Shown here: positions 1 to 64,000 of the stretch, one piece after another
Layout of the letters: every line of letters begins with the position of its first letter
How positions within the stretch are numbered: the stretch's first letter is position 1
Assembly: GCA_020854775.1 (NCBI GenBank)
Contig: JAHKLZ010000009.1
Location: 1 to 64,000 of the forward strand
DNA: 64,000 nucleotides
Reading direction: 5' to 3'
DNA from: Candidatus Woesearchaeota archaeon
GTDB taxonomy: Archaea; Nanobdellota; Nanobdellia; Woesearchaeales; 21-14-0-10-32-9
The notes under the pieces: generated by a model
Databases searched by the model: none
Seen by the model: the letters and a program-made list of their open reading frames with translations, nothing else
Told to the model about the DNA's origin: nothing
Position numbers and translations under genes: made by a program

Positions 1-16
1 AAAAAAAATAAAAAAG

Positions 17-2827
17 TTAGGGTGAGACTTTCCAAACAATTATTCTTTCTCCTCTGAAGCTTGTGACGTCGCTTATTTTCTCAAACATTGATAAGTCTTC
101 TCCGCGTCCTTCCATGAAGAATAGTCTCGTGAATACCGAGGTGCTTAGTTCTGGGCTTGTTAGTAAAGCTGTGTGTCTTGTTTCTTCTTTCATTAGTACT
201 AAGTCGAATCCTGTTCCTTGTTCGAATCCGTGTTCTTGGAATGCTCCGTTGTTTTCTATTATTATTTTGTTTGGTTTGATTATGTCTTGTCCCATTGGTG
301 TTCCTGTTGCTCTGTTTATTGCTTGTACTATTAGTTGTGTTTCTTCTAAATTATTCAAAGGTATGATTGCTCTTCTTAGTACGACTGTGCTTGTTGCGTC
401 TTGTTGTAAGCCTAATTCGAAGTTACAAGTTACTGTGTTATTGGCTTCGGTGCAAGTTGTTTTTTGTCTCGTTAAATAATTTAAGTAAGGACTTATCCAT
501 TGTGATGCTTGGTCTTCGTTTCTTATTAGTTTGGCTTCGTTGTATAATGTTCTTGTTTGTTCTTGGTTCATTCCTAAGTTTTCTTCTGTTAATGTGTACA
601 CGTCTGTTAATGGTAGGTTTCTTAAATAGTAATAGAAGTAAGCTCTTGTGAAGTTCCATCCTCCGAAGTGCGACCACACTGGTGCTTTTCCTACCATGTC
701 TTCGCTTGTTACGAAGTACATAGGGTATAAATCTTCGCAGTGTGTTAATTCTAATATTTCTTGTGTTTGTTCTTCGTTTAAGTAATTCATCAAGTAGGTT
801 CTTGCTTCTTCTTTGGTCATTCTTGTTATTTCTAATTTTATGTTTGTTGCTTTGTATCTTTCTCCTATGTATTCTTCTAGTAAGTTATATGGTTTTTCTT
901 GTCCGCAATTCATCACTTTTAAGATGTCGTGTGCTTCGTCTACGTCGCTTGTTAGTAAGCTTCGTCCCATCCAGTATATTCTTTTTCCTTGGTCTGCTCC
1001 GTCGAACGTCACGGTTTGTTCTCCGTACGCTTGAAAGAAGTGTCCGTAATCCCACCAACTACTTATTATTCCTCTTTGTTCGTATTGTGAAGCGTCGTCT
1101 TTTATTGCGTAAACTGATTCGTACCACGCATCGTCAAATATTGGGATCGCGTTTTCACTCATTGTTCTAGCGTTGCTTACGGGCGCCCAAAGTAGTATTA
1201 TTGTAAGGGTTATTGATACCACGCTTACATATATTGATTTTCTTATCGTGGTGTTTTTCTTTATTTTTTCTGCTAACGGCCCTGTTATGTATCCTATTAA
1301 AGGTCCTACTCCTAATAGTATAGGTATGCTTGCCATTAATACGAATCTTACCGCGCTGTGAGCTACGAATATCATTCCTGTAGCCCATGCTAGTAGTACT
1401 AATCCGTAGAATAAGTATTTTGAATTTTCTTTGTATCTTAAGAATAAACTTATTATTCCTAGGATTGATAAATAAAAGAGTAGTATTCCTGTGTTTCCTA
1501 GGGTTCCTGCGCCTTGTATTATTTGTTTAAAGCTTGCTTTGTTTAGTTCTTCTACTGTTCTTAATACGTTTGGCCATAATGGGTAGTCTCCTCCAGCGCT
1601 TCTTATGTCCGCGCCTGCACCCAGACTTAATACTAACTTCATTGGTTGGGCTGGCGCTGTTATGACGCTAGAAGCCATTTCTCCTGCTGTGTTATTAGTT
1701 AGTGGAGATATCATCATGGAGAATATTATCGCTGACACAAAGAATATTACTAGGAACGCGCTGTTTCTTATCCAGTCTTGTTTGGTTAATGTTTTTTTCT
1801 CTATTTTTTTGCGTACGAATTCATATACTATGTATAGGCCCGCGCTTCCTAGTACTAGTAAGTATCCGTACCACCACCCGCTCCAGCTTATCATGAAGAA
1901 AGCATTTACTAGTCCGGCTAGTCCCGCCATAATTGCTATAGTGCTTGTTTTTTTATCTAATGCGTTAAATAATAATGCCATCATTATGAACGTCCAGAGT
2001 ATTGTGTGTGCGTCATCATCTGATGATCCTCCCATTGTTCTTCCTACTAAGGGTATGGCTGTTAGGACTAGGATTGTCGCGATGAATCCTCCTGTGGTTC
2101 CGCTTATTTTTTTGTTTAAAAAGAATAGTGGTATTGATGCTAATCCTATTAGTATTACTTGGATGTAGAATGATGCCCATTCTATGTCGAAATCTTGATT
2201 GAATGGTTTCCACGCGTCGTGTAAAACGTTTATTAGGAATGGGTGCATCATGAATCTGGCAGGGAATCCGAATCTTCCGTTTCTAAGCATGAATCTTTCT
2301 TCTCCGTCTACGATGTCGGTTCCGAAGTGTCCTTCTTTTTGGTACCATTTCGCGTGTGAGTAAAAGAAGTATTCATCTATTCCTAGTAGGTATGTCATTC
2401 CTTTTTCGTTTTGTAGCATGTCTTTGTATTGTTGTGATACTTGTTGTATTTGTGAGTCTATTTGTGCTTTGTTTTCTTTGTAGAATTCTTTGTAGTCTTC
2501 ATCTGTCATTCGTCTTATGCTACTTTCTGGTAAGTTGGGTTTTTCTTGTTGTATTTGTTGGGCAATCATGTTTTTGTAGTTATTTTCTACCATGTTTTGT
2601 GCCCAGTTATCTGTGATTGGTAAGCTTTGAGGTCCTAGTCTTACGTATGATGATATTATTATTATGATTATTATTAGTAGAGCTATCCATCCGTATTTTA
2701 CGTATTTGTTTTTGGATATTTTTTCTGCTTTTTTTATTGTTTCTAAGCTTTTTTCTTTTATGTTTTCTATATCTATGGTGATTTCGTCGTTAGATTTTTG
2801 TTTTTCTTTGTGTTTTTTTTTGCTCAA
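17..2827 (-). CDS. aglB: Oligosaccharyltransferase AglB/STT3
   Basis: Membrane enzyme that transfers a lipid-linked glycan to Asn of exported proteins. The family signature WWDYG is at residues 591-595. The first half is polytopic (first hydrophobic stretch about 46-62, roughly a dozen in all) and the C-terminal third is soluble. Asp73 in the first external loop is a likely metal ligand (inference from family layout). The 936-aa length is normal for archaeal AglB. The start is TTG at 2827, chosen because a GGAGGGG ribosome site lies 5 nt upstream. The N-terminus is Lys-rich and cytoplasmic. The gene is divergent from the envelope cluster that begins at 3064, whose products are plausible glycosylation targets. 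Confidence 0.95.
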   Translation of the reverse strand: MSKKKHKEKQKSNDEITIDIENIKEKSLETIKKAEKISKNKYVKYGWIALLIIIIIIISSYVRLGPQSLPITDNWAQNMVENNYKNMIAQQIQQEKPNLPESSIRRMTDEDYKEFYKENKAQIDSQIQQVSQQYKDMLQNEKGMTYLLGIDEYFFYSHAKWYQKEGHFGTDIVDGEERFMLRNGRFGFPARFMMHPFLINVLHDAWKPFNQDFDIEWASFYIQVILIGLASIPLFFLNKKISGTTGGFIATILVLTAIPLVGRTMGGSSDDDAHTILWTFIMMALLFNALDKKTSTIAIMAGLAGLVNAFFMISWSGWWYGYLLVLGSAGLYIVYEFVRKKIEKKTLTKQDWIRNSAFLVIFFVSAIIFSMMISPLTNNTAGEMASSVITAPAQPMKLVLSLGAGADIRSAGGDYPLWPNVLRTVEELNKASFKQIIQGAGTLGNTGILLFYLSILGIISLFLRYKENSKYLFYGLVLLAWATGMIFVAHSAVRFVLMASIPILLGVGPLIGYITGPLAEKIKKNTTIRKSIYVSVVSITLTIILLWAPVSNARTMSENAIPIFDDAWYESVYAIKDDASQYEQRGIISSWWDYGHFFQAYGEQTVTFDGADQGKRIYWMGRSLLTSDVDEAHDILKVMNCGQEKPYNLLEEYIGERYKATNIKLEITRMTKEEARTYLMNYLNEEQTQEILELTHCEDLYPMYFVTSEDMVGKAPVWSHFGGWNFTRAYFYYYLRNLPLTDVYTLTEENLGMNQEQTRTLYNEAKLIRNEDQASQWISPYLNYLTRQKTTCTEANNTVTCNFELGLQQDATSTVVLRRAIIPLNNLEETQLIVQAINRATGTPMGQDIIKPNKIIIENNGAFQEHGFEQGTGFDLVLMKEETRHTALLTSPELSTSVFTRLFFMEGRGEDLSMFEKISDVTSFRGERIIVWKVSP

Positions 2828-2932
2828 TAGGACCCCTCCTTGGTGTTCGTGGTTTGTTCTTATTTAAATAATTTAATATTACAAAACACAACAAAAAATT
2901 GTTTTTATTATTTAGTAGTTACAAACAGAAAC

Positions 2933-3063
2933 ATTTAAATAGCTCTAACCATTACTAAGTAGTAATAAAACTCTTTTTTTCGAGAGGTGTTGTTCCTTTT
3001 GAAAAAAGTGTTAATAAAAAATTAATGATTATTCGTCGGAAAAAATTCATGAGGTACCAAAAA
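2933..3063 (+). promoter_or_regulatory. Promoter and long leader of the envelope cluster
   Basis: A TATA-like ATTTAAATAG sits at 2933-2942 after a purine-rich BRE-like stretch. This puts transcription start near 2965 and leaves a leader of about 100 nt before the ATG at 3064. Most promoters in this window look leaderless, so the long leader is unusual here. The leader has a second ribosome-site-like GAGAGGTG at 2982-2989 and complementary T-rich and A-rich arms around it that could fold. The real ribosome site for the gene is GAGGT at 3051-3055, 8 nt before the start. Confidence 0.5.
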
Positions 3064-4590
3064 ATGAGTTTAACTAAAAAAGTAAAAGAAATTTATAATG
3101 ATTCTAAAGATTTTGTTATTAGAAACAAAAACACTCTTGCTTTAGCAGGAACACTTGCTTTTTCTCCTATTACTGCTGAGAAAGCTGAAGCTCAAACTCG
3201 TTCCGAAATAAGAAGTATTCAAAGAGAATTCTTTGCTCAACCTGAAGCTGAACAATTACTAAAAGTTTACGATTGGTACCAAAAACTAAATGACGAAGGA
3301 AAAGTAGAATACAAAGACAGCTTAGACATAGTTGTTTTTGGTAATAACAGATTATATCACACTTCTGGTGGCAATGTTAGAACATCTCCTAATTCAGGAG
3401 TTGGTGCTACAAAAATAATTTCTAATCCTAGAGCTAGAATAAACAACGAGCCTTTTACTACTATAAACATGACTGGTAAAAGTGGCGGTGACTTCTTGAA
3501 CGAAATAGAAGGTATTCCTGATCACTACGTTACGATTCCTAGCTTAATTAACGCAACGAACATGAATCTTCAAGATGCTCAAAAAATGGTTGCTAACTAC
3601 TCAGGCGCATCTTTTGATCAAATAGCATTTTTTAGAGGAGATGAAGGTCAAGTTGTTAATGCAGTTTATACAGGTCCTAGTACTAGGCATGTTGGTGGTA
3701 GAAACGTTATGACTAAGAGAAGATTAGCTGACGGCACCCTTGTAGATCATTTATTGTTTGTTCCAGGAACGGATATGGATATGCATTTGAAATATGCTTT
3801 AATTCTTGGTGGATTTGATGTGGATCTTGCTAGAAGTATTACTTCCACGCATCCAGGTAGAGCTGATCAGTTAGAAGCTTTAAGAATAATGACTGAGCTT
3901 TATCAAGGAGCAGAAAAAGATGCTTTAGAGCTTTATGAACAAAATCAGAAACTAACTTCCAAAGCTGATTCTATATCAGAAAAAAATAATTCTTTGGTTA
4001 ACTTTTTGAGCAAAATAGAAGGTGGCCCAGGATTATTCATATCTAATAACAAAGAGATGTCCGATAATAAAGAATTATCTTACGCTTTATATCTTAGTAG
4101 AGGTATAGGTAAAAATAACAGAGCTTGGTCTTTAATAGGAACATTTAATCCTGGTAGTAAACAAAACAAAGATTATGATCCTAAAGGCAATATGGATATT
4201 CAATTTGTTCCAGGATTCAACGTGAACGCTGTAACTGTTGATTCGGTTTACAACTCAAGTATGAGAGCTAATCATGGCGCGTCTCTTGCTTTAGGCGTTG
4301 AATTATTCAAGAATCTTTCTCTTCTTGCAGGAGTTGAATATTCAAGAAACTCAGGTAATGACGTATCTACGCTAGTTAATACTACTTACTTCATGGGTAC
4401 TGACAACGTTCCTTTTAACGTGAACTCTTGGAGAGATACTAAAATAGAAGAATTTGATGATAAGAAATTTGATCCTCTTGTTGGTTTGAAATACGGAGCA
4501 GACAGATTTAACGCGTTCGTAATGTACAATCCTTTCAAAAAAGAGTTTCAATACGGAATAGGTATTAATTTGTTGTATCAGAAAAAATAA
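3064..4590 (+). CDS. Exported protein with a possible beta-barrel C-terminus
   Basis: Family not recognised; 508 aa from the ATG at 3064, chosen over the upstream GTG/ATT-type starts because GAGGT is 8 nt before it. Residues 1-45 look like an export signal with a late hydrophobic core (about 24-37) ending in AEAQ. A polar, probably helical stretch is near 280-320. From about 330 to the end the sequence alternates polar and aromatic residues, has Gly/Asn turns and finishes in GIGINLLYQKK, which resembles outer-membrane beta-barrel proteins of bacteria. An archaeal barrel would be unexpected, so this is an impression and not a domain call. It is the first gene of the envelope cluster. Confidence 0.5.
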   Translation: MSLTKKVKEIYNDSKDFVIRNKNTLALAGTLAFSPITAEKAEAQTRSEIRSIQREFFAQPEAEQLLKVYDWYQKLNDEGKVEYKDSLDIVVFGNNRLYHTSGGNVRTSPNSGVGATKIISNPRARINNEPFTTINMTGKSGGDFLNEIEGIPDHYVTIPSLINATNMNLQDAQKMVANYSGASFDQIAFFRGDEGQVVNAVYTGPSTRHVGGRNVMTKRRLADGTLVDHLLFVPGTDMDMHLKYALILGGFDVDLARSITSTHPGRADQLEALRIMTELYQGAEKDALELYEQNQKLTSKADSISEKNNSLVNFLSKIEGGPGLFISNNKEMSDNKELSYALYLSRGIGKNNRAWSLIGTFNPGSKQNKDYDPKGNMDIQFVPGFNVNAVTVDSVYNSSMRANHGASLALGVELFKNLSLLAGVEYSRNSGNDVSTLVNTTYFMGTDNVPFNVNSWRDTKIEEFDDKKFDPLVGLKYGADRFNAFVMYNPFKKEFQYGIGINLLYQKK

Positions 4591-4603
4591 TGGGGGAATC
4601 GCT

Positions 4604-7600
4604 ATGAAAAAATTATTTAATATATTATTGTTTGTTTTCGTAATTGCTTTGCTAACTAGTACCGCGTCAGCGTTATCTATTTTAGCAAAGTTTGAAAGTT
4701 CTCAGACAACTCATGCTTCAATAATGGAGGGGGATTCTGACGAAATAATTTTATCAATTTTAATAAGTTCTTCATCCCCTTTATTAGAAGTAGAAGGAAA
4801 ACTGTTTGAAATAACTGATTTAGGAGTTTTCTTTGTTAAAGACTTATTTTCTGATTCCCATTCAGGTTCTTTTGTTTATTCTCCTAATCCTTTTTTGATT
4901 AGTCAAGAACATTACGAAGGCCCTGGTAATTATTTTATTGATATAAAAGCAACAGAAACTAATTCATTTGGTAATCAAATAATTAAATCAGAATTATTAT
5001 ACTTAGATGTTAGTGAAGAAGTAATTCCTAATGTTCCTCCGGTTGCGAATTTTAGTTTTGTTCCTTTGAATCCAGTAGTTGGAGAACAAGTTACTTTTAC
5101 TTCTACGAGTTATGATGTTGATGGATCTGTTGTTTTAGAGCAATGGTATTTTGACGGTGTTCTTGTTCATCAATTCGCGGAGCAAGGTTCTAGTTTTTTA
5201 AGAACATTTAGCTTTGTAGGTTCTTATGAAGTAACTCTAAAAGTTACTGATAATGATGGCGCGGTTGACGAAATTACTAAAGTAGTGGTTGTTTCTGAGG
5301 GTGTTGTTGAGAATGTTCCTCCTGTTGCGAATTTTAGTTTTGTTCCTTTGAATCCAGTAGTTGGAGAACAAGTTACTTTTACTTCTACGAGTTATGATGT
5401 TGATGGATCTGTTGTTTTAGAACAGTGGTATTTGAATAATGTTTTAATTCACAATTTTAACGAAGAACAATCAAGTTTCAACAGAGTTTTTAATGAAGCT
5501 GGTTCGTATAATGTTAGGTTAAGAGTTGTTGATAATGATGGCGCGGTTGACGAAATTACTAAAGTAGTGGTTGTTTCTGAGGGTGTTGTTGAGAATGTTC
5601 CTCCTGTTGCGAATTTTAGTTTTGTTCCTGAGAATCCTATTGTTTATCACGGCGTGTTATTCACATCTTTGAGTTATGATGTTGATGGTTACATAGTTGA
5701 TGAAAAATGGTATTTAGATGGTGTATTATTTCATGAAGGTGTGAATGAAACATCAATTACTATTTCTTTTCAAGAAGTTAAGACTTACGTAATGACTTTG
5801 GTTGTTACTGATAATGAGGGTGCTACTGATGAAATTACTAAAGAAATAGTTGTTTCTGAGGGTGTTGTTGAGAATGTTCCTCCTGTTGCGAATTTTAGTT
5901 TTGTTCCTGAGAATCCTTTAATTTTTGAAACAATCATTTTTACTTCTACGAGTTATGATGTTGATGGTTTCATTGTTAATGAGCAATGGTTTGTTGATGA
6001 TGTTTTGATTCATGAAGGTGTGAATGAAACTGTTATTTCAAGAACTTTTACTGAAGTTGGTTCGTATAATGTTAGGTTAAGAGTTGTTGATAATGATGGT
6101 GCTACTGATGAAATTACTAAAACAATAGTTGTTTCTGATGATGTTGTTGAAAACATTCCTCCTGTTGCGAATTTTACTTTCAGTCCTGAAAATCCTGAAG
6201 TGAATGAACAAGTTACTTTTATGTCTTTGAGTTATGATGTTGATGGTTTCATTGTTAACGAGCAATGGTTTGTTGATGATGTTTTGGTTTTTAATGGTGT
6301 GAATGAAACAAGTTTTAATCATGTCTTTATTGAAACAGGCGCTTATCAAGTTACTTTAAGAGTTGTTGATAATGTTGGGGCAGTTGACGAAATCACTAAA
6401 ACAATAGTTGTTTCTGAAGACATAGTTGAAAACATTCTTCCGGTTGCAAGATTCATTTATAGTCCTGTGAATCCTTTCGTTAATACAGTTGTAACTTTCA
6501 CATCTACGAGTTATGATGTTGATGGTTTCATTGTTTTAGAAGAATGGGATTTTGATGGGGATAATGTTTTTGATGAAACTGGTAGTGTTGTTCAGAAAAC
6601 ATTCACAGAAATAGGTGTTTATTACGTGACTTTAAGAGTTACTGATAATGATGGCGCTACTGACTCTGTTACTAGGATATTGGTTGTTAGTGAAGCTCCT
6701 AATGTTAATCCTGTAGCTAATTTTCAATACAATCCTATGAGTCCTGAAGTGAATGAACAAGTTACTTTTATGTCTACGAGTTATGATGTTGATGGTTTCA
6801 TTGTTAATGAGCAATGGTTTATTAATAATGCTTTAGTTCATGAAGGAGTTAATGAAACTAGTTTTTCTAGAACTTTTAATCAAGAAGGATCTTATGAAGT
6901 AACTTTGATTGTTACTGATAATAGAGGTGCTACTAATCAAATAACTAGGGTTGTGGCTGTTTCAAGACCGTTACCTGTTTTAGTTGCAATAATTAGAGGT
7001 CCTGAAAGTCCTTTTGTAGGTGAAGAAGTAACTTATGATGGTTCTGATTCTTATGATTCTTCAGGCGCGGAAATTGTTTCTTATGCTTGGATTGTAAGAA
7101 AAGATGGAAATGTTGTTTTCGCTGATGCATCTAGTAGTCCTTTTTTGAATTATGTATTTCCAAGTAAAGGTCAGTATTATTTAACATTGGTTGTTACTAA
7201 TGAAGTTGGGGATCAAGCAGAAACTACTTTAAGTGTTTATGCTTCAAGACTTTACGGTGATTACGTAGATTTTGACTTTGGTCAACCTTTATCTGTTGAT
7301 TACTTTAGTGTTTCAAGCGTTGATTACGGCGTTGTTAGATTAGGTGAAGAATTCACCGTTAGTGTCACTGTCACTAATAACAAAGCTGAAACTCTTAGTA
7401 ATATGAGGGCTTCTTTTTCGTTGCCTGAATTCGGGGTTGTTCAAAGAAGTGGAGCTTTCACGCTTAGACCTGGTCAGACGAGAACAATCGAATTTTATGT
7501 ATTTATTAGCGAGTTTGATTTTATACCTTTAGGGGATCATGATGCTTTAATTGGAGTGGCTGGTCAAGGTATAACTAGGTATAAATATTTCCCTATGACA

Positions 7601-7612
7601 ATAATACAATGA
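4604..7612 (+). CDS. Secreted multi-PKD-domain surface protein
   Basis: 1002-aa exported protein. A signal peptide (about residues 1-23, cleavage after TASA) is followed by a non-repeat segment to about 145, then eight PKD-type immunoglobulin-like repeats of about 92-94 residues. Seven are close copies marked by PVANF, SYDVDG and DNDGA; the eighth (near 800-885) is divergent. A CARDB-like domain closes the protein. There is no C-terminal membrane segment, so it is probably released or bound to the S-layer. PKD repeats usually serve as spacers or adhesion modules. A GGGGGA ribosome site is 7 nt upstream, and the gene follows its neighbour by 13 nt, so it is likely co-transcribed. Confidence 0.85.
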   Translation: MKKLFNILLFVFVIALLTSTASALSILAKFESSQTTHASIMEGDSDEIILSILISSSSPLLEVEGKLFEITDLGVFFVKDLFSDSHSGSFVYSPNPFLISQEHYEGPGNYFIDIKATETNSFGNQIIKSELLYLDVSEEVIPNVPPVANFSFVPLNPVVGEQVTFTSTSYDVDGSVVLEQWYFDGVLVHQFAEQGSSFLRTFSFVGSYEVTLKVTDNDGAVDEITKVVVVSEGVVENVPPVANFSFVPLNPVVGEQVTFTSTSYDVDGSVVLEQWYLNNVLIHNFNEEQSSFNRVFNEAGSYNVRLRVVDNDGAVDEITKVVVVSEGVVENVPPVANFSFVPENPIVYHGVLFTSLSYDVDGYIVDEKWYLDGVLFHEGVNETSITISFQEVKTYVMTLVVTDNEGATDEITKEIVVSEGVVENVPPVANFSFVPENPLIFETIIFTSTSYDVDGFIVNEQWFVDDVLIHEGVNETVISRTFTEVGSYNVRLRVVDNDGATDEITKTIVVSDDVVENIPPVANFTFSPENPEVNEQVTFMSLSYDVDGFIVNEQWFVDDVLVFNGVNETSFNHVFIETGAYQVTLRVVDNVGAVDEITKTIVVSEDIVENILPVARFIYSPVNPFVNTVVTFTSTSYDVDGFIVLEEWDFDGDNVFDETGSVVQKTFTEIGVYYVTLRVTDNDGATDSVTRILVVSEAPNVNPVANFQYNPMSPEVNEQVTFMSTSYDVDGFIVNEQWFINNALVHEGVNETSFSRTFNQEGSYEVTLIVTDNRGATNQITRVVAVSRPLPVLVAIIRGPESPFVGEEVTYDGSDSYDSSGAEIVSYAWIVRKDGNVVFADASSSPFLNYVFPSKGQYYLTLVVTNEVGDQAETTLSVYASRLYGDYVDFDFGQPLSVDYFSVSSVDYGVVRLGEEFTVSVTVTNNKAETLSNMRASFSLPEFGVVQRSGAFTLRPGQTRTIEFYVFISEFDFIPLGDHDALIGVAGQGITRYKYFPMTIIQ
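5042..6962 (+). repeat. Tandem DNA repeats within PKD gene
   Basis: The PKD-coding units repeat with a period near 276-282 nt. The first two are the most alike: about 98 nt starting at 5042 recur unchanged starting at 5324, a 282-nt offset equal to 94 codons. The block coding SYDVDG occurs in seven units. Identity at synonymous positions points to recent duplication or gene conversion. Confidence 0.85.
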
Positions 7613-7645
7613 TAACCACTACGAAATAGTTACAAAAACGAAAAC

Positions 7646-7655
7646 TTTATAAATA
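7646..7655 (+). promoter_or_regulatory. TATA box of S-layer-like gene
   Basis: TTTATAAATA with an A-rich upstream element, in the 91-nt gap after the PKD gene. Transcription would start near 7675-7680, giving a short leader that carries the GGGAGG ribosome site. The S-layer-like gene therefore has its own promoter inside the cluster, consistent with high expression. Confidence 0.65.
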
Positions 7656-7712
7656 ATTGGTGGCTAACACCCACTATAACACTGAAAACCAATTTTTGGG
7701 AGGATGAAAAAA

Positions 7713-8984
7713 ATGAATGCAAAGAATATATGTGCAAGCATCATGGCGGTGCTTTTAGTAGTTACACTAGTTCCTTTAGCTAGTGCTTACTTGGAAATTG
7801 AACAAGTAAGAATCAACGGAGACGTAGCTAACGATTACGACGATTTATACGTTGAAAGAGGAGATGAAATAAAGATAAGAGTCGTATTACAAGCTGAAGA
7901 AGAAGTAAGACAAGCTTATTTAGGTGCTTATTTGTCAGGTTACAGATACGCGCACTACGAACCAAACATGGTAATGACTCACACAAACACATTTAATGTT
8001 CCAGCAGGAAACAAAAGAGCATTTGACTTAACTCTAAAAGTTCCTATGGATATGCAACAAAAAGATGCTAAGTTAAGATTAATTCTTTTTGATGAAAATA
8101 GTGACTCAGTAATTACATACAATTACCAACTATCTATTTACGGATCAGATGAAAGAGCAGCTGTTCAAATAAGAAACTTCTTTGTAAGTCCTTCAGACTC
8201 AATAGAAGCTGGAAGAGCACTTTCATTCAAAGTACAAGTAAAGAATTACGGAAACTATGACTTAGATCATGTAACTGTTAAAGTAGCAATTCCTGAATTA
8301 AACATTCAGACTTATGAAACCATTGATTGGTTAAAGAAAGAAGAAACACAATCCTTTGAATCTTTGCTATTAAGAATCCCTCAGGATGCTAAAGCACAAG
8401 ACTACGAAGTAATTGCTACAGTAGAATATGATAGGTTCCAAGTAACTTCTCAAAAACAACTTGTAACTGTTACAAGAACAGAATCTTTAGAAAAAGGAGT
8501 TGACGGTGTATCTGTTATAACTATGCCTGAATCAGTTCAAGTAATTGCTGGATCTCAACAATACCAAGGATCTTTGTACCCTATTCTTATAGAAAACAAA
8601 GGTGCTTCTTCAAAGACTTACGTATTAAGCGTTTCAGGTCATGAAGGTTGGGCAACTGCTACATTTGAACCTTCCTCTGTATTCGTTGTAAAAGGAGGAC
8701 AATCACAAACTGCTTACTTAAGATTAAGAGCTGACGACGACGTAGTTGCTGGTGACAAAATCTTAAAAATAAGTGTTGCTTCAGGTGAAGAAATGCAAGA
8801 AACAACAGTTCTTGCTTCCGTTAAAAACTTGGAAGAAAAAACTGTTTCTGATTGGAACACCAGGCAAGTTCTTGAATGGGCACTTGTGATTTTAATAATA
8901 GTTTTAATTGTTCTTGGATTAGTTGTTGTTTTCAAAAAAATGAGAAAAAACAACGATGACGAGGATGACCAAACTTATTATTAA
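7713..8984 (+). CDS. Putative S-layer / CARDB-type envelope protein
   Basis: About 423-aa exported protein with a signal peptide ending near LASA, two or three beta-sandwich domains with the NEW3/CARDB look of COG1361 S-layer-related proteins (for example VKNYGNYDLDHVTVKV and IENKGASSKTYVLSVSG), one C-terminal membrane helix (about 386-408) and an acidic tail DDEDDQ facing the cytoplasm. The start is ATG 7713, not 7704: GGGAGG at 7698-7703 would abut the earlier ATG but lies 9 nt from this one. Codon use is more even and A-ending than in its neighbours, as in highly expressed genes. It is a candidate major surface protein and AglB substrate (inference). Confidence 0.75.
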   Translation: MNAKNICASIMAVLLVVTLVPLASAYLEIEQVRINGDVANDYDDLYVERGDEIKIRVVLQAEEEVRQAYLGAYLSGYRYAHYEPNMVMTHTNTFNVPAGNKRAFDLTLKVPMDMQQKDAKLRLILFDENSDSVITYNYQLSIYGSDERAAVQIRNFFVSPSDSIEAGRALSFKVQVKNYGNYDLDHVTVKVAIPELNIQTYETIDWLKKEETQSFESLLLRIPQDAKAQDYEVIATVEYDRFQVTSQKQLVTVTRTESLEKGVDGVSVITMPESVQVIAGSQQYQGSLYPILIENKGASSKTYVLSVSGHEGWATATFEPSSVFVVKGGQSQTAYLRLRADDDVVAGDKILKISVASGEEMQETTVLASVKNLEEKTVSDWNTRQVLEWALVILIIVLIVLGLVVVFKKMRKNNDDEDDQTYY

Positions 8985-9035
8985 TTATTTTTTTTTTCTT
9001 TTTTTTTTATTATTTTCATGGGGGATTGATTGCGT

Positions 9036-10235
9036 ATGAAAAAAATATTATTAACATCATTTTTAGCTTTAGCTTCTCTTTATGCTAGTGCGCAGGATCC
9101 TTTTTTAGAAAGAAGAAAAGAAAGACAAAGAGTTTTTGATTCTCTTAATGTCTCTACTATTCCTTATTCACGTGTGATTCATCAAGAAGTAACTCAAGGC
9201 GTTGTAAGACCTGTTTCTGTTGAGCAACAACAAGTTCAAGCTGTGCAACAACAAGTTGTGCAAGAACCAGAAGTTGTTATTCCTGCGAGGGTCGCTGTGG
9301 AAGAGCAAGTTCAAGAAACAGTAAGAGATACTGCTAGAAGAACTATTCCTGAATCTTACGTTGAAGATGCTAATCAAAGAGCTACAAAGGCTGATGAGAG
9401 AATACAATTTCCTGTTCCTGAATCATTATTGCCTGTTCGTCAAGATCCTAAGAGTGAAAAAGACTTAGAAGGATTAGTTGTTAATCTTGGCAAGATTAGT
9501 ATTGGTGATGTTGTTAATAGTTTTAGGATTCGTCCTTTTGATGAGGAAGGTATTAAAACTGATGAAGATCGAGACTTGTTGTATGGTGATGGTAAAAAAA
9601 TAGGCACTCTTAGTTTTGTTGGTGATGGTTACTGGGAGTATAATGGTTCTTTAAAGGATTTGGCTCTTGGTAAGAATTATTTTTCTACTAAATTCGTTAA
9701 AGAATCTGGTTTAAAGACACCTGTCACGTTTATTTTAGAAACTACGAATGAAGCACCTGTTCCTGGTAATTTGGATTATAAATTTGTTTCAAGAACTGGT
9801 GAAACTCTTACTGGTACTTTAGAACCTGTCAGAGAAGGTAATAATTATTTTTACAAATTAGGCGAAATTCATGGTAAATACATGTTATCTGAGCTTTCTG
9901 TTTTAGTTGAAGACGTTGACGATAACTTAGTAACTGATAAAGCGTTAGCTAAAAAGAATGACGTGGTTGTTGGTAACTTCGTTCTTGACACAGAGAACAA
10001 CATTTTTTCTTATACTAGGGAAGATTCTCAAAACAGCGGGCTTGGTCAATACGTAGTTGATGCTAATTTTATTGATAAAGTTGGTGCTTCTGCTAATTTG
10101 TATTTCTTGTTTGAAAAAGCTGATAAGCCTGTAAGAATACAAGAAGTAATTATGCAAACGGAGAGAGGCGTTGAAACCAAAGTTGATTACGCTGAGCCTG
10201 AAACTTCTAGAAGGGGGTTGTTTAGGAGAAGATGA
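9036..10235 (+). CDS. Exported protein with bacterial-style signal peptide
   Basis: Family not recognised; about 399 aa. A clean signal peptide ends in YASAQ, then comes a Gln/Val-rich low-complexity stretch (about 60-100), then a region rich in predicted beta-strands and a basic end (SRRGLFRRR). The LASLYASAQ ending is like those common in Bacteroidota secreted proteins. The start could be TTG 9030 (5 nt after GGGGGA) or ATG 9036 (11 nt); ATG is preferred because it directly begins the signal peptide. The stop overlaps the next start by 4 nt (ATGA), so the two genes are translationally linked. Confidence 0.6.
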   Translation: MKKILLTSFLALASLYASAQDPFLERRKERQRVFDSLNVSTIPYSRVIHQEVTQGVVRPVSVEQQQVQAVQQQVVQEPEVVIPARVAVEEQVQETVRDTARRTIPESYVEDANQRATKADERIQFPVPESLLPVRQDPKSEKDLEGLVVNLGKISIGDVVNSFRIRPFDEEGIKTDEDRDLLYGDGKKIGTLSFVGDGYWEYNGSLKDLALGKNYFSTKFVKESGLKTPVTFILETTNEAPVPGNLDYKFVSRTGETLTGTLEPVREGNNYFYKLGEIHGKYMLSELSVLVEDVDDNLVTDKALAKKNDVVVGNFVLDTENNIFSYTREDSQNSGLGQYVVDANFIDKVGASANLYFLFEKADKPVRIQEVIMQTERGVETKVDYAEPETSRRGLFRRR

Positions 10236-12565
10236 AATCAAGAATATTTTTTTTGGTTTTGTTGTCTTTCGTTTTATTACTTTCAGCTTTTGCTAGTTCT
10301 GAAATCATAATTGAGAAATACTCTCCAGGATTTATTTCAGGTGCTAAATTAGCTAATCCTGTTGTTTGTATTTGTGGTGAATTAACTGATGAAATAATTT
10401 TAAAAAATAGCGCTCCTTATCCTCAAGTTTTTGAGTTGAGCACTAATATTGATAAAGCTATTATTTCTTTTAGTCAAATAACTCTTAATCCAGGCCAAGA
10501 AATAGTTGTTCCTGTTTTGATTACTAGTGGTTGTAATGATAAGCCTTCTGTTGAAAACTATGAAGTTCTTATTAGTAGCACCACAGGAGTTGAACAAGTA
10601 ATTACTCGTTCTTTAAAAGTTGAGAAGTGTCAAACCATTGAAGCTAAATTATTTGTTGATAAGAATCAATCAGTTATTTGTGAACCTGTTGTTTATTCTT
10701 TGGTTTTAAAAAATCCTTCAACTCTAGTTGAGGATTACTTAATTGGTCCTTTGAATAACGTTGAATTTTTTGATCAAGCAGGTTACGAAGTAAGTCTTTT
10801 ACCTGGTCAAATGTCTGTTTTGAATTTTACTTTCACACCTAGGTGTGATGTTAGCGGAGAAATTATTAATACTTTTAGAATTAAATCTTCTTCTACTTTG
10901 AGCGCTGAGCTTAGTCATTCCTTATTTATTGTTCCTGGTTATGATTTTTCTTTAACGGGCTCTGAGGAATTAGAGCTTTGTAGATACGAAATAATTGGTG
11001 TTCCTTATGTTGTTAGTAATAATGGTTTAACTAATAATACTTATAATTTAAGAATTAGAAATAATCCTAGTTTTGTTTCTTTAAGTGTTGACTCTGTTGC
11101 TTTAGAACCTGGTCAATCTGCTTCTTTCGAGTTATTATTTGAGCCTGGTTTTAAAACTCGTGATTCTTATGAATTTTCATTGATTGTGTCTTCTTTAATT
11201 GGAGATGTAGAAGTTAATAAGAAGATTTTTTTAGATTTATCTGAGTGTTATGATTCATCTCTTACTATTTTGAGTCCTGACTCTTTAAGGGTTTGTCAAG
11301 GATCTGAATCCTTAGTTGTTTCTTTAAAGAATAATGGTTTATTTGAGGAAACTTATAACTTAGAGACTAATACTCCTAACGCTGTTTTGTCTGACTCAGT
11401 CGTAACGGTTAATCCTGGTGAAGAAAAATTTGTTGATTTAATCATTGATGCTTCTTCGTTTTCTGGTAAAATATTGTTTGGTGTTTCTGCTTATTCATCT
11501 AAGAATTTGTTGAAGCATTGGGATGATTCCATTGTTTTAGATATTGTTCCTAGTTATAAGTGTTCAGAGATTGGTTTTCCTTCTAGATACGTTGTTTATT
11601 CTAGGTTTTATGATGATGAAGTCGTTTTAAGAATTCAAAATAAAGGCTTTGTTGATAACACCTTTGATGTTGCTTATTATGGTTCTGATTTCTTAGAATT
11701 AAATGAGGAAAAAATATTCTTGGAAGCTCAAAGTTTTCATGATTTGGTTTTGAATAAAACTCGTGATTATGATTCTGATGTTTACTTTTTTTCTTTGAAT
11801 ATTACTTCTGATGAGGGTCACGTTTACAGTAAAGAGTTCAAGCTTGTTCTTACTGGCACGCCTTTGCTTGAAAAAATAAAAAATTACGCTTCTGATAATC
11901 CTTGCTTCTTATTCGCGTTAATCATTATCACAACATTATTATTGGTGTTGGTTGCTTACTTGCTTTTAGGTCCTTTCTTAGGAAGAATAGTCAAATTAAT
12001 TCTTGTTATCTCTTTGTTGTTGTCAGTTATTGTTTTGCTTATAATTCATGGTTTGCCTGAAAGAATTAATCCTGCTTTGGTTCAATCAGAAGATCCTTAC
12101 GCTTTCAGATTCTACCAAGGTAAAGAATTAGTTATTGACTTGAATAACTACGTTATTGATCCTGATAATGATACTTTATTTTTTGAAGTTATTGATGAAT
12201 CTGATGATTTAATTTTTGATTTATCTAATAGCTTATTAAAAATTAGGTCTGATAACTTCACGGGCAGTGATCGTTTCAGAGTATTAGCGGATGATGGTCA
12301 AGGAGGAGAAGTTATTACTCCTAGGTTCATGGTTGAAGTAGTTGAGCCTGTTTCTTTATCTTTCTTTGAGCGTTATGAAAAATATTGTGTTTACATAAAC
12401 ATGTTACTATTACTAGTTTTAGCTTCTTTTTTGTTTTTGTTAAAATCTAAATCTTTCAAATCTGAGAAAGTGTTAGTTAAGCCTAAAAAGAAAAAAGTTA
12501 AAGTGGCTAAATCAAAAAAGGTTTCTAAGAAATCTAAACCTAGAAAATATTCTAGGAAAAAATAA
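10232..12565 (+). CDS. Membrane-anchored multi-domain envelope protein
   Basis: 777 aa. A signal peptide (about 1-21) is followed by about five beta-sandwich repeats of around 100 residues, each opening near a Cys (VVCICGEL, SVICEPV, ELCRYEI, RVCQGSE, YKCSEIG) and containing the LKNNG-type core of NEW3/CARDB domains. Two adjacent membrane helices lie near 555-605, followed by a cadherin-like module with DPDNDT (about 615-710), a last helix (about 715-738) and a strongly basic tail rich in Lys. The regular cysteines suggest inter-domain disulfides or metal sites (inference). It overlaps its upstream neighbour by 4 nt. I do not know a named family for the whole architecture. Confidence 0.65.
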   Translation: MKSRIFFLVLLSFVLLLSAFASSEIIIEKYSPGFISGAKLANPVVCICGELTDEIILKNSAPYPQVFELSTNIDKAIISFSQITLNPGQEIVVPVLITSGCNDKPSVENYEVLISSTTGVEQVITRSLKVEKCQTIEAKLFVDKNQSVICEPVVYSLVLKNPSTLVEDYLIGPLNNVEFFDQAGYEVSLLPGQMSVLNFTFTPRCDVSGEIINTFRIKSSSTLSAELSHSLFIVPGYDFSLTGSEELELCRYEIIGVPYVVSNNGLTNNTYNLRIRNNPSFVSLSVDSVALEPGQSASFELLFEPGFKTRDSYEFSLIVSSLIGDVEVNKKIFLDLSECYDSSLTILSPDSLRVCQGSESLVVSLKNNGLFEETYNLETNTPNAVLSDSVVTVNPGEEKFVDLIIDASSFSGKILFGVSAYSSKNLLKHWDDSIVLDIVPSYKCSEIGFPSRYVVYSRFYDDEVVLRIQNKGFVDNTFDVAYYGSDFLELNEEKIFLEAQSFHDLVLNKTRDYDSDVYFFSLNITSDEGHVYSKEFKLVLTGTPLLEKIKNYASDNPCFLFALIIITTLLLVLVAYLLLGPFLGRIVKLILVISLLLSVIVLLIIHGLPERINPALVQSEDPYAFRFYQGKELVIDLNNYVIDPDNDTLFFEVIDESDDLIFDLSNSLLKIRSDNFTGSDRFRVLADDGQGGEVITPRFMVEVVEPVSLSFFERYEKYCVYINMLLLLVLASFLFLLKSKSFKSEKVLVKPKKKKVKVAKSKKVSKKSKPRKYSRKK

Positions 12566-12579
12566 TTAGGGTGTTGCTC

Positions 12580-13149
12580 TTGATAGATTTTAAGGATTTT
12601 ACTAATAAACACAATAAATATAAAAAAGATTCTTTGAAAGTTTTTGAATATTTTAAGGATGATTATGTTTTTTTTAAGGATTTGTTCGAGCCTGATTTTT
12701 GTTTTGATAACTTATCAGGTATGAGTTTTTCTTCTCAAAGAGAAATATTTTCTTTTGATGATCAAGGAACTAATATGCTTAGACAGAATTATTTTTTGTT
12801 TCCTGAATTTGATGATAAAGAAAGTAAAGGTTTATTTCGTAATTTTTTAAAGCTCTTTTTTGATTATTCTAAGAATGATAATTCTAATAAATTGTTTTTT
12901 GATAAGTTATTGCGTGTTGATTATCATTACAAATTAGCTTTAGAACTTAAAAGAAAGAAAGGTTTTTTTGGTAGTAAAGGAGTTGAAGGAGTGGAGCAAC
13001 GCGTTAATGATTTAGTTGTTCATTTTAATGAGTTTAATAAAGGTAACATAGTTGATTTTTCATATTTTAATCCTAGCGAAAAGATTTATTTATTGTATGG
13101 AGACGACGTGTCTTCTATTAGGAAACACAACGAGAAATATAATATTTAA
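12580..13149 (+). CDS. Hypothetical soluble protein
   Basis: About 189 aa, rich in Phe, Asp and Lys, with no signal peptide, membrane helix or motif I recognise. I prefer the TTG at 12580 (MIDFKDF...) to the GTG at 12571, because the ribosome-site-like AGGGTG at 12568-12573 overlaps the GTG but lies 6 nt from the TTG. It is 14 nt downstream of the membrane-anchored envelope protein and is probably the last gene of that operon. The gene after it is convergent. Confidence 0.6.
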   Translation: MIDFKDFTNKHNKYKKDSLKVFEYFKDDYVFFKDLFEPDFCFDNLSGMSFSSQREIFSFDDQGTNMLRQNYFLFPEFDDKESKGLFRNFLKLFFDYSKNDNSNKLFFDKLLRVDYHYKLALELKRKKGFFGSKGVEGVEQRVNDLVVHFNEFNKGNIVDFSYFNPSEKIYLLYGDDVSSIRKHNEKYNI

Positions 13150-13166
13150 AAAAAAAGGTTTTTTTT

Positions 13167-13691
13167 TTATTTTATCATTCCGAGTCTTCTTAAAGTTTCT
13201 TTGTATCTTATGAAGTCTTCGCTTCTTCTGAATCTTTCTATTGTTTCAGGAGGTAATTCTTCTAACCATTTATGTGTTATTTTTATTACTTCCTTTATTT
13301 CTTCAAAGTCTTTATTTTCTTCTTCGTACTCAAGGTATTCGTCTTCGTCATCTTCTTCTAGTCTTTTTCGTTTTCTCATTCTCAGTTTCTTAAAGAATCT
13401 TCTTAGCAATCCTTCTCTTCTCTCTTCTAATTCGTCTTCTATTTCATCGATCGCTTCTATTTCTGATTCTTCTTCTACGTAGTCTTCGTCATCATCTTCA
13501 TCTTCGTATTCTGGGTAATTTGTTTCTTTTTTCTTAAATAAAGAAAATACTTTCCATTCATTCATGTTTTGTTTCATCTCGCTTAGTTTTTCTTGCATGC
13601 TCATACTAGGAGTGGTTGTTTCTGTTGTTCTTCGTTCTTTTATGTATTTGTCCATTTCCATGTTGAATTCTTTCGTGCTTATTTTAATCAC
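13167..13691 (-). CDS. Hypothetical highly charged protein
   Basis: 174 aa with long acidic runs (about 62-80 and 115-135) separated by a basic segment with RRFFKKLRMRKRKR. The C-terminal 40 residues (THKWLEELPPETIERFRRSEDF) look like a folded helical segment. The conserved-looking C-terminus suggests an interaction module; no function can be given. The start is uncertain: the GTG at 13691 almost abuts AGGGGAG, and ATG at 13661 is an alternative. It is convergent with the envelope cluster. Confidence 0.55.
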   Translation of the reverse strand: MIKISTKEFNMEMDKYIKERRTTETTTPSMSMQEKLSEMKQNMNEWKVFSLFKKKETNYPEYEDEDDDEDYVEEESEIEAIDEIEDELEERREGLLRRFFKKLRMRKRKRLEEDDEDEYLEYEEENKDFEEIKEVIKITHKWLEELPPETIERFRRSEDFIRYKETLRRLGMIK

Positions 13692-13834
13692 TCCCCTTTA
13701 AGATTAATTTTTATTGATTTTAATTAAAGTTCTTATTTTAATATATAAAATTTTCCCTATTAACTTTTTTTTAGGGGTATTTATTTATTGTTTTTGGGAA
13801 AGATTTTTAATACTTTTTATTCTTTTTTACATTT

Positions 13835-15382
13835 ATGCCTTTCAAATACTTGGAGAATGTTAAGCACATCTTAGAATTTAAGGATTTTCGGAAGAATCTT
13901 TCTAAGGAGCAGAAGCGTTTATTATTAACTATCATTAAAAAGAATCAGAATACTGTTTATGGTAAGAAGTATAATTTTAAAAAAATTAGGTCAGTTGAGG
14001 ACTTTCGGAAATTTGTGCCTATTATTTCCTTTGAGGACATTGATAAGTATGTTGAGAGGCTTAAAAAAGGCGAGAATAATGTTTTAACTAAGGATAAAGT
14101 GGTTTTTTTTGCTACTACTTCTGGTTCTACTAAGAAGCCTAAATTTATTCCTGTGACGAAGCAGAGAAGGATTTCTTTTAAGAAAGAATTGTCTATTTGG
14201 AGTTTTAATTTTTTGAGGAAGTATCCTCAGGTTCTTAATGGGAAGCTTCTTTATTTTGCGGGTCCTTATTTGGAGGGAGAAACTCCTAGTGGTATCATGT
14301 TTGGTAGTATTTCAGGTTACTTGGTGCATAAATCGTCTTGGTTTGTTAAAAAGAAGCTTGTTATTCCGCCTAAGATTTATAATGAGTCTGATTTTGATAA
14401 AAAGATGCATGTTATTGCTAAGCTAGCGATTAGGAAAAGGGTTTCTCAGATTGGTTTCGCATTCCCTGTTGAGGTATTGATGTTTTTTGATTATCTTAAA
14501 AAAAATAAGCAGTCTTTGATTAAGGAATTAAAGGAGGATGGTCATTTTTTTAAGGCTAGGGCGTTGGTTAAAAAGGATTTTTCTCCTCTTTCTCTTTGGC
14601 CTATGTTGAAAGTTGTTAATTGCATTATGTCTGAAGCTAACAAGCCTTATTTGGACAAGTTGAAAAAAAAGCTTCCTGGTGTTTTAATTAATGATCCTGG
14701 TATTTATTGTAGTGAGGGGCGTATTTCTATTTCTCTTAAGCCAGGTAGTTCTGAGGGTATGGTGTCTGTTACTACTAATTTCTTTGAATTTAAGGATGTT
14801 GAGTCTGGTGAATTATTTTTGGCGCATGAATTAATTCTTGGAAGGAAGTACAAAGTAATTATGACGACTCCTGAAGGTTTGTATAGGTACGATATGGGTG
14901 ATGTCGTCGAAGTTGTTGGTTTTAAGGGGGATGTTCCTTTAATTAATTTTTTTGAGCGTTCTAATTATCTTAATTTGGTGGGGGAGTTGGCTCATGAAAA
15001 AGTTTTGTTGGAGTCCGTGGAGGAAGTCATTAAGAAATCTGGGATTAAGCTTAGGGCGTTTACATTTATGCCTTTTTCTAATGAGAAGAAGCCTAGGTAT
15101 AATCTTTTAATTGAGCCTAATGTTAAATTAGATAAGGTTTCTGCTAAAAAATTTATTAAACTGGTTGATGAATTTCTTCAGAAAAACATTCGTGATTATA
15201 TGCAGATGCGTAATGAGTTTGGTAGGCTTGATTTTCCTGTGCTTAGTGTTGCTCGTAGGGGTTCTTATGATGATTTTGACAAAAAACGCATATCTAAAGG
15301 TGGTCAGCAAAAACCTATAATTATAGCGAAGGATTCTACTTTTTTGGATAATTTTGATTTGGATTTTCAGGTGATTTTATGA
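13835..15382 (+). CDS. GH3-family acyl-adenylate / amidosynthetase-like enzyme
   Basis: 515-aa member of the GH3 branch of the adenylate-forming (ANL) enzymes. The ATP-binding loop TTSGSTKKPKF is at 94-104, and the later GLYRYDMGDVVEV matches the YRY-x-x-GD motif of GH3. Plant GH3 proteins activate a carboxylic acid with ATP and join it to an amino acid; archaeal members have no assigned substrate that I know of. Length is slightly under the usual 550-600. The stop overlaps the next start (ATGA), tying it to the DUF2817 hydrolase, which could act on the same amide products (inference). Confidence 0.8.
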   Translation: MPFKYLENVKHILEFKDFRKNLSKEQKRLLLTIIKKNQNTVYGKKYNFKKIRSVEDFRKFVPIISFEDIDKYVERLKKGENNVLTKDKVVFFATTSGSTKKPKFIPVTKQRRISFKKELSIWSFNFLRKYPQVLNGKLLYFAGPYLEGETPSGIMFGSISGYLVHKSSWFVKKKLVIPPKIYNESDFDKKMHVIAKLAIRKRVSQIGFAFPVEVLMFFDYLKKNKQSLIKELKEDGHFFKARALVKKDFSPLSLWPMLKVVNCIMSEANKPYLDKLKKKLPGVLINDPGIYCSEGRISISLKPGSSEGMVSVTTNFFEFKDVESGELFLAHELILGRKYKVIMTTPEGLYRYDMGDVVEVVGFKGDVPLINFFERSNYLNLVGELAHEKVLLESVEEVIKKSGIKLRAFTFMPFSNEKKPRYNLLIEPNVKLDKVSAKKFIKLVDEFLQKNIRDYMQMRNEFGRLDFPVLSVARRGSYDDFDKKRISKGGQQKPIIIAKDSTFLDNFDLDFQVIL

Positions 15383-16458
15383 AAGAGTATTTTTCTGATT
15401 CCTACGAGGATTCTAGAAAGAAATTTTTAAGTGCTGTCAAATCCCTAGAAGTAGATAGTATTTGTCTTAGGGATGATTTATTTATTGATTTTGCATTTAA
15501 AGAGGATGGTAAAAAAAAGATTTTGTTCTTAGTCTCTGGTACTCACGGTGTTGAAGGTTATCTTGGGAGTGCTGCTCAGCTTATTTTCATTAAGGAGTTT
15601 CTTCCTAAGCTTAAAGGAGTTTCTGTTTGTTTAGTGCATGGTCTTAATCCTTTTGGTTTTAAGCATAATCGTCGTGTTAATGAAAACAACGTGGATTTGA
15701 ATCGTAACTCTGTTTATGATGAACGTTTAATGCTTGGTATTCCTAATTCTTTTTTTTCTAATGTTTGGTCGGATTCTTTGTTGTTTTTGAAGCTTAATAG
15801 GCCTAGAAAACACAGATTATTAGAAGTTGCTAGTTATTATTCTTTGGTGTTTAAAACTGTTATTCGTAGCGGTATTAAGAACACTATTAACGTAGGTATG
15901 AACGGTCAGAGTTCATATCCTAGAAGCGTAGGCTTTAAGGGTGTTAAATTAGAGGATTCTTTACTTCATCTCAGATCGTTTATTGAAGAAAAAACTCAAG
16001 GTTATGAAGAAGCGTTCTTTATTGATTTTCATTCAGGTATTGGTAAAAAATATGACGTGATAGGTTTTACTTCTAAAAAGTCTGATTCTCAAGAATTCTC
16101 TTTCATTAAGGCTTTATTGCCTAAGTTAAGATCTCGTGATAATACTAGTTTTGTTAATCATTCAGGTTCTGTTTCTGATCTTTTTTTAGCTAGGTCTCAC
16201 GCTTCTAAGAATATTGATTTAATATTTGAGTATGGTACTGTTCCTTTGCTTTCGTCTAGGCTCGTTTTGGATTATTTAGCTAAGCTTAACATAGAGGAAA
16301 ACCAAGTGTTTTTTTTTGGTTCTGATAAAGCAAGGATTCGTATAAGTAAAAGACTAAAAAATGCTTATTCTCCTGATGATATCACATTTAGAAAATCTTT
16401 AATTAGAAAAACATCTGTTTTTTTTAATGAATTAATTAAGAATTGGTGTGAAAAATAA
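15379..16458 (+). CDS. DUF2817 M14-like zinc carboxypeptidase
   Basis: 359 aa. The N-terminal core SGTHGVEGYLGS gives the M14-type zinc pair His56 and Glu59, and His218 in IDFHSGIG is the likely third ligand. NNVDLNRN provides the substrate-binding Asn/Arg seen in the family, and FEYGT near 285 could carry the catalytic Glu. DUF2817 enzymes are predicted metallo-carboxypeptidases or deacylases and have no signal peptide, as here. The start overlaps the GH3-like gene by 4 nt. It would hydrolyse amide or peptide bonds; the substrate is unknown. Confidence 0.8.
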   Translation: MKEYFSDSYEDSRKKFLSAVKSLEVDSICLRDDLFIDFAFKEDGKKKILFLVSGTHGVEGYLGSAAQLIFIKEFLPKLKGVSVCLVHGLNPFGFKHNRRVNENNVDLNRNSVYDERLMLGIPNSFFSNVWSDSLLFLKLNRPRKHRLLEVASYYSLVFKTVIRSGIKNTINVGMNGQSSYPRSVGFKGVKLEDSLLHLRSFIEEKTQGYEEAFFIDFHSGIGKKYDVIGFTSKKSDSQEFSFIKALLPKLRSRDNTSFVNHSGSVSDLFLARSHASKNIDLIFEYGTVPLLSSRLVLDYLAKLNIEENQVFFFGSDKARIRISKRLKNAYSPDDITFRKSLIRKTSVFFNELIKNWCEK

Positions 16459-16488
16459 AAAAAAATAAAAAAGATTTTTAAGAAAAAA

Positions 16489-16722
16489 TTATTTTCTTCC
16501 GCGAGCCATTTTTGCTCTTGATATGTCTCCTTGTTTGTCGACGAAGTACAGGTATCCTGCTTCTTTTTTGACTCCTGCTTTAGCTACTTTATCTGGTTTT
16601 CCTTTTTTAGTTTTCATGCCGCCGCGAGCCATTTTTGCTCTTGATATGTCTCCTTGTTTGTCGACGAAGTACAGGTATCCTGCTTCTTTTTTTACTCCTA
16701 CTTTAGTTACTTTCTGAGCCAT
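16489..16722 (-). CDS. Small basic protein made of two near-identical 41-residue units
   Basis: 77 aa. The motif KKEAGYLYFVDKQGDISRAK occurs twice, 41 residues apart, each followed by MARG. Each unit could form a small beta-rich fold with a basic tail, and nucleic-acid binding is a guess from charge. I recall single-unit relatives in other archaea but cannot name a family. The start ATG is preceded by AGGAGGTG, a strong ribosome site. A TATA-like ATTTAAATAG lies near 16795-16804. Compact, well-expressed-looking gene of unknown role. Confidence 0.75.
   Translation of the reverse strand: MAQKVTKVGVKKEAGYLYFVDKQGDISRAKMARGGMKTKKGKPDKVAKAGVKKEAGYLYFVDKQGDISRAKMARGRK
16499..16692 (-). repeat. 71-bp perfect direct repeat
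   Basis: 16499-16569 and 16622-16692 are identical over 71 nt with a 123-nt (41-codon) offset, covering the duplicated unit of the small basic protein. Silent positions are identical too, so this is a recent tandem duplication or maintained by conversion. Confidence 0.9.
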
Positions 16723-16888
16723 TTTTTAATACACCTCCTAAAAATGTGGCTAGGAATTTATTTAATCCCCCTATTCTCGTCTTATCTAGCGAACTATTTA
16801 AATGTTTTGATTTTTTAGAGGAGAAAACTTTTTTTTAGGGTCTTAAAAAGGAAATTTTTATTAAATTAAGTATTTATCTTTATTTTTT

Positions 16889-17158
16889 ATGATTGTTAAG
16901 ATTATGAGTTTGCTTGATTTGGCTACGGCTATAGTTATGATTCTTTTTCAGTATGGTTCTGTTAAATCTAGGCTTCTTATGAGTTTTATTGCTTATTTAT
17001 TAATTAAAGCATTCATGTTCAGGGGGGATTTTGCGAGTTTTCTTGATGCTTGCATAGCTATTTATATGATTTTCATGATTTTTTTTTCAGTTCCTTTATT
17101 AACTTGGATAGCTACTGTTTATTTAATTCAGAAAGCAATTACGGGTTTTATTCTTTAA
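16889..17158 (+). CDS. Small membrane protein
   Basis: 89 aa and almost entirely hydrophobic, with about three membrane helices. It has no signal peptide and no motif I recognise. The ATG is about 28-30 nt after a TATA-like stretch (TTTTTATTAAATT), suggesting a leaderless transcript. It ends 9 nt before the convergent M50-like gene. Confidence 0.6.
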   Translation: MIVKIMSLLDLATAIVMILFQYGSVKSRLLMSFIAYLLIKAFMFRGDFASFLDACIAIYMIFMIFFSVPLLTWIATVYLIQKAITGFIL

Positions 17159-17167
17159 CCCTTTTTT

Positions 17168-17929
17168 TTATTTGTGTTTGCTTCCTTTTAATGAGTGTTT
17201 TATTAGCCACGCCGCTATTATTGTAAGAATTAGTGCTAATAAGTATATGAATGCGTGTTGTGTCACGTTTATTAGTAAATATAATAAGAAGTACAGGATT
17301 ATTGAATATAATGCATAAAAAAGCCATATAGTTCTTGATTTTAGTAATATGTTTATGCCATTTAGACTAGGCATTGGTATGGCTGACACTACTAGTATAA
17401 GACTTGATATTCTTATGAACGCGAGCATTATCTCGCTGTTGTTTATTTGATATAAGGGGAAGAATATTAGTATTGATAGTAATATTAGCATTATTGGTCC
17501 TGTCATACCTATTATCATTATGTCTTTTATTCTTGGTACTGTGCTTCTGAATATTCCAAGTCTTAAACGTGGTATTTCTTTTATTTTTACTCCGCCCAAG
17601 AAAACGAAAGGTATTACGCCGTAGCTCATCATAGTTACTAAAACTCCTAGTGGGGGTCCGTATTTCCATACGTGAACTCTTGCTTCTAATCCGAAGAGTG
17701 AAGCTGTGAATTTTTGTGTGCTTAAGAATATTAGAAAAAGTATTAGGAAGAGTATGGAATATAGGATTAGGTTGTTTAATCCTTCGTTTGCGTCAAATTG
17801 TTCTGTTCCCCATTTTCTGAATGATAATATGAATCCGCTTAGTATGCTTATTATTATTATGGTGGTTGCTTCTTTTTCGTTGTAGTTCAGAGCGTTTTTG
17901 AATGCGTAATTTAGGAATCTTGTGAACAT
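17168..17929 (-). CDS. M50-like membrane protein lacking the zinc motif
   Basis: 253 aa, about six membrane helices. The layout follows site-2-protease-like (M50) proteins: a helix where HExxH should be, a GxxGxP turn, a TGP-containing helix (GMTGPIMLIL) and a late helix with PMPSLNGINIL, the position of the NPxPxLDG motif. The helix expected to carry HExxH reads STQKFTASL, and the late Asp is replaced (SLNG), so the zinc ligands are gone. It is probably a non-catalytic relative with a binding or chaperone role (inference). It lies downstream of the PLD gene on the same strand. Confidence 0.55.
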   Translation of the reverse strand: MFTRFLNYAFKNALNYNEKEATTIIIISILSGFILSFRKWGTEQFDANEGLNNLILYSILFLILFLIFLSTQKFTASLFGLEARVHVWKYGPPLGVLVTMMSYGVIPFVFLGGVKIKEIPRLRLGIFRSTVPRIKDIMIIGMTGPIMLILLSILIFFPLYQINNSEIMLAFIRISSLILVVSAIPMPSLNGINILLKSRTIWLFYALYSIILYFLLYLLINVTQHAFIYLLALILTIIAAWLIKHSLKGSKHK

Positions 17930-17985
17930 ATTTTGTTTATTCTTTTATTTAATATAAAAACTTGACGGTTATGCTTTTATTTTTG

Positions 17986-19062
17986 TTATAAGAAGTGTCT
18001 GAATGGTTCTATTATTATTTCCATTATTCTTTTCAGTAAGGATCTTTTTTTCCATTCTTTGTAGTTGAATTCTTCTGTGCTTTCTAAAGATTTTTCTAAG
18101 TGTTTTTTTACGTATTCTTTCAGCACAGTATTTTTTCCGAATATGGTTAATTCGTATTGGTCTCTGAAGCTTCTATAATCAAAATTCGCGGATCCGAAAG
18201 AGAATGTTTCATCATCTACTAAGGTTAATTTTGAATGTGTGAATCCTGGTCTGTATAAATGTATTTTTATTCCTCTTTCATGTAATTTTCCAAACATTGA
18301 TTGTGCAAAAACATCTACTATTTTCACGTCTGATTTTTTTGGTAGTATTAGTTTTATCTTCACGCCTTTTTTTGCTGTTTGTATTAGTGCTATTAATGTT
18401 TTTAAGTCTGGTACGAAATAAGGTGTTTCTATTATTACTTCTTTTTTTGCTTTTCTTATTAAGTGTAAGTGTTTATTTCTTATTTTTTGAAATCTTAATG
18501 ATGGTGCGTCTCTGATTATTTCTAATGACTGAAACCTTATAGGTTTTATGTGTTTTTTTACGCTGTGAAAAAAGAAATCATGTAATTTCATGTTGTCTAG
18601 GAAGGCTTTTTTTAGTTTTTGTGCGAATCCTTCATCTCTTATTCGCACTATGAATTCTCTCCATTTTTTACAATGGTCATTTATGTTGGCTGATCCTGTA
18701 TAGCTTATTTCGTTATCTATTAAAGCTATTTTTCTATGGTCTCTTTTATTATTGTATGAGATTAGATTAGTTGTTATTTTGAATACTCTGAAATATCTTA
18801 TCTCTGCACCTAATTGTTCTAATTCTTTAAAATAATCTTTTGGCACCATTAAGCCCCAGTGATCTATTAATATTTTTATGTCTACTTTTCTTTTTGCTTT
18901 TTCTATTAATGCTTGTTTTAGTTCGTACGCGATTTTTCCTCCGAATTTATGAGTTTCTATGTATATTGTTTTTTTTGCTTTTTTTATATCTTTTAGCAAG
19001 TCTTTATAGAATTCTTCAGGTGTTTCGTAGTACTTAGTGTTTTTCTTGTTTAAATGATTCAT
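17986..19062 (-). CDS. Phospholipase D-like / cardiolipin synthase-like protein
   Basis: 358 aa with both HKD motifs of the PLD superfamily: H109-x-K111-x4-D116 (HRKIALID) and H276-x-K278-x4-D283 (HSKLTLVD), each followed by a GSAN element. Family members make cardiolipin-type lipids or cleave phosphodiesters. The N-terminal membrane anchor of bacterial cardiolipin synthases is missing, so the protein is either peripheral or acts on another phosphodiester. A basic, amphipathic C-terminus (KKRSLLKRIMEIIIEPFRHF) may bind the membrane. It has its own promoter in the gap before the divergent SpoIIM gene. Confidence 0.85.
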   Translation of the reverse strand: MNHLNKKNTKYYETPEEFYKDLLKDIKKAKKTIYIETHKFGGKIAYELKQALIEKAKRKVDIKILIDHWGLMVPKDYFKELEQLGAEIRYFRVFKITTNLISYNNKRDHRKIALIDNEISYTGSANINDHCKKWREFIVRIRDEGFAQKLKKAFLDNMKLHDFFFHSVKKHIKPIRFQSLEIIRDAPSLRFQKIRNKHLHLIRKAKKEVIIETPYFVPDLKTLIALIQTAKKGVKIKLILPKKSDVKIVDVFAQSMFGKLHERGIKIHLYRPGFTHSKLTLVDDETFSFGSANFDYRSFRDQYELTIFGKNTVLKEYVKKHLEKSLESTEEFNYKEWKKRSLLKRIMEIIIEPFRHFL

Positions 19063-19138
19063 GTTTGTTTCTCTTGTTGTTGGTGTTGTTTGGTTGAGTT
19101 AGAAAACTATTTAAATATTTATATTCGCTTATGATTTA

Positions 19139-20005
19139 ATGGTGTTAGAATCAATTCTGGATCCTATTAGGGCTGAGAAGAAACCTTACTTGATGGCTGT
19201 TCTTGGTTTTGTTTTGACTCTTCTTGCTACTCTTATTGGTTATCGTTTCTTTGTTAGTCACGCATCGATCATAGTTGTGGCTTTTATTGCTGTCGGGGCC
19301 ACGCCTTTAATGTATAGGATTATTAAGTATGAGGAGCAAAAGGATTTGCAGGATTTGCCTGAGCGTATCTTGTTAGAGGAGCATTGGAAGGCTTTGAAGG
19401 CTTTTATGTACTTATTTGCAGGTATTGCTTTGGCTACTACTTTTCTTTATATTTTTTTACCTCTTGGTGCTGAAATAGAATTGTTTAAGGCTCAACACGA
19501 TACGTTCTCAGATATTTCAGGTGTTACTGGTAAGGTTGCTACGTCTAATGTTTCTGCTAATTCTTTAAAGTCTTTTTCCACGATTTTTTTTAATAATTTG
19601 ACTGTTTTATTGATAGCAGTAGTTTTTTCTTTTATTTATGGTGCCGGCGCGATTTTTGTGTTGACTTGGAACGCCACAGTTATAGGTGTTGCTATGGGGT
19701 ATTTTATCAGACACAATTTATCTATTTATGCTGAACACTTAGGTCTTACTAAGGTCGCGAATTATTTAGGGGTTATAACTATTGGTTTAACTCAGTATTT
19801 AATTCATGGCTTCTTTGAAATTCTTGGTTTCTTTGTTGGTGCTTTAGCAGGAGGTATTATTTCTGTTGCGGTTATTCGTCGTGATTTTGCTACTGCTAAA
19901 TTTGAGCACATAATTCTTGATGCTGCTGATTTGTTATTAATAGCGGTAGGTCTTATTTTCTTTGCAGCTATATTAGAAGTTTGGGTTACACCTCTTGTTT
20001 TTTAA
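19139..20005 (+). CDS. SpoIIM-family (DUF95) membrane protein
   Basis: 288 aa with about six membrane helices. The stretch FFNNLTVLLIAVVFSFIYGAG and the later GVITIGLTQYLIHGFFEILGF (split here only for description) match the conserved body of the stage II sporulation protein M family, which is widespread in archaea. Its role outside sporulating bacteria is not established; a membrane-remodelling or transport function is possible. It is divergent from the PLD-like gene, and its ATG follows an ATTTAAATATTTATA promoter region, so the mRNA is probably leaderless. It is convergent with tatA. Confidence 0.8.
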   Translation: MVLESILDPIRAEKKPYLMAVLGFVLTLLATLIGYRFFVSHASIIVVAFIAVGATPLMYRIIKYEEQKDLQDLPERILLEEHWKALKAFMYLFAGIALATTFLYIFLPLGAEIELFKAQHDTFSDISGVTGKVATSNVSANSLKSFSTIFFNNLTVLLIAVVFSFIYGAGAIFVLTWNATVIGVAMGYFIRHNLSIYAEHLGLTKVANYLGVITIGLTQYLIHGFFEILGFFVGALAGGIISVAVIRRDFATAKFEHIILDAADLLLIAVGLIFFAAILEVWVTPLVF

Positions 20006-20038
20006 AAGAATTAAAAAAAAAATTTAAAAAAGTCTTAT

Positions 20039-20212
20039 TTATTTTTTCTTAGTTTTTTTTGCAGTTTTTTTCTTTTTAGGTTTTGTTTCCGCTTCTTCTT
20101 GGTATGCTTTCTTAGCTTGACCCATTGATCTGGCCCAATCTATTACTTTTTTTCCACCGAACAAGAATACGGCTGCTGCAACGATTATTATTATTTCTGT
20201 TGTTCCAATCAT
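20039..20212 (-). CDS. tatA: TatA/E twin-arginine translocase subunit
   Basis: 57-aa protein. MIGTTEIIIIVAAAVFLFGG gives the short N-terminal membrane helix with the FG-x hinge of TatA, followed by an amphipathic helix (KKVIDWARSMGQAKKAYQEE) and a Lys-rich tail. TatA oligomers form the conductive part of the Tat pathway for folded proteins. The ribosome site GGGAGGGG lies about 9 nt upstream of the ATG at 20212. No tatC is seen in the window. It is convergent with the SpoIIM gene, 33 nt apart. Identification rests on the helix-hinge-helix pattern, so TatA versus TatB is not settled. Confidence 0.8.
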   Translation of the reverse strand: MIGTTEIIIIVAAAVFLFGGKKVIDWARSMGQAKKAYQEEAETKPKKKKTAKKTKKK

Positions 20213-20312
20213 TTTTTTATCCCCTCCCAGTATTTAGGATTGTTATTCTTATTTATGCGTGCTACTTTTTAAATCTTTTCAATTTTTTTAGGATTTTTAT
20301 TTGTTTTTAAGC

Positions 20313-20933
20313 TCACAGTACTTTTATTTTTCCTTTTATTTCGAAGATTTCTCCTTCTTTGATTAGTTCTTCAATTTTTTGTTCCGCATCAGTTATTTTT
20401 AGATTTTTTAGCAAGTCTTGGTATGATGCTCCTTCTCCTTTATCTAGTTCTTTTATTTTATTTATTATTTTTTCGTGATAATTTTCTATTTTTTCTGGTA
20501 GTATTTGTTTGATTGTTTCTTTTTGAGGTTCTTCTTCTTGTTCTACACAACAATATTTGAGTAGTTCTAGTTCTTTTTTTCTGTGTTCTACCCATTTATG
20601 GTTTTTTAATTCTTTTATTATTTCTGGCACGACGAATCGTTTATCGTTGTGTTCTCTTGGTTTTCCTATTAGCAGTATTAATTTTCCTATTGTTGGTATT
20701 GTGTTTTTTTGACTTTCTTCAAAAATCATGAGTTGTAGTTGTCCGGTTCCATCATCTATTGTTACCATGTTTCCTTCTTTTGACACTATTATTCCTAGAA
20801 TGTTTATTCTTGATGCTTTTATTCCATTCAAGTCTACGTAATTAGGTATAAGGCCTTGTTGTTGTACATATTTTGCTTTTAGTAATTGTTTTATGGAGCA
20901 TTTATATGCGGTTTGCCTTCTTATTTCTGCCAT
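20313..20933 (-). CDS. OB-fold nucleic-acid-binding protein, RPA32-like
   Basis: 206 aa. Residues about 40-115 form an OB-fold (SRINILGIIVSKEGNMVTIDDGTGQLQLMIF), matching the tRNA_anti/RPA type. A linker follows, and the last 60 residues (about 148-206) look like a winged helix, as in the RPA2/RPA32 subunit. This architecture suggests a single-strand DNA-binding subunit; no large RPA partner is in the window. It has its own promoter (TATTTAAATAAAG just upstream), so expression is probably leaderless. Confidence 0.7.
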   Translation of the reverse strand: MAEIRRQTAYKCSIKQLLKAKYVQQQGLIPNYVDLNGIKASRINILGIIVSKEGNMVTIDDGTGQLQLMIFEESQKNTIPTIGKLILLIGKPREHNDKRFVVPEIIKELKNHKWVEHRKKELELLKYCCVEQEEEPQKETIKQILPEKIENYHEKIINKIKELDKGEGASYQDLLKNLKITDAEQKIEELIKEGEIFEIKGKIKVL

Positions 20934-20986
20934 GGTTTATTGGGAGTGATTCTTTATTTAAATAGATTTTAGTTTAGAACTTTTTT

Positions 20987-21421
20987 TTAGCTAACAATTT
21001 TTAAATTGTTGTTTTTATTACTTTTATCTACTACTTCGTTGTTTTTATTAAGGTAATAAAATCCACTTTCTAATTTTCCTTTGTCGTATATGATATCTCC
21101 GTGACTGCTTAACAAATTATTGTAATGTGTTTTGCAAGGTTCTCTTCCTAGTAAGGTGTTTACTAATTCTTTTGTGCTGTCTTTGAAGTATTGTTTTAGA
21201 TTTGGCTCGCCTATTTTTTCTTTTTTTATTGCTACATATCTTTTTACTTCTTCTGATTTTGTTTCTTTTTCTATTTTTGTCCACTTGTTATTGTATAGAT
21301 CTTTTGCTTGGTTGTATTTTGATATGGCTCCTGTAAATATGTTAAGTCCTACTATGGTGGTTATTCCTCCCACGGCTAGGCTTGTGTATTTTAGTATTGC
21401 TTCTAATGTTTCAGGTTCCAT
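20987..21421 (-). CDS. Hypothetical protein with N-terminal membrane helix
   Basis: 144 aa from ATG 21421; the upstream GTG at 21439 overlaps the promoter region and is unlikely. A hydrophobic helix is near residues 8-30 (YTSLAVGGITTIVGLNIF), and the rest is soluble and Lys/Glu-rich with one Cys. TATTTAAATGAG lies about 25-30 nt before the start, which fits a leaderless mRNA. No family recognised. Confidence 0.55.
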   Translation of the reverse strand: MEPETLEAILKYTSLAVGGITTIVGLNIFTGAISKYNQAKDLYNNKWTKIEKETKSEEVKRYVAIKKEKIGEPNLKQYFKDSTKELVNTLLGREPCKTHYNNLLSSHGDIIYDKGKLESGFYYLNKNNEVVDKSNKNNNLKIVS

Positions 21422-21485
21422 AGTATTAATAAGTAACACTCATTTAAATAATTTTCTATTTTTACCATCAAATAGTAGTTAAAAA

Positions 21486-22202
21486 TTACATTTTTAGGTG
21501 TTTTTGTCTTTCATCATATGAAAACTTCTCAATAGCATATCTAAACATAGTTCTAGGCATAACCCTAACGTGCATCTTCAAAAAAGTCTTTAATCTCAAT
21601 TCATCACGTTTTCCAGCTTCACGAAGCATCCAACCAACTGCTTTATGCATTAAATCTTCATCATCGAGAAGAAGTTTCTCACTCAACAAGAAAACATCAT
21701 CCAAATCATTATTTCTAATAAAAATCATCGTAGAAACAATACTAACACGTCTCGCCCACATATTATTTGATTTTACTAAATCATATAAAATTTTACGATC
21801 ACTAACATTATTAATTAAGTAATCTCCAAGAATTTTATAACAACTAAGATCTACAAGATCCCAATTATTAACATATTTTAAGTTTTTCAAATAAAAATCA
21901 ACAATTCTTTTCATTCCCTTAACATCATTATTTTTTTTCGCAAACTTATACTTTTGAATTAACAAAAATAAACCACAAAGTCTAACTTCATGATACTTAT
22001 CACCTAACAATTCTTGAATATCTTCAAGTATTAAGCCTTTAAACTGCTTCGCAACAAGTCTTGTTTCAGGAACTGTAACGCCAAGAAACAAGTCTCCTTC
22101 ACCATACTCGCCTTTCCCTGTTTTAAAAAATCTTTGAAGAATTTTTTTCTTTCCATTATTCCTTTTTGCTAACAATTCTTTTTTTACTTTTTTAAAAGAC
22201 AT
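21486..22202 (-). CDS. AlkD-like DNA glycosylase (HEAT-like repeats)
   Basis: 238 aa. The early block GEGDLFLGVTVPETRLVAK is the hallmark of the DNA alkylation-repair (AlkD/PF08713) family, and the rest is a chain of HEAT-like helix pairs (VRLCGLFLLIQKYK, WARRVSIVSTMIF, MHKAVGWMLREAGKR). Relatives excise positively charged alkylated purines such as N3-methyladenine without base flipping. Trp and Arg residues in the repeat concave face fit that role. It is a single gene with its own promoter. Length is typical. Confidence 0.88.
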   Translation of the reverse strand: MSFKKVKKELLAKRNNGKKKILQRFFKTGKGEYGEGDLFLGVTVPETRLVAKQFKGLILEDIQELLGDKYHEVRLCGLFLLIQKYKFAKKNNDVKGMKRIVDFYLKNLKYVNNWDLVDLSCYKILGDYLINNVSDRKILYDLVKSNNMWARRVSIVSTMIFIRNNDLDDVFLLSEKLLLDDEDLMHKAVGWMLREAGKRDELRLKTFLKMHVRVMPRTMFRYAIEKFSYDERQKHLKM

Positions 22203-22319
22203 ATTGTTGATTAAGAAAGCTTAATTAAAAAACTTTATTGAATTTATTCTTAGAAAAACACGTCTTGACTGATTGAATCGTTTTCTCATTTTCTATTTTT
22301 TATTTTGGTTATCCGCATT

Positions 22320-22329
22320 CTTTATAAAT
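22320..22329 (+). promoter_or_regulatory. TATA box of gdhA
   Basis: CTTTATAAATC about 50 nt upstream of the gdhA ATG. Transcription would start near 22350, leaving a short leader that contains GGTGAT as ribosome site 4 nt before the ATG. Confidence 0.6.
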
Positions 22330-22373
22330 CGTGTTTTCTTTCTGTTTTGTATTAAGTTAGTTTTGGTGATAAA

Positions 22374-23594
22374 ATGAATCCTTTTGAGAACGCGATGAAT
22401 CAATTGAACATAGCAACAAAGAAAGCAAATATTTCTGGCTTTGATATTTTAAAATTTCCTAAGAGAATAATTCAAGTTTCTTTTCCTTTGAAAATGGATA
22501 ATGGTTTGATTAAAGTTGTTGAAGCTTATCGTGTTCAGTATAATAATGCGTTAGGTCCTTTTAAAGGCGGAATAAGGTTTCATCCTCATGTTGATTTGGA
22601 TGAAGTTAAAGCTCTTAGTTTCTGGATGGCTATTAAGAATGCTGTTGTTGGTGTTCCTTATGGTGGTGGTAAAGGAGGCGTCACCATTAATCCTAAAGAA
22701 TTATCTAAGCGAGAATTAGAAGAAGTTAGTCGTGGTTTCGTTAAGGCTATGCATGAATTCATTGGTCCTGACAAGGACGTTCCTGCGCCTGATGTTTATA
22801 CATCTCCTGAAGTTATGGCTTGGATGCTTGATGAATATGAATCTATCAAAGGTTATAAAGCTCCTGGTGTGATTACAGGTAAGCCTTTAGAGCTTGGAGG
22901 TAGTAAGGCTCGTAATTATTCTACGGCTATGGGTGGTGTTTACGTTCTTGAGGAGGCAGTTAAGCTTTTTAATATTGGTAAAACAGTAGTTATTCAGGGC
23001 TTTGGCAATGCTGGTTCTCATGTTGCTCGTTTATTGTTTGATCGCGGCTACAAAATAATTGGTGTAAGCGATTCTAAGTCTGCTCTTTATTTTGAGGAGG
23101 GTTTTGATGTTCCTAGTTTAATTAGTCATAAATCAAGTACTGGTTCTTTGAAGGGATTCAAACAAGGTAAGGAATTGTCTAATGCTGATTTATTAGAGTT
23201 GGAAACTGAAATTTTAATTCCTTCTGCTTTAGAAAATCAAATAACTAAAGATAACGCGTCTAGAATAAAAGCTAAATTAGTTGCTGAACTCGCTAATGGT
23301 CCTACTACTGGTGATGCTGATTTGGTTCTTGATAAAAATAAAGTTATTGTTATTCCTGATGTTTTATTTAATGCGGGAGGGGTGGCTGTTAGTTATTTTG
23401 AGTGGGTTCAGAATCTTTCTGGTTTTTATTGGTCTGAAGAAGAAGTTCTTGAAAAATTAGAAAAAAAGATGAAGCAAGCATTTAAAGAATTAGTTGATGA
23501 ATCTAAGAATAATAATTTATCTTTAAGAGAAGCTGCTTTTGCTTTAGCGGTTAGAAGAATTCTTAAGGCTGAAGAACTTAGAGGTCATAAATAA
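22374..23594 (+). CDS. gdhA: Glutamate dehydrogenase
   Basis: Reversible oxidative deamination of glutamate to 2-oxoglutarate and ammonia with NAD(P). 406 aa, the usual length of hexameric GDH. Visible motifs: glutamate-binding GPFKGGIRFHP (Lys64), catalytic PYGGGKGG (Lys100), catalytic Asp140 in DVPAPD, and the Rossmann motif GFGNAGSH near 209-216. Cofactor specificity cannot be read with confidence. Monocistronic with its own promoter. It is a link between amino-acid and central carbon metabolism in an organism that otherwise shows few catabolic genes here. Confidence 0.95.
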   Translation: MNPFENAMNQLNIATKKANISGFDILKFPKRIIQVSFPLKMDNGLIKVVEAYRVQYNNALGPFKGGIRFHPHVDLDEVKALSFWMAIKNAVVGVPYGGGKGGVTINPKELSKRELEEVSRGFVKAMHEFIGPDKDVPAPDVYTSPEVMAWMLDEYESIKGYKAPGVITGKPLELGGSKARNYSTAMGGVYVLEEAVKLFNIGKTVVIQGFGNAGSHVARLLFDRGYKIIGVSDSKSALYFEEGFDVPSLISHKSSTGSLKGFKQGKELSNADLLELETEILIPSALENQITKDNASRIKAKLVAELANGPTTGDADLVLDKNKVIVIPDVLFNAGGVAVSYFEWVQNLSGFYWSEEEVLEKLEKKMKQAFKELVDESKNNNLSLREAAFALAVRRILKAEELRGHK

Positions 23595-23597
23595 TTT

Positions 23598-24443
23598 TTA
23601 GTTAGGAATCATTTTTTTTAATGATTCGTAAGCTTTGAATACTGCTTCGTTAGAATTATATTCTCGACCCATTATTTTGTGTGCTATTTTTTCTCTTAGT
23701 TCAAAATATGTTTTTGATGCAGGATTCATTCTTGGTAATTTTATTTTTTTTGCATCTTTTCCCAGGCTTTGCAAATATAACTCTGCGTGTGCTTCGTATA
23801 TTTCTGGTTTTGAATTTAATCTTGATAGTTGTAATGCGAATAATCCATTTATTAAGCAATCTATTTCTGTAGTGGTTTTGTTTTGTTTTAGTTTAAATGA
23901 TGAATCTAGTGCTAGCACTTGTCCTGTTTTTGTCGATTTTATGAAATTACTTGGGTGAGGATCTGTGTGTAGTATGTTTGGATTATTTTGTTCTAGCGCT
24001 ATCATTCTTATTTTTTGATATAGATTTATCATTTCTTGTAGTGTTTCAGGTTTGTATTCTTTTCCTATGAGTTCATGAAAAGTTTTTGATGGTACATAGT
24101 CTGATATTAGTTCTGTGTTGGTTATGCTTATTATTACAGGGGTGGGTATGTTATTTGTTATCCACAGTTTATTGGTTAAATACTCTTTTTCTAATATTTC
24201 TCTTGTTGTTTCTTCTGTTTCTTTGTATTGTTCTTTTATTAAATTTTTAGGATTGGCTATTAGTAAGTGTTGTAAGAATTTTTTCTCTATTATTGTTAAT
24301 TTTTCTTTTATTATTCTCGCAGTTTTTCTTATTTCTTTTTGTTTTAGCAAATAATTTTTTACAAATACAATTTCTCCGTTCAGATTTTTAATTATGAAAG
24401 GATCTTTTTCTGAGTTAAGGCTTATTTGCGTGGTTATTTCCAT
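23598..24443 (-). CDS. Protein-kinase-fold phosphotransferase
   Basis: About 281 aa from ATG 24443. The catalytic-loop pattern is HTDPHPSNF (Asp and Asn as in HxDxxxxN of kinase-like folds), followed by a second acidic motif VLALDSSF, where the metal-binding DFG/DFE Asp would lie. The N-lobe is short and holds NKLWITNNIPTPVIIS, typical of small RIO/Bud32/LPS-kinase-like proteins. The target is unknown. The upstream TTG at 24470 overlaps a TATA box (TTTATATATT at about 24471-24480), about 30 nt before the ATG, so I take the ATG and a leaderless transcript. Confidence 0.65.
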   Translation of the reverse strand: MEITTQISLNSEKDPFIIKNLNGEIVFVKNYLLKQKEIRKTARIIKEKLTIIEKKFLQHLLIANPKNLIKEQYKETEETTREILEKEYLTNKLWITNNIPTPVIISITNTELISDYVPSKTFHELIGKEYKPETLQEMINLYQKIRMIALEQNNPNILHTDPHPSNFIKSTKTGQVLALDSSFKLKQNKTTTEIDCLINGLFALQLSRLNSKPEIYEAHAELYLQSLGKDAKKIKLPRMNPASKTYFELREKIAHKIMGREYNSNEAVFKAYESLKKMIPN

Positions 24444-24506
24444 TTTTTTTATTACGGAGAGAAAAACCAATATATAAAATCATCTATTTTAACTACTAAA
24501 TAATGA

Positions 24507-25061
24507 TTATTTTGTTTGTTTTGTTTTGTTTTCAAAAAACAAGTTTTTAGTATTCAAACCATACAACTTAAGAATCTGAGTTGAAGAATTATTAGAAGTT
24601 TTTTCAATAGGATGATTCAACAATTTTAAAACATTTAAAATTTCATCACTCGTTCCTTCCACTTCCAAATATGGTTTTGCTCCAGGATACTCATCTATTT
24701 CAACCTTAACATTTTCTTTTGTATAAGTACTTCTCTTTTTCTCTCTAGCAGACATACACTTATAACCAAGAGAAAACAAAATATCTTCAGCTTTATCAAA
24801 AGAATCCACTATAACTTCTTTTTCCTCTCTCATTTTCAAAAAAGAATGATTCTCACTCTTATCTTTAAAAGTTAATTCAACTTTATCATATGCTTTTCTA
24901 AGCCTTAATAATTGTTTATTCTTTTTCAAATACTTATCCTCTGAATCAAATGTTTTTTCAAGAATTAAGCCTTCCCACAATTTTTTAAATCCTAATTTAA
25001 CCAATTTTTTCTTTTCTTCTTCAGGATTTATTTCCAAAACTTTTATTTCAACTTCTTTCAT
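24507..25061 (-). CDS. CYTH-domain phosphohydrolase (CyaB / class IV cyclase-like)
   Basis: 184 aa. It opens with the CYTH signature ExExK (EVEIK at residues 3-7), followed by the basic and acidic strand residues expected for the triphosphate tunnel (LLRLRKAYDKVELTFK, KVEIDEYPGAKPYLEVEG). CYTH enzymes hydrolyse or cyclise triphosphates (thiamine triphosphate, tripolyphosphate or ATP) with divalent metal. CyaB-type length. The actual substrate cannot be read. It stands alone and is divergent from the wHTH protein at 25143. Confidence 0.88.
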   Translation of the reverse strand: MKEVEIKVLEINPEEEKKKLVKLGFKKLWEGLILEKTFDSEDKYLKKNKQLLRLRKAYDKVELTFKDKSENHSFLKMREEKEVIVDSFDKAEDILFSLGYKCMSAREKKRSTYTKENVKVEIDEYPGAKPYLEVEGTSDEILNVLKLLNHPIEKTSNNSSTQILKLYGLNTKNLFFENKTKQTK

Positions 25062-25142
25062 AATTAAAGAAATGAGTCTTGTTATAAAAGTTTTATTATG
25101 ATATGAAAAGAATTATAAACTCTTAATGATAATCTTTGTTTT

Positions 25143-26156
25143 ATGTTCGTAGACTTAGTTAATTCAGAAGATGTTTTAAAAGCTGTACAAGCTAAAGGAC
25201 CCGCAATACCTATGGATATTCGTAAATTCTTAGGCAAAGGAGATAGTATAACGATAGGTGCTGCACTTTCATCTTTATCCTCTAAAGGATTAGTTAAATG
25301 CACTAACGTAAAAATGGGTGGAAGTCCTTTTTATTATGTTAGAGGTCAAGAAAACAAATTGGAATCTCTAAGCAATTACTTGAATGAAAAAGACAAAAGA
25401 ACTTTTGAAGAAATAAGAAGCTCCAAAGTGTTAAAAGATTCTGTTCAAGAACCTTTAATAAGAGTTTCTTTAAGAAACATTCCTGATTTTGCTAAGAAAA
25501 TAGAATTAACTAATAATGATGAAAAAGTTCTTTTTTGGCGTTGGTACATGATTAGTGAAGAAGAAGCTATCTCTATTATTAAAGGAGGTTCTCAAAGACA
25601 ACAAGTTGTTGAGCCTAGTCAAGAAGTGATTGTTTCTGGCTCTGTTTATGAAGAAAGATTTATTAGTGAAGAACCTCAGGCAAATGAAGTAATCGAAGTA
25701 CAAGAAAAAGAAGTTGAACAAGTAACGACGCGTATTGAAGAAAAAATACCTGAATCCAAAGAAGTTAGCTCTGAACCTGTTAAAGTCGTTCCTAAAAAAG
25801 AATCTGAAACACAAAGAACTGTTTCTGAGGACGTTGAGGATTTTGATGATTCTTTCTTTAAAAAGATTAAGAAATTCTTTGAGGATAATAATATTTATTT
25901 AAAGAATGCTAATTTAATAAGAAAAGGATCTGAGTATGATTTAATCATTTCTATGAAGACACCTTTTGGTGAAACTGATTATTTTTGTAAAGCCAAATCT
26001 AAGAAGAAATGTAATGAAGGGGATTTAAGTTCTGCTTATCTTCAAGGTCAAAACAAGAGATTGCCAACAGTGTTTTTGACGACTGGGGAAATAACTAAGA
26101 AAGCTAAACAAAAAGCTCACGATGAATATAAAGGCTTATTGATAAAAGAATTATGA
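25143..26156 (+). CDS. Winged-helix protein with nuclease-like C-terminus
   Basis: 337 aa. Residues about 5-70 look like a winged helix (LGKGDSITIGAALSSLSSKG). A conserved-looking middle part follows, then an acidic linker (about 150-235). The last 100 residues resemble a PD-(D/E)xK restriction-endonuclease fold: EYDLIIS supplies the Asp and FCKAKSKKK the Lys, then an alpha/beta end (RLPTVFLTTGEITKKAK). DNA binding is likely; nuclease activity is only a possibility. A TATA-like AATTATAAAC is about 30 nt upstream of the ATG, so it is probably leaderless. Confidence 0.55.
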   Translation: MFVDLVNSEDVLKAVQAKGPAIPMDIRKFLGKGDSITIGAALSSLSSKGLVKCTNVKMGGSPFYYVRGQENKLESLSNYLNEKDKRTFEEIRSSKVLKDSVQEPLIRVSLRNIPDFAKKIELTNNDEKVLFWRWYMISEEEAISIIKGGSQRQQVVEPSQEVIVSGSVYEERFISEEPQANEVIEVQEKEVEQVTTRIEEKIPESKEVSSEPVKVVPKKESETQRTVSEDVEDFDDSFFKKIKKFFEDNNIYLKNANLIRKGSEYDLIISMKTPFGETDYFCKAKSKKKCNEGDLSSAYLQGQNKRLPTVFLTTGEITKKAKQKAHDEYKGLLIKEL

Positions 26157-26333
26157 TTCGGAGATTTTTCGAATAATTCTTGAAAAAATTTATAAATGAT
26201 TCTTGTTCCTTTGCTAGTCATGGTAACAAAAACACTTTCTAACTAAAACTTTACTTGTTGGAAAACTATTCTTTTTTTTGTTTCCGGTTTTCAAAATTTT
26301 TTTATACTCACACAGTCATAAGAGTTGATATTC

Positions 26334-28139
26334 ATGGCTTTAAAAAGAAAAAGAAATAATAAATCAAAAGAGAAACCAATTGATTTCAAATTCAATCTGG
26401 CTTTGTACTGGGACTTCATAAAGAAGTACAAAATGATAATATTAGTTATATTGTTGTTAATATTCTTTTTTCAAGTATTTCACGTAACTGAGCGGTACTT
26501 ATTTAAGTTATTAATGGATAAAGGCGCTGAGTACTTATCTAACGTGTTACCTAGAGAAGAATTCGTAACTGCTTTAATAATAATAGCAGTCGTATTTTTA
26601 TCTTTACTAATTATTCAAGTAATTTTTAGGTGGATATGGCTTAGTTTAATTAACAAGTTTGAGTCCTCGGCTATGCTGGATTTAAAGAAAAGAATGTTTG
26701 ATCACGTAATTCATTTAGATCACGAATTTCATGTTTCTAACAAAACTGGCTCGATGATTTCAAAGCTTATCAGAGGATCTGGCGCGGTAGAGCGTTTATC
26801 AGACGTGTTTTTGTTTAACTTCGCACCTTTGTTATTTCAAGTAATAGTAGTTAGTGGTAGCATATTTTTGTTTGATTCATTATCTGCTTTAGTAGTGCTT
26901 GTAACTATAGGGTTATTCATAGGTTATAGTTTTTACATTAATAGAATGCAACAATCAGCGAATATGCGTGCTAATGATGCTGAAGATGAAGAAAAAGCAG
27001 TTATTAGTGATTACTTAATGAATATTGAAAGCATTAAGTATTTTGGCAAAGAGCAATTTGTTAAGAGAAACTACATGAAGTATGGTTTAGCTACTAAGCG
27101 AGCTATGCTTACGCATTGGAATTATTTTCGTGCTTTAAGCGCAGGTCACACATTCATATTAGGTCTGGGCGTGTTTTTCCTTATGTATTTTCCAATACAA
27201 AAATTGTTAGCTCATGAAATGACTGTTGGCACGCTCATATTTATTTACACGTCTTTTGGAGTAATGATGGGTCATTTATTTGGATTTGATCATGGTCTTC
27301 GTGGTTTTTATAGATCCATGGCTGACTTTGAGTCTTTGTTCAAATATTACAAAGCTAAAAAAACTGTTTTGGATAAACATGAGGCTAAGTGTTTAAAAAT
27401 AACTAAAGGAAGTATTAAGTTTGAGAATGTGTTTTTTCGTTACAAGAAAAAATATGTTTTAAAAGACTTTAATTTAGAGATTAAACCTATGACTCGTGTT
27501 GCTTTAGTTGGTCCTTCAGGGTCTGGTAAAAGCACTCTCGTTAAAGCTCTGTATCGTTTGTACGATGTTAGTAAGGGAAGAATATTGATTGATGATAAAG
27601 ATATTAATGATGTTAAACAAGAATCTTTAAGGTCTGAATTATCTATTGTTCCTCAAGAAGCGGTGTTATTTGATGATTCATTGTACAACAACATATCTTT
27701 TAGTAGAATGAATGCTTCAAGAAAAGAGGTTATGAGGGCTATGAAGTTTGCTCAGCTTGATAAAGTGGTTGCTAATTTTCCTGAAAAAGAAAATACTATT
27801 GTTGGTGAACGCGGCGTTAAGCTTTCAGGTGGTGAAAAACAACGTGTTAGTATGGCGAGAGCTATTCTCGCAAACAAGAAAATTCTTGTTTTAGATGAAG
27901 CAACGAGCGCGTTGGATTCGAACACAGAATTCGAGATTCAGAAAGATTTGGAGAAGCTTTTGAGAGGTAGAACATCTATTGTGATTGCTCATCGTTTATC
28001 TACGATTATGAAGGCTGATGTAATCATAGTTATGGATAAAGGAAGCATTGTTCAAAAAGGTACGCATCAAGAATTAATAGAACAGGAAGGCTTGTACAAA
28101 AAATTATGGAGTTTACAAAAAGGTGGTTACATCAAATAA
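26334..28139 (+). CDS. ABC exporter half-transporter (ABCB/Atm1-like)
   Basis: About 601 aa fused membrane and ATPase half-transporter, working as a dimer. Six helices lie within residues 30-320. The ATPase carries Walker A GPSGSGKST, Q-loop VPQEAVLFD, signature LSGGEKQRVSMARA, Walker B ILVLDEATSALD and the switch IVIAHRLST. The pattern resembles Atm1/MsbA-type exporters. The start is the ATG at 26334, about 30 nt after a TATA-like TTTATACT; TTG 26325 is unlikely. Substrate unknown. Monocistronic. Confidence 0.92.
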   Translation: MALKRKRNNKSKEKPIDFKFNLALYWDFIKKYKMIILVILLLIFFFQVFHVTERYLFKLLMDKGAEYLSNVLPREEFVTALIIIAVVFLSLLIIQVIFRWIWLSLINKFESSAMLDLKKRMFDHVIHLDHEFHVSNKTGSMISKLIRGSGAVERLSDVFLFNFAPLLFQVIVVSGSIFLFDSLSALVVLVTIGLFIGYSFYINRMQQSANMRANDAEDEEKAVISDYLMNIESIKYFGKEQFVKRNYMKYGLATKRAMLTHWNYFRALSAGHTFILGLGVFFLMYFPIQKLLAHEMTVGTLIFIYTSFGVMMGHLFGFDHGLRGFYRSMADFESLFKYYKAKKTVLDKHEAKCLKITKGSIKFENVFFRYKKKYVLKDFNLEIKPMTRVALVGPSGSGKSTLVKALYRLYDVSKGRILIDDKDINDVKQESLRSELSIVPQEAVLFDDSLYNNISFSRMNASRKEVMRAMKFAQLDKVVANFPEKENTIVGERGVKLSGGEKQRVSMARAILANKKILVLDEATSALDSNTEFEIQKDLEKLLRGRTSIVIAHRLSTIMKADVIIVMDKGSIVQKGTHQELIEQEGLYKKLWSLQKGGYIK

Positions 28140-28145
28140 TTTTTT

Positions 28146-28349
28146 TTATTTTTTTTTATTTAATATAATTCTTAATAGTGCAAAAACAAGGAATGCTAAT
28201 CCGAACCACACGTGTAAGTGTGTGAATAAAGGATATTTCACAGGCACGTCTTTAACGTAACTTACAAACAAAGGAATAGTTGTAATGATTGTTATTCCTA
28301 AAGAAATAATAGTAGCCAATTTCAGTTTTTTTTCTAATTTCTTATTCAT
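28146..28349 (-). CDS. Small two-helix membrane protein
   Basis: 67 aa with two membrane helices (about 12-30 and 45-62) and a conserved-looking THLHVWFGL between them, resembling helix pairs of small haem-membrane or DUF4405-type proteins. His residues could be ligands, but with one pair this is speculative. Ribosome site AGGTGA lies 4 nt before the ATG. It is downstream of the HTH gene by 12 nt, so the two are probably co-transcribed. Confidence 0.6.
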   Translation of the reverse strand: MNKKLEKKLKLATIISLGITIITTIPLFVSYVKDVPVKYPLFTHLHVWFGLAFLVFALLRIILNKKK

Positions 28350-28361
28350 TTAATCACCTTT

Positions 28362-28646
28362 TTATAAATTAAACTCTTCTATGAATCCTTTAATGTGTTT
28401 ATATTTTTCTAAATAATCAAACCCATTATTTGTTAGTGTTAAGTATTTTTTCTTTTTTTTATCAACAATTTCTTTAACTAAATTTTTATCTTTTAATTCT
28501 TTTAAGTAATCGTTAAAACTTCGTGTTGAAAGATTGGAATATCTAAGTAGAGGTGTTGGCTTTATAGAGTTTTGATTATTTCTTATGATTTTTAGTATGT
28601 CATAGATTATTTCTAATCGATCTCTTTTTCTTTCTACTTTGTCCAT
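28362..28646 (-). CDS. Winged-helix transcriptional regulator (HTH_45-like)
   Basis: 94-aa winged-helix protein. KPTPLLRYSNLSTRSFNDYL is the recognition region, the wing is KKKKKYLTLTNNG, and a short C-terminal dimerisation helix follows. It matches the small archaeal HTH_45/Sso10a-like group, which act as dimeric DNA-binding regulators. Its 5' end overlaps the 3' end of the seven-helix membrane protein by 13 nt, so the regulator is coupled to that gene and may control it or the small two-helix gene downstream. Confidence 0.75.
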   Translation of the reverse strand: MDKVERKRDRLEIIYDILKIIRNNQNSIKPTPLLRYSNLSTRSFNDYLKELKDKNLVKEIVDKKKKKYLTLTNNGFDYLEKYKHIKGFIEEFNL

Positions 28647-29323
28647 TTTAATATCCTGTAAATAAAATATACTAATAACAAAATCGAGGCTATTTGTAGT
28701 ATTAATTTCGCTTCAAATCCTAATAATCTGCGTGTATGAAAAATGATTAAATTAAAAATCCAGAACAACGAAATAAGAGGGTAAACAAATCTTATTCTTT
28801 TCTTTGTATTAATTAATAAAAGCGTAGTCATTAAACTTAATTGTATCAACAAAAAATAAATCAAAGGATAACGAAGATAAAAAATACTTATAGTTATTAA
28901 CGCAAGAACATTAACAAGTATAACAAAAGTTGTATGATTTATTTTTTTCCAAACAGAACTATAAATAAGATATCCTATGGCTAAAGTGCTAAAATAAGTT
29001 ACTAATATTAAGGATGCGAATGAAAGAAAACGTCCAGGAACGTGTAAATTTGTATTAAAAATTATTAATCTCATAACATAAAATAAAAATCTAGAAATAT
29101 ATGCAAACGCGAAAAACAAAAATGCGACTCTAAAATATTTAATTCCGTTATGTTTAGTTAAATCGAATAAATGTTTTGTTTTGTAAAATATGAATAAAAA
29201 CAAAGCTGTAACAATGATTGCGTATATGAGTTCTGAGCCGAATCTTAAAGGGTTAAAAAAGTGAAATGCTTGAACAGGAGGCATAGGGGGTAAGTATTGA
29301 AGTGTAACATTAACAGGATCCAT
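28634..29323 (-). CDS. Seven-helix membrane protein, unknown
   Basis: 229 aa with seven hydrophobic segments from about residue 30 to the end. It has Arg/Asn pairs within helices (YISRFLFYVMRL) and no catalytic motif I recognise. First gene of a three-gene unit with the HTH protein and the two-helix protein. A TATA-like ATATTTAAATAG lies upstream near 29345-29355. Sensor or transporter function is possible, but not assigned. Confidence 0.6.
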   Translation of the reverse strand: MDPVNVTLQYLPPMPPVQAFHFFNPLRFGSELIYAIIVTALFLFIFYKTKHLFDLTKHNGIKYFRVAFLFFAFAYISRFLFYVMRLIIFNTNLHVPGRFLSFASLILVTYFSTLAIGYLIYSSVWKKINHTTFVILVNVLALITISIFYLRYPLIYFLLIQLSLMTTLLLINTKKRIRFVYPLISLFWIFNLIIFHTRRLLGFEAKLILQIASILLLVYFIYRILKWTK

Positions 29324-29383
29324 AAATCATCACTCTTTTTATGACTATTTAAATATTTATAAAAAAAGTGGACTTTGAGTACA

Positions 29384-30661
29384 TTATTCGTGTCTTAATG
29401 CATCTACTGGTTTTAATCTTGATGCTTTATATGCGGGTATTATTCCTGAGATTATTCCTACTATTGTTGAAACAATTAAAGCAATAATTATTGCTTCTGT
29501 CGATATAATGATTTCTCCACTCATGAATCTTATTTCACTTGTTAGTGCGGGCAAAAGGTTAGAGAGAATCATTCCGAAAAATACGCCTAGTATTCCTCCG
29601 ATTAATCCTATTATCGCGGAATTAAGAACGAATATTAATAAGATATCTTTGTTTTTTGCGCCTATTGCTTTCATTATTCCTATTTCTTTAGTTTTTTCTA
29701 AAACAGATGTATACATAGTATTTGCGATTCCTACAGCTCCAACTATTAAAGATACTGCGGCTATTGCTAATAAAAAAGTTTGTATGGCTTGCATCATTTC
29801 ATTTCTTGTTTCCTGTGTTTGTATGTTTGAAACAATGTTAAAATCTTTGTTGTTTTCTGTGACCATTCTTGAAATCATTAATTTTTCTTCTGCTTCTTTT
29901 GTTGTTTCATTTATTTTGTTTACATCCTTAACCTTCATGATTATCGTGTCGTATTCTCCTCTTGTTTTATCATCTAAAACTTCGTAGCTCATCTGTAAAG
30001 GCATGTAAATATTAGTTGTTGTATCATCAAGTATGCCTACGATTCTAAAAGAACGACCAGAAATTGTTAACATGTTGTTTATTCTTAGAGGTTCATCAAA
30101 ATAAGTATTTGCTAATTTTCCCCCTATGACTATTACGTTGCTATCCGCGGAATCTAGTAATCTTCCTTCTTTTACTTTTAAATTAGTTATTCTGTTCCAA
30201 GTTGTTTGATCCACGCCTGTGAGTGTGACGCTACCTGTTTTTCCTAAATGCTCTATTCTAACACTTCCTCTAATATTTGTGTCTATAAGTTCTATTCCTA
30301 GAACTGTTCTAAGTGCTTGAACATCTTTATTATCAAGTACGGGGCTATCTGAAGTATTAGTTGTTGTAACAGCAGTTCGTCCTCCGCCTCCACCACCTGT
30401 ATTCCCTGTATTAGTTCCTGTTGTTGGTTGTCTAATCATTATGTTTCCTATTGCTCTTTGTGTTCCTGCAGTTAATGTAAGAATATCTGCGCCTAAATCA
30501 TCTAGTTGTCTAGTTACTGTTTGTTCCATTCCACTACCTAATGACATTATGGCTACTACCGCGCCTACACCTATTACTATTCCTAGAATGGTTAACCAAC
30601 TTCTTATCTTACTATGAATAACCATTTCGAAAGCATTTTTCAAACATTTTTTTAACTTCAT
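29384..30661 (-). CDS. MacB/FtsX-type ABC transporter permease
   Basis: 425 aa. It has the MacB-PCD layout: helix 1 (about 20-42, SWLTILGIVIGVGAVVAIMS), a large external domain (45-285), then three C-terminal helices with the FtsX core (MKAIGAKNKDILLIF) and the ending ASRLKPVDALRHE. A Thr/Gly-rich insert (TGNTGGGGGG) lies in the external part. MacB systems use ATP to move substrates or transmit force across the envelope. Third gene of an operon with the ATPase (32080) and the S-layer-like protein (30673). Confidence 0.92.
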   Translation of the reverse strand: MKLKKCLKNAFEMVIHSKIRSWLTILGIVIGVGAVVAIMSLGSGMEQTVTRQLDDLGADILTLTAGTQRAIGNIMIRQPTTGTNTGNTGGGGGGRTAVTTTNTSDSPVLDNKDVQALRTVLGIELIDTNIRGSVRIEHLGKTGSVTLTGVDQTTWNRITNLKVKEGRLLDSADSNVIVIGGKLANTYFDEPLRINNMLTISGRSFRIVGILDDTTTNIYMPLQMSYEVLDDKTRGEYDTIIMKVKDVNKINETTKEAEEKLMISRMVTENNKDFNIVSNIQTQETRNEMMQAIQTFLLAIAAVSLIVGAVGIANTMYTSVLEKTKEIGIMKAIGAKNKDILLIFVLNSAIIGLIGGILGVFFGMILSNLLPALTSEIRFMSGEIIISTEAIIIALIVSTIVGIISGIIPAYKASRLKPVDALRHE

Positions 30662-30672
30662 CTTTAACCTTA

Positions 30673-32073
30673 TTATATTTTGAAATAATTTTTCAAAGTT
30701 AATTTATCGTTTATTCTTTTCTTTTTTTTATAATCATAGTAAAAGAATAAACACGCTAGTAAAAATCCTATTAGTAAATACCAAGCATATTTGCTAAAAA
30801 AACTTTGATTTCCTTGCGAAGTCCTAGTAGTTGTATTAGTCGTCGTTCTAGTCGTAGGTATTGTTTGAGTAGAACTCATAACTATTGATTGTTCAACGCT
30901 TTCTCTTGAACCTTTAGTATCTGTGTATTCTATTAACAGTTTTAAAGTGTTGCTTTGACTTCTTGTTTCAACAATTCCTTCAGGAGAATTAATTATTTGA
31001 TTGTTTCCTCCTTTGCTTCCTGGTTGTCTATTTGTTATTATTTCTTCTTCTTTACTGAACGTTTCTTCAGCAGTTTTTGTTTCACTAGTTATTGACGCTT
31101 GTTGAATATTGAAGTTAGCCACAGTGTAATCTCCTGGATTAAGATTACCTATGATTCTAGAAGTTGGTCCTGTTACAATCCAACCTTGTTGTTGTGGAAT
31201 TGTTACAGATACTGAACGAGCAGGATTACTTCCTATATTTGCTACAGTAAAAACTACTTGAGTCGTTGTTACTTCATTTAAAGAAACATAAAAATCAGTT
31301 TCGCCTCCAACGTATATGCCTGCGAAGGTATTCAGTTCTCTCTCGCCTAGAAGCAAATCAGAGAATTTAAGATTTAAACTTAACTCGTATAATCCTGCAA
31401 CGGCTCCACTATCTGCCATCACGTCATAACTCAAATCTATACTTTCTCCTATACCTATAGTTCTTATGTTTCTTGTATTATCTCCACCTATGGGTAAAAT
31501 GATTTTATCATCATTAATCCAACTAAAAACAACATCGTTAATAGGTGCATTTCCTAAATTATTTATTGTAAAAGTTAAAGTTTCTTGTCTTCCTGGAACT
31601 AAATGTGTTTTATCTATGTAAATAATTTCCGCGACTTCCTTACTAGAAACATCTATTTTTACAGCTGTTTGATGAATCACATTAGAATATTCTTCGTGTA
31701 TCAAAAATTTTAAATCATATGTTTTTGCAGGCGCATTTTTATCAACCAGTAAATCAAACTTTATGATTTTCATATCATTACTAGAGCCTTGATATCCTTT
31801 TATTATACCTACTTCTTTAACAGAATCACCTATAATTGAAAAAGGATAACTATCAAGAAATTCTAAAATCACAGGGTTAGAATCTTTTGCACCAAGATTT
31901 TGCACGCCTAGTCTAACTTCTACTATTTCTCCGTTTCTAGCAGGGTCGGGATCGTGATTAATCAAACTAACTCTGATTAAAGTTGAGTCACTTGCTAAAA
32001 CATTGTTTGGTACAATTAAAAAAGTTAAAATAAAAATAAAAAATATTGTGTTGATTTTTTTTAATTCATTCAT
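30673..32073 (-). CDS. Membrane-anchored COG1361-type protein of a MacB system
   Basis: 466 aa. A signal peptide (about 8-28) is followed by three or four beta-sandwich domains with VQNLGAKDSNPVILEF, TINNLGNAPINDVVFSW and VANIGSNPARSVSVTI cores, a Thr-rich stretch and one C-terminal helix (about 430-448) with a basic tail. It sits between the ATPase (6 nt away) and the permease (11 nt), in the place of the MacA membrane-fusion protein. It may be a wall- or S-layer-facing partner of the transporter (inference). Ribosome site GAGGT lies upstream of the ATG. Confidence 0.75.
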   Translation of the reverse strand: MNELKKINTIFFIFILTFLIVPNNVLASDSTLIRVSLINHDPDPARNGEIVEVRLGVQNLGAKDSNPVILEFLDSYPFSIIGDSVKEVGIIKGYQGSSNDMKIIKFDLLVDKNAPAKTYDLKFLIHEEYSNVIHQTAVKIDVSSKEVAEIIYIDKTHLVPGRQETLTFTINNLGNAPINDVVFSWINDDKIILPIGGDNTRNIRTIGIGESIDLSYDVMADSGAVAGLYELSLNLKFSDLLLGERELNTFAGIYVGGETDFYVSLNEVTTTQVVFTVANIGSNPARSVSVTIPQQQGWIVTGPTSRIIGNLNPGDYTVANFNIQQASITSETKTAEETFSKEEEIITNRQPGSKGGNNQIINSPEGIVETRSQSNTLKLLIEYTDTKGSRESVEQSIVMSSTQTIPTTRTTTNTTTRTSQGNQSFFSKYAWYLLIGFLLACLFFYYDYKKKKRINDKLTLKNYFKI

Positions 32074-32079
32074 TTTTTT

Positions 32080-32790
32080 TTACCTCGCATAATTTTTATT
32101 AATAATTTGACCGTCTTTTAATTCTATTACGGTATTCGCATATTTTGCTAATTCTAAGTCGTGTGTTATTAGAATAATTGTTTTATTTTCTTCTCGCCAT
32201 AGTTTACTTAGTAATTGTATAAGTTCTTTTCCTGTTTTACTATCAAGTGCGCCTGTTGGTTCGTCTGCTAGAATAATTTCAGGGTTAGTAACTAGGCTTC
32301 TAGCAACAGATACTCTTTGTTGTTGTCCGCCTGAGAGTTGTGTTGGTTTATGATGCATTTTATCACCTAAGCCTAATTCGTTTAGTATTTTTTTGGCTTG
32401 CGCGTCTGCTAGTTTTTCATCCCATTCAAGAAACTCTAATGGTAGGACCACGTTTTCAAAAGCAGTCATAGATGGAACTAAGTTGTATTGTTGAAAAATA
32501 AAACCTATAACTTTTCCTCTAAGCTCTGCAAGATTTGACTCTGATAGTTCATTAATATTTTTGTCTTTAAGAAAAATACTGCCTTTGCTAGGCGTATCTA
32601 AGCAACCTATGAGGTTCATCATTGTTGATTTTCCACTTCCGGATGCGCCTATTATTGCTACGAAATCACCTTTTTTTATTTCTACACTAACATCTCTAAG
32701 AGCTACGACTTCGAATTCGCCCATCTTATAGATTTTACTGACATTTTCTAATTTAATCAAAGATTCAGTTTTATTTTTTACTTTAACCAC
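32080..32790 (-). CDS. ABC transporter ATPase (MacB/LolD type)
   Basis: 236-aa nucleotide-binding subunit. Walker A GASGSGKST, Q-loop FQQYNLVP, signature LSGGQQQRVSVARSL, Walker B IILADEPTGALDSKTG and H-loop ITHDLELAK are all present and match the LolD/MacB-type cluster. The start is GTG at 32790 just after a TATA-like segment, so it is probably leaderless. First gene of the ATPase/S-layer-like/permease operon. Confidence 0.92.
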   Translation of the reverse strand: MVKVKNKTESLIKLENVSKIYKMGEFEVVALRDVSVEIKKGDFVAIIGASGSGKSTMMNLIGCLDTPSKGSIFLKDKNINELSESNLAELRGKVIGFIFQQYNLVPSMTAFENVVLPLEFLEWDEKLADAQAKKILNELGLGDKMHHKPTQLSGGQQQRVSVARSLVTNPEIILADEPTGALDSKTGKELIQLLSKLWREENKTIILITHDLELAKYANTVIELKDGQIINKNYAR

Positions 32791-32912
32791 GATATCTAAA
32801 AATGAATATTTTATTTATAAAAAAAGTGGACTAGAGGTGTATATTTTTAATTCTTCTTGTTTAAATAGTGTTGTGTTTTTATGAGTGTTGAAAACATTTG
32901 GAGGTAAATAAT

Positions 32913-33350
32913 ATGAAAAGTAAAAAAACTGGTTTGTTTTTTTCCTTGATGGTTGTTGCTGTTTTGTCTTTGGCGATAATGGTGACTGCGCATAAAGGAA
33001 ATTTCGAAGAAAGAGGCTTCGAATATAGTGAAGAAAGGTGTGATGAAATGATGGGTGCTTTTAATGAGCTTGATTATGAAGCGTGGAAAGAACTTATGAC
33101 TATGAATGGGAGAAGTTCTCGTGTTTTATCTGTTGTTAACGAAGACAATTTTCATTTGTTTGTTGAAGCTCATGAAGCTAAGAAATCTGGTGATTATGAG
33201 TTAGCTAAACAAATTAGAGAAGAACTTGGCTTATTTGATGGTGAAAAATCTATGAATGGGGCTGGTTTCGGTAAATCTAATGGTTTTGGCGAAATGAAGG
33301 GTCAGGGTCGTGGTGTTCACGGCGTTCAGCAGTTTAAGAACAAAAAATAA
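32913..33350 (+). CDS. Small exported protein
   Basis: About 145 aa from ATG 32913; GGAGGT at 32899-32904 is 8 nt upstream and rules out the in-frame TTG before it. A signal peptide covers about 1-27. The mature part has CDEMM and a helical stretch (NEDNFHLFVEAHEAKKSGDYELAKQIR; described only in part), and the C-terminus is Gly/Met/Lys-rich with FGEMKGQGRGVHG. Similar small proteins occur in other DPANN genomes to my recollection, but I cannot name a function. Met/His at the tail could bind metal. Confidence 0.6.
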   Translation: MKSKKTGLFFSLMVVAVLSLAIMVTAHKGNFEERGFEYSEERCDEMMGAFNELDYEAWKELMTMNGRSSRVLSVVNEDNFHLFVEAHEAKKSGDYELAKQIREELGLFDGEKSMNGAGFGKSNGFGEMKGQGRGVHGVQQFKNKK

Positions 33351-33416
33351 TTTTTTTTCTTTTTTTTTTCTCCGAAAACTTCTTAAACCCTTTTCTTTTT
33401 CTTTTTTTTTGTTAAA

Positions 33417-33704
33417 ATGGCAAAAGATGAAGATGTTGATTTGAGTGATGATAAACAGTTTTTGTTAGAGCTTGATAGGCTTAATTGTATTGGTTGTGGT
33501 GCTTGCGTCGCTGTTTCTCCTGATTTCTTTGAGTTGGGTGATGATGGTAAAGTGAACATCCTTGAGGGTTCTGAAAGGCAGGATGCTTGGTATGAGAAGA
33601 AGATTTCTAAGCAAGACTTTAAGGTTAATGTTGAGGCCGCTGAGTCTTGTCCTGTGTCTGTTATTCATATTAAGTCTTTGAAGGATGATAAGAAGATAAT
33701 ATGA
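33417..33704 (+). CDS. Ferredoxin, single [4Fe-4S]
   Basis: 95 aa. CIGCGACVAVSPDFF supplies three Cys, and CPVSVIHI in ESCPVSV the fourth; the usual C-P after the first three is replaced by S-P, so a single [4Fe-4S] cluster is expected. Length and pattern fit the soluble electron-carrier Fer4_13/Fer4_19 group. It precedes the suf regulator by 55 nt and is co-directional with the suf genes, so it may serve as an electron donor for cluster assembly or a related reductase. Confidence 0.88.
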   Translation: MAKDEDVDLSDDKQFLLELDRLNCIGCGACVAVSPDFFELGDDGKVNILEGSERQDAWYEKKISKQDFKVNVEAAESCPVSVIHIKSLKDDKKII

Positions 33705-33706
33705 AT

Positions 33707-33721
33707 TAATGGTGACCATTA
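33707..33721. promoter_or_regulatory. Perfect palindrome upstream of the suf operon
   Basis: TAATGGT-G-ACCATTA, a 7-1-7 perfect inverted repeat directly upstream of the TATA region of the PAS-wHTH regulator gene. Position and symmetry suit an operator for a dimeric winged-helix protein, most simply the regulator's own product (inference). Confidence 0.65.
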
Positions 33722-33725
33722 GCAC

Positions 33726-33741
33726 AAGTTTTTTAAAACTT
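33726..33741 (+). promoter_or_regulatory. Core promoter of the suf regulator gene
   Basis: AAGTTTT-TT-AAAACTT is both an inverted repeat and the TATA-like element, centred about 27 nt before the ATG at 33760, which predicts a leaderless mRNA. It lies 5 nt after the 33707-33721 palindrome, so a protein bound there would contact the BRE region. Confidence 0.55.
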
Positions 33742-33759
33742 CTTTAATTACTATTATTC

Positions 33760-34299
33760 ATGAATGTTAAGAGCGTAGAAGAAAAAATATTGAAATCTTT
33801 AAAAAACAATAAAGAATTGAACATTTTAGAGATATCTTCTTCTTTGAAAATGGACAGGCACACAGTTGCTAAATACTTAGAAATTCTTAGAACTAGGGGC
33901 TTAGTTAATTTTTCTACTAAGGGAAAATCAAAGATTTGGTCTTTATCAGATAATCCTTTTAAAGAATTATTAGGGGTTAATGACTTTATTTCAAGTCAGG
34001 TTTTACGTGTTCTTAGTAATTTAGATTATGATGTTAGTATTCAATCAAGGAACTATGATGTTATTTGGCATAATTCTAAGAGCTTAGAAGGTAAATGTTA
34101 CGAGGTTTTTCAAGCTAAAAAAGTTCCTTGTAAGAATTGTCCGTCTAAAAAAGTTTTTAGTACTGGTCAAGCTCATAAAGAAGTAGTTGTTCGTAACGGT
34201 GAAAAAAAATTAATGATTTCTGAACCTATAAAGAATGATCGTGGTGAAGTTATAGCTGTGGTTGAATTAGTTAAAAATTTTGGGGGTGACGCGTCTTGA
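33760..34299 (+). CDS. PAS-wHTH transcription factor of the suf operon
   Basis: 179 aa. N-terminal winged helix (about 1-65, LKMDRHTVAKYLEILRTRGL) followed by a PAS-like domain (about 80-175). The PAS domain holds three Cys in CYEVFQAKKVPCKNC, the CY-x9-PC-x2-C arrangement known from PAS domains in archaeal and bacterial sensors; it may bind a redox cofactor or cluster. It overlaps sufB by 4 nt, so it is the first gene of the suf operon. By analogy to SufR/IscR it may sense cluster or redox status, but it is unrelated in fold (inference). Confidence 0.75.
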   Translation: MNVKSVEEKILKSLKNNKELNILEISSSLKMDRHTVAKYLEILRTRGLVNFSTKGKSKIWSLSDNPFKELLGVNDFISSQVLRVLSNLDYDVSIQSRNYDVIWHNSKSLEGKCYEVFQAKKVPCKNCPSKKVFSTGQAHKEVVVRNGEKKLMISEPIKNDRGEVIAVVELVKNFGGDAS

Positions 34300-35693
34300 T
34301 TAAAGAAGGTGAATCCCGAGAGTTATATGATAAACCTGATATTCATAAGCATAAATTCACAACGGGTGTAGGGATTTCAGAAGAAGTAGTTAGACAGATT
34401 TCTTCTTACAAGAATGAGCCTGATTGGATGCTTCAGAAAAGGCTTGATTCTTTTAAATTATTTGAGGATATGCCTTCTCCTAATTGGGGTCCGAGTCTTG
34501 AAAAATTAGATTTGAATAAGATTTGTTATTTTGCTGTTCCTGATGCTGAACATAATTCTGATTCTTGGGATAAAGTTCCTGATGAAATAAAGAAGACATT
34601 TGATAGATTAGGTATTCCTGATTCTGAGCGTAAAGCTCTTGCGGGCGCGGGTGCTCAGTATGATAGTCAAGTTGTTTATCATAATCTTAAAGAGGATCTT
34701 AGAAAAAAAGGTGTTATTTTTGAGGATATGGATGTTGCTGTAAAAAAATATCCTGACTTAGTCAAGAAATATTTTATGAATCGTTGTGTAAGTCCTTCTT
34801 TGCATAAGTTCGCTGCGCTTCATGGCGCGGTTTGGTCAGGTGGTACTTTCATTTATGTTCCTAAAAATGTTAAATTGGATTTACCTTTGCAAGCTTATTT
34901 TCGTATGAATTTTGAGGGTGCGGGTCAATTTGAGCATACTTTGATAGTGATTGATGAGGGCGCGGAAGCTCATTACATTGAGGGTTGTTCTGCTCCTTTG
35001 TATAATAGTAGTTCTATTCATGTTGGTTGCGTAGAAGTATTTGTTGAAAAGAATGCTAGGATGCGTTATTCTTCTGTTGAGAATTGGTCTAAAAATACTT
35101 ATAACTTAAATACGAAGAGAGCTTTAGCAGAGGAAAACAGTTTAATGGAATGGGTTTCTGGTAATCTTGGTTCTGGGGTTACTATGCTTTACCCTGCTAC
35201 TCTTCTTTTGGGTAAAAATAGTAAGGCGAATCATGTGTCTATTGCTTATGCGGGTAAAGGTCAGAATCAGGATACTGGTGCTAAAGTGTATCATTTAGCG
35301 CCTAATACTAAGAGCACGGTTAAAGCTAAAAGTTTAAGCAAGGATGGAGGTATAACTAGTTATCGTGGTTTAATAAAGATTCCTAAAGGTTCAATTAATT
35401 CAACTTGTTCTGTGACTTGTGACGCGTTAATGTTTGATAACAAAAGTGAAAGTAATACTTATCCTGTTATGTTGATTGATGAAGAAGAATCTGATACTGT
35501 TCACGAAGCGAGAATTGGTAGGATAAGCGAAGAACAATTATTTTATTTAATGAGTAGAGGCTTGGAAGAAGAAGAGGCTCTTCAAATAATCGTTGCTGGT
35601 TTCATTGAGCCTTTGTTAAAAGAATTGCCTTTGGAGTACGCTGTTGAAATGAATAGATTAATAGAAATGGAATTTGAAAATAGTTTAGGTTAA
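34296..35693 (+). CDS. sufB: Fe-S assembly scaffold SufB
   Basis: 465 aa, normal for SufB, the scaffold subunit of the SufBCD cluster-building complex. Visible landmarks: TGVGISEEVVRQISSYK near the start, the Cys-containing KKYFMNRCVSPSLHKFAALH, FEHTLIVIDEGAEAHYIEGC (split across the beta-helix), and the C-terminal SRGLEEEEA-x-x-I. Operon order is regulator-sufB-sufD-sufS-sufU-sufC. It starts within the stop of the regulator (ATGA-type overlap). Confidence 0.95.
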   Translation: MIKEGESRELYDKPDIHKHKFTTGVGISEEVVRQISSYKNEPDWMLQKRLDSFKLFEDMPSPNWGPSLEKLDLNKICYFAVPDAEHNSDSWDKVPDEIKKTFDRLGIPDSERKALAGAGAQYDSQVVYHNLKEDLRKKGVIFEDMDVAVKKYPDLVKKYFMNRCVSPSLHKFAALHGAVWSGGTFIYVPKNVKLDLPLQAYFRMNFEGAGQFEHTLIVIDEGAEAHYIEGCSAPLYNSSSIHVGCVEVFVEKNARMRYSSVENWSKNTYNLNTKRALAEENSLMEWVSGNLGSGVTMLYPATLLLGKNSKANHVSIAYAGKGQNQDTGAKVYHLAPNTKSTVKAKSLSKDGGITSYRGLIKIPKGSINSTCSVTCDALMFDNKSESNTYPVMLIDEEESDTVHEARIGRISEEQLFYLMSRGLEEEEALQIIVAGFIEPLLKELPLEYAVEMNRLIEMEFENSLG

Positions 35694-35697
35694 AAAA

Positions 35698-36573
35698 ATG
35701 AATGAGTTAAAATCAAAGAACTTCGTAATGCTTAAAGATATTCGTGATTTAAGCCCTGACGTAGATGTTAGTAGTGATTTTTCTAAGGGTGTTATTAGTT
35801 CTTCTTTGACTACTAAGACATTCAATGAATTAAATGTTTTGAAGATTTTAGAGTTGAAAGATTCTTCTCATTTAACATTGAATGTTAAAAAAAATACTAA
35901 TTTTGAATTAGCTATATTAATGGCTTCTGATGATAAATCATTAGTTGTTGAAGCTTTTTTAGAAGAGAATTCTTTTGCAAGAATTATTTGTTTTTCTAAT
36001 AAGAAATCTTTGGTTAAGCATAATTCTGTTTGTGAGAAAAATTCTAGGTTTGAAGCAGTTAATTTTTCTACTAATGAATTAGTGGCTGATTCTGTTTCTC
36101 GTTTGAAAGACGACGCGTCTTGTTTAATTATTAACAGTTATTTGAATAAAGGTGTCGATTCTAATATTAAGGATAAGGTTATTCATGTTGGTGAGAATAA
36201 TTCTTCTTTAATAAGTTCTAGGTCTTATTTATTAAATTCTAAGAGTGATTCTCGTGGCTTAATCAGGATTGAGCCTTCTGCTTTTAATGCTCAAGGTTTT
36301 CAAGAGTCTAATTCTTTGATTGAGGGTGATTCAAGATTTATTTCTGTTCCCGACTTAGAAATTCTTAATAACGAGGTTAAATGTAGTCATGGTTCTACTA
36401 TTTCTAGGATTAAAGATGAGGATTTGTTTTATTTTGAGTCAAGAGGGATATCTAAAGATGAAGCTAGAAAAATGCTAATTAGCGGTCACGTTTTAGGTGT
36501 TCTTCCTTCTTCTCAGATTAAAGATTTTGCGAATGATTTATTAATTGATTTTTTAAGAGGGGTTAGTTCATGA
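35698..36573 (+). CDS. sufD: SufD-like Fe-S assembly protein
   Basis: 291 aa, shorter than typical SufD (about 400) because the N-terminal part is reduced. The beta-helix core and the conserved end HGSTISRIKDEDLFYFESRG (SufB/SufD C-terminal motif, with the His that takes part in cluster formation) are present. It partners SufB in the BC2D complex. It is 4 nt after sufB and overlaps sufS by 4 nt. Confidence 0.88.
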   Translation: MNELKSKNFVMLKDIRDLSPDVDVSSDFSKGVISSSLTTKTFNELNVLKILELKDSSHLTLNVKKNTNFELAILMASDDKSLVVEAFLEENSFARIICFSNKKSLVKHNSVCEKNSRFEAVNFSTNELVADSVSRLKDDASCLIINSYLNKGVDSNIKDKVIHVGENNSSLISSRSYLLNSKSDSRGLIRIEPSAFNAQGFQESNSLIEGDSRFISVPDLEILNNEVKCSHGSTISRIKDEDLFYFESRGISKDEARKMLISGHVLGVLPSSQIKDFANDLLIDFLRGVSS

Positions 36574-37751
36574 AAAAAGATTTTCCGTTGTTAAAAAATA
36601 TTGCTTATTTAGATAACGCAGCCACCACTCAGAAACCTATTTGTGTAATTAATAAAGTAATTAGTTTTTATGAAAATAGTAATGCTAATCCTCATCGCGG
36701 AATTTATGATTTGGCTGTTAAAGCAACTGATGAATTAGAGAATTCTAGGAATATCATATCTGATTTTATTGGTGCTTCTGTTGATGAAGTTTTCTTTGTT
36801 AAAAACGCGACTGATGGTTTTAATTATTTGGCTAATTCTTACAAGATTTTATTAAATAATTTTTCTTCAGATAAAAAAGGTAATATTGTAACAACAATAA
36901 TGGAGCATCATAGTAATTTTGTTCCTTGGTTAAAATTATGTGAGTTTGTCAATCTTGATTTTAAAGTTGCTAATCACATTGATGTTGAAGAAAAAATTGT
37001 TGAGTTAGTTGATGAAAATACTAAGATTGTTTCTTTTACTTTGATGTCTAATGTATCAGGTAAAATTATTGATGCTAAAAAATTAATTAAAAAAATAAGA
37101 CTTAAGAATGATTCTTGCGTAATAATAATTGATGCTGCTCAAGGAATTGCTCATCAAGAAATTAATGTTAAAGATTTAGATTGTGATTTCTTGGTTTTTT
37201 CAGGTCATAAAATTTATGGTCCTTTAGGTGTTGGAGTAGTTTATGGTAAAAAGTATTTGCTTGAATCTTTATTTCCTTCTAGTTTCGGTGGTGGAATGGT
37301 TCTTGATTATAAGAATAAAGAATTTTCGTTTCAAGAAATTCCTCACAGGTTCGAATCTGGTTCTTTAGATGTTGCTAGTATTTCTGGTTTGGGAGAAGCA
37401 ATAAAATATTTTTCTAATATAAAAGATAAGTTCGTTATTGAAAATAAATTAAAAGAATTCGCTTTATCTGAATTAAGAAAAATTGAGGGTTTAAGAATTA
37501 TAGGTCATGATTCTGATGATTATGGTCCTGTTATTAGTTTCATAATAGAAGGAATTCATACTCATGACTTGGCTACTGTTGCTGATTCGTTTAATGTTTG
37601 TATAAGAGCAGGTCATCATTGTGCTAAGCCTTACTTGGACGCTCTTGGTTTCGACGCTGTTTCTAGGGTTAGTTTAGCTTTTTATAATGATGTTGAAGAC
37701 ATCGTGAAATTAATTGACGCTATTAAGAAAGCAAAGGTGATATTCAAATGA
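36570..37751 (+). CDS. sufS: Cysteine desulfurase SufS
   Basis: 393-aa class-II PLP cysteine desulfurase that supplies sulfur as persulfide. AYLDNAATTQKP at the start, PLP Lys in FSGHKIYGPLG, SFGGGMV, and the active Cys in RAGHHCAKP near 349 are present. Class-II type (SufS) because of the short, ordered Cys loop. It overlaps sufD and sufU by 4 nt each, so translation is coupled. Confidence 0.95.
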   Translation: MKKDFPLLKNIAYLDNAATTQKPICVINKVISFYENSNANPHRGIYDLAVKATDELENSRNIISDFIGASVDEVFFVKNATDGFNYLANSYKILLNNFSSDKKGNIVTTIMEHHSNFVPWLKLCEFVNLDFKVANHIDVEEKIVELVDENTKIVSFTLMSNVSGKIIDAKKLIKKIRLKNDSCVIIIDAAQGIAHQEINVKDLDCDFLVFSGHKIYGPLGVGVVYGKKYLLESLFPSSFGGGMVLDYKNKEFSFQEIPHRFESGSLDVASISGLGEAIKYFSNIKDKFVIENKLKEFALSELRKIEGLRIIGHDSDDYGPVISFIIEGIHTHDLATVADSFNVCIRAGHHCAKPYLDALGFDAVSRVSLAFYNDVEDIVKLIDAIKKAKVIFK

Positions 37752-38131
37752 GTGATTTGTATCGTCAAATAATACTTGAACATTATAAGAATCCTTTGAA
37801 TAAAGGTAAGTTGTTAAATCCTACTGTTACTATACTTGATTCTAATCCTTTATGCGGAGATAACATAGAGTTATTTTTGTTAATAAAAAATGATGTGTTA
37901 AAAGATATTTCTTTTGAAGGAAAGGGTTGTGCTTTGAGTATTGCTTCAGCATCTATTTTATCTGAGCATGTTAAAAACAAAAATATTAATGAAATAAAAA
38001 ATATGACTAGGGAAGATGTTTATGCTCTTCTAGGTATTGATGTTTCTCCTGCTAGGAATAAGTGTGTTATGCTTGCTCTTAGCGCGATTAAAAAAAGTAT
38101 TTTTAATTACGAAAAAATTAAAGGTGATTGA
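37748..38131 (+). CDS. sufU: Fe-S scaffold/sulfur-transfer protein SufU
   Basis: 127 aa. Three conserved Cys are present: NPLCGDN, GKGCALS and NKCVML, with the first Asp of CGD. The GKGCALSIASAS segment marks the IscU/SufU family, with SufU-type placement next to sufS. It probably accepts sulfur from SufS and passes it to SufBCD. Confidence 0.92.
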   Translation: MSDLYRQIILEHYKNPLNKGKLLNPTVTILDSNPLCGDNIELFLLIKNDVLKDISFEGKGCALSIASASILSEHVKNKNINEIKNMTREDVYALLGIDVSPARNKCVMLALSAIKKSIFNYEKIKGD

Positions 38132-38908
38132 ATGGTTAAAGATGAAAATGTTGTTAATCAAGAATTGTTGGTTGTTAAGGACTTATTTGTCTCTATGAGT
38201 TCTGATTCTGGTAAAGAAATAATAAAAAATGTTTCTTTTAATGTTAATAAGGGTGAAACAGTTGTTATTATTGGTCCTAATGGTTCTGGTAAAAGCACTA
38301 TTGCTAAGGCTCTTACTGGTTTTCCTGGTTTAAATATTAAAGGCGACGTTATTTTTAATGATGAGATTCTTTTTGATTTAAGTCCTACTGAGCGTTCTAG
38401 GAAAGGTTTGTTTATGTCTTTTCAGAGTCCTGTTGAGATTCAAGGTGTTACTTTGTCTAATTTTTTAAGAACTGCTATTAATGCTAGAAGACCTAAGGAT
38501 AATAAAATAAATCTTAGGGATTTTGTTTCATTGTTAAATGAAGCTATGGCTTCTTTGAATATTCCTAAGGAATTTGCTCATAGGGATTTAAACCATGGTC
38601 TTAGTGGTGGTGAAAAAAAGAAAGCTGAGATGCTTCAATTATTCATGCTTAATCCTGTTTTGGCTATTCTTGACGAGACTGATTCGGGTTTGGATGTTGA
38701 TGCTTTAAAAGAAGTTTGTTTAGGTATTAATAAGTTAAAAGAGTTAAATCCTGATCTTGGTTTAATAGTGATTACTCATTATAAGAGGATGCTTGATTAT
38801 TTAAATCCTGATAAAGTATTAGTTCTTGTTAATGGTGAGATAAAGAAGCGAGGCGGTGAGGAACTTGTTCATTTAATTGAAGAAAAAGGTTTTGAGGTGT
38901 TTAAATGA
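38132..38908 (+). CDS. sufC: Fe-S assembly ATPase SufC
   Basis: 258-aa ABC-type ATPase of the SufBCD complex. Walker A GPNGSGKST, the SufC-typical FQSPVEIQGV, signature LSGGEKKKAEMLQL and Walker B LAILDETDSGLDVDAL are present. Being last of the suf genes is unusual, as sufC often precedes sufB. It follows sufU without a gap, and its stop overlaps the next gene (endonuclease IV) by 4 nt, which continues the operon. Confidence 0.95.
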   Translation: MVKDENVVNQELLVVKDLFVSMSSDSGKEIIKNVSFNVNKGETVVIIGPNGSGKSTIAKALTGFPGLNIKGDVIFNDEILFDLSPTERSRKGLFMSFQSPVEIQGVTLSNFLRTAINARRPKDNKINLRDFVSLLNEAMASLNIPKEFAHRDLNHGLSGGEKKKAEMLQLFMLNPVLAILDETDSGLDVDALKEVCLGINKLKELNPDLGLIVITHYKRMLDYLNPDKVLVLVNGEIKKRGGEELVHLIEEKGFEVFK

Positions 38909-39771
38909 TTGATTTTTCTAAAATAAAAATAAGAAGACCTAAGGATTTAAGGTTCTCTTCAGCGGGCATTCCTCTTAGTACGCCTGTGAGAAATACTGGT
39001 GAAGGTGTAAAGCATGTGCGCAGTCTTGGTCTTGGGGGTATGGAATTAGAATTTGTTCATTCTGTTAATCTTAATCAGGAAGCGGCTTTATCAGTGGGTA
39101 AAATCGCTGATGAACACGACGTTGTTTTGTCCGCGCATGGTTCTTATTATATAAATTTGAATGCTTTGGAGCCTCAAAAAGTTGGTGCTAGTAAGTCAAG
39201 GATTCTTGAAGCTGCAAAGATTGCTAGGTTGGCTGGTGCGTTTAGTGTTACTTTTCATCCTGCTTTTTATTTGAAGGATTCTAAAGAAATTGTTTATAAC
39301 AATGTAAGAACTCAGCTTCAAAAAATAGTTCAGGAATTAAAAGACAAGGGTAATGATATAACTATAAGTCCTGAGACTACGGGTAAGGGTACTCAGTTTG
39401 GTGATTTAAAAGAGCTTGTTAGTCTTAGTGCTGAAGTTGATCAAGTTAGACCTTGTATTGATTTTGCTCATCTTCATGCTCGTTCTGTTGGTAAGTATAA
39501 TTCTTTAGAAGAGTTTCGTTCAGTGTTATCTATTGTAGAGGATGGTTTGGGTAGGGAAGCACTTGATAATATGCATATGCACGTTGCGGGTATTGCGTAT
39601 GGTGATAAGGGTGAGAAGCATCATTTAATACTTGAAGATTCAGATTTAAAATATGATGCTTTATTGAGGGCTTTAAAAGAATTTAAAGTGAAGGGTTCTT
39701 TGGTTTGTGAAAGTCCTAACATAGAAGGTGATGCTTTACTTTTGAAAAAAACGTATGAGTCAATAAAATAA
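38905..39771 (+). CDS. nfo: Endonuclease IV-like AP endonuclease
   Basis: 288-aa TIM-barrel apurinic/apyrimidinic endonuclease. Metal-ligand segments are recognisable: SAHGSYYINL, VTFHPAFYL, ISPETTGKG, CIDFAHLHARS and MHMHVAGIAYGDKGEKHH, the last close to the family H-x-D-x4-G pattern. It cleaves abasic and oxidised sites in base-excision repair. It is translationally coupled to sufC (ATGA overlap), which links DNA repair to the iron-sulfur operon, a combination that suits oxidative stress. Confidence 0.9.
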   Translation: MIDFSKIKIRRPKDLRFSSAGIPLSTPVRNTGEGVKHVRSLGLGGMELEFVHSVNLNQEAALSVGKIADEHDVVLSAHGSYYINLNALEPQKVGASKSRILEAAKIARLAGAFSVTFHPAFYLKDSKEIVYNNVRTQLQKIVQELKDKGNDITISPETTGKGTQFGDLKELVSLSAEVDQVRPCIDFAHLHARSVGKYNSLEEFRSVLSIVEDGLGREALDNMHMHVAGIAYGDKGEKHHLILEDSDLKYDALLRALKEFKVKGSLVCESPNIEGDALLLKKTYESIK

Positions 39772-39783
39772 TGAGGGGAAAAA

Positions 39784-40185
39784 ATGGATACTTTAAGCAC
39801 GGTTAATAAAAATAAGGATCAAGTAGAGCAACATTTTAGTTGGGATGATATTGTTTTGATTATTAACAAATTTGTTCCTGTATTTAAAGATAAAAAATAT
39901 GATTTTATTTTTGGTATTCCTAGAGGTGGTTTAATAATTGCTACTTTATTAAGTTATAAGTTGAATGTTCCTTTAGTTCTTGACGAATCTAAGCTTCCTA
40001 GTCTTAGCAATGTTTTAGTAGTTGATGATATAGCTGATACAGGTAATACTTTGTCTAAATATGAATCTCTTGGTTTTGATTCTTTCACCATTTTTTATAA
40101 GGATAAATCAATTGTTAAGCCTGCTTTTTTTGGTGAAGTAAAACTTGATGAAACTTGGATTGTTTTTCCGTGGGAGGTTGATTAA
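39784..40185 (+). CDS. Phosphoribosyltransferase-like protein
   Basis: 133 aa. VLVVDDIADTGNTLSKYE is the PRPP-binding loop of type I phosphoribosyltransferases, and FIFGIPRGGLIIATLLSYKL the upstream strand-loop (PPi loop). Short for a purine PRTase (usual 150-190), like the compact xanthine/guanine type in archaea. Substrate not assigned. Ribosome site GAGGGG lies 5 nt before the ATG. Co-directional, 12 nt after nfo. Confidence 0.75.
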   Translation: MDTLSTVNKNKDQVEQHFSWDDIVLIINKFVPVFKDKKYDFIFGIPRGGLIIATLLSYKLNVPLVLDESKLPSLSNVLVVDDIADTGNTLSKYESLGFDSFTIFYKDKSIVKPAFFGEVKLDETWIVFPWEVD

Positions 40186-40186
40186 A

Positions 40187-40735
40187 ATGATTAAAAGAGT
40201 CATAATTATTCATGGTTGGGGAGCTACTCCTGAGTCTGATTGGTTTCCTTTTTTGAAAAAAGAATTGTTAAAAAAAGGTTACGAGGTTGAAGTTCCTGAA
40301 ATGCCTAATACTGATGAGCCTAATATTAGTGAGTGGGTTTCTGAGCTTGATAAGTTAAAGCCTGATGAGTTCACTATTTTAGTAGGTCATTCTGTTGGTT
40401 GTAGAACCATTCTTAATTATTTAAAAAATAATAATATCAAAGTAAAAAAAGTGATTTTGGTTGCGCCTTGGTTAAATATTAACTTAGAGGTTCTTGATAA
40501 TGAAGAAAAAGAAATTGTTAAGCCTTGGATTAATGATTATTTGGTTCTTGATGATTTAAGAAAAAAGTCGAGTTTTGTTGTTGTTCATTCTTTGAATGAT
40601 CCTTTTTCTTTTAAGGAAGATATTGAAGAATTATTAATTTCTTTGAATGCTGAAGAAGTTAATTTAGGAAATAAAGGTCATATTAACGCGGAGGATGGCA
40701 AAATTGATTTGCCTGAGATTTTAAAGTTTTTTTAA
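40187..40735 (+). CDS. RBBP9/YdeN-type alpha/beta serine hydrolase
   Basis: About 182 aa from ATG 40187, chosen because GGGAGGT at 40172-40178 is 8 nt upstream and earlier starts overlap the preceding gene. IIIHGWGATPESDWFP is the oxyanion-side opening of RBBP9-like hydrolases, VGHSVGC the nucleophile elbow, and the likely acid (LNDPF) and His (GHINAEDG) follow. Compact fold without lid. Substrate unknown. One codon-width after the phosphoribosyltransferase stop. Confidence 0.85.
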   Translation: MIKRVIIIHGWGATPESDWFPFLKKELLKKGYEVEVPEMPNTDEPNISEWVSELDKLKPDEFTILVGHSVGCRTILNYLKNNNIKVKKVILVAPWLNINLEVLDNEEKEIVKPWINDYLVLDDLRKKSSFVVVHSLNDPFSFKEDIEELLISLNAEEVNLGNKGHINAEDGKIDLPEILKFF

Positions 40736-40756
40736 ATTGCATGGAGGTGTAATAAA

Positions 40757-41347
40757 ATGGAAGAATTGCCTGAATTAGGATATGAGTATGATGCTTTGAA
40801 GCCTTATATTGATGAGGAAACGATGAGGATTCATCATTCTAAGCATCATCAAGCATACGTTGATAAGTACAACGCAGCTGTTAAAGGAACTGAATTTGAG
40901 GATGTTCCTGTGGATGATGTTTTGAAGGATTTAGACAAATTGCCTGGTGAGATTAAGCAGGCTGTTATTAATAATGGTGGGGGTCATTCTAATCATAAGT
41001 TGTTTTGGTCCTTGTTGAAAAAAGATGTTTCTATGCCTGAGGAGCTTAAAGAATTATTGATTGAAAATTTTAGTAGTGTTGAGAATTTTAAGGAATTATT
41101 TAAAGAAGCTGCTCTTACTCAGTTTGGTTCTGGTTGGGCTTGGCTCGTTAAGGATGGTGATTTCCTTAAAATTTTAAAAACTCAGAATCAAGACACCCCT
41201 TTAAGTCAGGGTTTGAAGCCTTTATTAACTATTGATGTCTGGGAGCACGCATATTATTTAATGTATCAAAACAGGCGTCCTGAATACGTTGAAAACTTTT
41301 TTAACGTCGTGAATTGGGAAGAAGTTCTTAGAAGACTCGAAGAATAA
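40757..41347 (+). CDS. sodA: Superoxide dismutase, Mn/Fe type
   Basis: 196-aa enzyme that converts superoxide to H2O2 and O2. Metal ligands H26, H80, D160 and H164 are all present (IDVWEHAYY). GGGHSNH and Gln145 in NQDTPL fit the Mn-type outer sphere; Fe use or a cambialistic enzyme is possible. GGAGGTG lies 8 nt before the ATG. The gene follows the suf-nfo-hydrolase run co-directionally and reinforces the oxidative-stress theme; it also implies at least occasional oxygen exposure. Confidence 0.93.
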   Translation: MEELPELGYEYDALKPYIDEETMRIHHSKHHQAYVDKYNAAVKGTEFEDVPVDDVLKDLDKLPGEIKQAVINNGGGHSNHKLFWSLLKKDVSMPEELKELLIENFSSVENFKELFKEAALTQFGSGWAWLVKDGDFLKILKTQNQDTPLSQGLKPLLTIDVWEHAYYLMYQNRRPEYVENFFNVVNWEEVLRRLEE

Positions 41348-41453
41348 ATTTTTTTTTTTGTTTTTTTGTTTTTTTTTTCAAAACATTTTTATTGTTTGCT
41401 TTTTAATTATTTTTTTTAATTATGATTTTTTTTTTGGATTGGAGGTTGTTAAT

Positions 41454-42941
41454 ATGAAATTAAGTGTGAAAAAAGATTTGGATGCGTCCAAGAAATTGTT
41501 AGTTCTTGGTTTTTTTAGTGATGATAAAGATTATTATAAAGATTTGAATTCTTTGGTTCATCAAAAAATTGTTAGTGCTTTAAATAATAAGACGTTTAAT
41601 GAAAAAATTGGTAGTACTATTAGGTTAATGATTAATGATTCTGTTTATGATGAAGTATTGGTTGTTTCTCTTGGTTCTTCTAATGATTTAAGCTCTGAAG
41701 TTGTTAGGCGAGCTTTGAGTAGAGGGGTTAATCATTGTAAATCTTTAAGGATTAAGGGTTTTACTACTAACATAGCTGATTTGGTTCGTGTTAAGAATTT
41801 AGAAGTTAACAAGATTGGTTTGGCTTGTGGTGAATCAGTTGTTCTTAGCAGTTATGTATTTAACAAGTATTCTTCTAAGGCTAAAGATAATGTTGATTTA
41901 GATGAGGTTGTTTTTTCTTGGTCTGATTCTAAGTCTTTAAAGAAGTTCTCCGATTTTTTAAACAAAGGTAGCATGATAGGTGAATCTACTAATTTCGCGA
42001 AGAACTTAGTTAATGAGCCTGCTTGTGTTGCTAGTCCTGCTTATATTGAGTCTGAAGCTAAAAAACTCGCGAAAAATTCTTCTTTGTCTTTGAAGGTTTT
42101 TCAAAAGAAGGATTTAGAAAAGCTAGGTATGAACTTGATTTTGAATGTTGGTAAAGGTAGTGATTTTGCGCCGAGACTTCTCGTCTTAGAATATAAAGGA
42201 GGAAGTAATTCTTCGAGTCACGTATTAGTTGGTAAAGGTATTACTTTTGATTCTGGTGGTTATAATATTAAACCTACAGGTTATATTGAAGATATGAAGC
42301 AAGACATGGCTGGTGCAGCTGCAGTTCTTGGAACTTTTAGGGCTTTAACTTTGTTAAAACCTAAGATTTCGGTTTCAGCAATTATTCCTTTGGCTGAGAA
42401 CATGATTTCTAATAATGCTTACAGACCAGGAGATATTATTAAGTCGCATAATGGTAAATCCGTTGAGATTCTTAACACGGACGCTGAGGGTCGTTTAATA
42501 TTAGCGGATGCTTTGAGTTATGCTACTAAGAAGTACAAAGGTGCTTGTTTTATTGATATTGCTACTCTTACAGGGGCTGCTGGTTTCGTAACGGGTCATT
42601 TAGCTACGCCTATGATTGGTAATAATAATAAGTTATTAGATGATTTGAAAGTTGCTGGTTTAGAGAGCTTTGATCGTGTTTGGGAGCTTCCTTTTTTTGA
42701 GGATTATCATGAATGGATGGATTCTGATGTCGCTGATTATTCTAATATTTCTAAGAAGTTTGATAGGTCCGCAGGCGTAATTACTGGTGGTGTGTTTTTA
42801 TCTAAGTTCGTTGGGGATGAAAAGTGGGTTCATCTTGATATTGGTGGAACTGCTTATTTGAAGGAGCCTATTTTTTATAATCAGAAATACGCGTCAGGTG
42901 CTGGTGTTAGACTTTTAACGTATCTTCTTAATAAATTTTAA
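41454..42941 (+). CDS. pepA: Leucyl aminopeptidase (M17)
   Basis: 495 aa from ATG 41454, where GGAGGT is 7 nt upstream; the longer frame starting at 41358 runs through T-rich leader sequence and is rejected. M17 metal-binding core: GKGITFDSGGYNIKP, DMAGAAAVLG and the signature NTDAEGRLILADAL, plus the catalytic Arg in the same motif. Two-metal aminopeptidase removing N-terminal Leu and similar residues. Last co-directional gene of the block; the next gene is convergent. Confidence 0.95.
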   Translation: MKLSVKKDLDASKKLLVLGFFSDDKDYYKDLNSLVHQKIVSALNNKTFNEKIGSTIRLMINDSVYDEVLVVSLGSSNDLSSEVVRRALSRGVNHCKSLRIKGFTTNIADLVRVKNLEVNKIGLACGESVVLSSYVFNKYSSKAKDNVDLDEVVFSWSDSKSLKKFSDFLNKGSMIGESTNFAKNLVNEPACVASPAYIESEAKKLAKNSSLSLKVFQKKDLEKLGMNLILNVGKGSDFAPRLLVLEYKGGSNSSSHVLVGKGITFDSGGYNIKPTGYIEDMKQDMAGAAAVLGTFRALTLLKPKISVSAIIPLAENMISNNAYRPGDIIKSHNGKSVEILNTDAEGRLILADALSYATKKYKGACFIDIATLTGAAGFVTGHLATPMIGNNNKLLDDLKVAGLESFDRVWELPFFEDYHEWMDSDVADYSNISKKFDRSAGVITGGVFLSKFVGDEKWVHLDIGGTAYLKEPIFYNQKYASGAGVRLLTYLLNKF

Positions 42942-42947
42942 TTTTTT

Positions 42948-43742
42948 TTATTTTTTTAGAATTTCGTTAATTATTTTTTGTACGTCTTTGTGTGTTTCTG
43001 CTATTATTAATTTTTCAGGATACTCTTTTTTTAGTCTTTCCACGAGTTTTTCTTGTTCGTGATGTTCAAATCGTATTAATACGCAGTTTATTCCTTTTTT
43101 TAAGAAGTCTTCTATGTTCTTAGGATCATCTTCTATAAAACAAATTACTTCGTGATTTTTGTACTTGTTTATTATTTCTTCGTAAGCTCTTATTTTTTTC
43201 TTTTCAAAAAATATTTCTTTAAGACCTACTTCGTTTTTTAAGTTCCATTCTTGAGTCGTAGACGTTATTTCTTTATATAATTCAGGTTCTTTTTTTGCGT
43301 GTATTCCTCTAGCAGTTATGCCTATTATTATTAATTCAGGATGTCTTTTTTTTAATTCTTTGTTCATATCTATTATTTCTTGTATTCGTCCAGTTTTGTA
43401 ATGCGTGCTTTTTCTGAAATCTTCAAATGTAGAAAAAAGCAACGATTCAAGTTCTATGAAGTCATCTTTCTCGTATATGCTGGCATTTCTTTCCAGTATT
43501 ATTTTTTTTGTTTTCTCTATTTTTTCTTTGTACTTATCATTCAACAACTCAACGTGTTCCTTTATACAATTACCATTTTTTTGTTCCATCAAGAAATAAT
43601 CTATTAAGTAAGGCATCTTTGTTTCTAAGAATTTATTCATCAATTCTTCAGTTATAAGTCCTTGTTCAAACAAGTACTCAACGTGTTTCTCTTTGAAAGG
43701 ATAAGAGACATTATCTATGTCTTGAAGTATTATTTTAGCCAT
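42948..43742 (-). CDS. HAD-like hydrolase
   Basis: 264 aa. Motif I appears as LQDIDNVSYPF near residues 6-16 (DxD), motif II as IIIGITARG, and motif IV as CFIEDDPKNIEDFLKKG; between I and II is an alpha-helical cap of about 110 residues. Orphan phosphatase of unknown substrate. It is 2 nt from the downstream end of trxB and shares its strand, so it is probably co-transcribed with trxB. Confidence 0.65.
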   Translation of the reverse strand: MAKIILQDIDNVSYPFKEKHVEYLFEQGLITEELMNKFLETKMPYLIDYFLMEQKNGNCIKEHVELLNDKYKEKIEKTKKIILERNASIYEKDDFIELESLLFSTFEDFRKSTHYKTGRIQEIIDMNKELKKRHPELIIIGITARGIHAKKEPELYKEITSTTQEWNLKNEVGLKEIFFEKKKIRAYEEIINKYKNHEVICFIEDDPKNIEDFLKKGINCVLIRFEHHEQEKLVERLKKEYPEKLIIAETHKDVQKIINEILKK

Positions 43743-43744
43743 TC

Positions 43745-44665
43745 TTATTCTTTGCTTTCAAGATATTTTTCTACTTGCATAGCTGCCATGCATCCGCTTC
43801 CCGCAGCTGTTATTGCTTGTCTGAATCTTATGTCTTGCACGTCTCCTGCTCCGAAAACACCTTTAAGATTAGTATTCATATCCCTATCTGTTTTCAAATA
43901 TCCTTTTTCATCCAAATCAATTTTATCTTTGAATATATTCGTGTTAGGAATATGACCTAGAGCTAAGAATACACCGTCACATTTTATCTCTGTTATTTCT
44001 CCTGTTTGTGTATCTTTTAATTTCGCGCCTGTAACTCCTTGTTCATCTCCTAGTATTTCATGTATTTCTTTATTCCAAATAACATCTGTTTTAGGATTCT
44101 TAAAGAAACGATCCTGCATTATTTTGCTAGCTCTGAATTCATCCCTTCTATGTATGACTGTTACTTTATTTGCAAATTTTGTTAAGAAATTTGATTCTTC
44201 CATCGCTGAGTCTCCTCCTCCAACTACTAAGACTTCTTTTCCTCTGTAAAAGAATCCGTCGCAAGTAGCGCAAGTTCCAACACCGCGTCCTTTGTATCTT
44301 TTTTCTGATTCTATACCTAACCAACGAGCACTCGCACCCGTGGCTATTATTAATGATTCGGTTATTAATTCTTCTTTGTTACTCAATGTTATTTTATAAT
44401 TTCCTTCGTGTTCTTCAAATTTAGTAGCTATTTCTTCTTTGAATCTCGCACCGAATTTTTCTGCTTGAGCTTTTGCTTTCTCTGTTAACTCAAGTCCTTG
44501 CACTCCTTCAGGGAATCCTGGGAAATTCTCTACTTCCGTAGTCATTGTGAGTTGTCCTCCACTTTGAGGGCCTGATATTACTAAAGGTGAGAGTGTTGCT
44601 CTCGCCGCGTATATAGCCGCGGTTAGTCCTGCGATTCCATTTCCTAATATTATGACTTTTTCCAT
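43745..44665 (-). CDS. trxB: Thioredoxin reductase
   Basis: 306 aa from ATG 44665; GAGG 9 nt upstream of it rules out the frame-extending ATG at 44689. FAD motif GNGIAGLTAA at 8-17, redox pair C132-A-T-C135 and NADPH motif GGGDSAMEES are present, and GAGDVQDIRFRQ binds FAD near the C-terminus. Normal short TrxR type. Reduces thioredoxin or glutaredoxin-like partners using NAD(P)H. Followed by the HAD-like gene. Confidence 0.95.
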   Translation of the reverse strand: MEKVIILGNGIAGLTAAIYAARATLSPLVISGPQSGGQLTMTTEVENFPGFPEGVQGLELTEKAKAQAEKFGARFKEEIATKFEEHEGNYKITLSNKEELITESLIIATGASARWLGIESEKRYKGRGVGTCATCDGFFYRGKEVLVVGGGDSAMEESNFLTKFANKVTVIHRRDEFRASKIMQDRFFKNPKTDVIWNKEIHEILGDEQGVTGAKLKDTQTGEITEIKCDGVFLALGHIPNTNIFKDKIDLDEKGYLKTDRDMNTNLKGVFGAGDVQDIRFRQAITAAGSGCMAAMQVEKYLESKE

Positions 44666-44826
44666 CTTATTTCCTCTTATTATTCTCAAATCATTATTTA
44701 ATTTATATGTCTTAGTATTTGTCTTTGTTTTATATTGTTTTTGGATGATTTATCTTATTAGTTGTTTTTTTGAGATAGTGTTTTAAATAAAAAATATTTA
44801 TATAATTGATTGTCTTTCTCTATTCA

Positions 44827-45060
44827 ATGATTGCTTGGATTTGTGATAGTTGCGGAGCTATGAATAAACAAGAAGAAAAACCTGTTTCTTGTCTTCTTTG
44901 TAATAGAAGAAGTAGTTTTACTCAAGTAGACGTAGTTGAAAAAAAAGATGAAGCTTCTGTTAAGTACGAAGAAGCTTTGAATAAATTAGAAGAATACGAA
45001 GAAGGCACTCCTAAAAGGAAGTTAGGGGATTATTCTTGTTCTTGTTCAAAAAAAGATTAA
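44827..45060 (+). CDS. Small zinc-ribbon protein
   Basis: 77 aa from ATG 44827; the frame opens earlier at 44806, but a TATA-like TTTATATAAT at about 44795-44804 would overlap that start and predicts a leaderless mRNA at the later one. CDSCG (C6 and C9) and CLLCN form a rubredoxin-like zinc ribbon, followed by a Lys/Glu-rich tail ending in CSCSKKD. Function unknown; may bind nucleic acid or a partner protein. It is 10 nt before the next gene. Confidence 0.65.
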   Translation: MIAWICDSCGAMNKQEEKPVSCLLCNRRSSFTQVDVVEKKDEASVKYEEALNKLEEYEEGTPKRKLGDYSCSCSKKD

Positions 45061-45070
45061 GAGGTGTTTT

Positions 45071-45463
45071 ATGAAAAAATATGGTGATTCAATAGGGAGA
45101 GTTTATTTGTATTTGTTTTCAATGTTAGGATTAGTATTAGTTGTTATAGGAACTACTGGTTTAATTAATCTTGGTTTAAAAATTTGGATTTTTGATGTGA
45201 CTGATCCTTGGTCTGCTCAGCCTCCTGCTCCTTATTGGAGTAACAGAATAGACGTTCTTACTTCTTGTGATGACTTATCCGAACAAGATAAAGTTTTAAT
45301 GAATCAATGGCTTAAAGAGTATGAATCTTGGGAAGCTAATTCATCTGCGAGATATAAATCTTATCAAAATAATGAATCAGCTGCTAGGAATTTAGCATTA
45401 TTATTAGTTGGAATTCCTTTGTTCTTGTTTCATTGGGGCTTAGTAAGAAAATCTAAAAAATAA
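45071..45463 (+). CDS. Membrane protein with two helices and a polar loop
   Basis: 130 aa. Helix one at about 13-38, an external loop with WSAQPPAPYWSNR and a Cys, and helix two at about 105-122 with a short basic tail. No known family. GAGGTG ribosome site 5 nt before the ATG. It follows the zinc-ribbon gene by 10 nt and is probably co-transcribed. Confidence 0.55.
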   Translation: MKKYGDSIGRVYLYLFSMLGLVLVVIGTTGLINLGLKIWIFDVTDPWSAQPPAPYWSNRIDVLTSCDDLSEQDKVLMNQWLKEYESWEANSSARYKSYQNNESAARNLALLLVGIPLFLFHWGLVRKSKK

Positions 45464-45473
45464 TCCTTTTTTT

Positions 45474-46110
45474 TTAAGGTATGTGAGTTATTATGTTTGA
45501 TAAATCATCATTATTTATTATTATACTTGCTACTTTTTTTAATTCTTTAGATGTGGAATTAAAAGCTATGCTTAAACCAACTTCTTTGAAAGCTTCTAAG
45601 TCTTTCTCACTGTCTCCTATGTATATTACTTCTTTAGTGGATATTCTTAGATTAGAACATAATTTTCTTATTATTTCAGCTTTTTTCTCGTTGCCAGCTC
45701 CTATTGGCCAAAGAAATTCTCCAGACACTTTTTCATTTTTTATTATTAATTCATTAGCAAACAAGTAATCAACGCCATGATCTCTTTGTACTCTTCTAGC
45801 AACATCTATGCTAGACGCGCTTATTATCGCGGTTAAATATCCTTTTTTCTTCACATGATTAAAACGCTTCTTTAACACCTGGTAAATACTCTAAAGAATT
45901 AACTAATTCGTAATAAGGACTCGCGTCTCTTCCTTTCCATAATTTAACCACTACTTCTTCGACTAATTTATCGTAATCGCTATGTAAATATTGCTTTGTG
46001 AGTTCTGTTCCTTCTTTTAGTGTTCCAAATTTTTTGTGGAGTTCCATCCAGAAATTCATGTACTTAAATATTACTTCGTCCATATCGAAACAAACAAGTT
46101 TGTAAGTCAT
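45474..46110 (-). pseudogene. SerB-like HAD phosphatase interrupted by a +1 frameshift
   Basis: Two frames cover one SerB-like HAD phosphatase. 46110-45859 gives 83 aa with motif I (CFDMDEVIF) and ends ...LPGVKEAF; 45878-45474 gives the rest from FNHVKKKGYLTAIISASS through motif III (YIGDSEKDLEAFK). Deleting one T from the TTTT in GCGTTTTAATC (45861-45864 on the + strand) restores a single frame with correct residue order. Either an assembly or sequencing error, a young pseudogene, or +1 programmed frameshifting at UUU-UAA. The motifs and length argue that the protein is functional if the frame is restored. Confidence 0.75.
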
Positions 46111-46154
46111 AATTTATTCATGTTGTGTTGTTTTTATAAATTTTTTTGAATAAA

Positions 46155-47009
46155 TTATTTTTTTCTTTTAAGAATTAAATAAGTTATTATTGTTCCTAAC
46201 GCGAAGAAAATTATTGAAGCTTCAGGTTTAGACGTTTTTGTTATTTCTATGATTGGCTTAGTGATTGCTCCTAGCATTAAACAAGATAAGAATGCCATTG
46301 TTTCATTATGATATTTTTTTAACAAATGATGTATTGCTCTGCTAAAAATACCTAATCCTGCTAGTGCACCTAATAAAAATGTTGATATCGTAAAATAATC
46401 ATTGTGTATGTTTCTTAAAGCGGTTATCATGAATTCATAACCTCCTAATAATAAGAGGATTAGAGCTCCTGATATTCCAGGTAGTATCATCGCAGTAATT
46501 GTTATTGTTCCTAAGAAAAATGTTTGTACGTAACTAAATTCGTGTCCCGCTGTAGGAGTTATTATAGAAAGTATAACTCCTAATAATAAGCCTAGTATTC
46601 CTATAATGAATGTGTTTGTTGTTGTAACATTGTTTTTGATTAAATAAACACTAGCTATTAGTATTATTCCTGTTATTATTCCTAGTGTTTGAGCAAAATA
46701 ATTATTAAGAAAATAACTCAACACTATCACGCTGATAATTATTCCTGTTATTACACCTATGACTAAGATTATTAAGAATTCTTTGTTTAGTTCTCGCCAT
46801 GTTTTTTTTATTTTTTTCTTGTTAACAAAAATTATTGATTGTATTAATTTATAGAAATTATTTATTTCCTGTATTAATTCTTTGTATATGCCTGTTACTA
46901 GGGCCATGGTTCCTCCTGATATTCCAGGAACTAAGTCAAATAAACCCATGAGTGCTCCTTTCAAAAATAATAATGTTCTAGTTAAGACATTATTTTGTTG
47001 TTTCTTCAT
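46155..47009 (-). CDS. DUF368 membrane protein
   Basis: 284 aa with about eight membrane helices. The family signature GLFDLVPGISGGTMALVTGI near 20-40 and the second, related LPGISGALILLLLGGYEF near 180-197 make an inverted-repeat fold typical of DUF368 (bacterial relatives are proposed polyprenyl-phosphate flippases). An archaeal member could return dolichyl-phosphate-type lipids, relevant to AglB N-glycosylation (inference). Own promoter region upstream. Confidence 0.88.
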   Translation of the reverse strand: MKKQQNNVLTRTLLFLKGALMGLFDLVPGISGGTMALVTGIYKELIQEINNFYKLIQSIIFVNKKKIKKTWRELNKEFLIILVIGVITGIIISVIVLSYFLNNYFAQTLGIITGIILIASVYLIKNNVTTTNTFIIGILGLLLGVILSIITPTAGHEFSYVQTFFLGTITITAMILPGISGALILLLLGGYEFMITALRNIHNDYFTISTFLLGALAGLGIFSRAIHHLLKKYHNETMAFLSCLMLGAITKPIIEITKTSKPEASIIFFALGTIITYLILKRKK

Positions 47010-47104
47010 CTTTTCTTTACTTTTTTCTTTTTTGTTTTAAACTTTTCTAATTTTTTGGTTTCTTAATCAAAAAATTTATATTGTTCAACATTAAAAGTAA
47101 TACT

Positions 47105-47845
47105 ATGAAGACTTATGATGACTTAGCAAAATTCTATTTTAAGAGGCGTCAAGATAAAAAAAGGTTTGATTATAACAGAGACATAGAGGTTCCTGCTCTT
47201 ATAAAAATGATTGGTCCGATCCGTGGAAAATCAGTTCTTGATATTGGTTGTGGATTCGGTGATCATGCGCTTTATTTGTCTAAGAAGAACCCTAAGAAAT
47301 TTGTTGGCTTCGATTTGAGCAAGGAACTTATAAGCTTGGCTAAGCAATTAAAAATTAAGAATTCTGAGTTCTTCGTTGCTGATATGAATAATAAGTTTAA
47401 ATTTAAAGACAGTAGTTTCGACGTGGTCTTCTCAGCTTTAGCTATTCATTACGCTTTGAATTTAGATAAACTATTCAAAGAAGTTAATCGCGTTTTGAAA
47501 AAGAAAGGAGTGTTTGTTTTCTCTACTGGGCATCCTATTTTTAATCTTCTTAATCAATCAGAGAATAGCTTAATAGGTGTTCGTAAAACCTCGGGTAAAA
47601 GATTAATTTTTGGTAATTACTTTGATGAATCTTTCAAGATTAACGATCTTGGTTCCATGGGTAAATTAGTTCTTCGTAATTTCACTTTTGAAACTCTTAT
47701 TAAAACAGCTCTCAAATCAGGATTTGAATTAGTTGATTACGTAGATGCTAAACCTGTTGTTTCCTCTAAAAAAATTGATTCTGACAAGTACAGATTAACC
47801 AACACGCTTCCTAGCTTTATTCTATTCAAATTTAAAAAGAAATAA
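47105..47845 (+). CDS. SAM-dependent methyltransferase
   Basis: About 246 aa from ATG 47105; an AATTTATATT TATA-like element about 27-30 nt upstream makes this start leaderless and argues against the earlier frame start. SVLDIGCGFGDHALYLSK is motif I, GFDLSKE motif II and FDVVFSALAIHY motif IV of class-I methyltransferases. Substrate unknown; the C-terminal part (FKINDLGSMGKLVLRNFTF) suits a small-molecule substrate. It is convergent with endA. Confidence 0.8.
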   Translation: MKTYDDLAKFYFKRRQDKKRFDYNRDIEVPALIKMIGPIRGKSVLDIGCGFGDHALYLSKKNPKKFVGFDLSKELISLAKQLKIKNSEFFVADMNNKFKFKDSSFDVVFSALAIHYALNLDKLFKEVNRVLKKKGVFVFSTGHPIFNLLNQSENSLIGVRKTSGKRLIFGNYFDESFKINDLGSMGKLVLRNFTFETLIKTALKSGFELVDYVDAKPVVSSKKIDSDKYRLTNTLPSFILFKFKKK

Positions 47846-48001
47846 TTTTTATGGTCGGACCCATTTGACTTCCCAATAAGTAACATCGGATTCATCCAAC
47901 GGTTGCGTCCGTTGACACCGCGCTGGTGTTCGGGCTTTGCCTCACACCGTAATTTTTTATGGTCGGACCCATTTGACTTCCCAATAAGTAACATCGGATT
48001 C
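47846..48001. repeat. 48-bp direct repeat of the endA 3' end around a GC-rich spacer
   Basis: 47846-47893 and 47954-48001 are identical for 48 nt (108-nt offset); the second copy is the last 14 codons and stop of endA, the first a spare copy downstream. The 60-nt spacer 47894-47953 is about 58% GC, far above its surroundings, and holds three short inverted repeats (CAACGG...CCGTTG, ACACC...GGTGT, GGC-TTT-GCC). The layout is like att copies left by an excised or tiny insertion. Confidence 0.85.
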
Positions 48002-48601
48002 GTCATCTACTACTGCTAACATTAATCTTTTCTTTGTAGAATGCGCGACTCTGTTCTTCGCTGCGAATTCATACCAAGTAAGAGTTGTTCCTTCATGCAC
48101 AGGATAAACAACCCATCTGGCGTGATCTTCTCCTGGTTTTACTCCTCTATCATATATTCTGAAATCCGCTCCGAATTTCAGAGCTGTTTTAACTATGTAT
48201 CCTCTAGTTCTCATATCTTTAAAAACAGCGTATCTAACCCAGAAATTAGGTTCTATTTTGTTTGCTTTTTTGAAGTATTCTTGGAAACTCATTTCTTTTT
48301 TTCTATAATCTAGAACTTCCACTCTATTCTTTTCCATCAAGTACAAAGCTTCATGTAAACTTAGTTGTACTTGTCCATTCTCTAGAATTGAACCGAATCT
48401 GCTATGATTATATAATTCTCGGGCTTCGTTACTATTTTCTGTCACGATTCTTTCATTTGAAAAAACTGATTTTATCTTGGGTTTTCTCTTTGATTTTTCT
48501 TCTTCTTGTTCTTCGCGTTCTATGCCTTCTAATTCGTAAGTGACATTACTAATAAAGTTCTCTTCTTGTTCTTCTTTCTTCGCAGGTTTTTTCTTTGCCA
48601 T
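47957..48601 (-). CDS. endA: tRNA-splicing endonuclease EndA
   Basis: 214 aa. Catalytic triad Tyr150 (DFRIYDRG), His160 (GEDHARWVVYP) and Lys191 (HSTKKRLML), with the Tyr-His spacing of 10 and His-Lys spacing of 31 seen in archaeal EndA. It cuts bulge-helix-bulge introns in tRNA precursors; such an intron occurs 1.2 kb away in tRNA-Ser(GCU). Residues 1-50 are charged and probably disordered, an extension beyond the usual about 180 aa. Its last 14 codons are duplicated downstream. A TATA-like TTTATAAAAC near 48620 supports a leaderless start. Confidence 0.95.
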   Translation of the reverse strand: MAKKKPAKKEEQEENFISNVTYELEGIEREEQEEEKSKRKPKIKSVFSNERIVTENSNEARELYNHSRFGSILENGQVQLSLHEALYLMEKNRVEVLDYRKKEMSFQEYFKKANKIEPNFWVRYAVFKDMRTRGYIVKTALKFGADFRIYDRGVKPGEDHARWVVYPVHEGTTLTWYEFAAKNRVAHSTKKRLMLAVVDDESDVTYWEVKWVRP

Positions 48602-48653
48602 TATTCTTCGTTAAATCTCTTTGTTTTATAAAAGTTGCTTTAAATATTAAGAA

Positions 48654-49727
48654 TTATTTTTTGTAGTTCTCTAACTCTATGGTTTGTGTTGGAAAAGCGA
48701 ATCCTATTTTTGCCTTTTCAAATTCTTCATACAGATTCATATTAACACTTTCTTGGATATCCATGTATTGATTATAATCGCTACTCTTCACGTAATAAAC
48801 CACTTCGTAATTCAAACTAAAATCACCGAATTCTTTGAAGTGAACTCTGTCAAGGTCTGCTCCTTCAATTTTTTCAAATATCTTATTAACTATTCCTTTA
48901 ATCTTTGCTAACTTAACCTTACCAGTATCGTACTTCACGCCGAAGCCAAACACGATTCTTCGCTTCTCCATTTGCTTATAATTATTAACTCTTGAATTAA
49001 CTAATTCAGTGTTTGACATAACTAATTCTTGACCTTGCAAAGCTTGAATCCTCGTAGATTTTATACCTATGTGTTTCACAACGCCCATATCGCTTCCTAC
49101 GATTATGAAATCTCCTTCTTTGAAAGGCTTATCAAAATAAATAATAAAAGCTCCAAATAAATCTGCAAGAACTGATTGTAACGCTAAAGCAATAGCTATA
49201 CCTCCAATACCTAAACTAGCTATCAAAGGCGTAATTTCTATTCCTGCATTAGAAAGAATCATTAACAAAGCAATAGTCCAAATAGCTATCTTTGCAAGTA
49301 ATCCTAACAAATTCATCAAGGAAGCAGAACTCTTAGATTTCTTATCTTTATTCTCTGCAATTTTTATCTCAATGAAATGATTAATGGCTTTAGATATTCC
49401 TTTAGCAACATAGAAACCAGCAAATACAATAGTTGCGTGATAAATTATTTTACTTATTAAAGGTAAAACTGTTAAGTACTGAGAAGCTATGTATACTGAG
49501 AGCAAGAAATAAAAGAACCACTTAATTTCTTTTATGAAATCAATAACTAAATCATCCCATTCAGTTTTTGTTTTCTTTGCTAATTTTTCTAACTTATTAA
49601 GTAAATAATAATTGAATAGTTTAAATAAAGCAAAAACAATTATGAAAATAGCAGTAGCTACTACGTAGTCTTGCACGGTGTTGTTCCACCAATTCAAAGA
49701 TAGTATTTCGCCCAAATCAAAATTCAT
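48654..49727 (-). CDS. MscS-type mechanosensitive channel
   Basis: 357 aa. Four to five membrane helices, then the pore helix and beta domain of MscS: SLGIGGIAIALALQSVLADL, FDKPFKEGDFIIV and NSRVNNYKQMEKRRI. Opens on membrane tension to release osmolytes. TM3 Gly/Ala pattern is preserved. Monocistronic, with its own TATA-like region upstream. Confidence 0.92.
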   Translation of the reverse strand: MNFDLGEILSLNWWNNTVQDYVVATAIFIIVFALFKLFNYYLLNKLEKLAKKTKTEWDDLVIDFIKEIKWFFYFLLSVYIASQYLTVLPLISKIIYHATIVFAGFYVAKGISKAINHFIEIKIAENKDKKSKSSASLMNLLGLLAKIAIWTIALLMILSNAGIEITPLIASLGIGGIAIALALQSVLADLFGAFIIYFDKPFKEGDFIIVGSDMGVVKHIGIKSTRIQALQGQELVMSNTELVNSRVNNYKQMEKRRIVFGFGVKYDTGKVKLAKIKGIVNKIFEKIEGADLDRVHFKEFGDFSLNYEVVYYVKSSDYNQYMDIQESVNMNLYEEFEKAKIGFAFPTQTIELENYKK

Positions 49728-49781
49728 ATACTCGGGTAATTAAAGGTCTTTTTTATATTTTTAGGTGGTTTACCAGAAAGT

Positions 49782-49790
49782 TTTAAATAA
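49782..49790 (+). promoter_or_regulatory. TATA box of tRNA-Ser
   Basis: TTTTAAATAA centred 27 nt before the first base of the tRNA (49814), so transcription can start at or just before the mature 5' end. Confidence 0.65.
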
Positions 49791-49813
49791 AAAACCTTGT
49801 TTTCTTGATTTGT

Positions 49814-49949
49814 GCCCAGGTCGCATAGCCTGGTATTGCGCAGGATTGCTAAGTACTTTAGTGCTTTAGAGAACCTACAATGCCAAAAAGATAAAAAACG
49901 CAAACATCCTGTCCCTTTGGGATCGTGAGTTCAAATCTCACCCTGGGCG
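49814..49949 (+). tRNA. tRNA-Ser(GCU) with an intron
   Basis: Acceptor GCCCAGG pairs with CCTGGGC, with G as discriminator (49949). The anticodon arm CAGGA/TCCTG encloses TT-GCT-A, so the anticodon is GCU. The long variable arm TCCC-TTT-GGGA and the discriminator G identify serine. The T arm has GAG-TTCAAAT-CTC. A 54-nt intron after position 37 (49852-49905) is removed by EndA. Mature length is 82 nt. The 3' half is the predicted integration site for the element that follows. Confidence 0.93.
49852..49905 (+). other. tRNA-Ser intron with bulge-helix-bulge boundary
   Basis: The four-base helix TTGC/GCAA lies between two three-base bulges, TAA (5') and ACA (3'). Cutting each between bulge bases two and three gives exon ends at 49851 and 49906, giving a proper anticodon loop. 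The intron's internal helix is weak (only a G-C and an A-T follow the 5' bulge), so the motif is closer to a relaxed form on that side. Confidence 0.85.
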
Positions 49950-49966
49950 TTTATCCTTCTAGGAGC

Positions 49967-49997
49967 ATAGCCGTAGTAAAAATTACGGCTATTTTTT
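49967..49997 (+). terminator. Hairpin plus T-run after tRNA-Ser
   Basis: ATAGCCGTA (49967-49975) and TACGGCTAT (49984-49992) form a 9-bp perfect stem with an 8-nt loop, followed by six T. This looks like an intrinsic terminator of the tRNA transcript, placed between the tRNA and the recombinase gene. Confidence 0.7.
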
Positions 49998-50040
49998 ATA
50001 ACCATTAATAAATATGCCTTGGCTTTTCTTTAAATGAAAA

Positions 50041-51309
50041 ATGGATGGAAGCAAACAACTGAACATATATCCAACGAGAGCTAGAGCATTCAAGAAGGAA
50101 GAATTGCTCTTAAAGAGTGAAGATATAAGTGATGCGAACAAGGAATTGATAATGCGGTTTCAAGACTACTTGTTTAGCAAGAACGTAAGCGAGGTTAGAG
50201 TGGCAAAGCTATCTGCACAGCTAAGAAGATTATGTGATTGGATAGCTGAGCTTAATATTAACAAAGATTTGTCTGACTTAAAATATGCTGACTTAACGAG
50301 ACTGATTGCATACATAAATTGTTTAGAGTCTTTAGCGCCTGCAACTCGTTCTGATTATAGGCGATGCTTAAAACAGTTTTTGAAATGGCATAAATACGAA
50401 GATGAGCGATTCTATGAATCTGATGAATTACTACGCAGGGACCTTGAGAAGCTCTATAATTATATATTAAAAGATGTTAGTGTTTCATATCCTGAAGCAG
50501 ACATAGATCCATCAACAATAATAAATGATGAAGACATACGTTTAGTAATAGAAAAAGGAACAAGCTCACCTAAAGAAAAAGCATTCCTGGATTTACTTCA
50601 AGAAACAGGCGCAAGAATAGGTGAGTTCTTGAACTTGCGTATTAAAGATGTTATTTTCGAAAAAGATCATGCTAAAGTCTTAATACCGTACGGTAAAACA
50701 GGATCAAGACAAGTGTTCATATTAAGAAGCATACCAACACTTAGAAAATACTTAGAGGTACATTCTCTAAGAGAAAATCCTGATAGCTTTTTGTGGATTT
50801 CTGATTCTCCAAAAACAAGGAATCAACCAATGATGCATAGCGGCACAAGAAAAATGGTTAGTAAGTGCTTTGAGAAAGCAGGCTTAAAGAAAAGATGTAA
50901 CTTACACTGGTTTAGACATAGCAGAGCAACAATACTCGCACCAAAACTAACAGAAGCAGTTCTGTGCAAATACATGGGTTGGTCAACAGGGTCGAAGCAA
51001 GTACGAAGATATGTGCATCCGTGTGTGTCTCAAGTCGAAGATGCTTTTTTAGGTATGTATGACTTAACCAACGGTAATAAACCTAAAGAAACCACGTTAA
51101 AATGCGTGTGTGGGACAGTGAATCCTCTCGAAGAGAAATACTGCTATAGGTGTTATCAGCCACTGAGATTAGAAACGTTGATGCAAGAGAAAGAGATGCT
51201 ACACTCCGAGACAAATAAGTCAATACAACTACTAATGGAAATAAGCAAGAACCCGGACCTAATGGCCAAATTCAACGAATTCAATAATACTATGAATAAC
51301 AACCTCTAA
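50041..51309 (+). CDS. Tyrosine recombinase (integrase) with zinc ribbon
   Basis: 422 aa. SAM-like N-terminal domain (about 30-130), catalytic domain about 160-335 with Arg192 (ARIGE), Lys219 (YGKTG), His289-x-x-Arg292 (HWFR) and the nucleophile Tyr324 (RRYVH). A zinc ribbon CVC-x10-CYRC (C355/C357 and C368/C371) closes the protein. Such recombinases integrate mobile elements into tRNA genes; the gene starts 91 nt after tRNA-Ser. It is intact. A TATA-like TTAATAAATA is about 30 nt upstream. Confidence 0.93.
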   Translation: MDGSKQLNIYPTRARAFKKEELLLKSEDISDANKELIMRFQDYLFSKNVSEVRVAKLSAQLRRLCDWIAELNINKDLSDLKYADLTRLIAYINCLESLAPATRSDYRRCLKQFLKWHKYEDERFYESDELLRRDLEKLYNYILKDVSVSYPEADIDPSTIINDEDIRLVIEKGTSSPKEKAFLDLLQETGARIGEFLNLRIKDVIFEKDHAKVLIPYGKTGSRQVFILRSIPTLRKYLEVHSLRENPDSFLWISDSPKTRNQPMMHSGTRKMVSKCFEKAGLKKRCNLHWFRHSRATILAPKLTEAVLCKYMGWSTGSKQVRRYVHPCVSQVEDAFLGMYDLTNGNKPKETTLKCVCGTVNPLEEKYCYRCYQPLRLETLMQEKEMLHSETNKSIQLLMEISKNPDLMAKFNEFNNTMNNNL

Positions 51310-51393
51310 AGAGTTTTTAGTTAATATTTGCATCCATAATATTTTTGAAATAGTAATAATATTTAAAGATGTAATTATGTTTAATTGCATACA

Positions 51394-51807
51394 ATGGAAA
51401 ATTGCATATTTTGTAAGATTGTAAAAAATGAATCGCCTTGTTGGAAAATTTATGAAGATAAATTGGTGATAGCTATATTTGATATTTATCCTGCAATAGA
51501 AGGACATATCTTAGTTATTCCAAAAAAACATTATAAAGACATATATGACATTCCTGAAGATTTAATTAGCCATATCTCTAAAATTTGTAAAAAAATAGCC
51601 TTGAATATTAAAAAAACAATTGGTGTTGAAGCAGTTAATTTAATTCAAGGGAGTGGTAAATACGCACAGCAAGACATATTTCATTTTCATATGCACGTTA
51701 TACCTAGAAGAAAAAATGATGACTTTAAATTACATTATGAACCAAAAATAAACATTAAGCAAAAATTCGATGACTTATTAAATAAAATAAGCTCTGAAAA
51801 AATTTAA
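51394..51807 (+). CDS. HIT-family nucleotide hydrolase
   Basis: 137 aa from ATG 51394, about 28-30 nt after a TATA-like AATATTTAAAG, hence leaderless. MENCIFCKI starts the HIT zinc-binding/HINT-type domain, and HFHMHVIPRR is the triad HxHxHxx used in nucleotidyl transfer. HINT proteins split AMP from amine conjugates or aminoacyl-adenylates; the adjacent TrpRS makes such an adenylate (inference). Ends 100 nt before TrpRS. Confidence 0.9.
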   Translation: MENCIFCKIVKNESPCWKIYEDKLVIAIFDIYPAIEGHILVIPKKHYKDIYDIPEDLISHISKICKKIALNIKKTIGVEAVNLIQGSGKYAQQDIFHFHMHVIPRRKNDDFKLHYEPKINIKQKFDDLLNKISSEKI

Positions 51808-51907
51808 CCATGTATGGTTTTTTTAATAAATTCAAATCTTTCCTTACTATTAGCAACAGCCTCTTTATTCGATAAATTTATTAAGGTTGTTTTATTTTTT
51901 TATAATT

Positions 51908-53026
51908 ATGGTTAAAAACTTTGTGAATCCTTATGATGTTAAAGGTATTGTTGATTATGATAAATTGATTGAAGAATTTGGTTTAAAAAAAATCGATGAC
52001 GCATTATTAAACAGAATAAAAAATATAACAGGAGATCTTCATCCTATGCTATCAAGAAAAATATTTTTTGCGCATAGAGATTTAAATTGGTTATTTGATG
52101 AGTATGAGAAAGGAAATAAATTTTTTATATATACTGGTTGTGGTCCTTCAGGACCTATACATATAGGACACATACTAGTGTGGTATTTTACTAAATGGCT
52201 TCAAGAAAAGTTCGGTGTAGATGTATATTTTCAATTTACAGATGATGAAAAATTTATGTATAAAAATATGACTTATGACGAAATTCAATATTGGTTAAAT
52301 GAAAATATTCTTGACGTTATAGCTGTGGGATTCGATCCGAAAAAAACACATTTCATAATTGATACAAAACATGCAGGATTATTATATCCTGAAGCGATAA
52401 AGGTGGCTAAAAAAATTACTTTTTCAACAATAAAAGCAAGTTTTGGTTTTAATGATAGTACAAATATCGGTTCAATATTTTTTACATCTATGCAAACAGT
52501 TCCGGCTTTTTTACCAAGTATTTTGAAAAATAAAAAAATTCCTTGTTTAATTCCTCATGCTGTTGATCAAGATCCTCATTTTAGAATAACTAGAGATATT
52601 CTTCCGAAATTAGGACACTATAAGCCTTCAAGTATACAATGTTCATTTTTACCTCCGTTAAGTGGGATTGATGGAAAAATGAGTAGTTCTGAATCAATTA
52701 AAGGAATTTTGACAACAGACACATTTAAAGAAATAAAAAATAAAATAAACAAATATGCCTATTCAGGCGGTCAAGAAACTTTAGAAGAACACAGATTAAA
52801 AGGAGGAAATCCCGAAATCGATGTTTCATTTCAATATTTAAAATATATGTTTGAGGGATCAGATGAAAAACTTTTACAAATAGAAAAAGATTATGTTTCA
52901 GGGAAACTTTTATCTGGCGAATTAAAAAAAATTACTATAGAAAAAATTACAAAATTTATGTCTGATCATCAAGAAAGAAGAGAATTGGCAAAGGGAAAAG
53001 TTTCTCAATTCATGCTAAAACACTAA
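51908..53026 (+). CDS. trpS: Tryptophanyl-tRNA synthetase
   Basis: 372 aa from ATG 51908. Class-I aminoacyl-tRNA synthetase: HIGH in GPIHIGHILV, KMSSS in DGKMSSSESIKG, and the archaeal/eukaryotic-type TrpRS core (FFIYTGCGPSGP, YFQFTDDEKF). A TATA-like ATAAATTTATTAAG about 27 nt before the ATG implies a leaderless mRNA. Normal archaeal length. It sits inside the candidate island, so it may be a second, transferred copy or the only one. The 3' end overlaps the convergent nucleotidyltransferase by 4 nt. Confidence 0.95.
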   Translation: MVKNFVNPYDVKGIVDYDKLIEEFGLKKIDDALLNRIKNITGDLHPMLSRKIFFAHRDLNWLFDEYEKGNKFFIYTGCGPSGPIHIGHILVWYFTKWLQEKFGVDVYFQFTDDEKFMYKNMTYDEIQYWLNENILDVIAVGFDPKKTHFIIDTKHAGLLYPEAIKVAKKITFSTIKASFGFNDSTNIGSIFFTSMQTVPAFLPSILKNKKIPCLIPHAVDQDPHFRITRDILPKLGHYKPSSIQCSFLPPLSGIDGKMSSSESIKGILTTDTFKEIKNKINKYAYSGGQETLEEHRLKGGNPEIDVSFQYLKYMFEGSDEKLLQIEKDYVSGKLLSGELKKITIEKITKFMSDHQERRELAKGKVSQFMLKH

Positions 53027-53862
53027 TCTTTATTTAGAAAATCCATTGTTGGTAGTAATAATTTATCTATTTTATTTCGGTAAGTATTGCTTGTTTCACA
53101 TTCGTCTCCTACTACGGTTAAAGGGCTGATGAAATTATCTAGTTCTATTAAAGATTTTTTTGAAAGATAAAATTCTGAATTTGGCAAATAATGAACTAAT
53201 TGTTCTATTTCTTTTCGTTTATTTTTTTTATTAAGAACATTTTTGTATTTTTTCCAAAATGAAAAGTCTTTTTCTCGCATAGATTTCACACTTTCTGCTA
53301 AATTATATGTGGGTTCGCCAGATAAACGACCATAAAGCAAACCTATAAAAAAATAGTTTTGCATAGCAAAAACTTCTGCTAAATCTGGGTCTCTTTGTTC
53401 GTAGGATTTTACTTTTAATACATTCCAAATTAGTTTAAACCACATAGATTCCATTTCGGATTCTGATGTTCCTTTTTTTAAAGGCATATTTGCAAATTTA
53501 ATAAATTGTTCCTTGATGTTTTTATTTTTTGAAAAAACAAGTTCGGCTTTATTTAAAAGTTTACTAAGAAGATTCACATCGTAGCTAGAAGGTATGGTGA
53601 ATTTATTTTCTTCATAAAGCATTAACTCTAATCTTGAATCTTTAATGTGGTAATGTAGTGATTGTATTTTAGATATTTTTTCAGAAGTCACTGCAAAAAA
53701 ATCAAAATCTGAAAACGTCGATTGTATGTTGTTTGTTTGTTTTGCTCTTGACCCACATAAAAACATTCCTTTAATTTCTGACTCGCCATATAACGCATCA
53801 ATAAATCTGTCAAATTCTCTTAATTCAGGGTATTTATTTAAAAAAGTGTTTATTTGTTTCAT
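53023..53862 (-). CDS. Nucleotidyltransferase-fold protein
   Basis: 279 aa from ATG 53862. LCGSRAKQ...SDFDFFAV is the GS-x(11-12)-DxD catalytic motif of minimal nucleotidyltransferases; a helical C-terminal part (about 120-279) follows. Role unassigned: could adenylylate a protein or modify a small molecule. Its 5' end overlaps the PLP decarboxylase gene by 29 nt in another frame, so the two are translationally linked. TTG at 53880 would start a little earlier. Confidence 0.7.
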   Translation of the reverse strand: MKQINTFLNKYPELREFDRFIDALYGESEIKGMFLCGSRAKQTNNIQSTFSDFDFFAVTSEKISKIQSLHYHIKDSRLELMLYEENKFTIPSSYDVNLLSKLLNKAELVFSKNKNIKEQFIKFANMPLKKGTSESEMESMWFKLIWNVLKVKSYEQRDPDLAEVFAMQNYFFIGLLYGRLSGEPTYNLAESVKSMREKDFSFWKKYKNVLNKKNKRKEIEQLVHYLPNSEFYLSKKSLIELDNFISPLTVVGDECETSNTYRNKIDKLLLPTMDFLNKD

Positions 53863-55441
53863 CGTAATATGTTTTATCAAATTCTTTTTTGTTTTTTTTA
53901 ATCCAATTTAAAATCTCGTTATTTGTCTCTTTACTTGTATAAGGAGACATAGGATATAATTTAAATGTTCTGATTTTATAACGACTCGATAGTGAGAAAA
54001 CCCATTGGTTTTTGTTATTATTTTTGTTTAAATATTTATAAAATTCTCTTTGATAATTATTTATTTGTTCTTGTTTAGATTCATCAAAACATAACATTTT
54101 TTTAAAATTCATTTTATTATTAAAAGGATTTATAACAAATAATGTGCACCAGCCTAGAGCATGATCGTTACATGAAACAAAAGTTTTATCTTTTCTTAAT
54201 TTCTCTCTTAAATCTTCAGCCACATCAATGTAGTTGCCTATTAAATATTGAAATCCTTTTATTCCTAAAGAAGATAATGAAATATATGCCGAAACGGGCC
54301 CTATTGCGCTTCTAGATGTTTCTAAAGTATATTGTCCAGGGGAATAACCTGAAATCTCAAAAGATTGAGCTGTTGCTCCTCTTGAACCTTCTGCAACGTA
54401 TTTTATATCTGTTTTATTTTTTAACATGAAAACACTCGAAATATACTGGGTAAACCCGGTTTTATGAAAGTCTACTCCGAATGAATCTGCATATTTTAAT
54501 TGTTTTATTTTAGTATTCATAATTTTTATTTTTTTAAGACTTTTTTTTGAAAAAGATAAAGGATTTTTTGAGAAATCATATTGGTTGAACATCAAAAAAA
54601 CCCAACCGCTTACTGCATCAACATGAATATGTGGTTTATAATCAAGATTGTATTCTTTATAGATTTTCTCTCTGATTTTGTAAACTTTATAAATAGGATC
54701 GACAGAATAGTCATAAGATTCTCCACCATTTAAAATAATACTTCCAATTTTTTTACCTTTTTTTATCGCTTTTATCATTTCACGTTCTAAATCCGCAGGA
54801 CATATTACTCCATTATGAGTTTTTAAAACTATGTCGTTATTGATGCCCACTCCGAGCCAATCACAAGAAGTTCTGTGACAAGAATGTGTTTCTTCATTGT
54901 CTATAAAAACTATATTTTTTACACCTTCAAGAGAAGCATTAGGTTGACTTTTATTTAGTCCAATTTTCATACCATAAAGATTTGTTCCTGTTCCTCCAAA
55001 CGTAAATATGCCTAATGATTTTTTTTCATTCCAATTAACTAAATTACTAATAAATTTAGTTAAGTCTTTTTCTAGTTCTAATAAATTTCCACAACCAATT
55101 TCAGTTACTAAAGTTGGATTTAACATATCAATTAAGACTTGAGAAGAGATACTTGGCAAAATAGGAGGTGGTGTGACATTAAATTGTGTTCTTGTAGAAC
55201 GCCAAATCAAACAATTATTTAAATAATATTGTAAATTTGAAAAAACTTTTTTCAAATCTTGTGGTTCTTCAATATTAAAAATTTTGTTGTTGTTTGTTAC
55301 TAATCTAGGGGAGTTTTTATTTAAGTGTTTAGAATATATTGAATTTATGAAGTTTAACTGCCTTTTTATTTCATCAATATTTAAAGAATTTTCTTCTCCA
55401 AATAGTTGTTTTATTAAAGTTTTATTAACTTTTTTTGACAT
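53834..55441 (-). CDS. PLP-dependent group II amino-acid decarboxylase-like enzyme
   Basis: 535 aa. PLP Lys in DFHKTGFTQY, the upstream HVDAVSGW (Asp-Ala contact to PLP), HSCHRTSCDWLG and SAIGPVSAYISLSSLG match the glutamate/tyrosine/aromatic decarboxylase group. Substrate is not clear; the N-terminal 100 residues are diverged. GGAGG lies 13 nt before the ATG and a TTTATAAATA promoter element is about 29 nt before it. It forms a unit with the overlapping nucleotidyltransferase. A decarboxylase beside TrpRS suggests tryptophan-related amines, but this is not shown. Confidence 0.75.
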   Translation of the reverse strand: MSKKVNKTLIKQLFGEENSLNIDEIKRQLNFINSIYSKHLNKNSPRLVTNNNKIFNIEEPQDLKKVFSNLQYYLNNCLIWRSTRTQFNVTPPPILPSISSQVLIDMLNPTLVTEIGCGNLLELEKDLTKFISNLVNWNEKKSLGIFTFGGTGTNLYGMKIGLNKSQPNASLEGVKNIVFIDNEETHSCHRTSCDWLGVGINNDIVLKTHNGVICPADLEREMIKAIKKGKKIGSIILNGGESYDYSVDPIYKVYKIREKIYKEYNLDYKPHIHVDAVSGWVFLMFNQYDFSKNPLSFSKKSLKKIKIMNTKIKQLKYADSFGVDFHKTGFTQYISSVFMLKNKTDIKYVAEGSRGATAQSFEISGYSPGQYTLETSRSAIGPVSAYISLSSLGIKGFQYLIGNYIDVAEDLREKLRKDKTFVSCNDHALGWCTLFVINPFNNKMNFKKMLCFDESKQEQINNYQREFYKYLNKNNNKNQWVFSLSSRYKIRTFKLYPMSPYTSKETNNEILNWIKKNKKEFDKTYYDETNKHFFK

Positions 55442-55501
55442 TAAGTTATAGAGCCTCCTGAGTATTTATAAAGATTGTTTGTTAAAACTCGGAAATTTTG
55501 C

Positions 55502-55536
<35 letters not shown>

Positions 55537-55600
55537 TATTATAAATAATACGCGCAGTATTTTTTTGGTTACTTTTTTTGAAAATTTTGTTATTGTTTGC

Positions 55601-55643
55601 TTGAATTCTAGGTCTGTAATGTTTTTGACTTGATAGAATTCAA
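55601..55643. repeat. 10-bp inverted repeat, 23-nt loop (hairpin A)
   Basis: TTGAATTCTA (55601-55610) and TAGAATTCAA (55634-55643) pair perfectly. Inside the loop GGTC and GACT can pair further, leaving a 3-nt bulge. Structured RNA or DNA element of unknown role. Confidence 0.7.
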
Positions 55644-55719
55644 CGTATTGGTCTTTGTCATTCGTTTAATTAATGTGATGTGTTTTTTTATGTAAGAATG
55701 TTTGTAATAAAAAAATAAT

Positions 55720-55763
55720 AATTACGCACCATGGTTGGAGAGGTTTTTCAATAGTGCGTAATT
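55720..55763 (-). terminator. 10-bp inverted repeat, 24-nt loop (hairpin B), possible terminator
   Basis: AATTACGCAC (55720-55729) and GTGCGTAATT (55754-55763) pair perfectly. It lies 13 nt beyond the stop of the microgene on the minus strand, and minus-strand sequence after it is T-rich, so it could end that transcript. The long loop is not typical of a simple terminator. Confidence 0.5.
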
Positions 55764-55776
55764 TATTATAAAAAAA

Positions 55777-55854
55777 TTAGTTATGATTGCATCCACAACT
55801 ATTTACGCGTTCATCTTTTTTGTTTAATTCTTTTTTTGTCTTTTTTTCATTCAT
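55777..55854 (-). CDS. 25-residue Cys/His microprotein
   Basis: Encodes MNEKKTKKELNKKDERVNSC followed by GCNHN, so 25 aa with a basic helix-like part and a terminal CGC-x-H cluster. Support is the ribosome site GGAGGT 6 nt before the ATG, a TATA-like element 47 nt upstream that is part of a 26-nt block shared with the nitroreductase gene (55901-55926 and 56662-56687), and a hairpin after the stop. Too short for ordinary ORF calling. Might bind metal or act as a modified peptide; unproven. Confidence 0.6.
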   Translation of the reverse strand: MNEKKTKKELNKKDERVNSCGCNHN

Positions 55855-55900
55855 TTTAGCACCTCCGTGTGCTTATAATAATTATGTTGTTTAACGCACG

Positions 55901-55926
55901 TTTATAATTAACCTCGCATTATCAAA
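55901..55926 (-). promoter_or_regulatory. Shared promoter block, copy 1
   Basis: Twenty-six positions matching 23 of the block at 56662-56687. On the minus strand it contains TTTGATAAT, three variable bases, AGGTTA and the TATA element ATTATAAA. It would start transcription near 55876-55880, 20-25 nt before the microgene. Confidence 0.65.
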
Positions 55927-55962
55927 TTTTATACTAAAAAAACTTTGTTTTTTTGTATCCTT

Positions 55963-56037
55963 AAAATTTGCCTTTTAAGAAAGTGTTCAGTCATACCCTG
56001 TCATTTAGGTCGGGGTTGAACACTTTCGGCAAATTTT
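55963..56037. promoter_or_regulatory. Long double-stem hairpin after the nitroreductase gene (hairpin C)
   Basis: Outer stem AAAATTTGCC (55963-55972) with GGCAAATTTT (56028-56037); inner stem AAAGTGTTCA (55980-55989) with TGAACACTTT (56017-56026), plus ACCC/GGGT in a 27-nt loop. It begins at the nitroreductase stop codon, so it may be a terminator or RNA stability element for that mRNA, or part of a separate small RNA. Confidence 0.65.
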
Positions 56038-56624
56038 CATGATTTTGAAGTTTGCTTTGCGAATTCGCTTTCAAACACGAGTTCTTTTAACAGTTTTCTA
56101 TCTGAGTAAACTTCGCCTTTCTGCATTCTCTCAGGAATAACATCTAAAGATGCGTGTTTTCCGATTGCAATCATTGCCTCTATGTGATAGTCATCAGGTA
56201 AATTTATGACTTTTCTTGCTCGTTCATAATCAAATCCTGCCATTCCGTGAGTAATTAAACCATTCATAGATGCTTGCAATGCTAATGACATCCACGCAGA
56301 TCCTGTATCAAATGAGTGTGTTGGATTAGGTTCTCCTTCATCATTTGTTTTTTTAGATGCAACAATAACTAGTGCTGCTGCATTTTTGCTCCACATCTGG
56401 TTGAATTCCGCTAATAAATTAAAAAATTCGCTCCATGCAAGGGTTCCATTCATTGCATATATGAATCGCCATGGTTGGATGTTGCTTGCTGAAGGAGACC
56501 ATTTTGCTGCTTCAAATAGAGTCATTATTTCTTCTTTTGTTACATCTTTTGATATTGCTCTAGGCGACCATCTATTTAAAAAAATAGGATTTATGTTGTG
56601 TTCTGTTTTTCTTGTATTTTTCAT
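56037..56624 (-). CDS. Nitroreductase-family flavoprotein
   Basis: 195 aa. FMN-binding RWSPRAISKD and WSPSASNIQPWRF match the nitroreductase fold, and the C-terminal GKHASLDVIPERMQKG is its closing arm. Uses NAD(P)H and FMN to reduce nitro, quinone or flavin substrates. Ribosome site GAGGT lies 9 nt before the ATG, with the shared promoter block 38 nt upstream. Its stop sits at the base of hairpin C. It would consume NADPH made by the neighbouring operon (inference). Confidence 0.88.
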   Translation of the reverse strand: MKNTRKTEHNINPIFLNRWSPRAISKDVTKEEIMTLFEAAKWSPSASNIQPWRFIYAMNGTLAWSEFFNLLAEFNQMWSKNAAALVIVASKKTNDEGEPNPTHSFDTGSAWMSLALQASMNGLITHGMAGFDYERARKVINLPDDYHIEAMIAIGKHASLDVIPERMQKGEVYSDRKLLKELVFESEFAKQTSKS

Positions 56625-56661
56625 TTTATTTACCTCTATTACTAGAAATGTACTTGTGGCA

Positions 56662-56687
56662 TTTATAATTAACCTTATATTATCAAA
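56662..56687 (-). promoter_or_regulatory. Shared promoter block, copy 2
   Basis: Second copy of the block at 55901-55926 (23 of 26 positions). It places a TATA element at the same distance from the nitroreductase start and indicates joint control with the microgene. Confidence 0.65.
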
Positions 56688-56736
56688 AGTTTCTTTTGAA
56701 TAAGGTTTTGTTTTAAAAAGAAGTTATTAATATATA

Positions 56737-56764
56737 AGTTAGAAATTTCAAGTTAGAAATTTCT
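56737..56764. repeat. Tandem 14-bp direct repeat, operator-like
   Basis: AGTTAGAAATTTCA followed directly by AGTTAGAAATTTCT, each with a palindromic GAAATTTC core. It lies about 50-75 nt upstream of the nitroreductase TATA element, suited to an activator or repressor site. Confidence 0.6.
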
Positions 56765-56905
56765 CATTTAAAAAAATCTTTATCAATATATTTTTTTGGT
56801 TGTAAACTTTTTTTTAGGTTTATTCTTTTGAGATTCGTGTTTTAATAAATTGTTTAGTTATATTTATTTAATTAAAATTTGAACATTCAAAGCAATTTCT
56901 TAATT

Positions 56906-58231
56906 TTACAAACTCGGCCCTGTACTTGTAGGAGCATATATTATTGGCTTAATGTCTTTATTTTTTATAGTTGATATTATTTTATCTGTTAATCGCCATG
57001 CAACATCTATTTCTTTATCACACATAAATATTTTTTTATTTCCAAGTAAACATTCTTTTAGTATGACTTCGTAGCCTTCAGGGGAGTTTGCTTTAAATTC
57101 GCATGTTGGGCAAAATGTCATTTTTACAGGAGTCAAATTCATTTTCTCTCCTAAAAGCGCTGTATTCATTGTAAGTTCAACATTTTGTAAAGGTTGAATG
57201 TGTAAAAATAATTTGTTTGGCGCAGAACCAATATCGCAGTATAAAGTGCATGGTTCTTTTTTGAACTCTATTTCTATGTATGCTTTTTTCTCTTTTAGCA
57301 TTTTTCCTGTTCGAAGAATCATCTCTGTACCTTTCCATCTTTTTGTTTTTGAGTGTAATTTTAATTCGACAAATGTTTCTGTTTTTGATTCTGGATTAAT
57401 GTTTTTGACTTCTTCTTGATATCCTGCGTATTGTCCTGTAATAATTTCTTCTTTAAAGAAAAGTTTTTGGATGGCTTCGATTTTAGATTTCTTGAAGTCA
57501 TTTTCATCTAGGCTTTTTGGAGGTTCCATGAGTATGAGTGATAATGTTTGAAGTAGATGATTTTGTACCATGTCTTTTATGGCGCCTGAATCGTCATAAT
57601 ATCCTAGTCTGTTACCAACACCTAGTTCTTCATCAACAACTATTTTTATTCTGTTTATAGATTTTGAATTCCACACACTTTCAAATAAAGGATTTGAAAA
57701 TCTTAGTCTTAAAATATTTTCTATTGTTTCTTTTGCTAAGTAATGGTCTGCTCTGTATATTTGTTCTTCTGTAAAATATTTTTTTAAAGAAGCATTCAAT
57801 TTTTTAGATGATTTTAGGTCATATCCGAATGGTTTTTCAGCGATTATTCTTGTGAATCCTTTGCCATTTATGCAACAAGAATGAATACTTTTTGCTATGG
57901 TTTCAAACAGCTTGTAACTTGTTGATAGATAATATAATCTCCCATCTATTGTTGTATCTTCTATGCTTGCTAGTTTATTTTTTAAGTTGTTTAATGATCC
58001 TTCCTTCTCTATGTCGGCGATAAAATAGTTTATAGTCATATTCTTTGCTATTTCTTTTTCTTGTAAGAGAAAATTTTTATATTCTTCTTCAGTATATGTT
58101 CTTCGTCCAATGCCAAGGACGTTTATCTTAAAATCAGCATTATTCTTCGCAATAGAATTTATGGCTGGGATAAGTTTTCTTTTAGCTAAATCTCCAGTTC
58201 CACCAAATATTATTATTGTATAGTTCTTCAT
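56906..58231 (-). CDS. zwf: Glucose-6-phosphate dehydrogenase
   Basis: First step of the oxidative pentose phosphate pathway: G6P to 6-phosphogluconolactone with NADP reduction. 441 aa, a little under the bacterial about 490. Rossmann motif FGGTGDLAKRKLIPA at 9-23 and active-site RADHYLAKE (the family R-I/A-D-H-Y-L-G/A-K-E, with the catalytic His nearby) are present. EKPFGYDL is also conserved. It is the third gene of gnd-pgl-zwf (36 nt after pgl). Bacterial-type Zwf is rare in archaea, so transfer is likely. Confidence 0.95.
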   Translation of the reverse strand: MKNYTIIIFGGTGDLAKRKLIPAINSIAKNNADFKINVLGIGRRTYTEEEYKNFLLQEKEIAKNMTINYFIADIEKEGSLNNLKNKLASIEDTTIDGRLYYLSTSYKLFETIAKSIHSCCINGKGFTRIIAEKPFGYDLKSSKKLNASLKKYFTEEQIYRADHYLAKETIENILRLRFSNPLFESVWNSKSINRIKIVVDEELGVGNRLGYYDDSGAIKDMVQNHLLQTLSLILMEPPKSLDENDFKKSKIEAIQKLFFKEEIITGQYAGYQEEVKNINPESKTETFVELKLHSKTKRWKGTEMILRTGKMLKEKKAYIEIEFKKEPCTLYCDIGSAPNKLFLHIQPLQNVELTMNTALLGEKMNLTPVKMTFCPTCEFKANSPEGYEVILKECLLGNKKIFMCDKEIDVAWRLTDKIISTIKNKDIKPIIYAPTSTGPSL

Positions 58232-58266
58232 CTTAGCGCCTCATCATAATTTTTTGTGTGTTTTAT

Positions 58267-58956
58267 TCATTGGTCTGTTAGGATTATTAACTCACTTATT
58301 TTTTGAAGTGTTTTTTCTGGTAACGACTTCTCAATTTGTTTATTGAGAAAATGTTTTAATGCATCTTTTTTTGATAATCCTGAAAAGATAACAATTCCAA
58401 GTTTTGTTTTAGATAGTAATGATGGTGTCGCTGTGAATCTTTCGCTTGGCGGTTTTGGTGAGTCATTAAAATAAGTGAATTTTTCATTTTCAGGGTAATT
58501 CTTGTTTGGAAATATTGCTCCGACGTGGTTGTCCTCTCCAGAGCTTAGTATCACGATATCAAAAAAGCCACCATACTTATTTAATTCTTTTTCATACTCG
58601 TTCTTTGCAGAATTAGCATCAAGACTAGTATTTACAGGATGTATGTTTTCTTCAGTAATTTGCCCTTTATTTATCAATTCATTTAATAAGTGTTTTCTTA
58701 AGAGATGATAATTACTTTCTTTATCTTCGTGCGGGACGTTGCGTTCATCAACTAAAAAAAAATGTACTTTAGTCCATTCTGGTAATTCCTTTTTTGCTAA
58801 TAATTCATATATTCTTGATACACTGCGACCTCCTACTAATCCAATTGTTATGAATTTTTTTTGTTCTCCTAATAATTTAAGTGCGGATACTATGATGTCT
58901 GCTCCTTTTTCAGATAGTTCGTTTTCATTATTAACTTTTATTAATTTCATCTTCAT
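58267..58956 (-). CDS. pgl: 6-Phosphogluconolactonase
   Basis: 229 aa from ATG 58956 (an ATG two codons later is also possible); the longer frame to 59010 overlaps gnd. SugarP-isomerase-like fold: IGLVGGRSVSRIYELL phosphate loop, FFLVDERNVPHEDKESNY and GEDNHVGAIFPN match 6-phosphogluconolactonase. It hydrolyses the product of Zwf. Lies between gnd and zwf. Confidence 0.9.
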   Translation of the reverse strand: MKMKLIKVNNENELSEKGADIIVSALKLLGEQKKFITIGLVGGRSVSRIYELLAKKELPEWTKVHFFLVDERNVPHEDKESNYHLLRKHLLNELINKGQITEENIHPVNTSLDANSAKNEYEKELNKYGGFFDIVILSSGEDNHVGAIFPNKNYPENEKFTYFNDSPKPPSERFTATPSLLSKTKLGIVIFSGLSKKDALKHFLNKQIEKSLPEKTLQKISELIILTDQ

Positions 58957-58969
58957 CAAGTTTTTCCTT

Positions 58970-59872
58970 TCATTTTTTCTTTGTAATGCCGTGGCCACCG
59001 AACTCGTCACGAATTACTGCGACGACTTTAGTTCCATAATTCTTTTTTGTTTCAGAGTCGTATCTTACTTGAAGGCTTTGTGCGATTACAGGTATTGATA
59101 CATTATGTTTTTTTGCATCTTCAACGGCCCATTTTCCCTCTCCGCTATTAGGAATAAATCCATCAACATCTTCAAGTCCGGGGTTGTGTTTTAATCCAAG
59201 ATTTGTCATTTCCATTAAGAAAGAGCGAATTATGCTTCCATTATTCCATACGTCTGTAAGTTTGATTTGATCAATATCTTGGAATGGTCCATTTTGTATC
59301 ATGTCGAGTCCTTCTCCTATTGCTTGCATCATACCATATTCTATGGCGTTATGAACCATTTTCACGTAGTGTCCTGCGCCATTATTTCCAAAATAGCCAT
59401 AACTGTTAGGGATGCACATGTCTTTTATTATTGGCTCTATCTTTTTGAAATTTTCTTTATCGCCGCCAACCATCATGCAATATCCTGTCTTTGCTGCTGC
59501 AAGGCCTCCTGATACGCCTACATCAACATAGTGTATATTTTTCTCTTTAAGCTCCTTTGCTCGTCTCATGGTTTCAGTATATTTACTATTTCCTCCATCT
59601 ATGATGATGTCTCCTGCATCTAAAAGCGGATTTATTTGAGTGATGACTTCATCAACTGATGTGTGTGGAATCATCAACCAAATTATTCTCGGTGCATCAA
59701 GTTTTTTTACCAAGTCATTATATGATTCTGAAGGAATTGCTCCTCTCTCTTCTGCGAGAAGTTTAACTTTGTCTTGTGATCTGTTAGCAACTACTACTTC
59801 GTGTCCTTTATCTAATAAGTGTTCTACCATGTGGTAGCCCATTTTTCCAAGTCCTATAAATCCTATTTTCAT
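58970..59872 (-). CDS. gnd: 6-Phosphogluconate dehydrogenase (decarboxylating), short type
   Basis: About 300 aa, the short NAD-type 6PGDH. Rossmann GFIGLGKMGYHM, cofactor loop ANRSQDK (no Lys/Arg-Arg pair typical of strict NADP, so NAD preference is likely), GGNSKYTETMRRAKE, VGVSGGLAAAKTGYCM and catalytic Lys-Asn KMVHNAIEYG. Start is ATG 59872 with AGGTGA 6 nt upstream; TTG/ATG at 59890 is too far. First gene of gnd-pgl-zwf. Confidence 0.93.
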   Translation of the reverse strand: MKIGFIGLGKMGYHMVEHLLDKGHEVVVANRSQDKVKLLAEERGAIPSESYNDLVKKLDAPRIIWLMIPHTSVDEVITQINPLLDAGDIIIDGGNSKYTETMRRAKELKEKNIHYVDVGVSGGLAAAKTGYCMMVGGDKENFKKIEPIIKDMCIPNSYGYFGNNGAGHYVKMVHNAIEYGMMQAIGEGLDMIQNGPFQDIDQIKLTDVWNNGSIIRSFLMEMTNLGLKHNPGLEDVDGFIPNSGEGKWAVEDAKKHNVSIPVIAQSLQVRYDSETKKNYGTKVVAVIRDEFGGHGITKKK

Positions 59873-59940
59873 TTTTTTCACCTGCGACATTTTTTTAAAT
59901 TTTAAACAAATTATTCTTAATTAAATTATCTTTAACTATT

Positions 59941-60582
59941 TTATTTATTATTCTTATTCACATAGCCTTTTAATAATAATTTGCCCATAGAAGATAATTT
60001 TATGTAAAGATTCTTGTTTACTGATTTCGTGTCGACTAATCTATGATACTTTAGGCCTTTATACTTATCCGTTCCATTTATATGATAAGATAATAAAGAT
60101 ATTGACATCTTTAATTTTTTTGCAACATCATTTAATGATTGATATTCTTCTTTATTTAATTCATTTAATATCTTCATCTTTATAGGGGTGATTTCATTAT
60201 AATAAGATAATTTCATTATAGGAAGTAAAACAATCATCTCTCCTGCAACATCGAATGCTTTAAGTCCATTTGCATATGATGCGCTAATTGATGCGCAAGT
60301 AGTTGTGTGATCTCCTGCGCCGACGTTAACTATTAATTGGTCGTTAGGATAAATTTGGCAAATGTCTGCGAATATTTCAAATACGCTCTCTAGCGGGTTT
60401 CCTTTTATTTGTTTTATCTCTGATGGGACTGTGAATTCAGCTAATTTACTTGATGTTTTTTTTGCTACATCAAATAATTCTGGTGTTGTTATTAAGATGA
60501 CTTTTTTTGTTGGAAATTCTTTCATGCCGATAAATAAAGGTTTCATGTTTCGTCCAACAGGTGCAATTAATATGTGGCTCAT
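59941..60582 (-). CDS. CARF-domain winged-helix regulator (Csa3/HFX_2341-like)
   Basis: 213 aa. Residues 1-125 form a Rossmann-like CARF domain: PVGRNMKPL at the first loop and VNVGAGDHTTTCAS in the position of the ligand-binding TGGT-like loop. Residues about 135-205 form a winged helix (LNDVAKKLKMSISLLSYHI). CARF proteins bind cyclic oligoadenylates or related nucleotides; here there is no CRISPR. It is 68 nt upstream of gnd and co-directional, so it may control the pentose phosphate operon. A TATATATAC box and GATAAT lie upstream. Confidence 0.72.
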   Translation of the reverse strand: MSHILIAPVGRNMKPLFIGMKEFPTKKVILITTPELFDVAKKTSSKLAEFTVPSEIKQIKGNPLESVFEIFADICQIYPNDQLIVNVGAGDHTTTCASISASYANGLKAFDVAGEMIVLLPIMKLSYYNEITPIKMKILNELNKEEYQSLNDVAKKLKMSISLLSYHINGTDKYKGLKYHRLVDTKSVNKNLYIKLSSMGKLLLKGYVNKNNK

Positions 60583-60736
60583 AAATATATAGAAAGTAAG
60601 AATAGTATATATACTTTGTTTTTATTATCAAAACAAACTTTTGAAGAAATAAAGTAAGGTTTAAGTAGTTTGTAAGCTTTCTTAATTTATCGAAACAATA
60701 TTTATTACATTATTTATTAAAAAAAGGTGATTTAAA

Positions 60737-61324
60737 ATGGAAAATAATAATATGAAAGTATTAATTTTTTATGGCTCAGTTAGAGAAACCAGACAAGGAA
60801 TAAACGCTGCAAGATTCATTGAAAATAAAATAAAAGAGAGAAAAATAAATGTTGAATTGATAGATCCTTTGGTTTATAATTTGCCGATGCTTGATAAAAT
60901 GCACAAAGAATACACAAAAGATAACGTTCCAAAAAAAATGGATGAACTATCAAAAAAAATACTTGATGCGGACGGGTTCATAATAGTAACTGGGGAGTAT
61001 AATCACAGCATCCCTCCTGCACTTAAGAACATGCTCGATCACTATCAAAGAGAGTATAATTTTAAGCCAAGTGCGATTGTAAGTTACTCTGCTGGAAGCT
61101 TTGGAGGTGTTAGATCCGCAGTTCATCTTCGAGCAATACTCGGCGAGCTCGGAATGTCATCAATACCATCTATGTTTCCTGTGCCTTTCGTGCAAGACGC
61201 ATTCACAGAAGAGGGTGTGCCTATAGATGAAAAATATAATTCGAGAATAAAAAGATTCCTTGATGAATTTGAATGGTATTTAAAAGCGCTTAAAGAACAA
61301 AGACTAAAAGGTACACCTTACTAA
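60737..61324 (+). CDS. NADPH-dependent FMN reductase
   Basis: 195 aa flavodoxin-like protein. FMN loop FYGSVRETRQGINA, GEYNHSIPPALKNMLDHYQ and YSAGSFGGVRSA match the NADPH-dependent FMN reductase family (SsuE/ArsH-related). Ribosome site AGGTGA lies 7 nt before the ATG. Divergent from the CARF regulator. With the nitroreductase it would use NADPH made by Zwf (inference). Last gene before the att-like tRNA remnant. Confidence 0.92.
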   Translation: MENNNMKVLIFYGSVRETRQGINAARFIENKIKERKINVELIDPLVYNLPMLDKMHKEYTKDNVPKKMDELSKKILDADGFIIVTGEYNHSIPPALKNMLDHYQREYNFKPSAIVSYSAGSFGGVRSAVHLRAILGELGMSSIPSMFPVPFVQDAFTEEGVPIDEKYNSRIKRFLDEFEWYLKALKEQRLKGTPY

Positions 61325-61354
61325 AAATAAGAATCAAATCAAAAAAGTCGGAGA

Positions 61355-61389
61355 TTTGAAATTGTAAGGTTAAAATCTCGCCTTGGGTG
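61355..61389 (+). repeat. Decayed tRNA-Ser 3' end (att-like site)
   Basis: Aligns with 49916-49949 of tRNA-Ser from the variable-arm TTTG to the discriminator: about 26 of 35 columns match, one 1-nt insertion, and most changes are transitions. There is no full tRNA here: no acceptor 5' arm and no anticodon arm upstream. Confidence 0.65.
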
Positions 61390-61453
61390 TCCTTTTTTCA
61401 GATTTTTTTTTTTAAGCAAGTTTTATATATTCTTTTTCTTTTTCTTTTTTTTT

Positions 61454-62488
61454 ATGGTTCCTGTTGTTTTTTTCTCAGAGGTTTCTGTTTCTGATTCTTC
61501 TGATAAGATTAATGAAGTTGTTTATACTTTGTTATCTGAATTTGTCAGATTTAAGGATTTTGAATTAGGAAAGTGTGTTCCTTTAAAGGTTACTTTCGGG
61601 GAGTCTGGTAATAAGACTTTTATTCCTGCTGGTTGGATGCTTGGTGCAATTGATTTTTTGGCTGAGAAAAAAATTGAGAGTGCTTTCATGGAGACTAATG
61701 TTTTGTATAGGGGTGAACGTACTAATAGAAAGGATCATGTTTCTTTGGCTATGAGGCATGGTTTTACTAGATTGCCTGTGGTGATTGCTGATGGTGAACT
61801 CGGTGAGGCTTATGAGTATGTTAAGATTAAAGGAAAGCATTTTAGTAAGTGTATGATTGCTAAGGGTGTTGTTGATGAATCTCAATTATTAGTTGTTAGT
61901 CATTTTAAGGGTCATGTTCTTGCGGGTTTTGGGGGTGCTATTAAGCAACTTGGGATGGGTTGTGCTTCTCGTGGGGGTAAGCTTGCTCAGCATATGGGTT
62001 CTGCTCCTATTGTTAATTCTTTGACGTGTAAGAAGTGTAATATGTGTGTTGAGAAGTGTCCTGTTCATGCTATTAGTATGAGTAGTTTTTCTGCGCGTAT
62101 TGATTCAAAAAAATGTATTGGTTGCGCTGCTTGTATAGCTGTTTGTCCTTTTAATGTTATTAAAATTAATTGGGTTGCGAGTCTTGTTAATAATTTTTCT
62201 GAGCGCTTAGTAGAGTATGCTTTTGCTTCTCAGCTTAATAAGAAGAATATTTATTTAACTTACGCTGTTAATATGACTAAGGATTGTGATTGTATTGGTA
62301 AGGAGATGAAACCTTTGATTGATGATTTGGGTGTGTTTGTTTCTGATGATCCTGTTGCTTGTGATCGTGCAATTCTTGATTTGTTGAAATTGCGTGAGGG
62401 TAAAAATGTTTTTTCTGAGAAGAATACTTTTTTGCATGCTGATAAGATTGGTTTTGGTTCTCAGGAGTATGTGTTGAAGAAGTTATGA
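61454..62488 (+). CDS. DUF362 / ferredoxin protein, 2x[4Fe-4S]
   Basis: 344 aa. N-terminal DUF362 domain (about 1-185, with FESAFMETNVLYRGERTNRK-type elements), then two ferredoxin clusters: CKKCNMCVEKCPVHAI and CIGCAACIAVCPFNVI. Leaderless: TTTTATATAT is about 28 nt before the ATG. Likely a redox enzyme of the DUF362 family with unknown substrate. Convergent and overlapping by 6 nt with the antiporter gene. Confidence 0.85.
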   Translation: MVPVVFFSEVSVSDSSDKINEVVYTLLSEFVRFKDFELGKCVPLKVTFGESGNKTFIPAGWMLGAIDFLAEKKIESAFMETNVLYRGERTNRKDHVSLAMRHGFTRLPVVIADGELGEAYEYVKIKGKHFSKCMIAKGVVDESQLLVVSHFKGHVLAGFGGAIKQLGMGCASRGGKLAQHMGSAPIVNSLTCKKCNMCVEKCPVHAISMSSFSARIDSKKCIGCAACIAVCPFNVIKINWVASLVNNFSERLVEYAFASQLNKKNIYLTYAVNMTKDCDCIGKEMKPLIDDLGVFVSDDPVACDRAILDLLKLREGKNVFSEKNTFLHADKIGFGSQEYVLKKL

Positions 62489-63748
62489 TTTTTCTATTTT
62501 TTTGGTTGTTTTTTTCTTAAATAATTGCGCGAATCCTTTGAAGTAGCCTTTGTTTGTTAGTGGTACTAGTACTGATGTTAGTACTATGCTTATTAGTATT
62601 ATTGCGAGTATTGGTGGTGCTAGTTGTTCGGTTCCTGGTACTCCTGCTTGTATTGTCACGTTTACTAGTACTGCTGCTGCTAGTCCTTTTGGTATTAGTA
62701 TTTCTAGGTTTGTTCTTGAGTAATCGTCTAGTTTTTGTTTTCTGTATGCTAGTTTTACTGATAATGGTCTTATCATGTACATGCTGAATACTATTATTCC
62801 TGCTGTTATGAATATTATTGGATTCGTGAAGTCCATTAGTGCGCCTAGATAAACGAAGAAGAATACTTTTACGAAGAATGATATTTCGCTGAAGAAGCTT
62901 TGTGCACTTTTTGATAATACGTTTATGATTTCTTCTGAGTCTTGTTTTGTTTTTGTTTTATTTAGTGATAGTATTGTTTTACTGTTTCCTAGTATTAGTC
63001 CGAATGCTAGCGCCGCGATTGCTCCGCTTGCGTCTACGAATGGGCTTTCTACGAATGCGTATAGTGCGATTACTACTGCTATTGTTACTACGTGTGCTCT
63101 TCTTAGGTTTTTGAATTTGAATAATGTGAATATCCATGCTACTCCTATTATTCCTCCTACTACTAGTGCTAGTGAGAATGATGATATTATTTCTTTGAAT
63201 ATTTGTGTTCCTGATATTTCTCCTGAGAGTATTATGTTCATCATAGTCATTGCTCCTACAATGCAGAGTACATCGCTTATGGCTGATTCTAGCATCAGTG
63301 TGCTTCCGTGTTTTTTGTTTAATGGTAACATGTTAACTAGTGGTATTACTACCGCGCTGGATATTCCTCCAACTATCATTCCGAATAATAATGCTAATTG
63401 TATGTTTAGTCCGAATAGAATCATGGATAGTATGCTTGTTATTATAACCGTGAACACGAATGATATAATGGTTAGTAGTGATGCTTCTTTTACTGAGTTA
63501 AAAAGGGTTTTGAAATCTATTGCCATTGCTCCTTGGAATAACAAGTATACTAATGTGAATGTTGCGAATAGGCTTGCTCCTCCTCCGAAGTTATCAGGGT
63601 GTATTATTTCAAAGTAATGTCTTAGAAATATTCCTATTGTTATAAGTATTAATACATCTGGTATTCCTGTTCTTTTAAATAATAATTCTGAGAAGTAGCC
63701 TATTATTATGATGGCTGCGATTATTGTGAACATAGTTAGTGTATTCAT
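62483..63748 (-). CDS. Cation/proton antiporter (CPA family)
   Basis: 421 aa with about twelve membrane helices. FSELLFKRTGIPDVLILITIG at the start and SAISDVLCIVGAMTMM near the core (Asp in helix 5/6 position) match NhaP/KefB-type Na+(K+)/H+ antiporters. The basic C-terminus faces the cytoplasm; there is no RCK domain. Likely ion homeostasis. Ends at the window's DUF362 gene; upstream lies the probable THUMP-domain gene. Confidence 0.92.
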   Translation of the reverse strand: MNTLTMFTIIAAIIIIGYFSELLFKRTGIPDVLILITIGIFLRHYFEIIHPDNFGGGASLFATFTLVYLLFQGAMAIDFKTLFNSVKEASLLTIISFVFTVIITSILSMILFGLNIQLALLFGMIVGGISSAVVIPLVNMLPLNKKHGSTLMLESAISDVLCIVGAMTMMNIILSGEISGTQIFKEIISSFSLALVVGGIIGVAWIFTLFKFKNLRRAHVVTIAVVIALYAFVESPFVDASGAIAALAFGLILGNSKTILSLNKTKTKQDSEEIINVLSKSAQSFFSEISFFVKVFFFVYLGALMDFTNPIIFITAGIIVFSMYMIRPLSVKLAYRKQKLDDYSRTNLEILIPKGLAAAVLVNVTIQAGVPGTEQLAPPILAIILISIVLTSVLVPLTNKGYFKGFAQLFKKKTTKKIEKS

Positions 63749-63846
63749 TTATTTACTCTTAGTGTTTTGTTTTAATTATAAATTTTGCTAATTTTTTTCG
63801 TGTTTATACTATTATTTTATAAATAATATTGGCTTTCTTTTTTTTT

Positions 63847-64000
63847 ATGAATGATTTTACTTATTCGATTGTTACGGAGAAGAATTGTGAATCTCTTTGT
63901 GTTAAAGAATTAAAAAACAGATTCGGTGTTGTTGCTTCAGCTAATAAGGGATTTGTTGATTTTTGTGCTTCTAACGAGGAAGCTCTTAGGGTTGCTTATT
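63847..64000 (+). CDS. Probable THUMP-domain RNA methyltransferase (partial)
   Basis: Only the first 51 codons are in the window: MNDFTYSIVTEKNCESLCVK and on to ALRVAY, which resembles the opening of THUMP-type tRNA/rRNA methyltransferases. Leaderless: TTTTATAAATA lies about 27 nt upstream of the ATG. The catalytic domain would lie beyond the right edge, so the call is tentative. Confidence 0.45.
   Translation, partial: MNDFTYSIVTEKNCESLCVKELKNRFGVVASANKGFVDFCASNEEALRVAY

Follow-up and report, generated by a model that had tools for sequence, protein, structure and literature searches.

Within the window (the whole 64,000-nucleotide stretch of DNA that was analysed, with all positions counted from its first letter) an open reading frame at 59941-60582 had been put forward in the original prediction as encoding a CARF-like fold with an HTH in the layout of Csa3. 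The reading frame is real and begins with an ATG start codon, with the qualification that it lies on the minus strand. The gene and its domains are:

59941-60582, minus strand: CARF-wHTH transcriptional regulator (HFX_2341-like), 213 aa, assigned from the open reading frame, HMM matches, structural model and Foldseek
60208-60582, minus strand: CARF domain, about residues 1-125, with a Rossmann-like strand/helix pattern (PF19810 at residues 4-113; Foldseek matches to Csa3, Can2 and Cam1)
59944-60207, minus strand: linker and winged HTH, about residues 126-213 (PF13412 at residues 133-169)

The architecture of an N-terminal CARF domain followed by a C-terminal wHTH is confirmed by the profile matches and by the predicted structure. 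In Pfam, the N-terminal part matches PF19810 (HFX_2341_N) with E=1.1e-7 and 32.7 bits against a gathering cut-off of 30, and the same profile matches 76 of the 76 sequences of the family alignment at E<=1e-3, while the C-terminal match to PF13412 has E=7.3e-6. Also the CARF3 model of PADLOC matches over the whole length of the protein (E=1.1e-20). It may be noted that, as PADLOC CARF models match this protein, a CARF-HMM match alone is no proof of defence. An AlphaFold2 model was built from the 76-sequence alignment with a mean pLDDT of 89.8, and DSSP assigned to it wHTH helices at residues 133-141, 150-157 and 161-169 and wing strands at 183-196. When this model was compared with the PDB by Foldseek, ranks 1-4 were taken by Csa3 chains (6wxq, 2wte, 6w11; E 2e-8 to 4e-7) and the next structural matches were Can2, Cam1, Card1 and Csm6. 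The CARF domain alone superposes on Cam1 at 2.7-2.9 Å and the whole protein on Csa3 at an rmsd of 12-13 Å, which we read as a different domain placement. The profiles and the model with its top matches to Csa3 thus bear out the layout first proposed, and the structural check of the N-terminal domain finds CARF folds (Csa3, Can2, Cam1) as its matches.

The regulator gene is the first of an operon with the order CARF-gnd-pgl-zwf, all on the same strand, and a flavin enzyme is encoded on either side:

58970-59890, minus strand: gnd, 6-phosphogluconate dehydrogenase, 50 bp after CARF (Pfam 6PGDH)
58267-59010, minus strand: pgl, 6-phosphogluconolactonase, overlapping the end of gnd as called, though the start may be further in (Pfam)
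56906-58231, minus strand: zwf, glucose-6-phosphate dehydrogenase, after a 35 bp gap from pgl (Pfam G6PDH)
56037-56624, minus strand: nitroreductase-family flavoprotein, after zwf, a predicted regulon member (Pfam)
60737-61324, plus strand: NADPH-dependent FMN reductase, divergent, 154 bp from CARF and sharing the region of O1 (see below; Pfam)

The neighbours that had been named for this gene, gnd-pgl-zwf and the FMN reductase, were each recovered by Pfam. Further out, a DUF362 protein with 4Fe-4S motifs (61454-62488) is found downstream of the FMN reductase, and a PLP-dependent decarboxylase (PF00282; 53834-55441) adjoins the cluster.

In most of the close orthologues the start codon is preceded, at -62 to -66, by a 17-bp palindrome, TCAAAA-N5-TTTTGA, which is predicted here to be the operator. 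Two such sites and a promoter-like element are given for the window:

60628-60644, no strand: predicted operator O1, TCAAAACAAACTTTTGA, 62 bp before CARF, in the divergent CARF/FMN-reductase intergenic region
60605-60614, minus strand: TATA-like stretch GTATATATAC, proposed from the sequence, 13 bp downstream of O1 as read towards CARF
56683-56699, no strand: predicted operator O2, TCAAAAGTTTCTTTTGA, 59-75 bp before the nitroreductase start codon

A footprint had been expected near 59880-59940, where no such palindrome is present; the predicted operator is O1 instead. Among the 14 orthologues of the window's subgroup, the form TCAAAAC-N3-GTTTTGA occurs with at most one mismatch in 6 and with two mismatches in 2 more, and for 7 of the 14 loci no equally good palindrome was obtained in 300 shuffles. 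On searching these 14 loci and three more for TCAAAA-N5-TTTTGA at one mismatch we found 21 matches, 12 of them outside ORFs, as opposed to 2 matches (0 outside ORFs) for the reversed-pattern control in the same loci. The exact arms are present 4 times in the 1.18-Mb genome, 2 inside ORFs and 2 intergenic, the latter being O1 and O2. The regulator's own cluster therefore contains both intergenic exact-arm sites of the 1.18 Mb, no more than 4 kb apart, which is hard to attribute to chance. The exact-arm operator is AT-rich, and at one mismatch a control pattern gives 22 hits versus 35; the weaker operator-like matches in the genome, nearly all within ORFs, were rejected as background. Searching 18 zwf loci that have no nearby CARF (192 kb) gave no intergenic site at <=1 mismatch. 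In another subgroup a less uniform palindrome, TTAAAC-N4-GTTT(T)AA, is seen upstream of CARF (L096, L097, L100, L101, L104 and L106), between CARF and divergent thioredoxin/CcdA genes.

The neighbours of the orthologues across the order were compared at 78 loci. The commonest are TlpA/ResA-type thioredoxins (22), CcdA (14) and FAD/NAD(P) disulfide-reductase-type enzymes (11), with DsbA, DoxX and glutaredoxin as further redox-class neighbours. These classes make up 22.5% of the genes within 3 positions of the 78 orthologues versus 6.1% at >=6 positions (OR 4.5, p=3.6e-13), an enrichment to which related genomes from a single family contribute in part. Proteins of the TlpA/thioredoxin fold are common. 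As the redox classes were picked after inspecting the neighbours of the 78 loci, they were fixed and then tested on 26 further loci outside the class definition, for which they represent 21% of the near genes versus 8% of the far ones (p=0.0012). On the 74-member tree the TlpA/CcdA neighbourhood changes 11 times, with at least 8 of the changes forced by well-supported branches, and 30 of its 74 members lack any redox-class gene at a distance of up to 3 positions.

Within the CARF domain two elements stand close together:

60307-60327, minus strand: beta4-alpha4 loop, N86-H92, NVGAGDH, equivalent of the canonical CARF GGTK loop and of the Csa3 motif-2 loop (8bao profile match; DSSP; family alignment)
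60295-60297, minus strand: codon of Cys96, a near-invariant family cysteine (70 of 74 members), in the first turns of helix 92-105

The family consensus of the loop is N-V-A-T-G-D-R with variants TGD(R/K/H), the window having AGDH, and it aligns with the GGTK loop of Can2. The loop glycine G90 is kept in 67 of the 74 members and the residue after it is Asp in 62 of 74; R92 is found in 42 of 74 and is H in the window. In other CARFs this loop binds cyclic oligoadenylate, and Cys96 follows it by one helical turn. The Arg that ends the loop in Csa3 touches a phosphate of cA4 and sits in the dimer interface (PMC8844856). Cys96 is four residues past the equivalent of this Arg and would thus face the pocket or the dimer axis. 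A sister CARF-wHTH family of the same order (L056, L057, L058 and L059; 26-29% identity) is without Cys96, its loop stays basic (NITSGRKTKA or DITAGRKTKA, i.e. SGRK or AGRK), and no redox-class neighbour was present in the four loci seen. About 40 members outside the window's subgroup also have a Cys-Cys just before the wHTH helices. The window protein is without this pair and so has one near-invariant Cys only, although a Cys75 is common to it and some close relatives. Taken together, the neighbours across the order and the near-invariant cysteine suggest thiol/disulfide redox state as the signal no less than they do a nucleotide.

The reading we favour, and judge to be reasonably probable, is that of an autoregulated CARF-wHTH redox regulator of NADPH supply and use, for which a thiol/disulfide or NADPH signal acting via Cys96 is most likely. 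A presumed CARF-wHTH dimer would have been co-opted from the CRISPR-linked Csa3-like fold to redox homeostasis, and would bind the O1 and O2 palindromes just upstream of TATA-like elements. The predicted regulon consists of its own operon CARF-gnd-pgl-zwf (NADPH production) together with the FMN reductase and the nitroreductase (NAD(P)H use). The signal would be the thiol/disulfide or NADP(H) state, with Cys96 as the candidate switch behind the former cyclic-oligonucleotide loop, and oxidation or modification of this residue may shift the wHTH pair on the DNA. As O1 is upstream of the TATA-like stretch, which is the activating side in SurR, the analogy would favour activation of CARF-gnd-pgl-zwf; SurR represses if bound downstream of the TATA box (PMC12162507).

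The same regulator and operator may also be read with a different sensor, whereby Cys96 is structural only and the ligand of the CARF domain is NADP+/NADPH, a sugar phosphate or a nucleotide second messenger such as c-di-AMP. The protein would then be a metabolite-sensing switch for NADPH supply, much as the original prediction had supposed. CARFs are nucleotide-binding Rossmann-like domains, the phosphate-loop glycine G90 and to a lesser extent R92 are kept in the proportions given above, the operon yields NADPH, and c-di-AMP is the proposed ligand of HFX_2341 (PMC11434293). Yet the Asp that follows the loop glycine, at a position that is hydrophobic in Csa3, is unfavourable for phosphates, and the neighbours order-wide are mainly thiol/disulfide proteins and not NADP enzymes. 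We consider a ligand of this kind possible but rather unlikely.

The redox regulator of NADPH supply that we prefer draws further on the recurrence of the OPPP linkage. A search for CARF-wHTH with gnd/zwf elsewhere, as originally suggested, found the combination in G026 and G107. In the first, a genome of another family, the four genes run the same way as CARF>pgl>gnd>zwf, the CARF having 57% protein identity and the internal order being reshuffled; the same gene set in a different order argues for functional linkage rather than for shared ancestry of a single locus. In G107, zwf and gnd adjoin CARF and are convergent to it. Only three orthologues adjoin OPPP genes, which amounts to three separate changes on the 74-member tree. 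Two other candidates were rejected, namely the gnd-like gene of L098, a more distant paralogue with 32% identity, and L103, where a true 6PGDH is present, yet four genes off. The G026 locus also has a peroxiredoxin-like ORF (L031:12450-12908; Bcp-like by eye) convergent to zwf. Together, zwf and CARF are found in 26 genomes versus 15.4 expected from their totals, with relatedness ignored. G007, which is related to the window's family and has no CARF, encodes an FMN reductase with 62% identity to that of the window directly before gnd-pgl-zwf (L148:470-4025); the link between reductase and pathway thus does not depend on CARF.

It could be held that the OPPP adjacency is accidental, with the regulator controlling only itself and remote genes and CARF having been put before gnd-pgl-zwf by recent transfer, since gnd-pgl-zwf is kept without CARF in the congeners and family members of the window genome and other neighbours are present in most orthologues. 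This is improbable in view of the CARF and OPPP operon found again in a second family, the operator placed before a co-directional operon with the other intergenic copy of exact arms before the nitroreductase of the same cluster, and the G007 arrangement, which marks the cluster as a functional unit even without CARF. The second-family operon and the conserved operator before CARF likewise support the initial suggestion that the protein controls the sugar-phosphate operon.

CRISPR absence was judged genome-wide from the profiles of Cas1 (PF01867) and the Cas10 palm domain (PF22335), neither of which has a match in the window's assembly, listed as 100% complete. The remark of the original prediction that no CRISPR was in sight thus extends from the neighbourhood to the genome for these two profiles, and the type III system that it named as contrary evidence gave no Cas1/Cas10 match. 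Among the 353 genomes of the order, Cas1 is present in 15, the Cas10 palm domain in 4 (only 2 above the cut-off) and the CARF family in 79. Cas1 is found in 3 of the 79 CARF-positive and 12 of the 274 CARF-negative genomes, i.e. there is no association order-wide, and Cas10 in 0 of the 79. Therefore type III signalling is not the usual partner of the CARF family. The congeners and family members of the window genome are without the CARF gene, and this patchy presence reflects transfer or loss; the CARF relatives are named Candidatus Woesearchaeota, Nanoarchaeota and Aenigmatarchaeota, which places the window in a DPANN archaeon from a Woesearchaeota-type order. A Csa3-type antiviral regulator answering cyclic oligoadenylate, with the metabolic genes belonging to a defence response, is very improbable despite cA4-bound Csa3 being the top structural match and a weak match to TIGR01884 (20.1 bits), as the cut-off of that model is 60.2 bits, Cas10 is absent from the window genome and all CARF-positive genomes of the order, and F10 and F14 of Csa3 motif 1 are D/R11 and A/P15 here (by beta1-alpha1 loop position).

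With no detectable type III CRISPR, NADPH-making neighbours, disulfide genes near the relatives and a predicted DNA site of its own, the protein probably serves as a switch in redox control and not in antiviral defence. For the family at large we offer a more tentative view, plausible but short of probable: in this widespread DPANN CARF family the cyclic-oligonucleotide pocket may have been rebuilt round a conserved Cys as a redox sensor, controlling NADPH and extracytoplasmic disulfide chemistry free of CRISPR. The usual view of CARF domains is that they sense cyclic oligonucleotides in defence. If the redox reading is true, the fold would serve core redox control as well, in a family present in 79 of 353 genomes with no CRISPR link. 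Woesearchaeota-type archaea are mostly uncultured, and the reading would give them a predicted redox circuit with named DNA sites and one residue.

Known systems share parts of this arrangement. MM_0565 of Methanosarcina mazei (PMC7465815) is an archaeal CARF-wHTH protein, dimeric and DNA-binding, but its gene belongs to a type I-B CRISPR locus and its targets are CRISPR leaders. Csa3 (Saccharolobus solfataricus Sso1445; PDB 2wte, 6wxq, 6w11) has the same CARF and wHTH fold and the phosphate-loop glycine, whereas the window protein has a loop of the TGD(R/K/H) type followed by Cys96 and is without cas genes; with these genes absent and TIGR01884 below its cut-off, membership in Csa3 was rejected. 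Loss of F10 and F14 abolishes cA4 binding in Csa3 (PMC8844856), and the cA4 motif 1, Phi-G-F-(N/D)-x-z-F (PMC8844856), is replaced by V-G-D-N-x-x-A in the family and V-G-R-N-M-K-P in the window, as compared by loop position and not by superposition. In motif 2 (small-small-G-Phi-R) the G is kept, Phi is changed to D, and R is the partly conserved residue 92 described above.

SurR (Thermococcales) and MsvR (methanogens) are archaeal thiol redox regulators (PMC7278568, PMC12162507), and the likeness we propose by analogy is that of a cysteine-switched wHTH which would control its own promoter and redox/NADPH-linked genes. The switch of SurR is a CxxC in the N-terminal wHTH (PMC12162507). The window protein is without CxxC and reaches 12.5 bits with the MsvR model against a cut-off of 220. 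Many relatives have their Cys-Cys pair roughly where SurR has its CxxC, which is a lead and not a homology claim; a PDB sequence search with a relative's wHTH gave no SurR match and one chance match, and SurR homology was rejected. SurR and MsvR are not known to carry a CARF domain, and the sensor is not homologous.

The closest precedent is HFX_2341 (Crr), a CARF-wHTH regulator from Haloferax mediterranei that acts outside CRISPR and has effects on metabolism, including on carbohydrate and transport genes (PMC11434293). It is alike in having a PF19810 CARF-wHTH, no genomic CRISPR association and homologues in CRISPR-free species (PMC11434293). It differs in its length of 308 aa, as opposed to about 213 aa in the window family, and in acting as a global repressor in a haloarchaeon, with cas genes among those affected (PMC11434293). 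No Cys-centred redox link or defined operator is reported for it, whereas the window family has redox neighbours, Cys96 and the palindrome. Of the CRISPR-independent CARF circuit originally envisaged, the independence therefore stands (no Cas1/Cas10), but the kind is not new. A literature search, which did not cover the 2020 CARF classification, found no paper on CARF with Woesearchaeota or on a CARF domain with thioredoxin. A CRISPR-independent CARF-wHTH metabolic regulator is thus known already from HFX_2341 (PMC11434293), and what is new is the redox association, Cys96, the operator and the predicted regulon in Woesearchaeota-type archaea.
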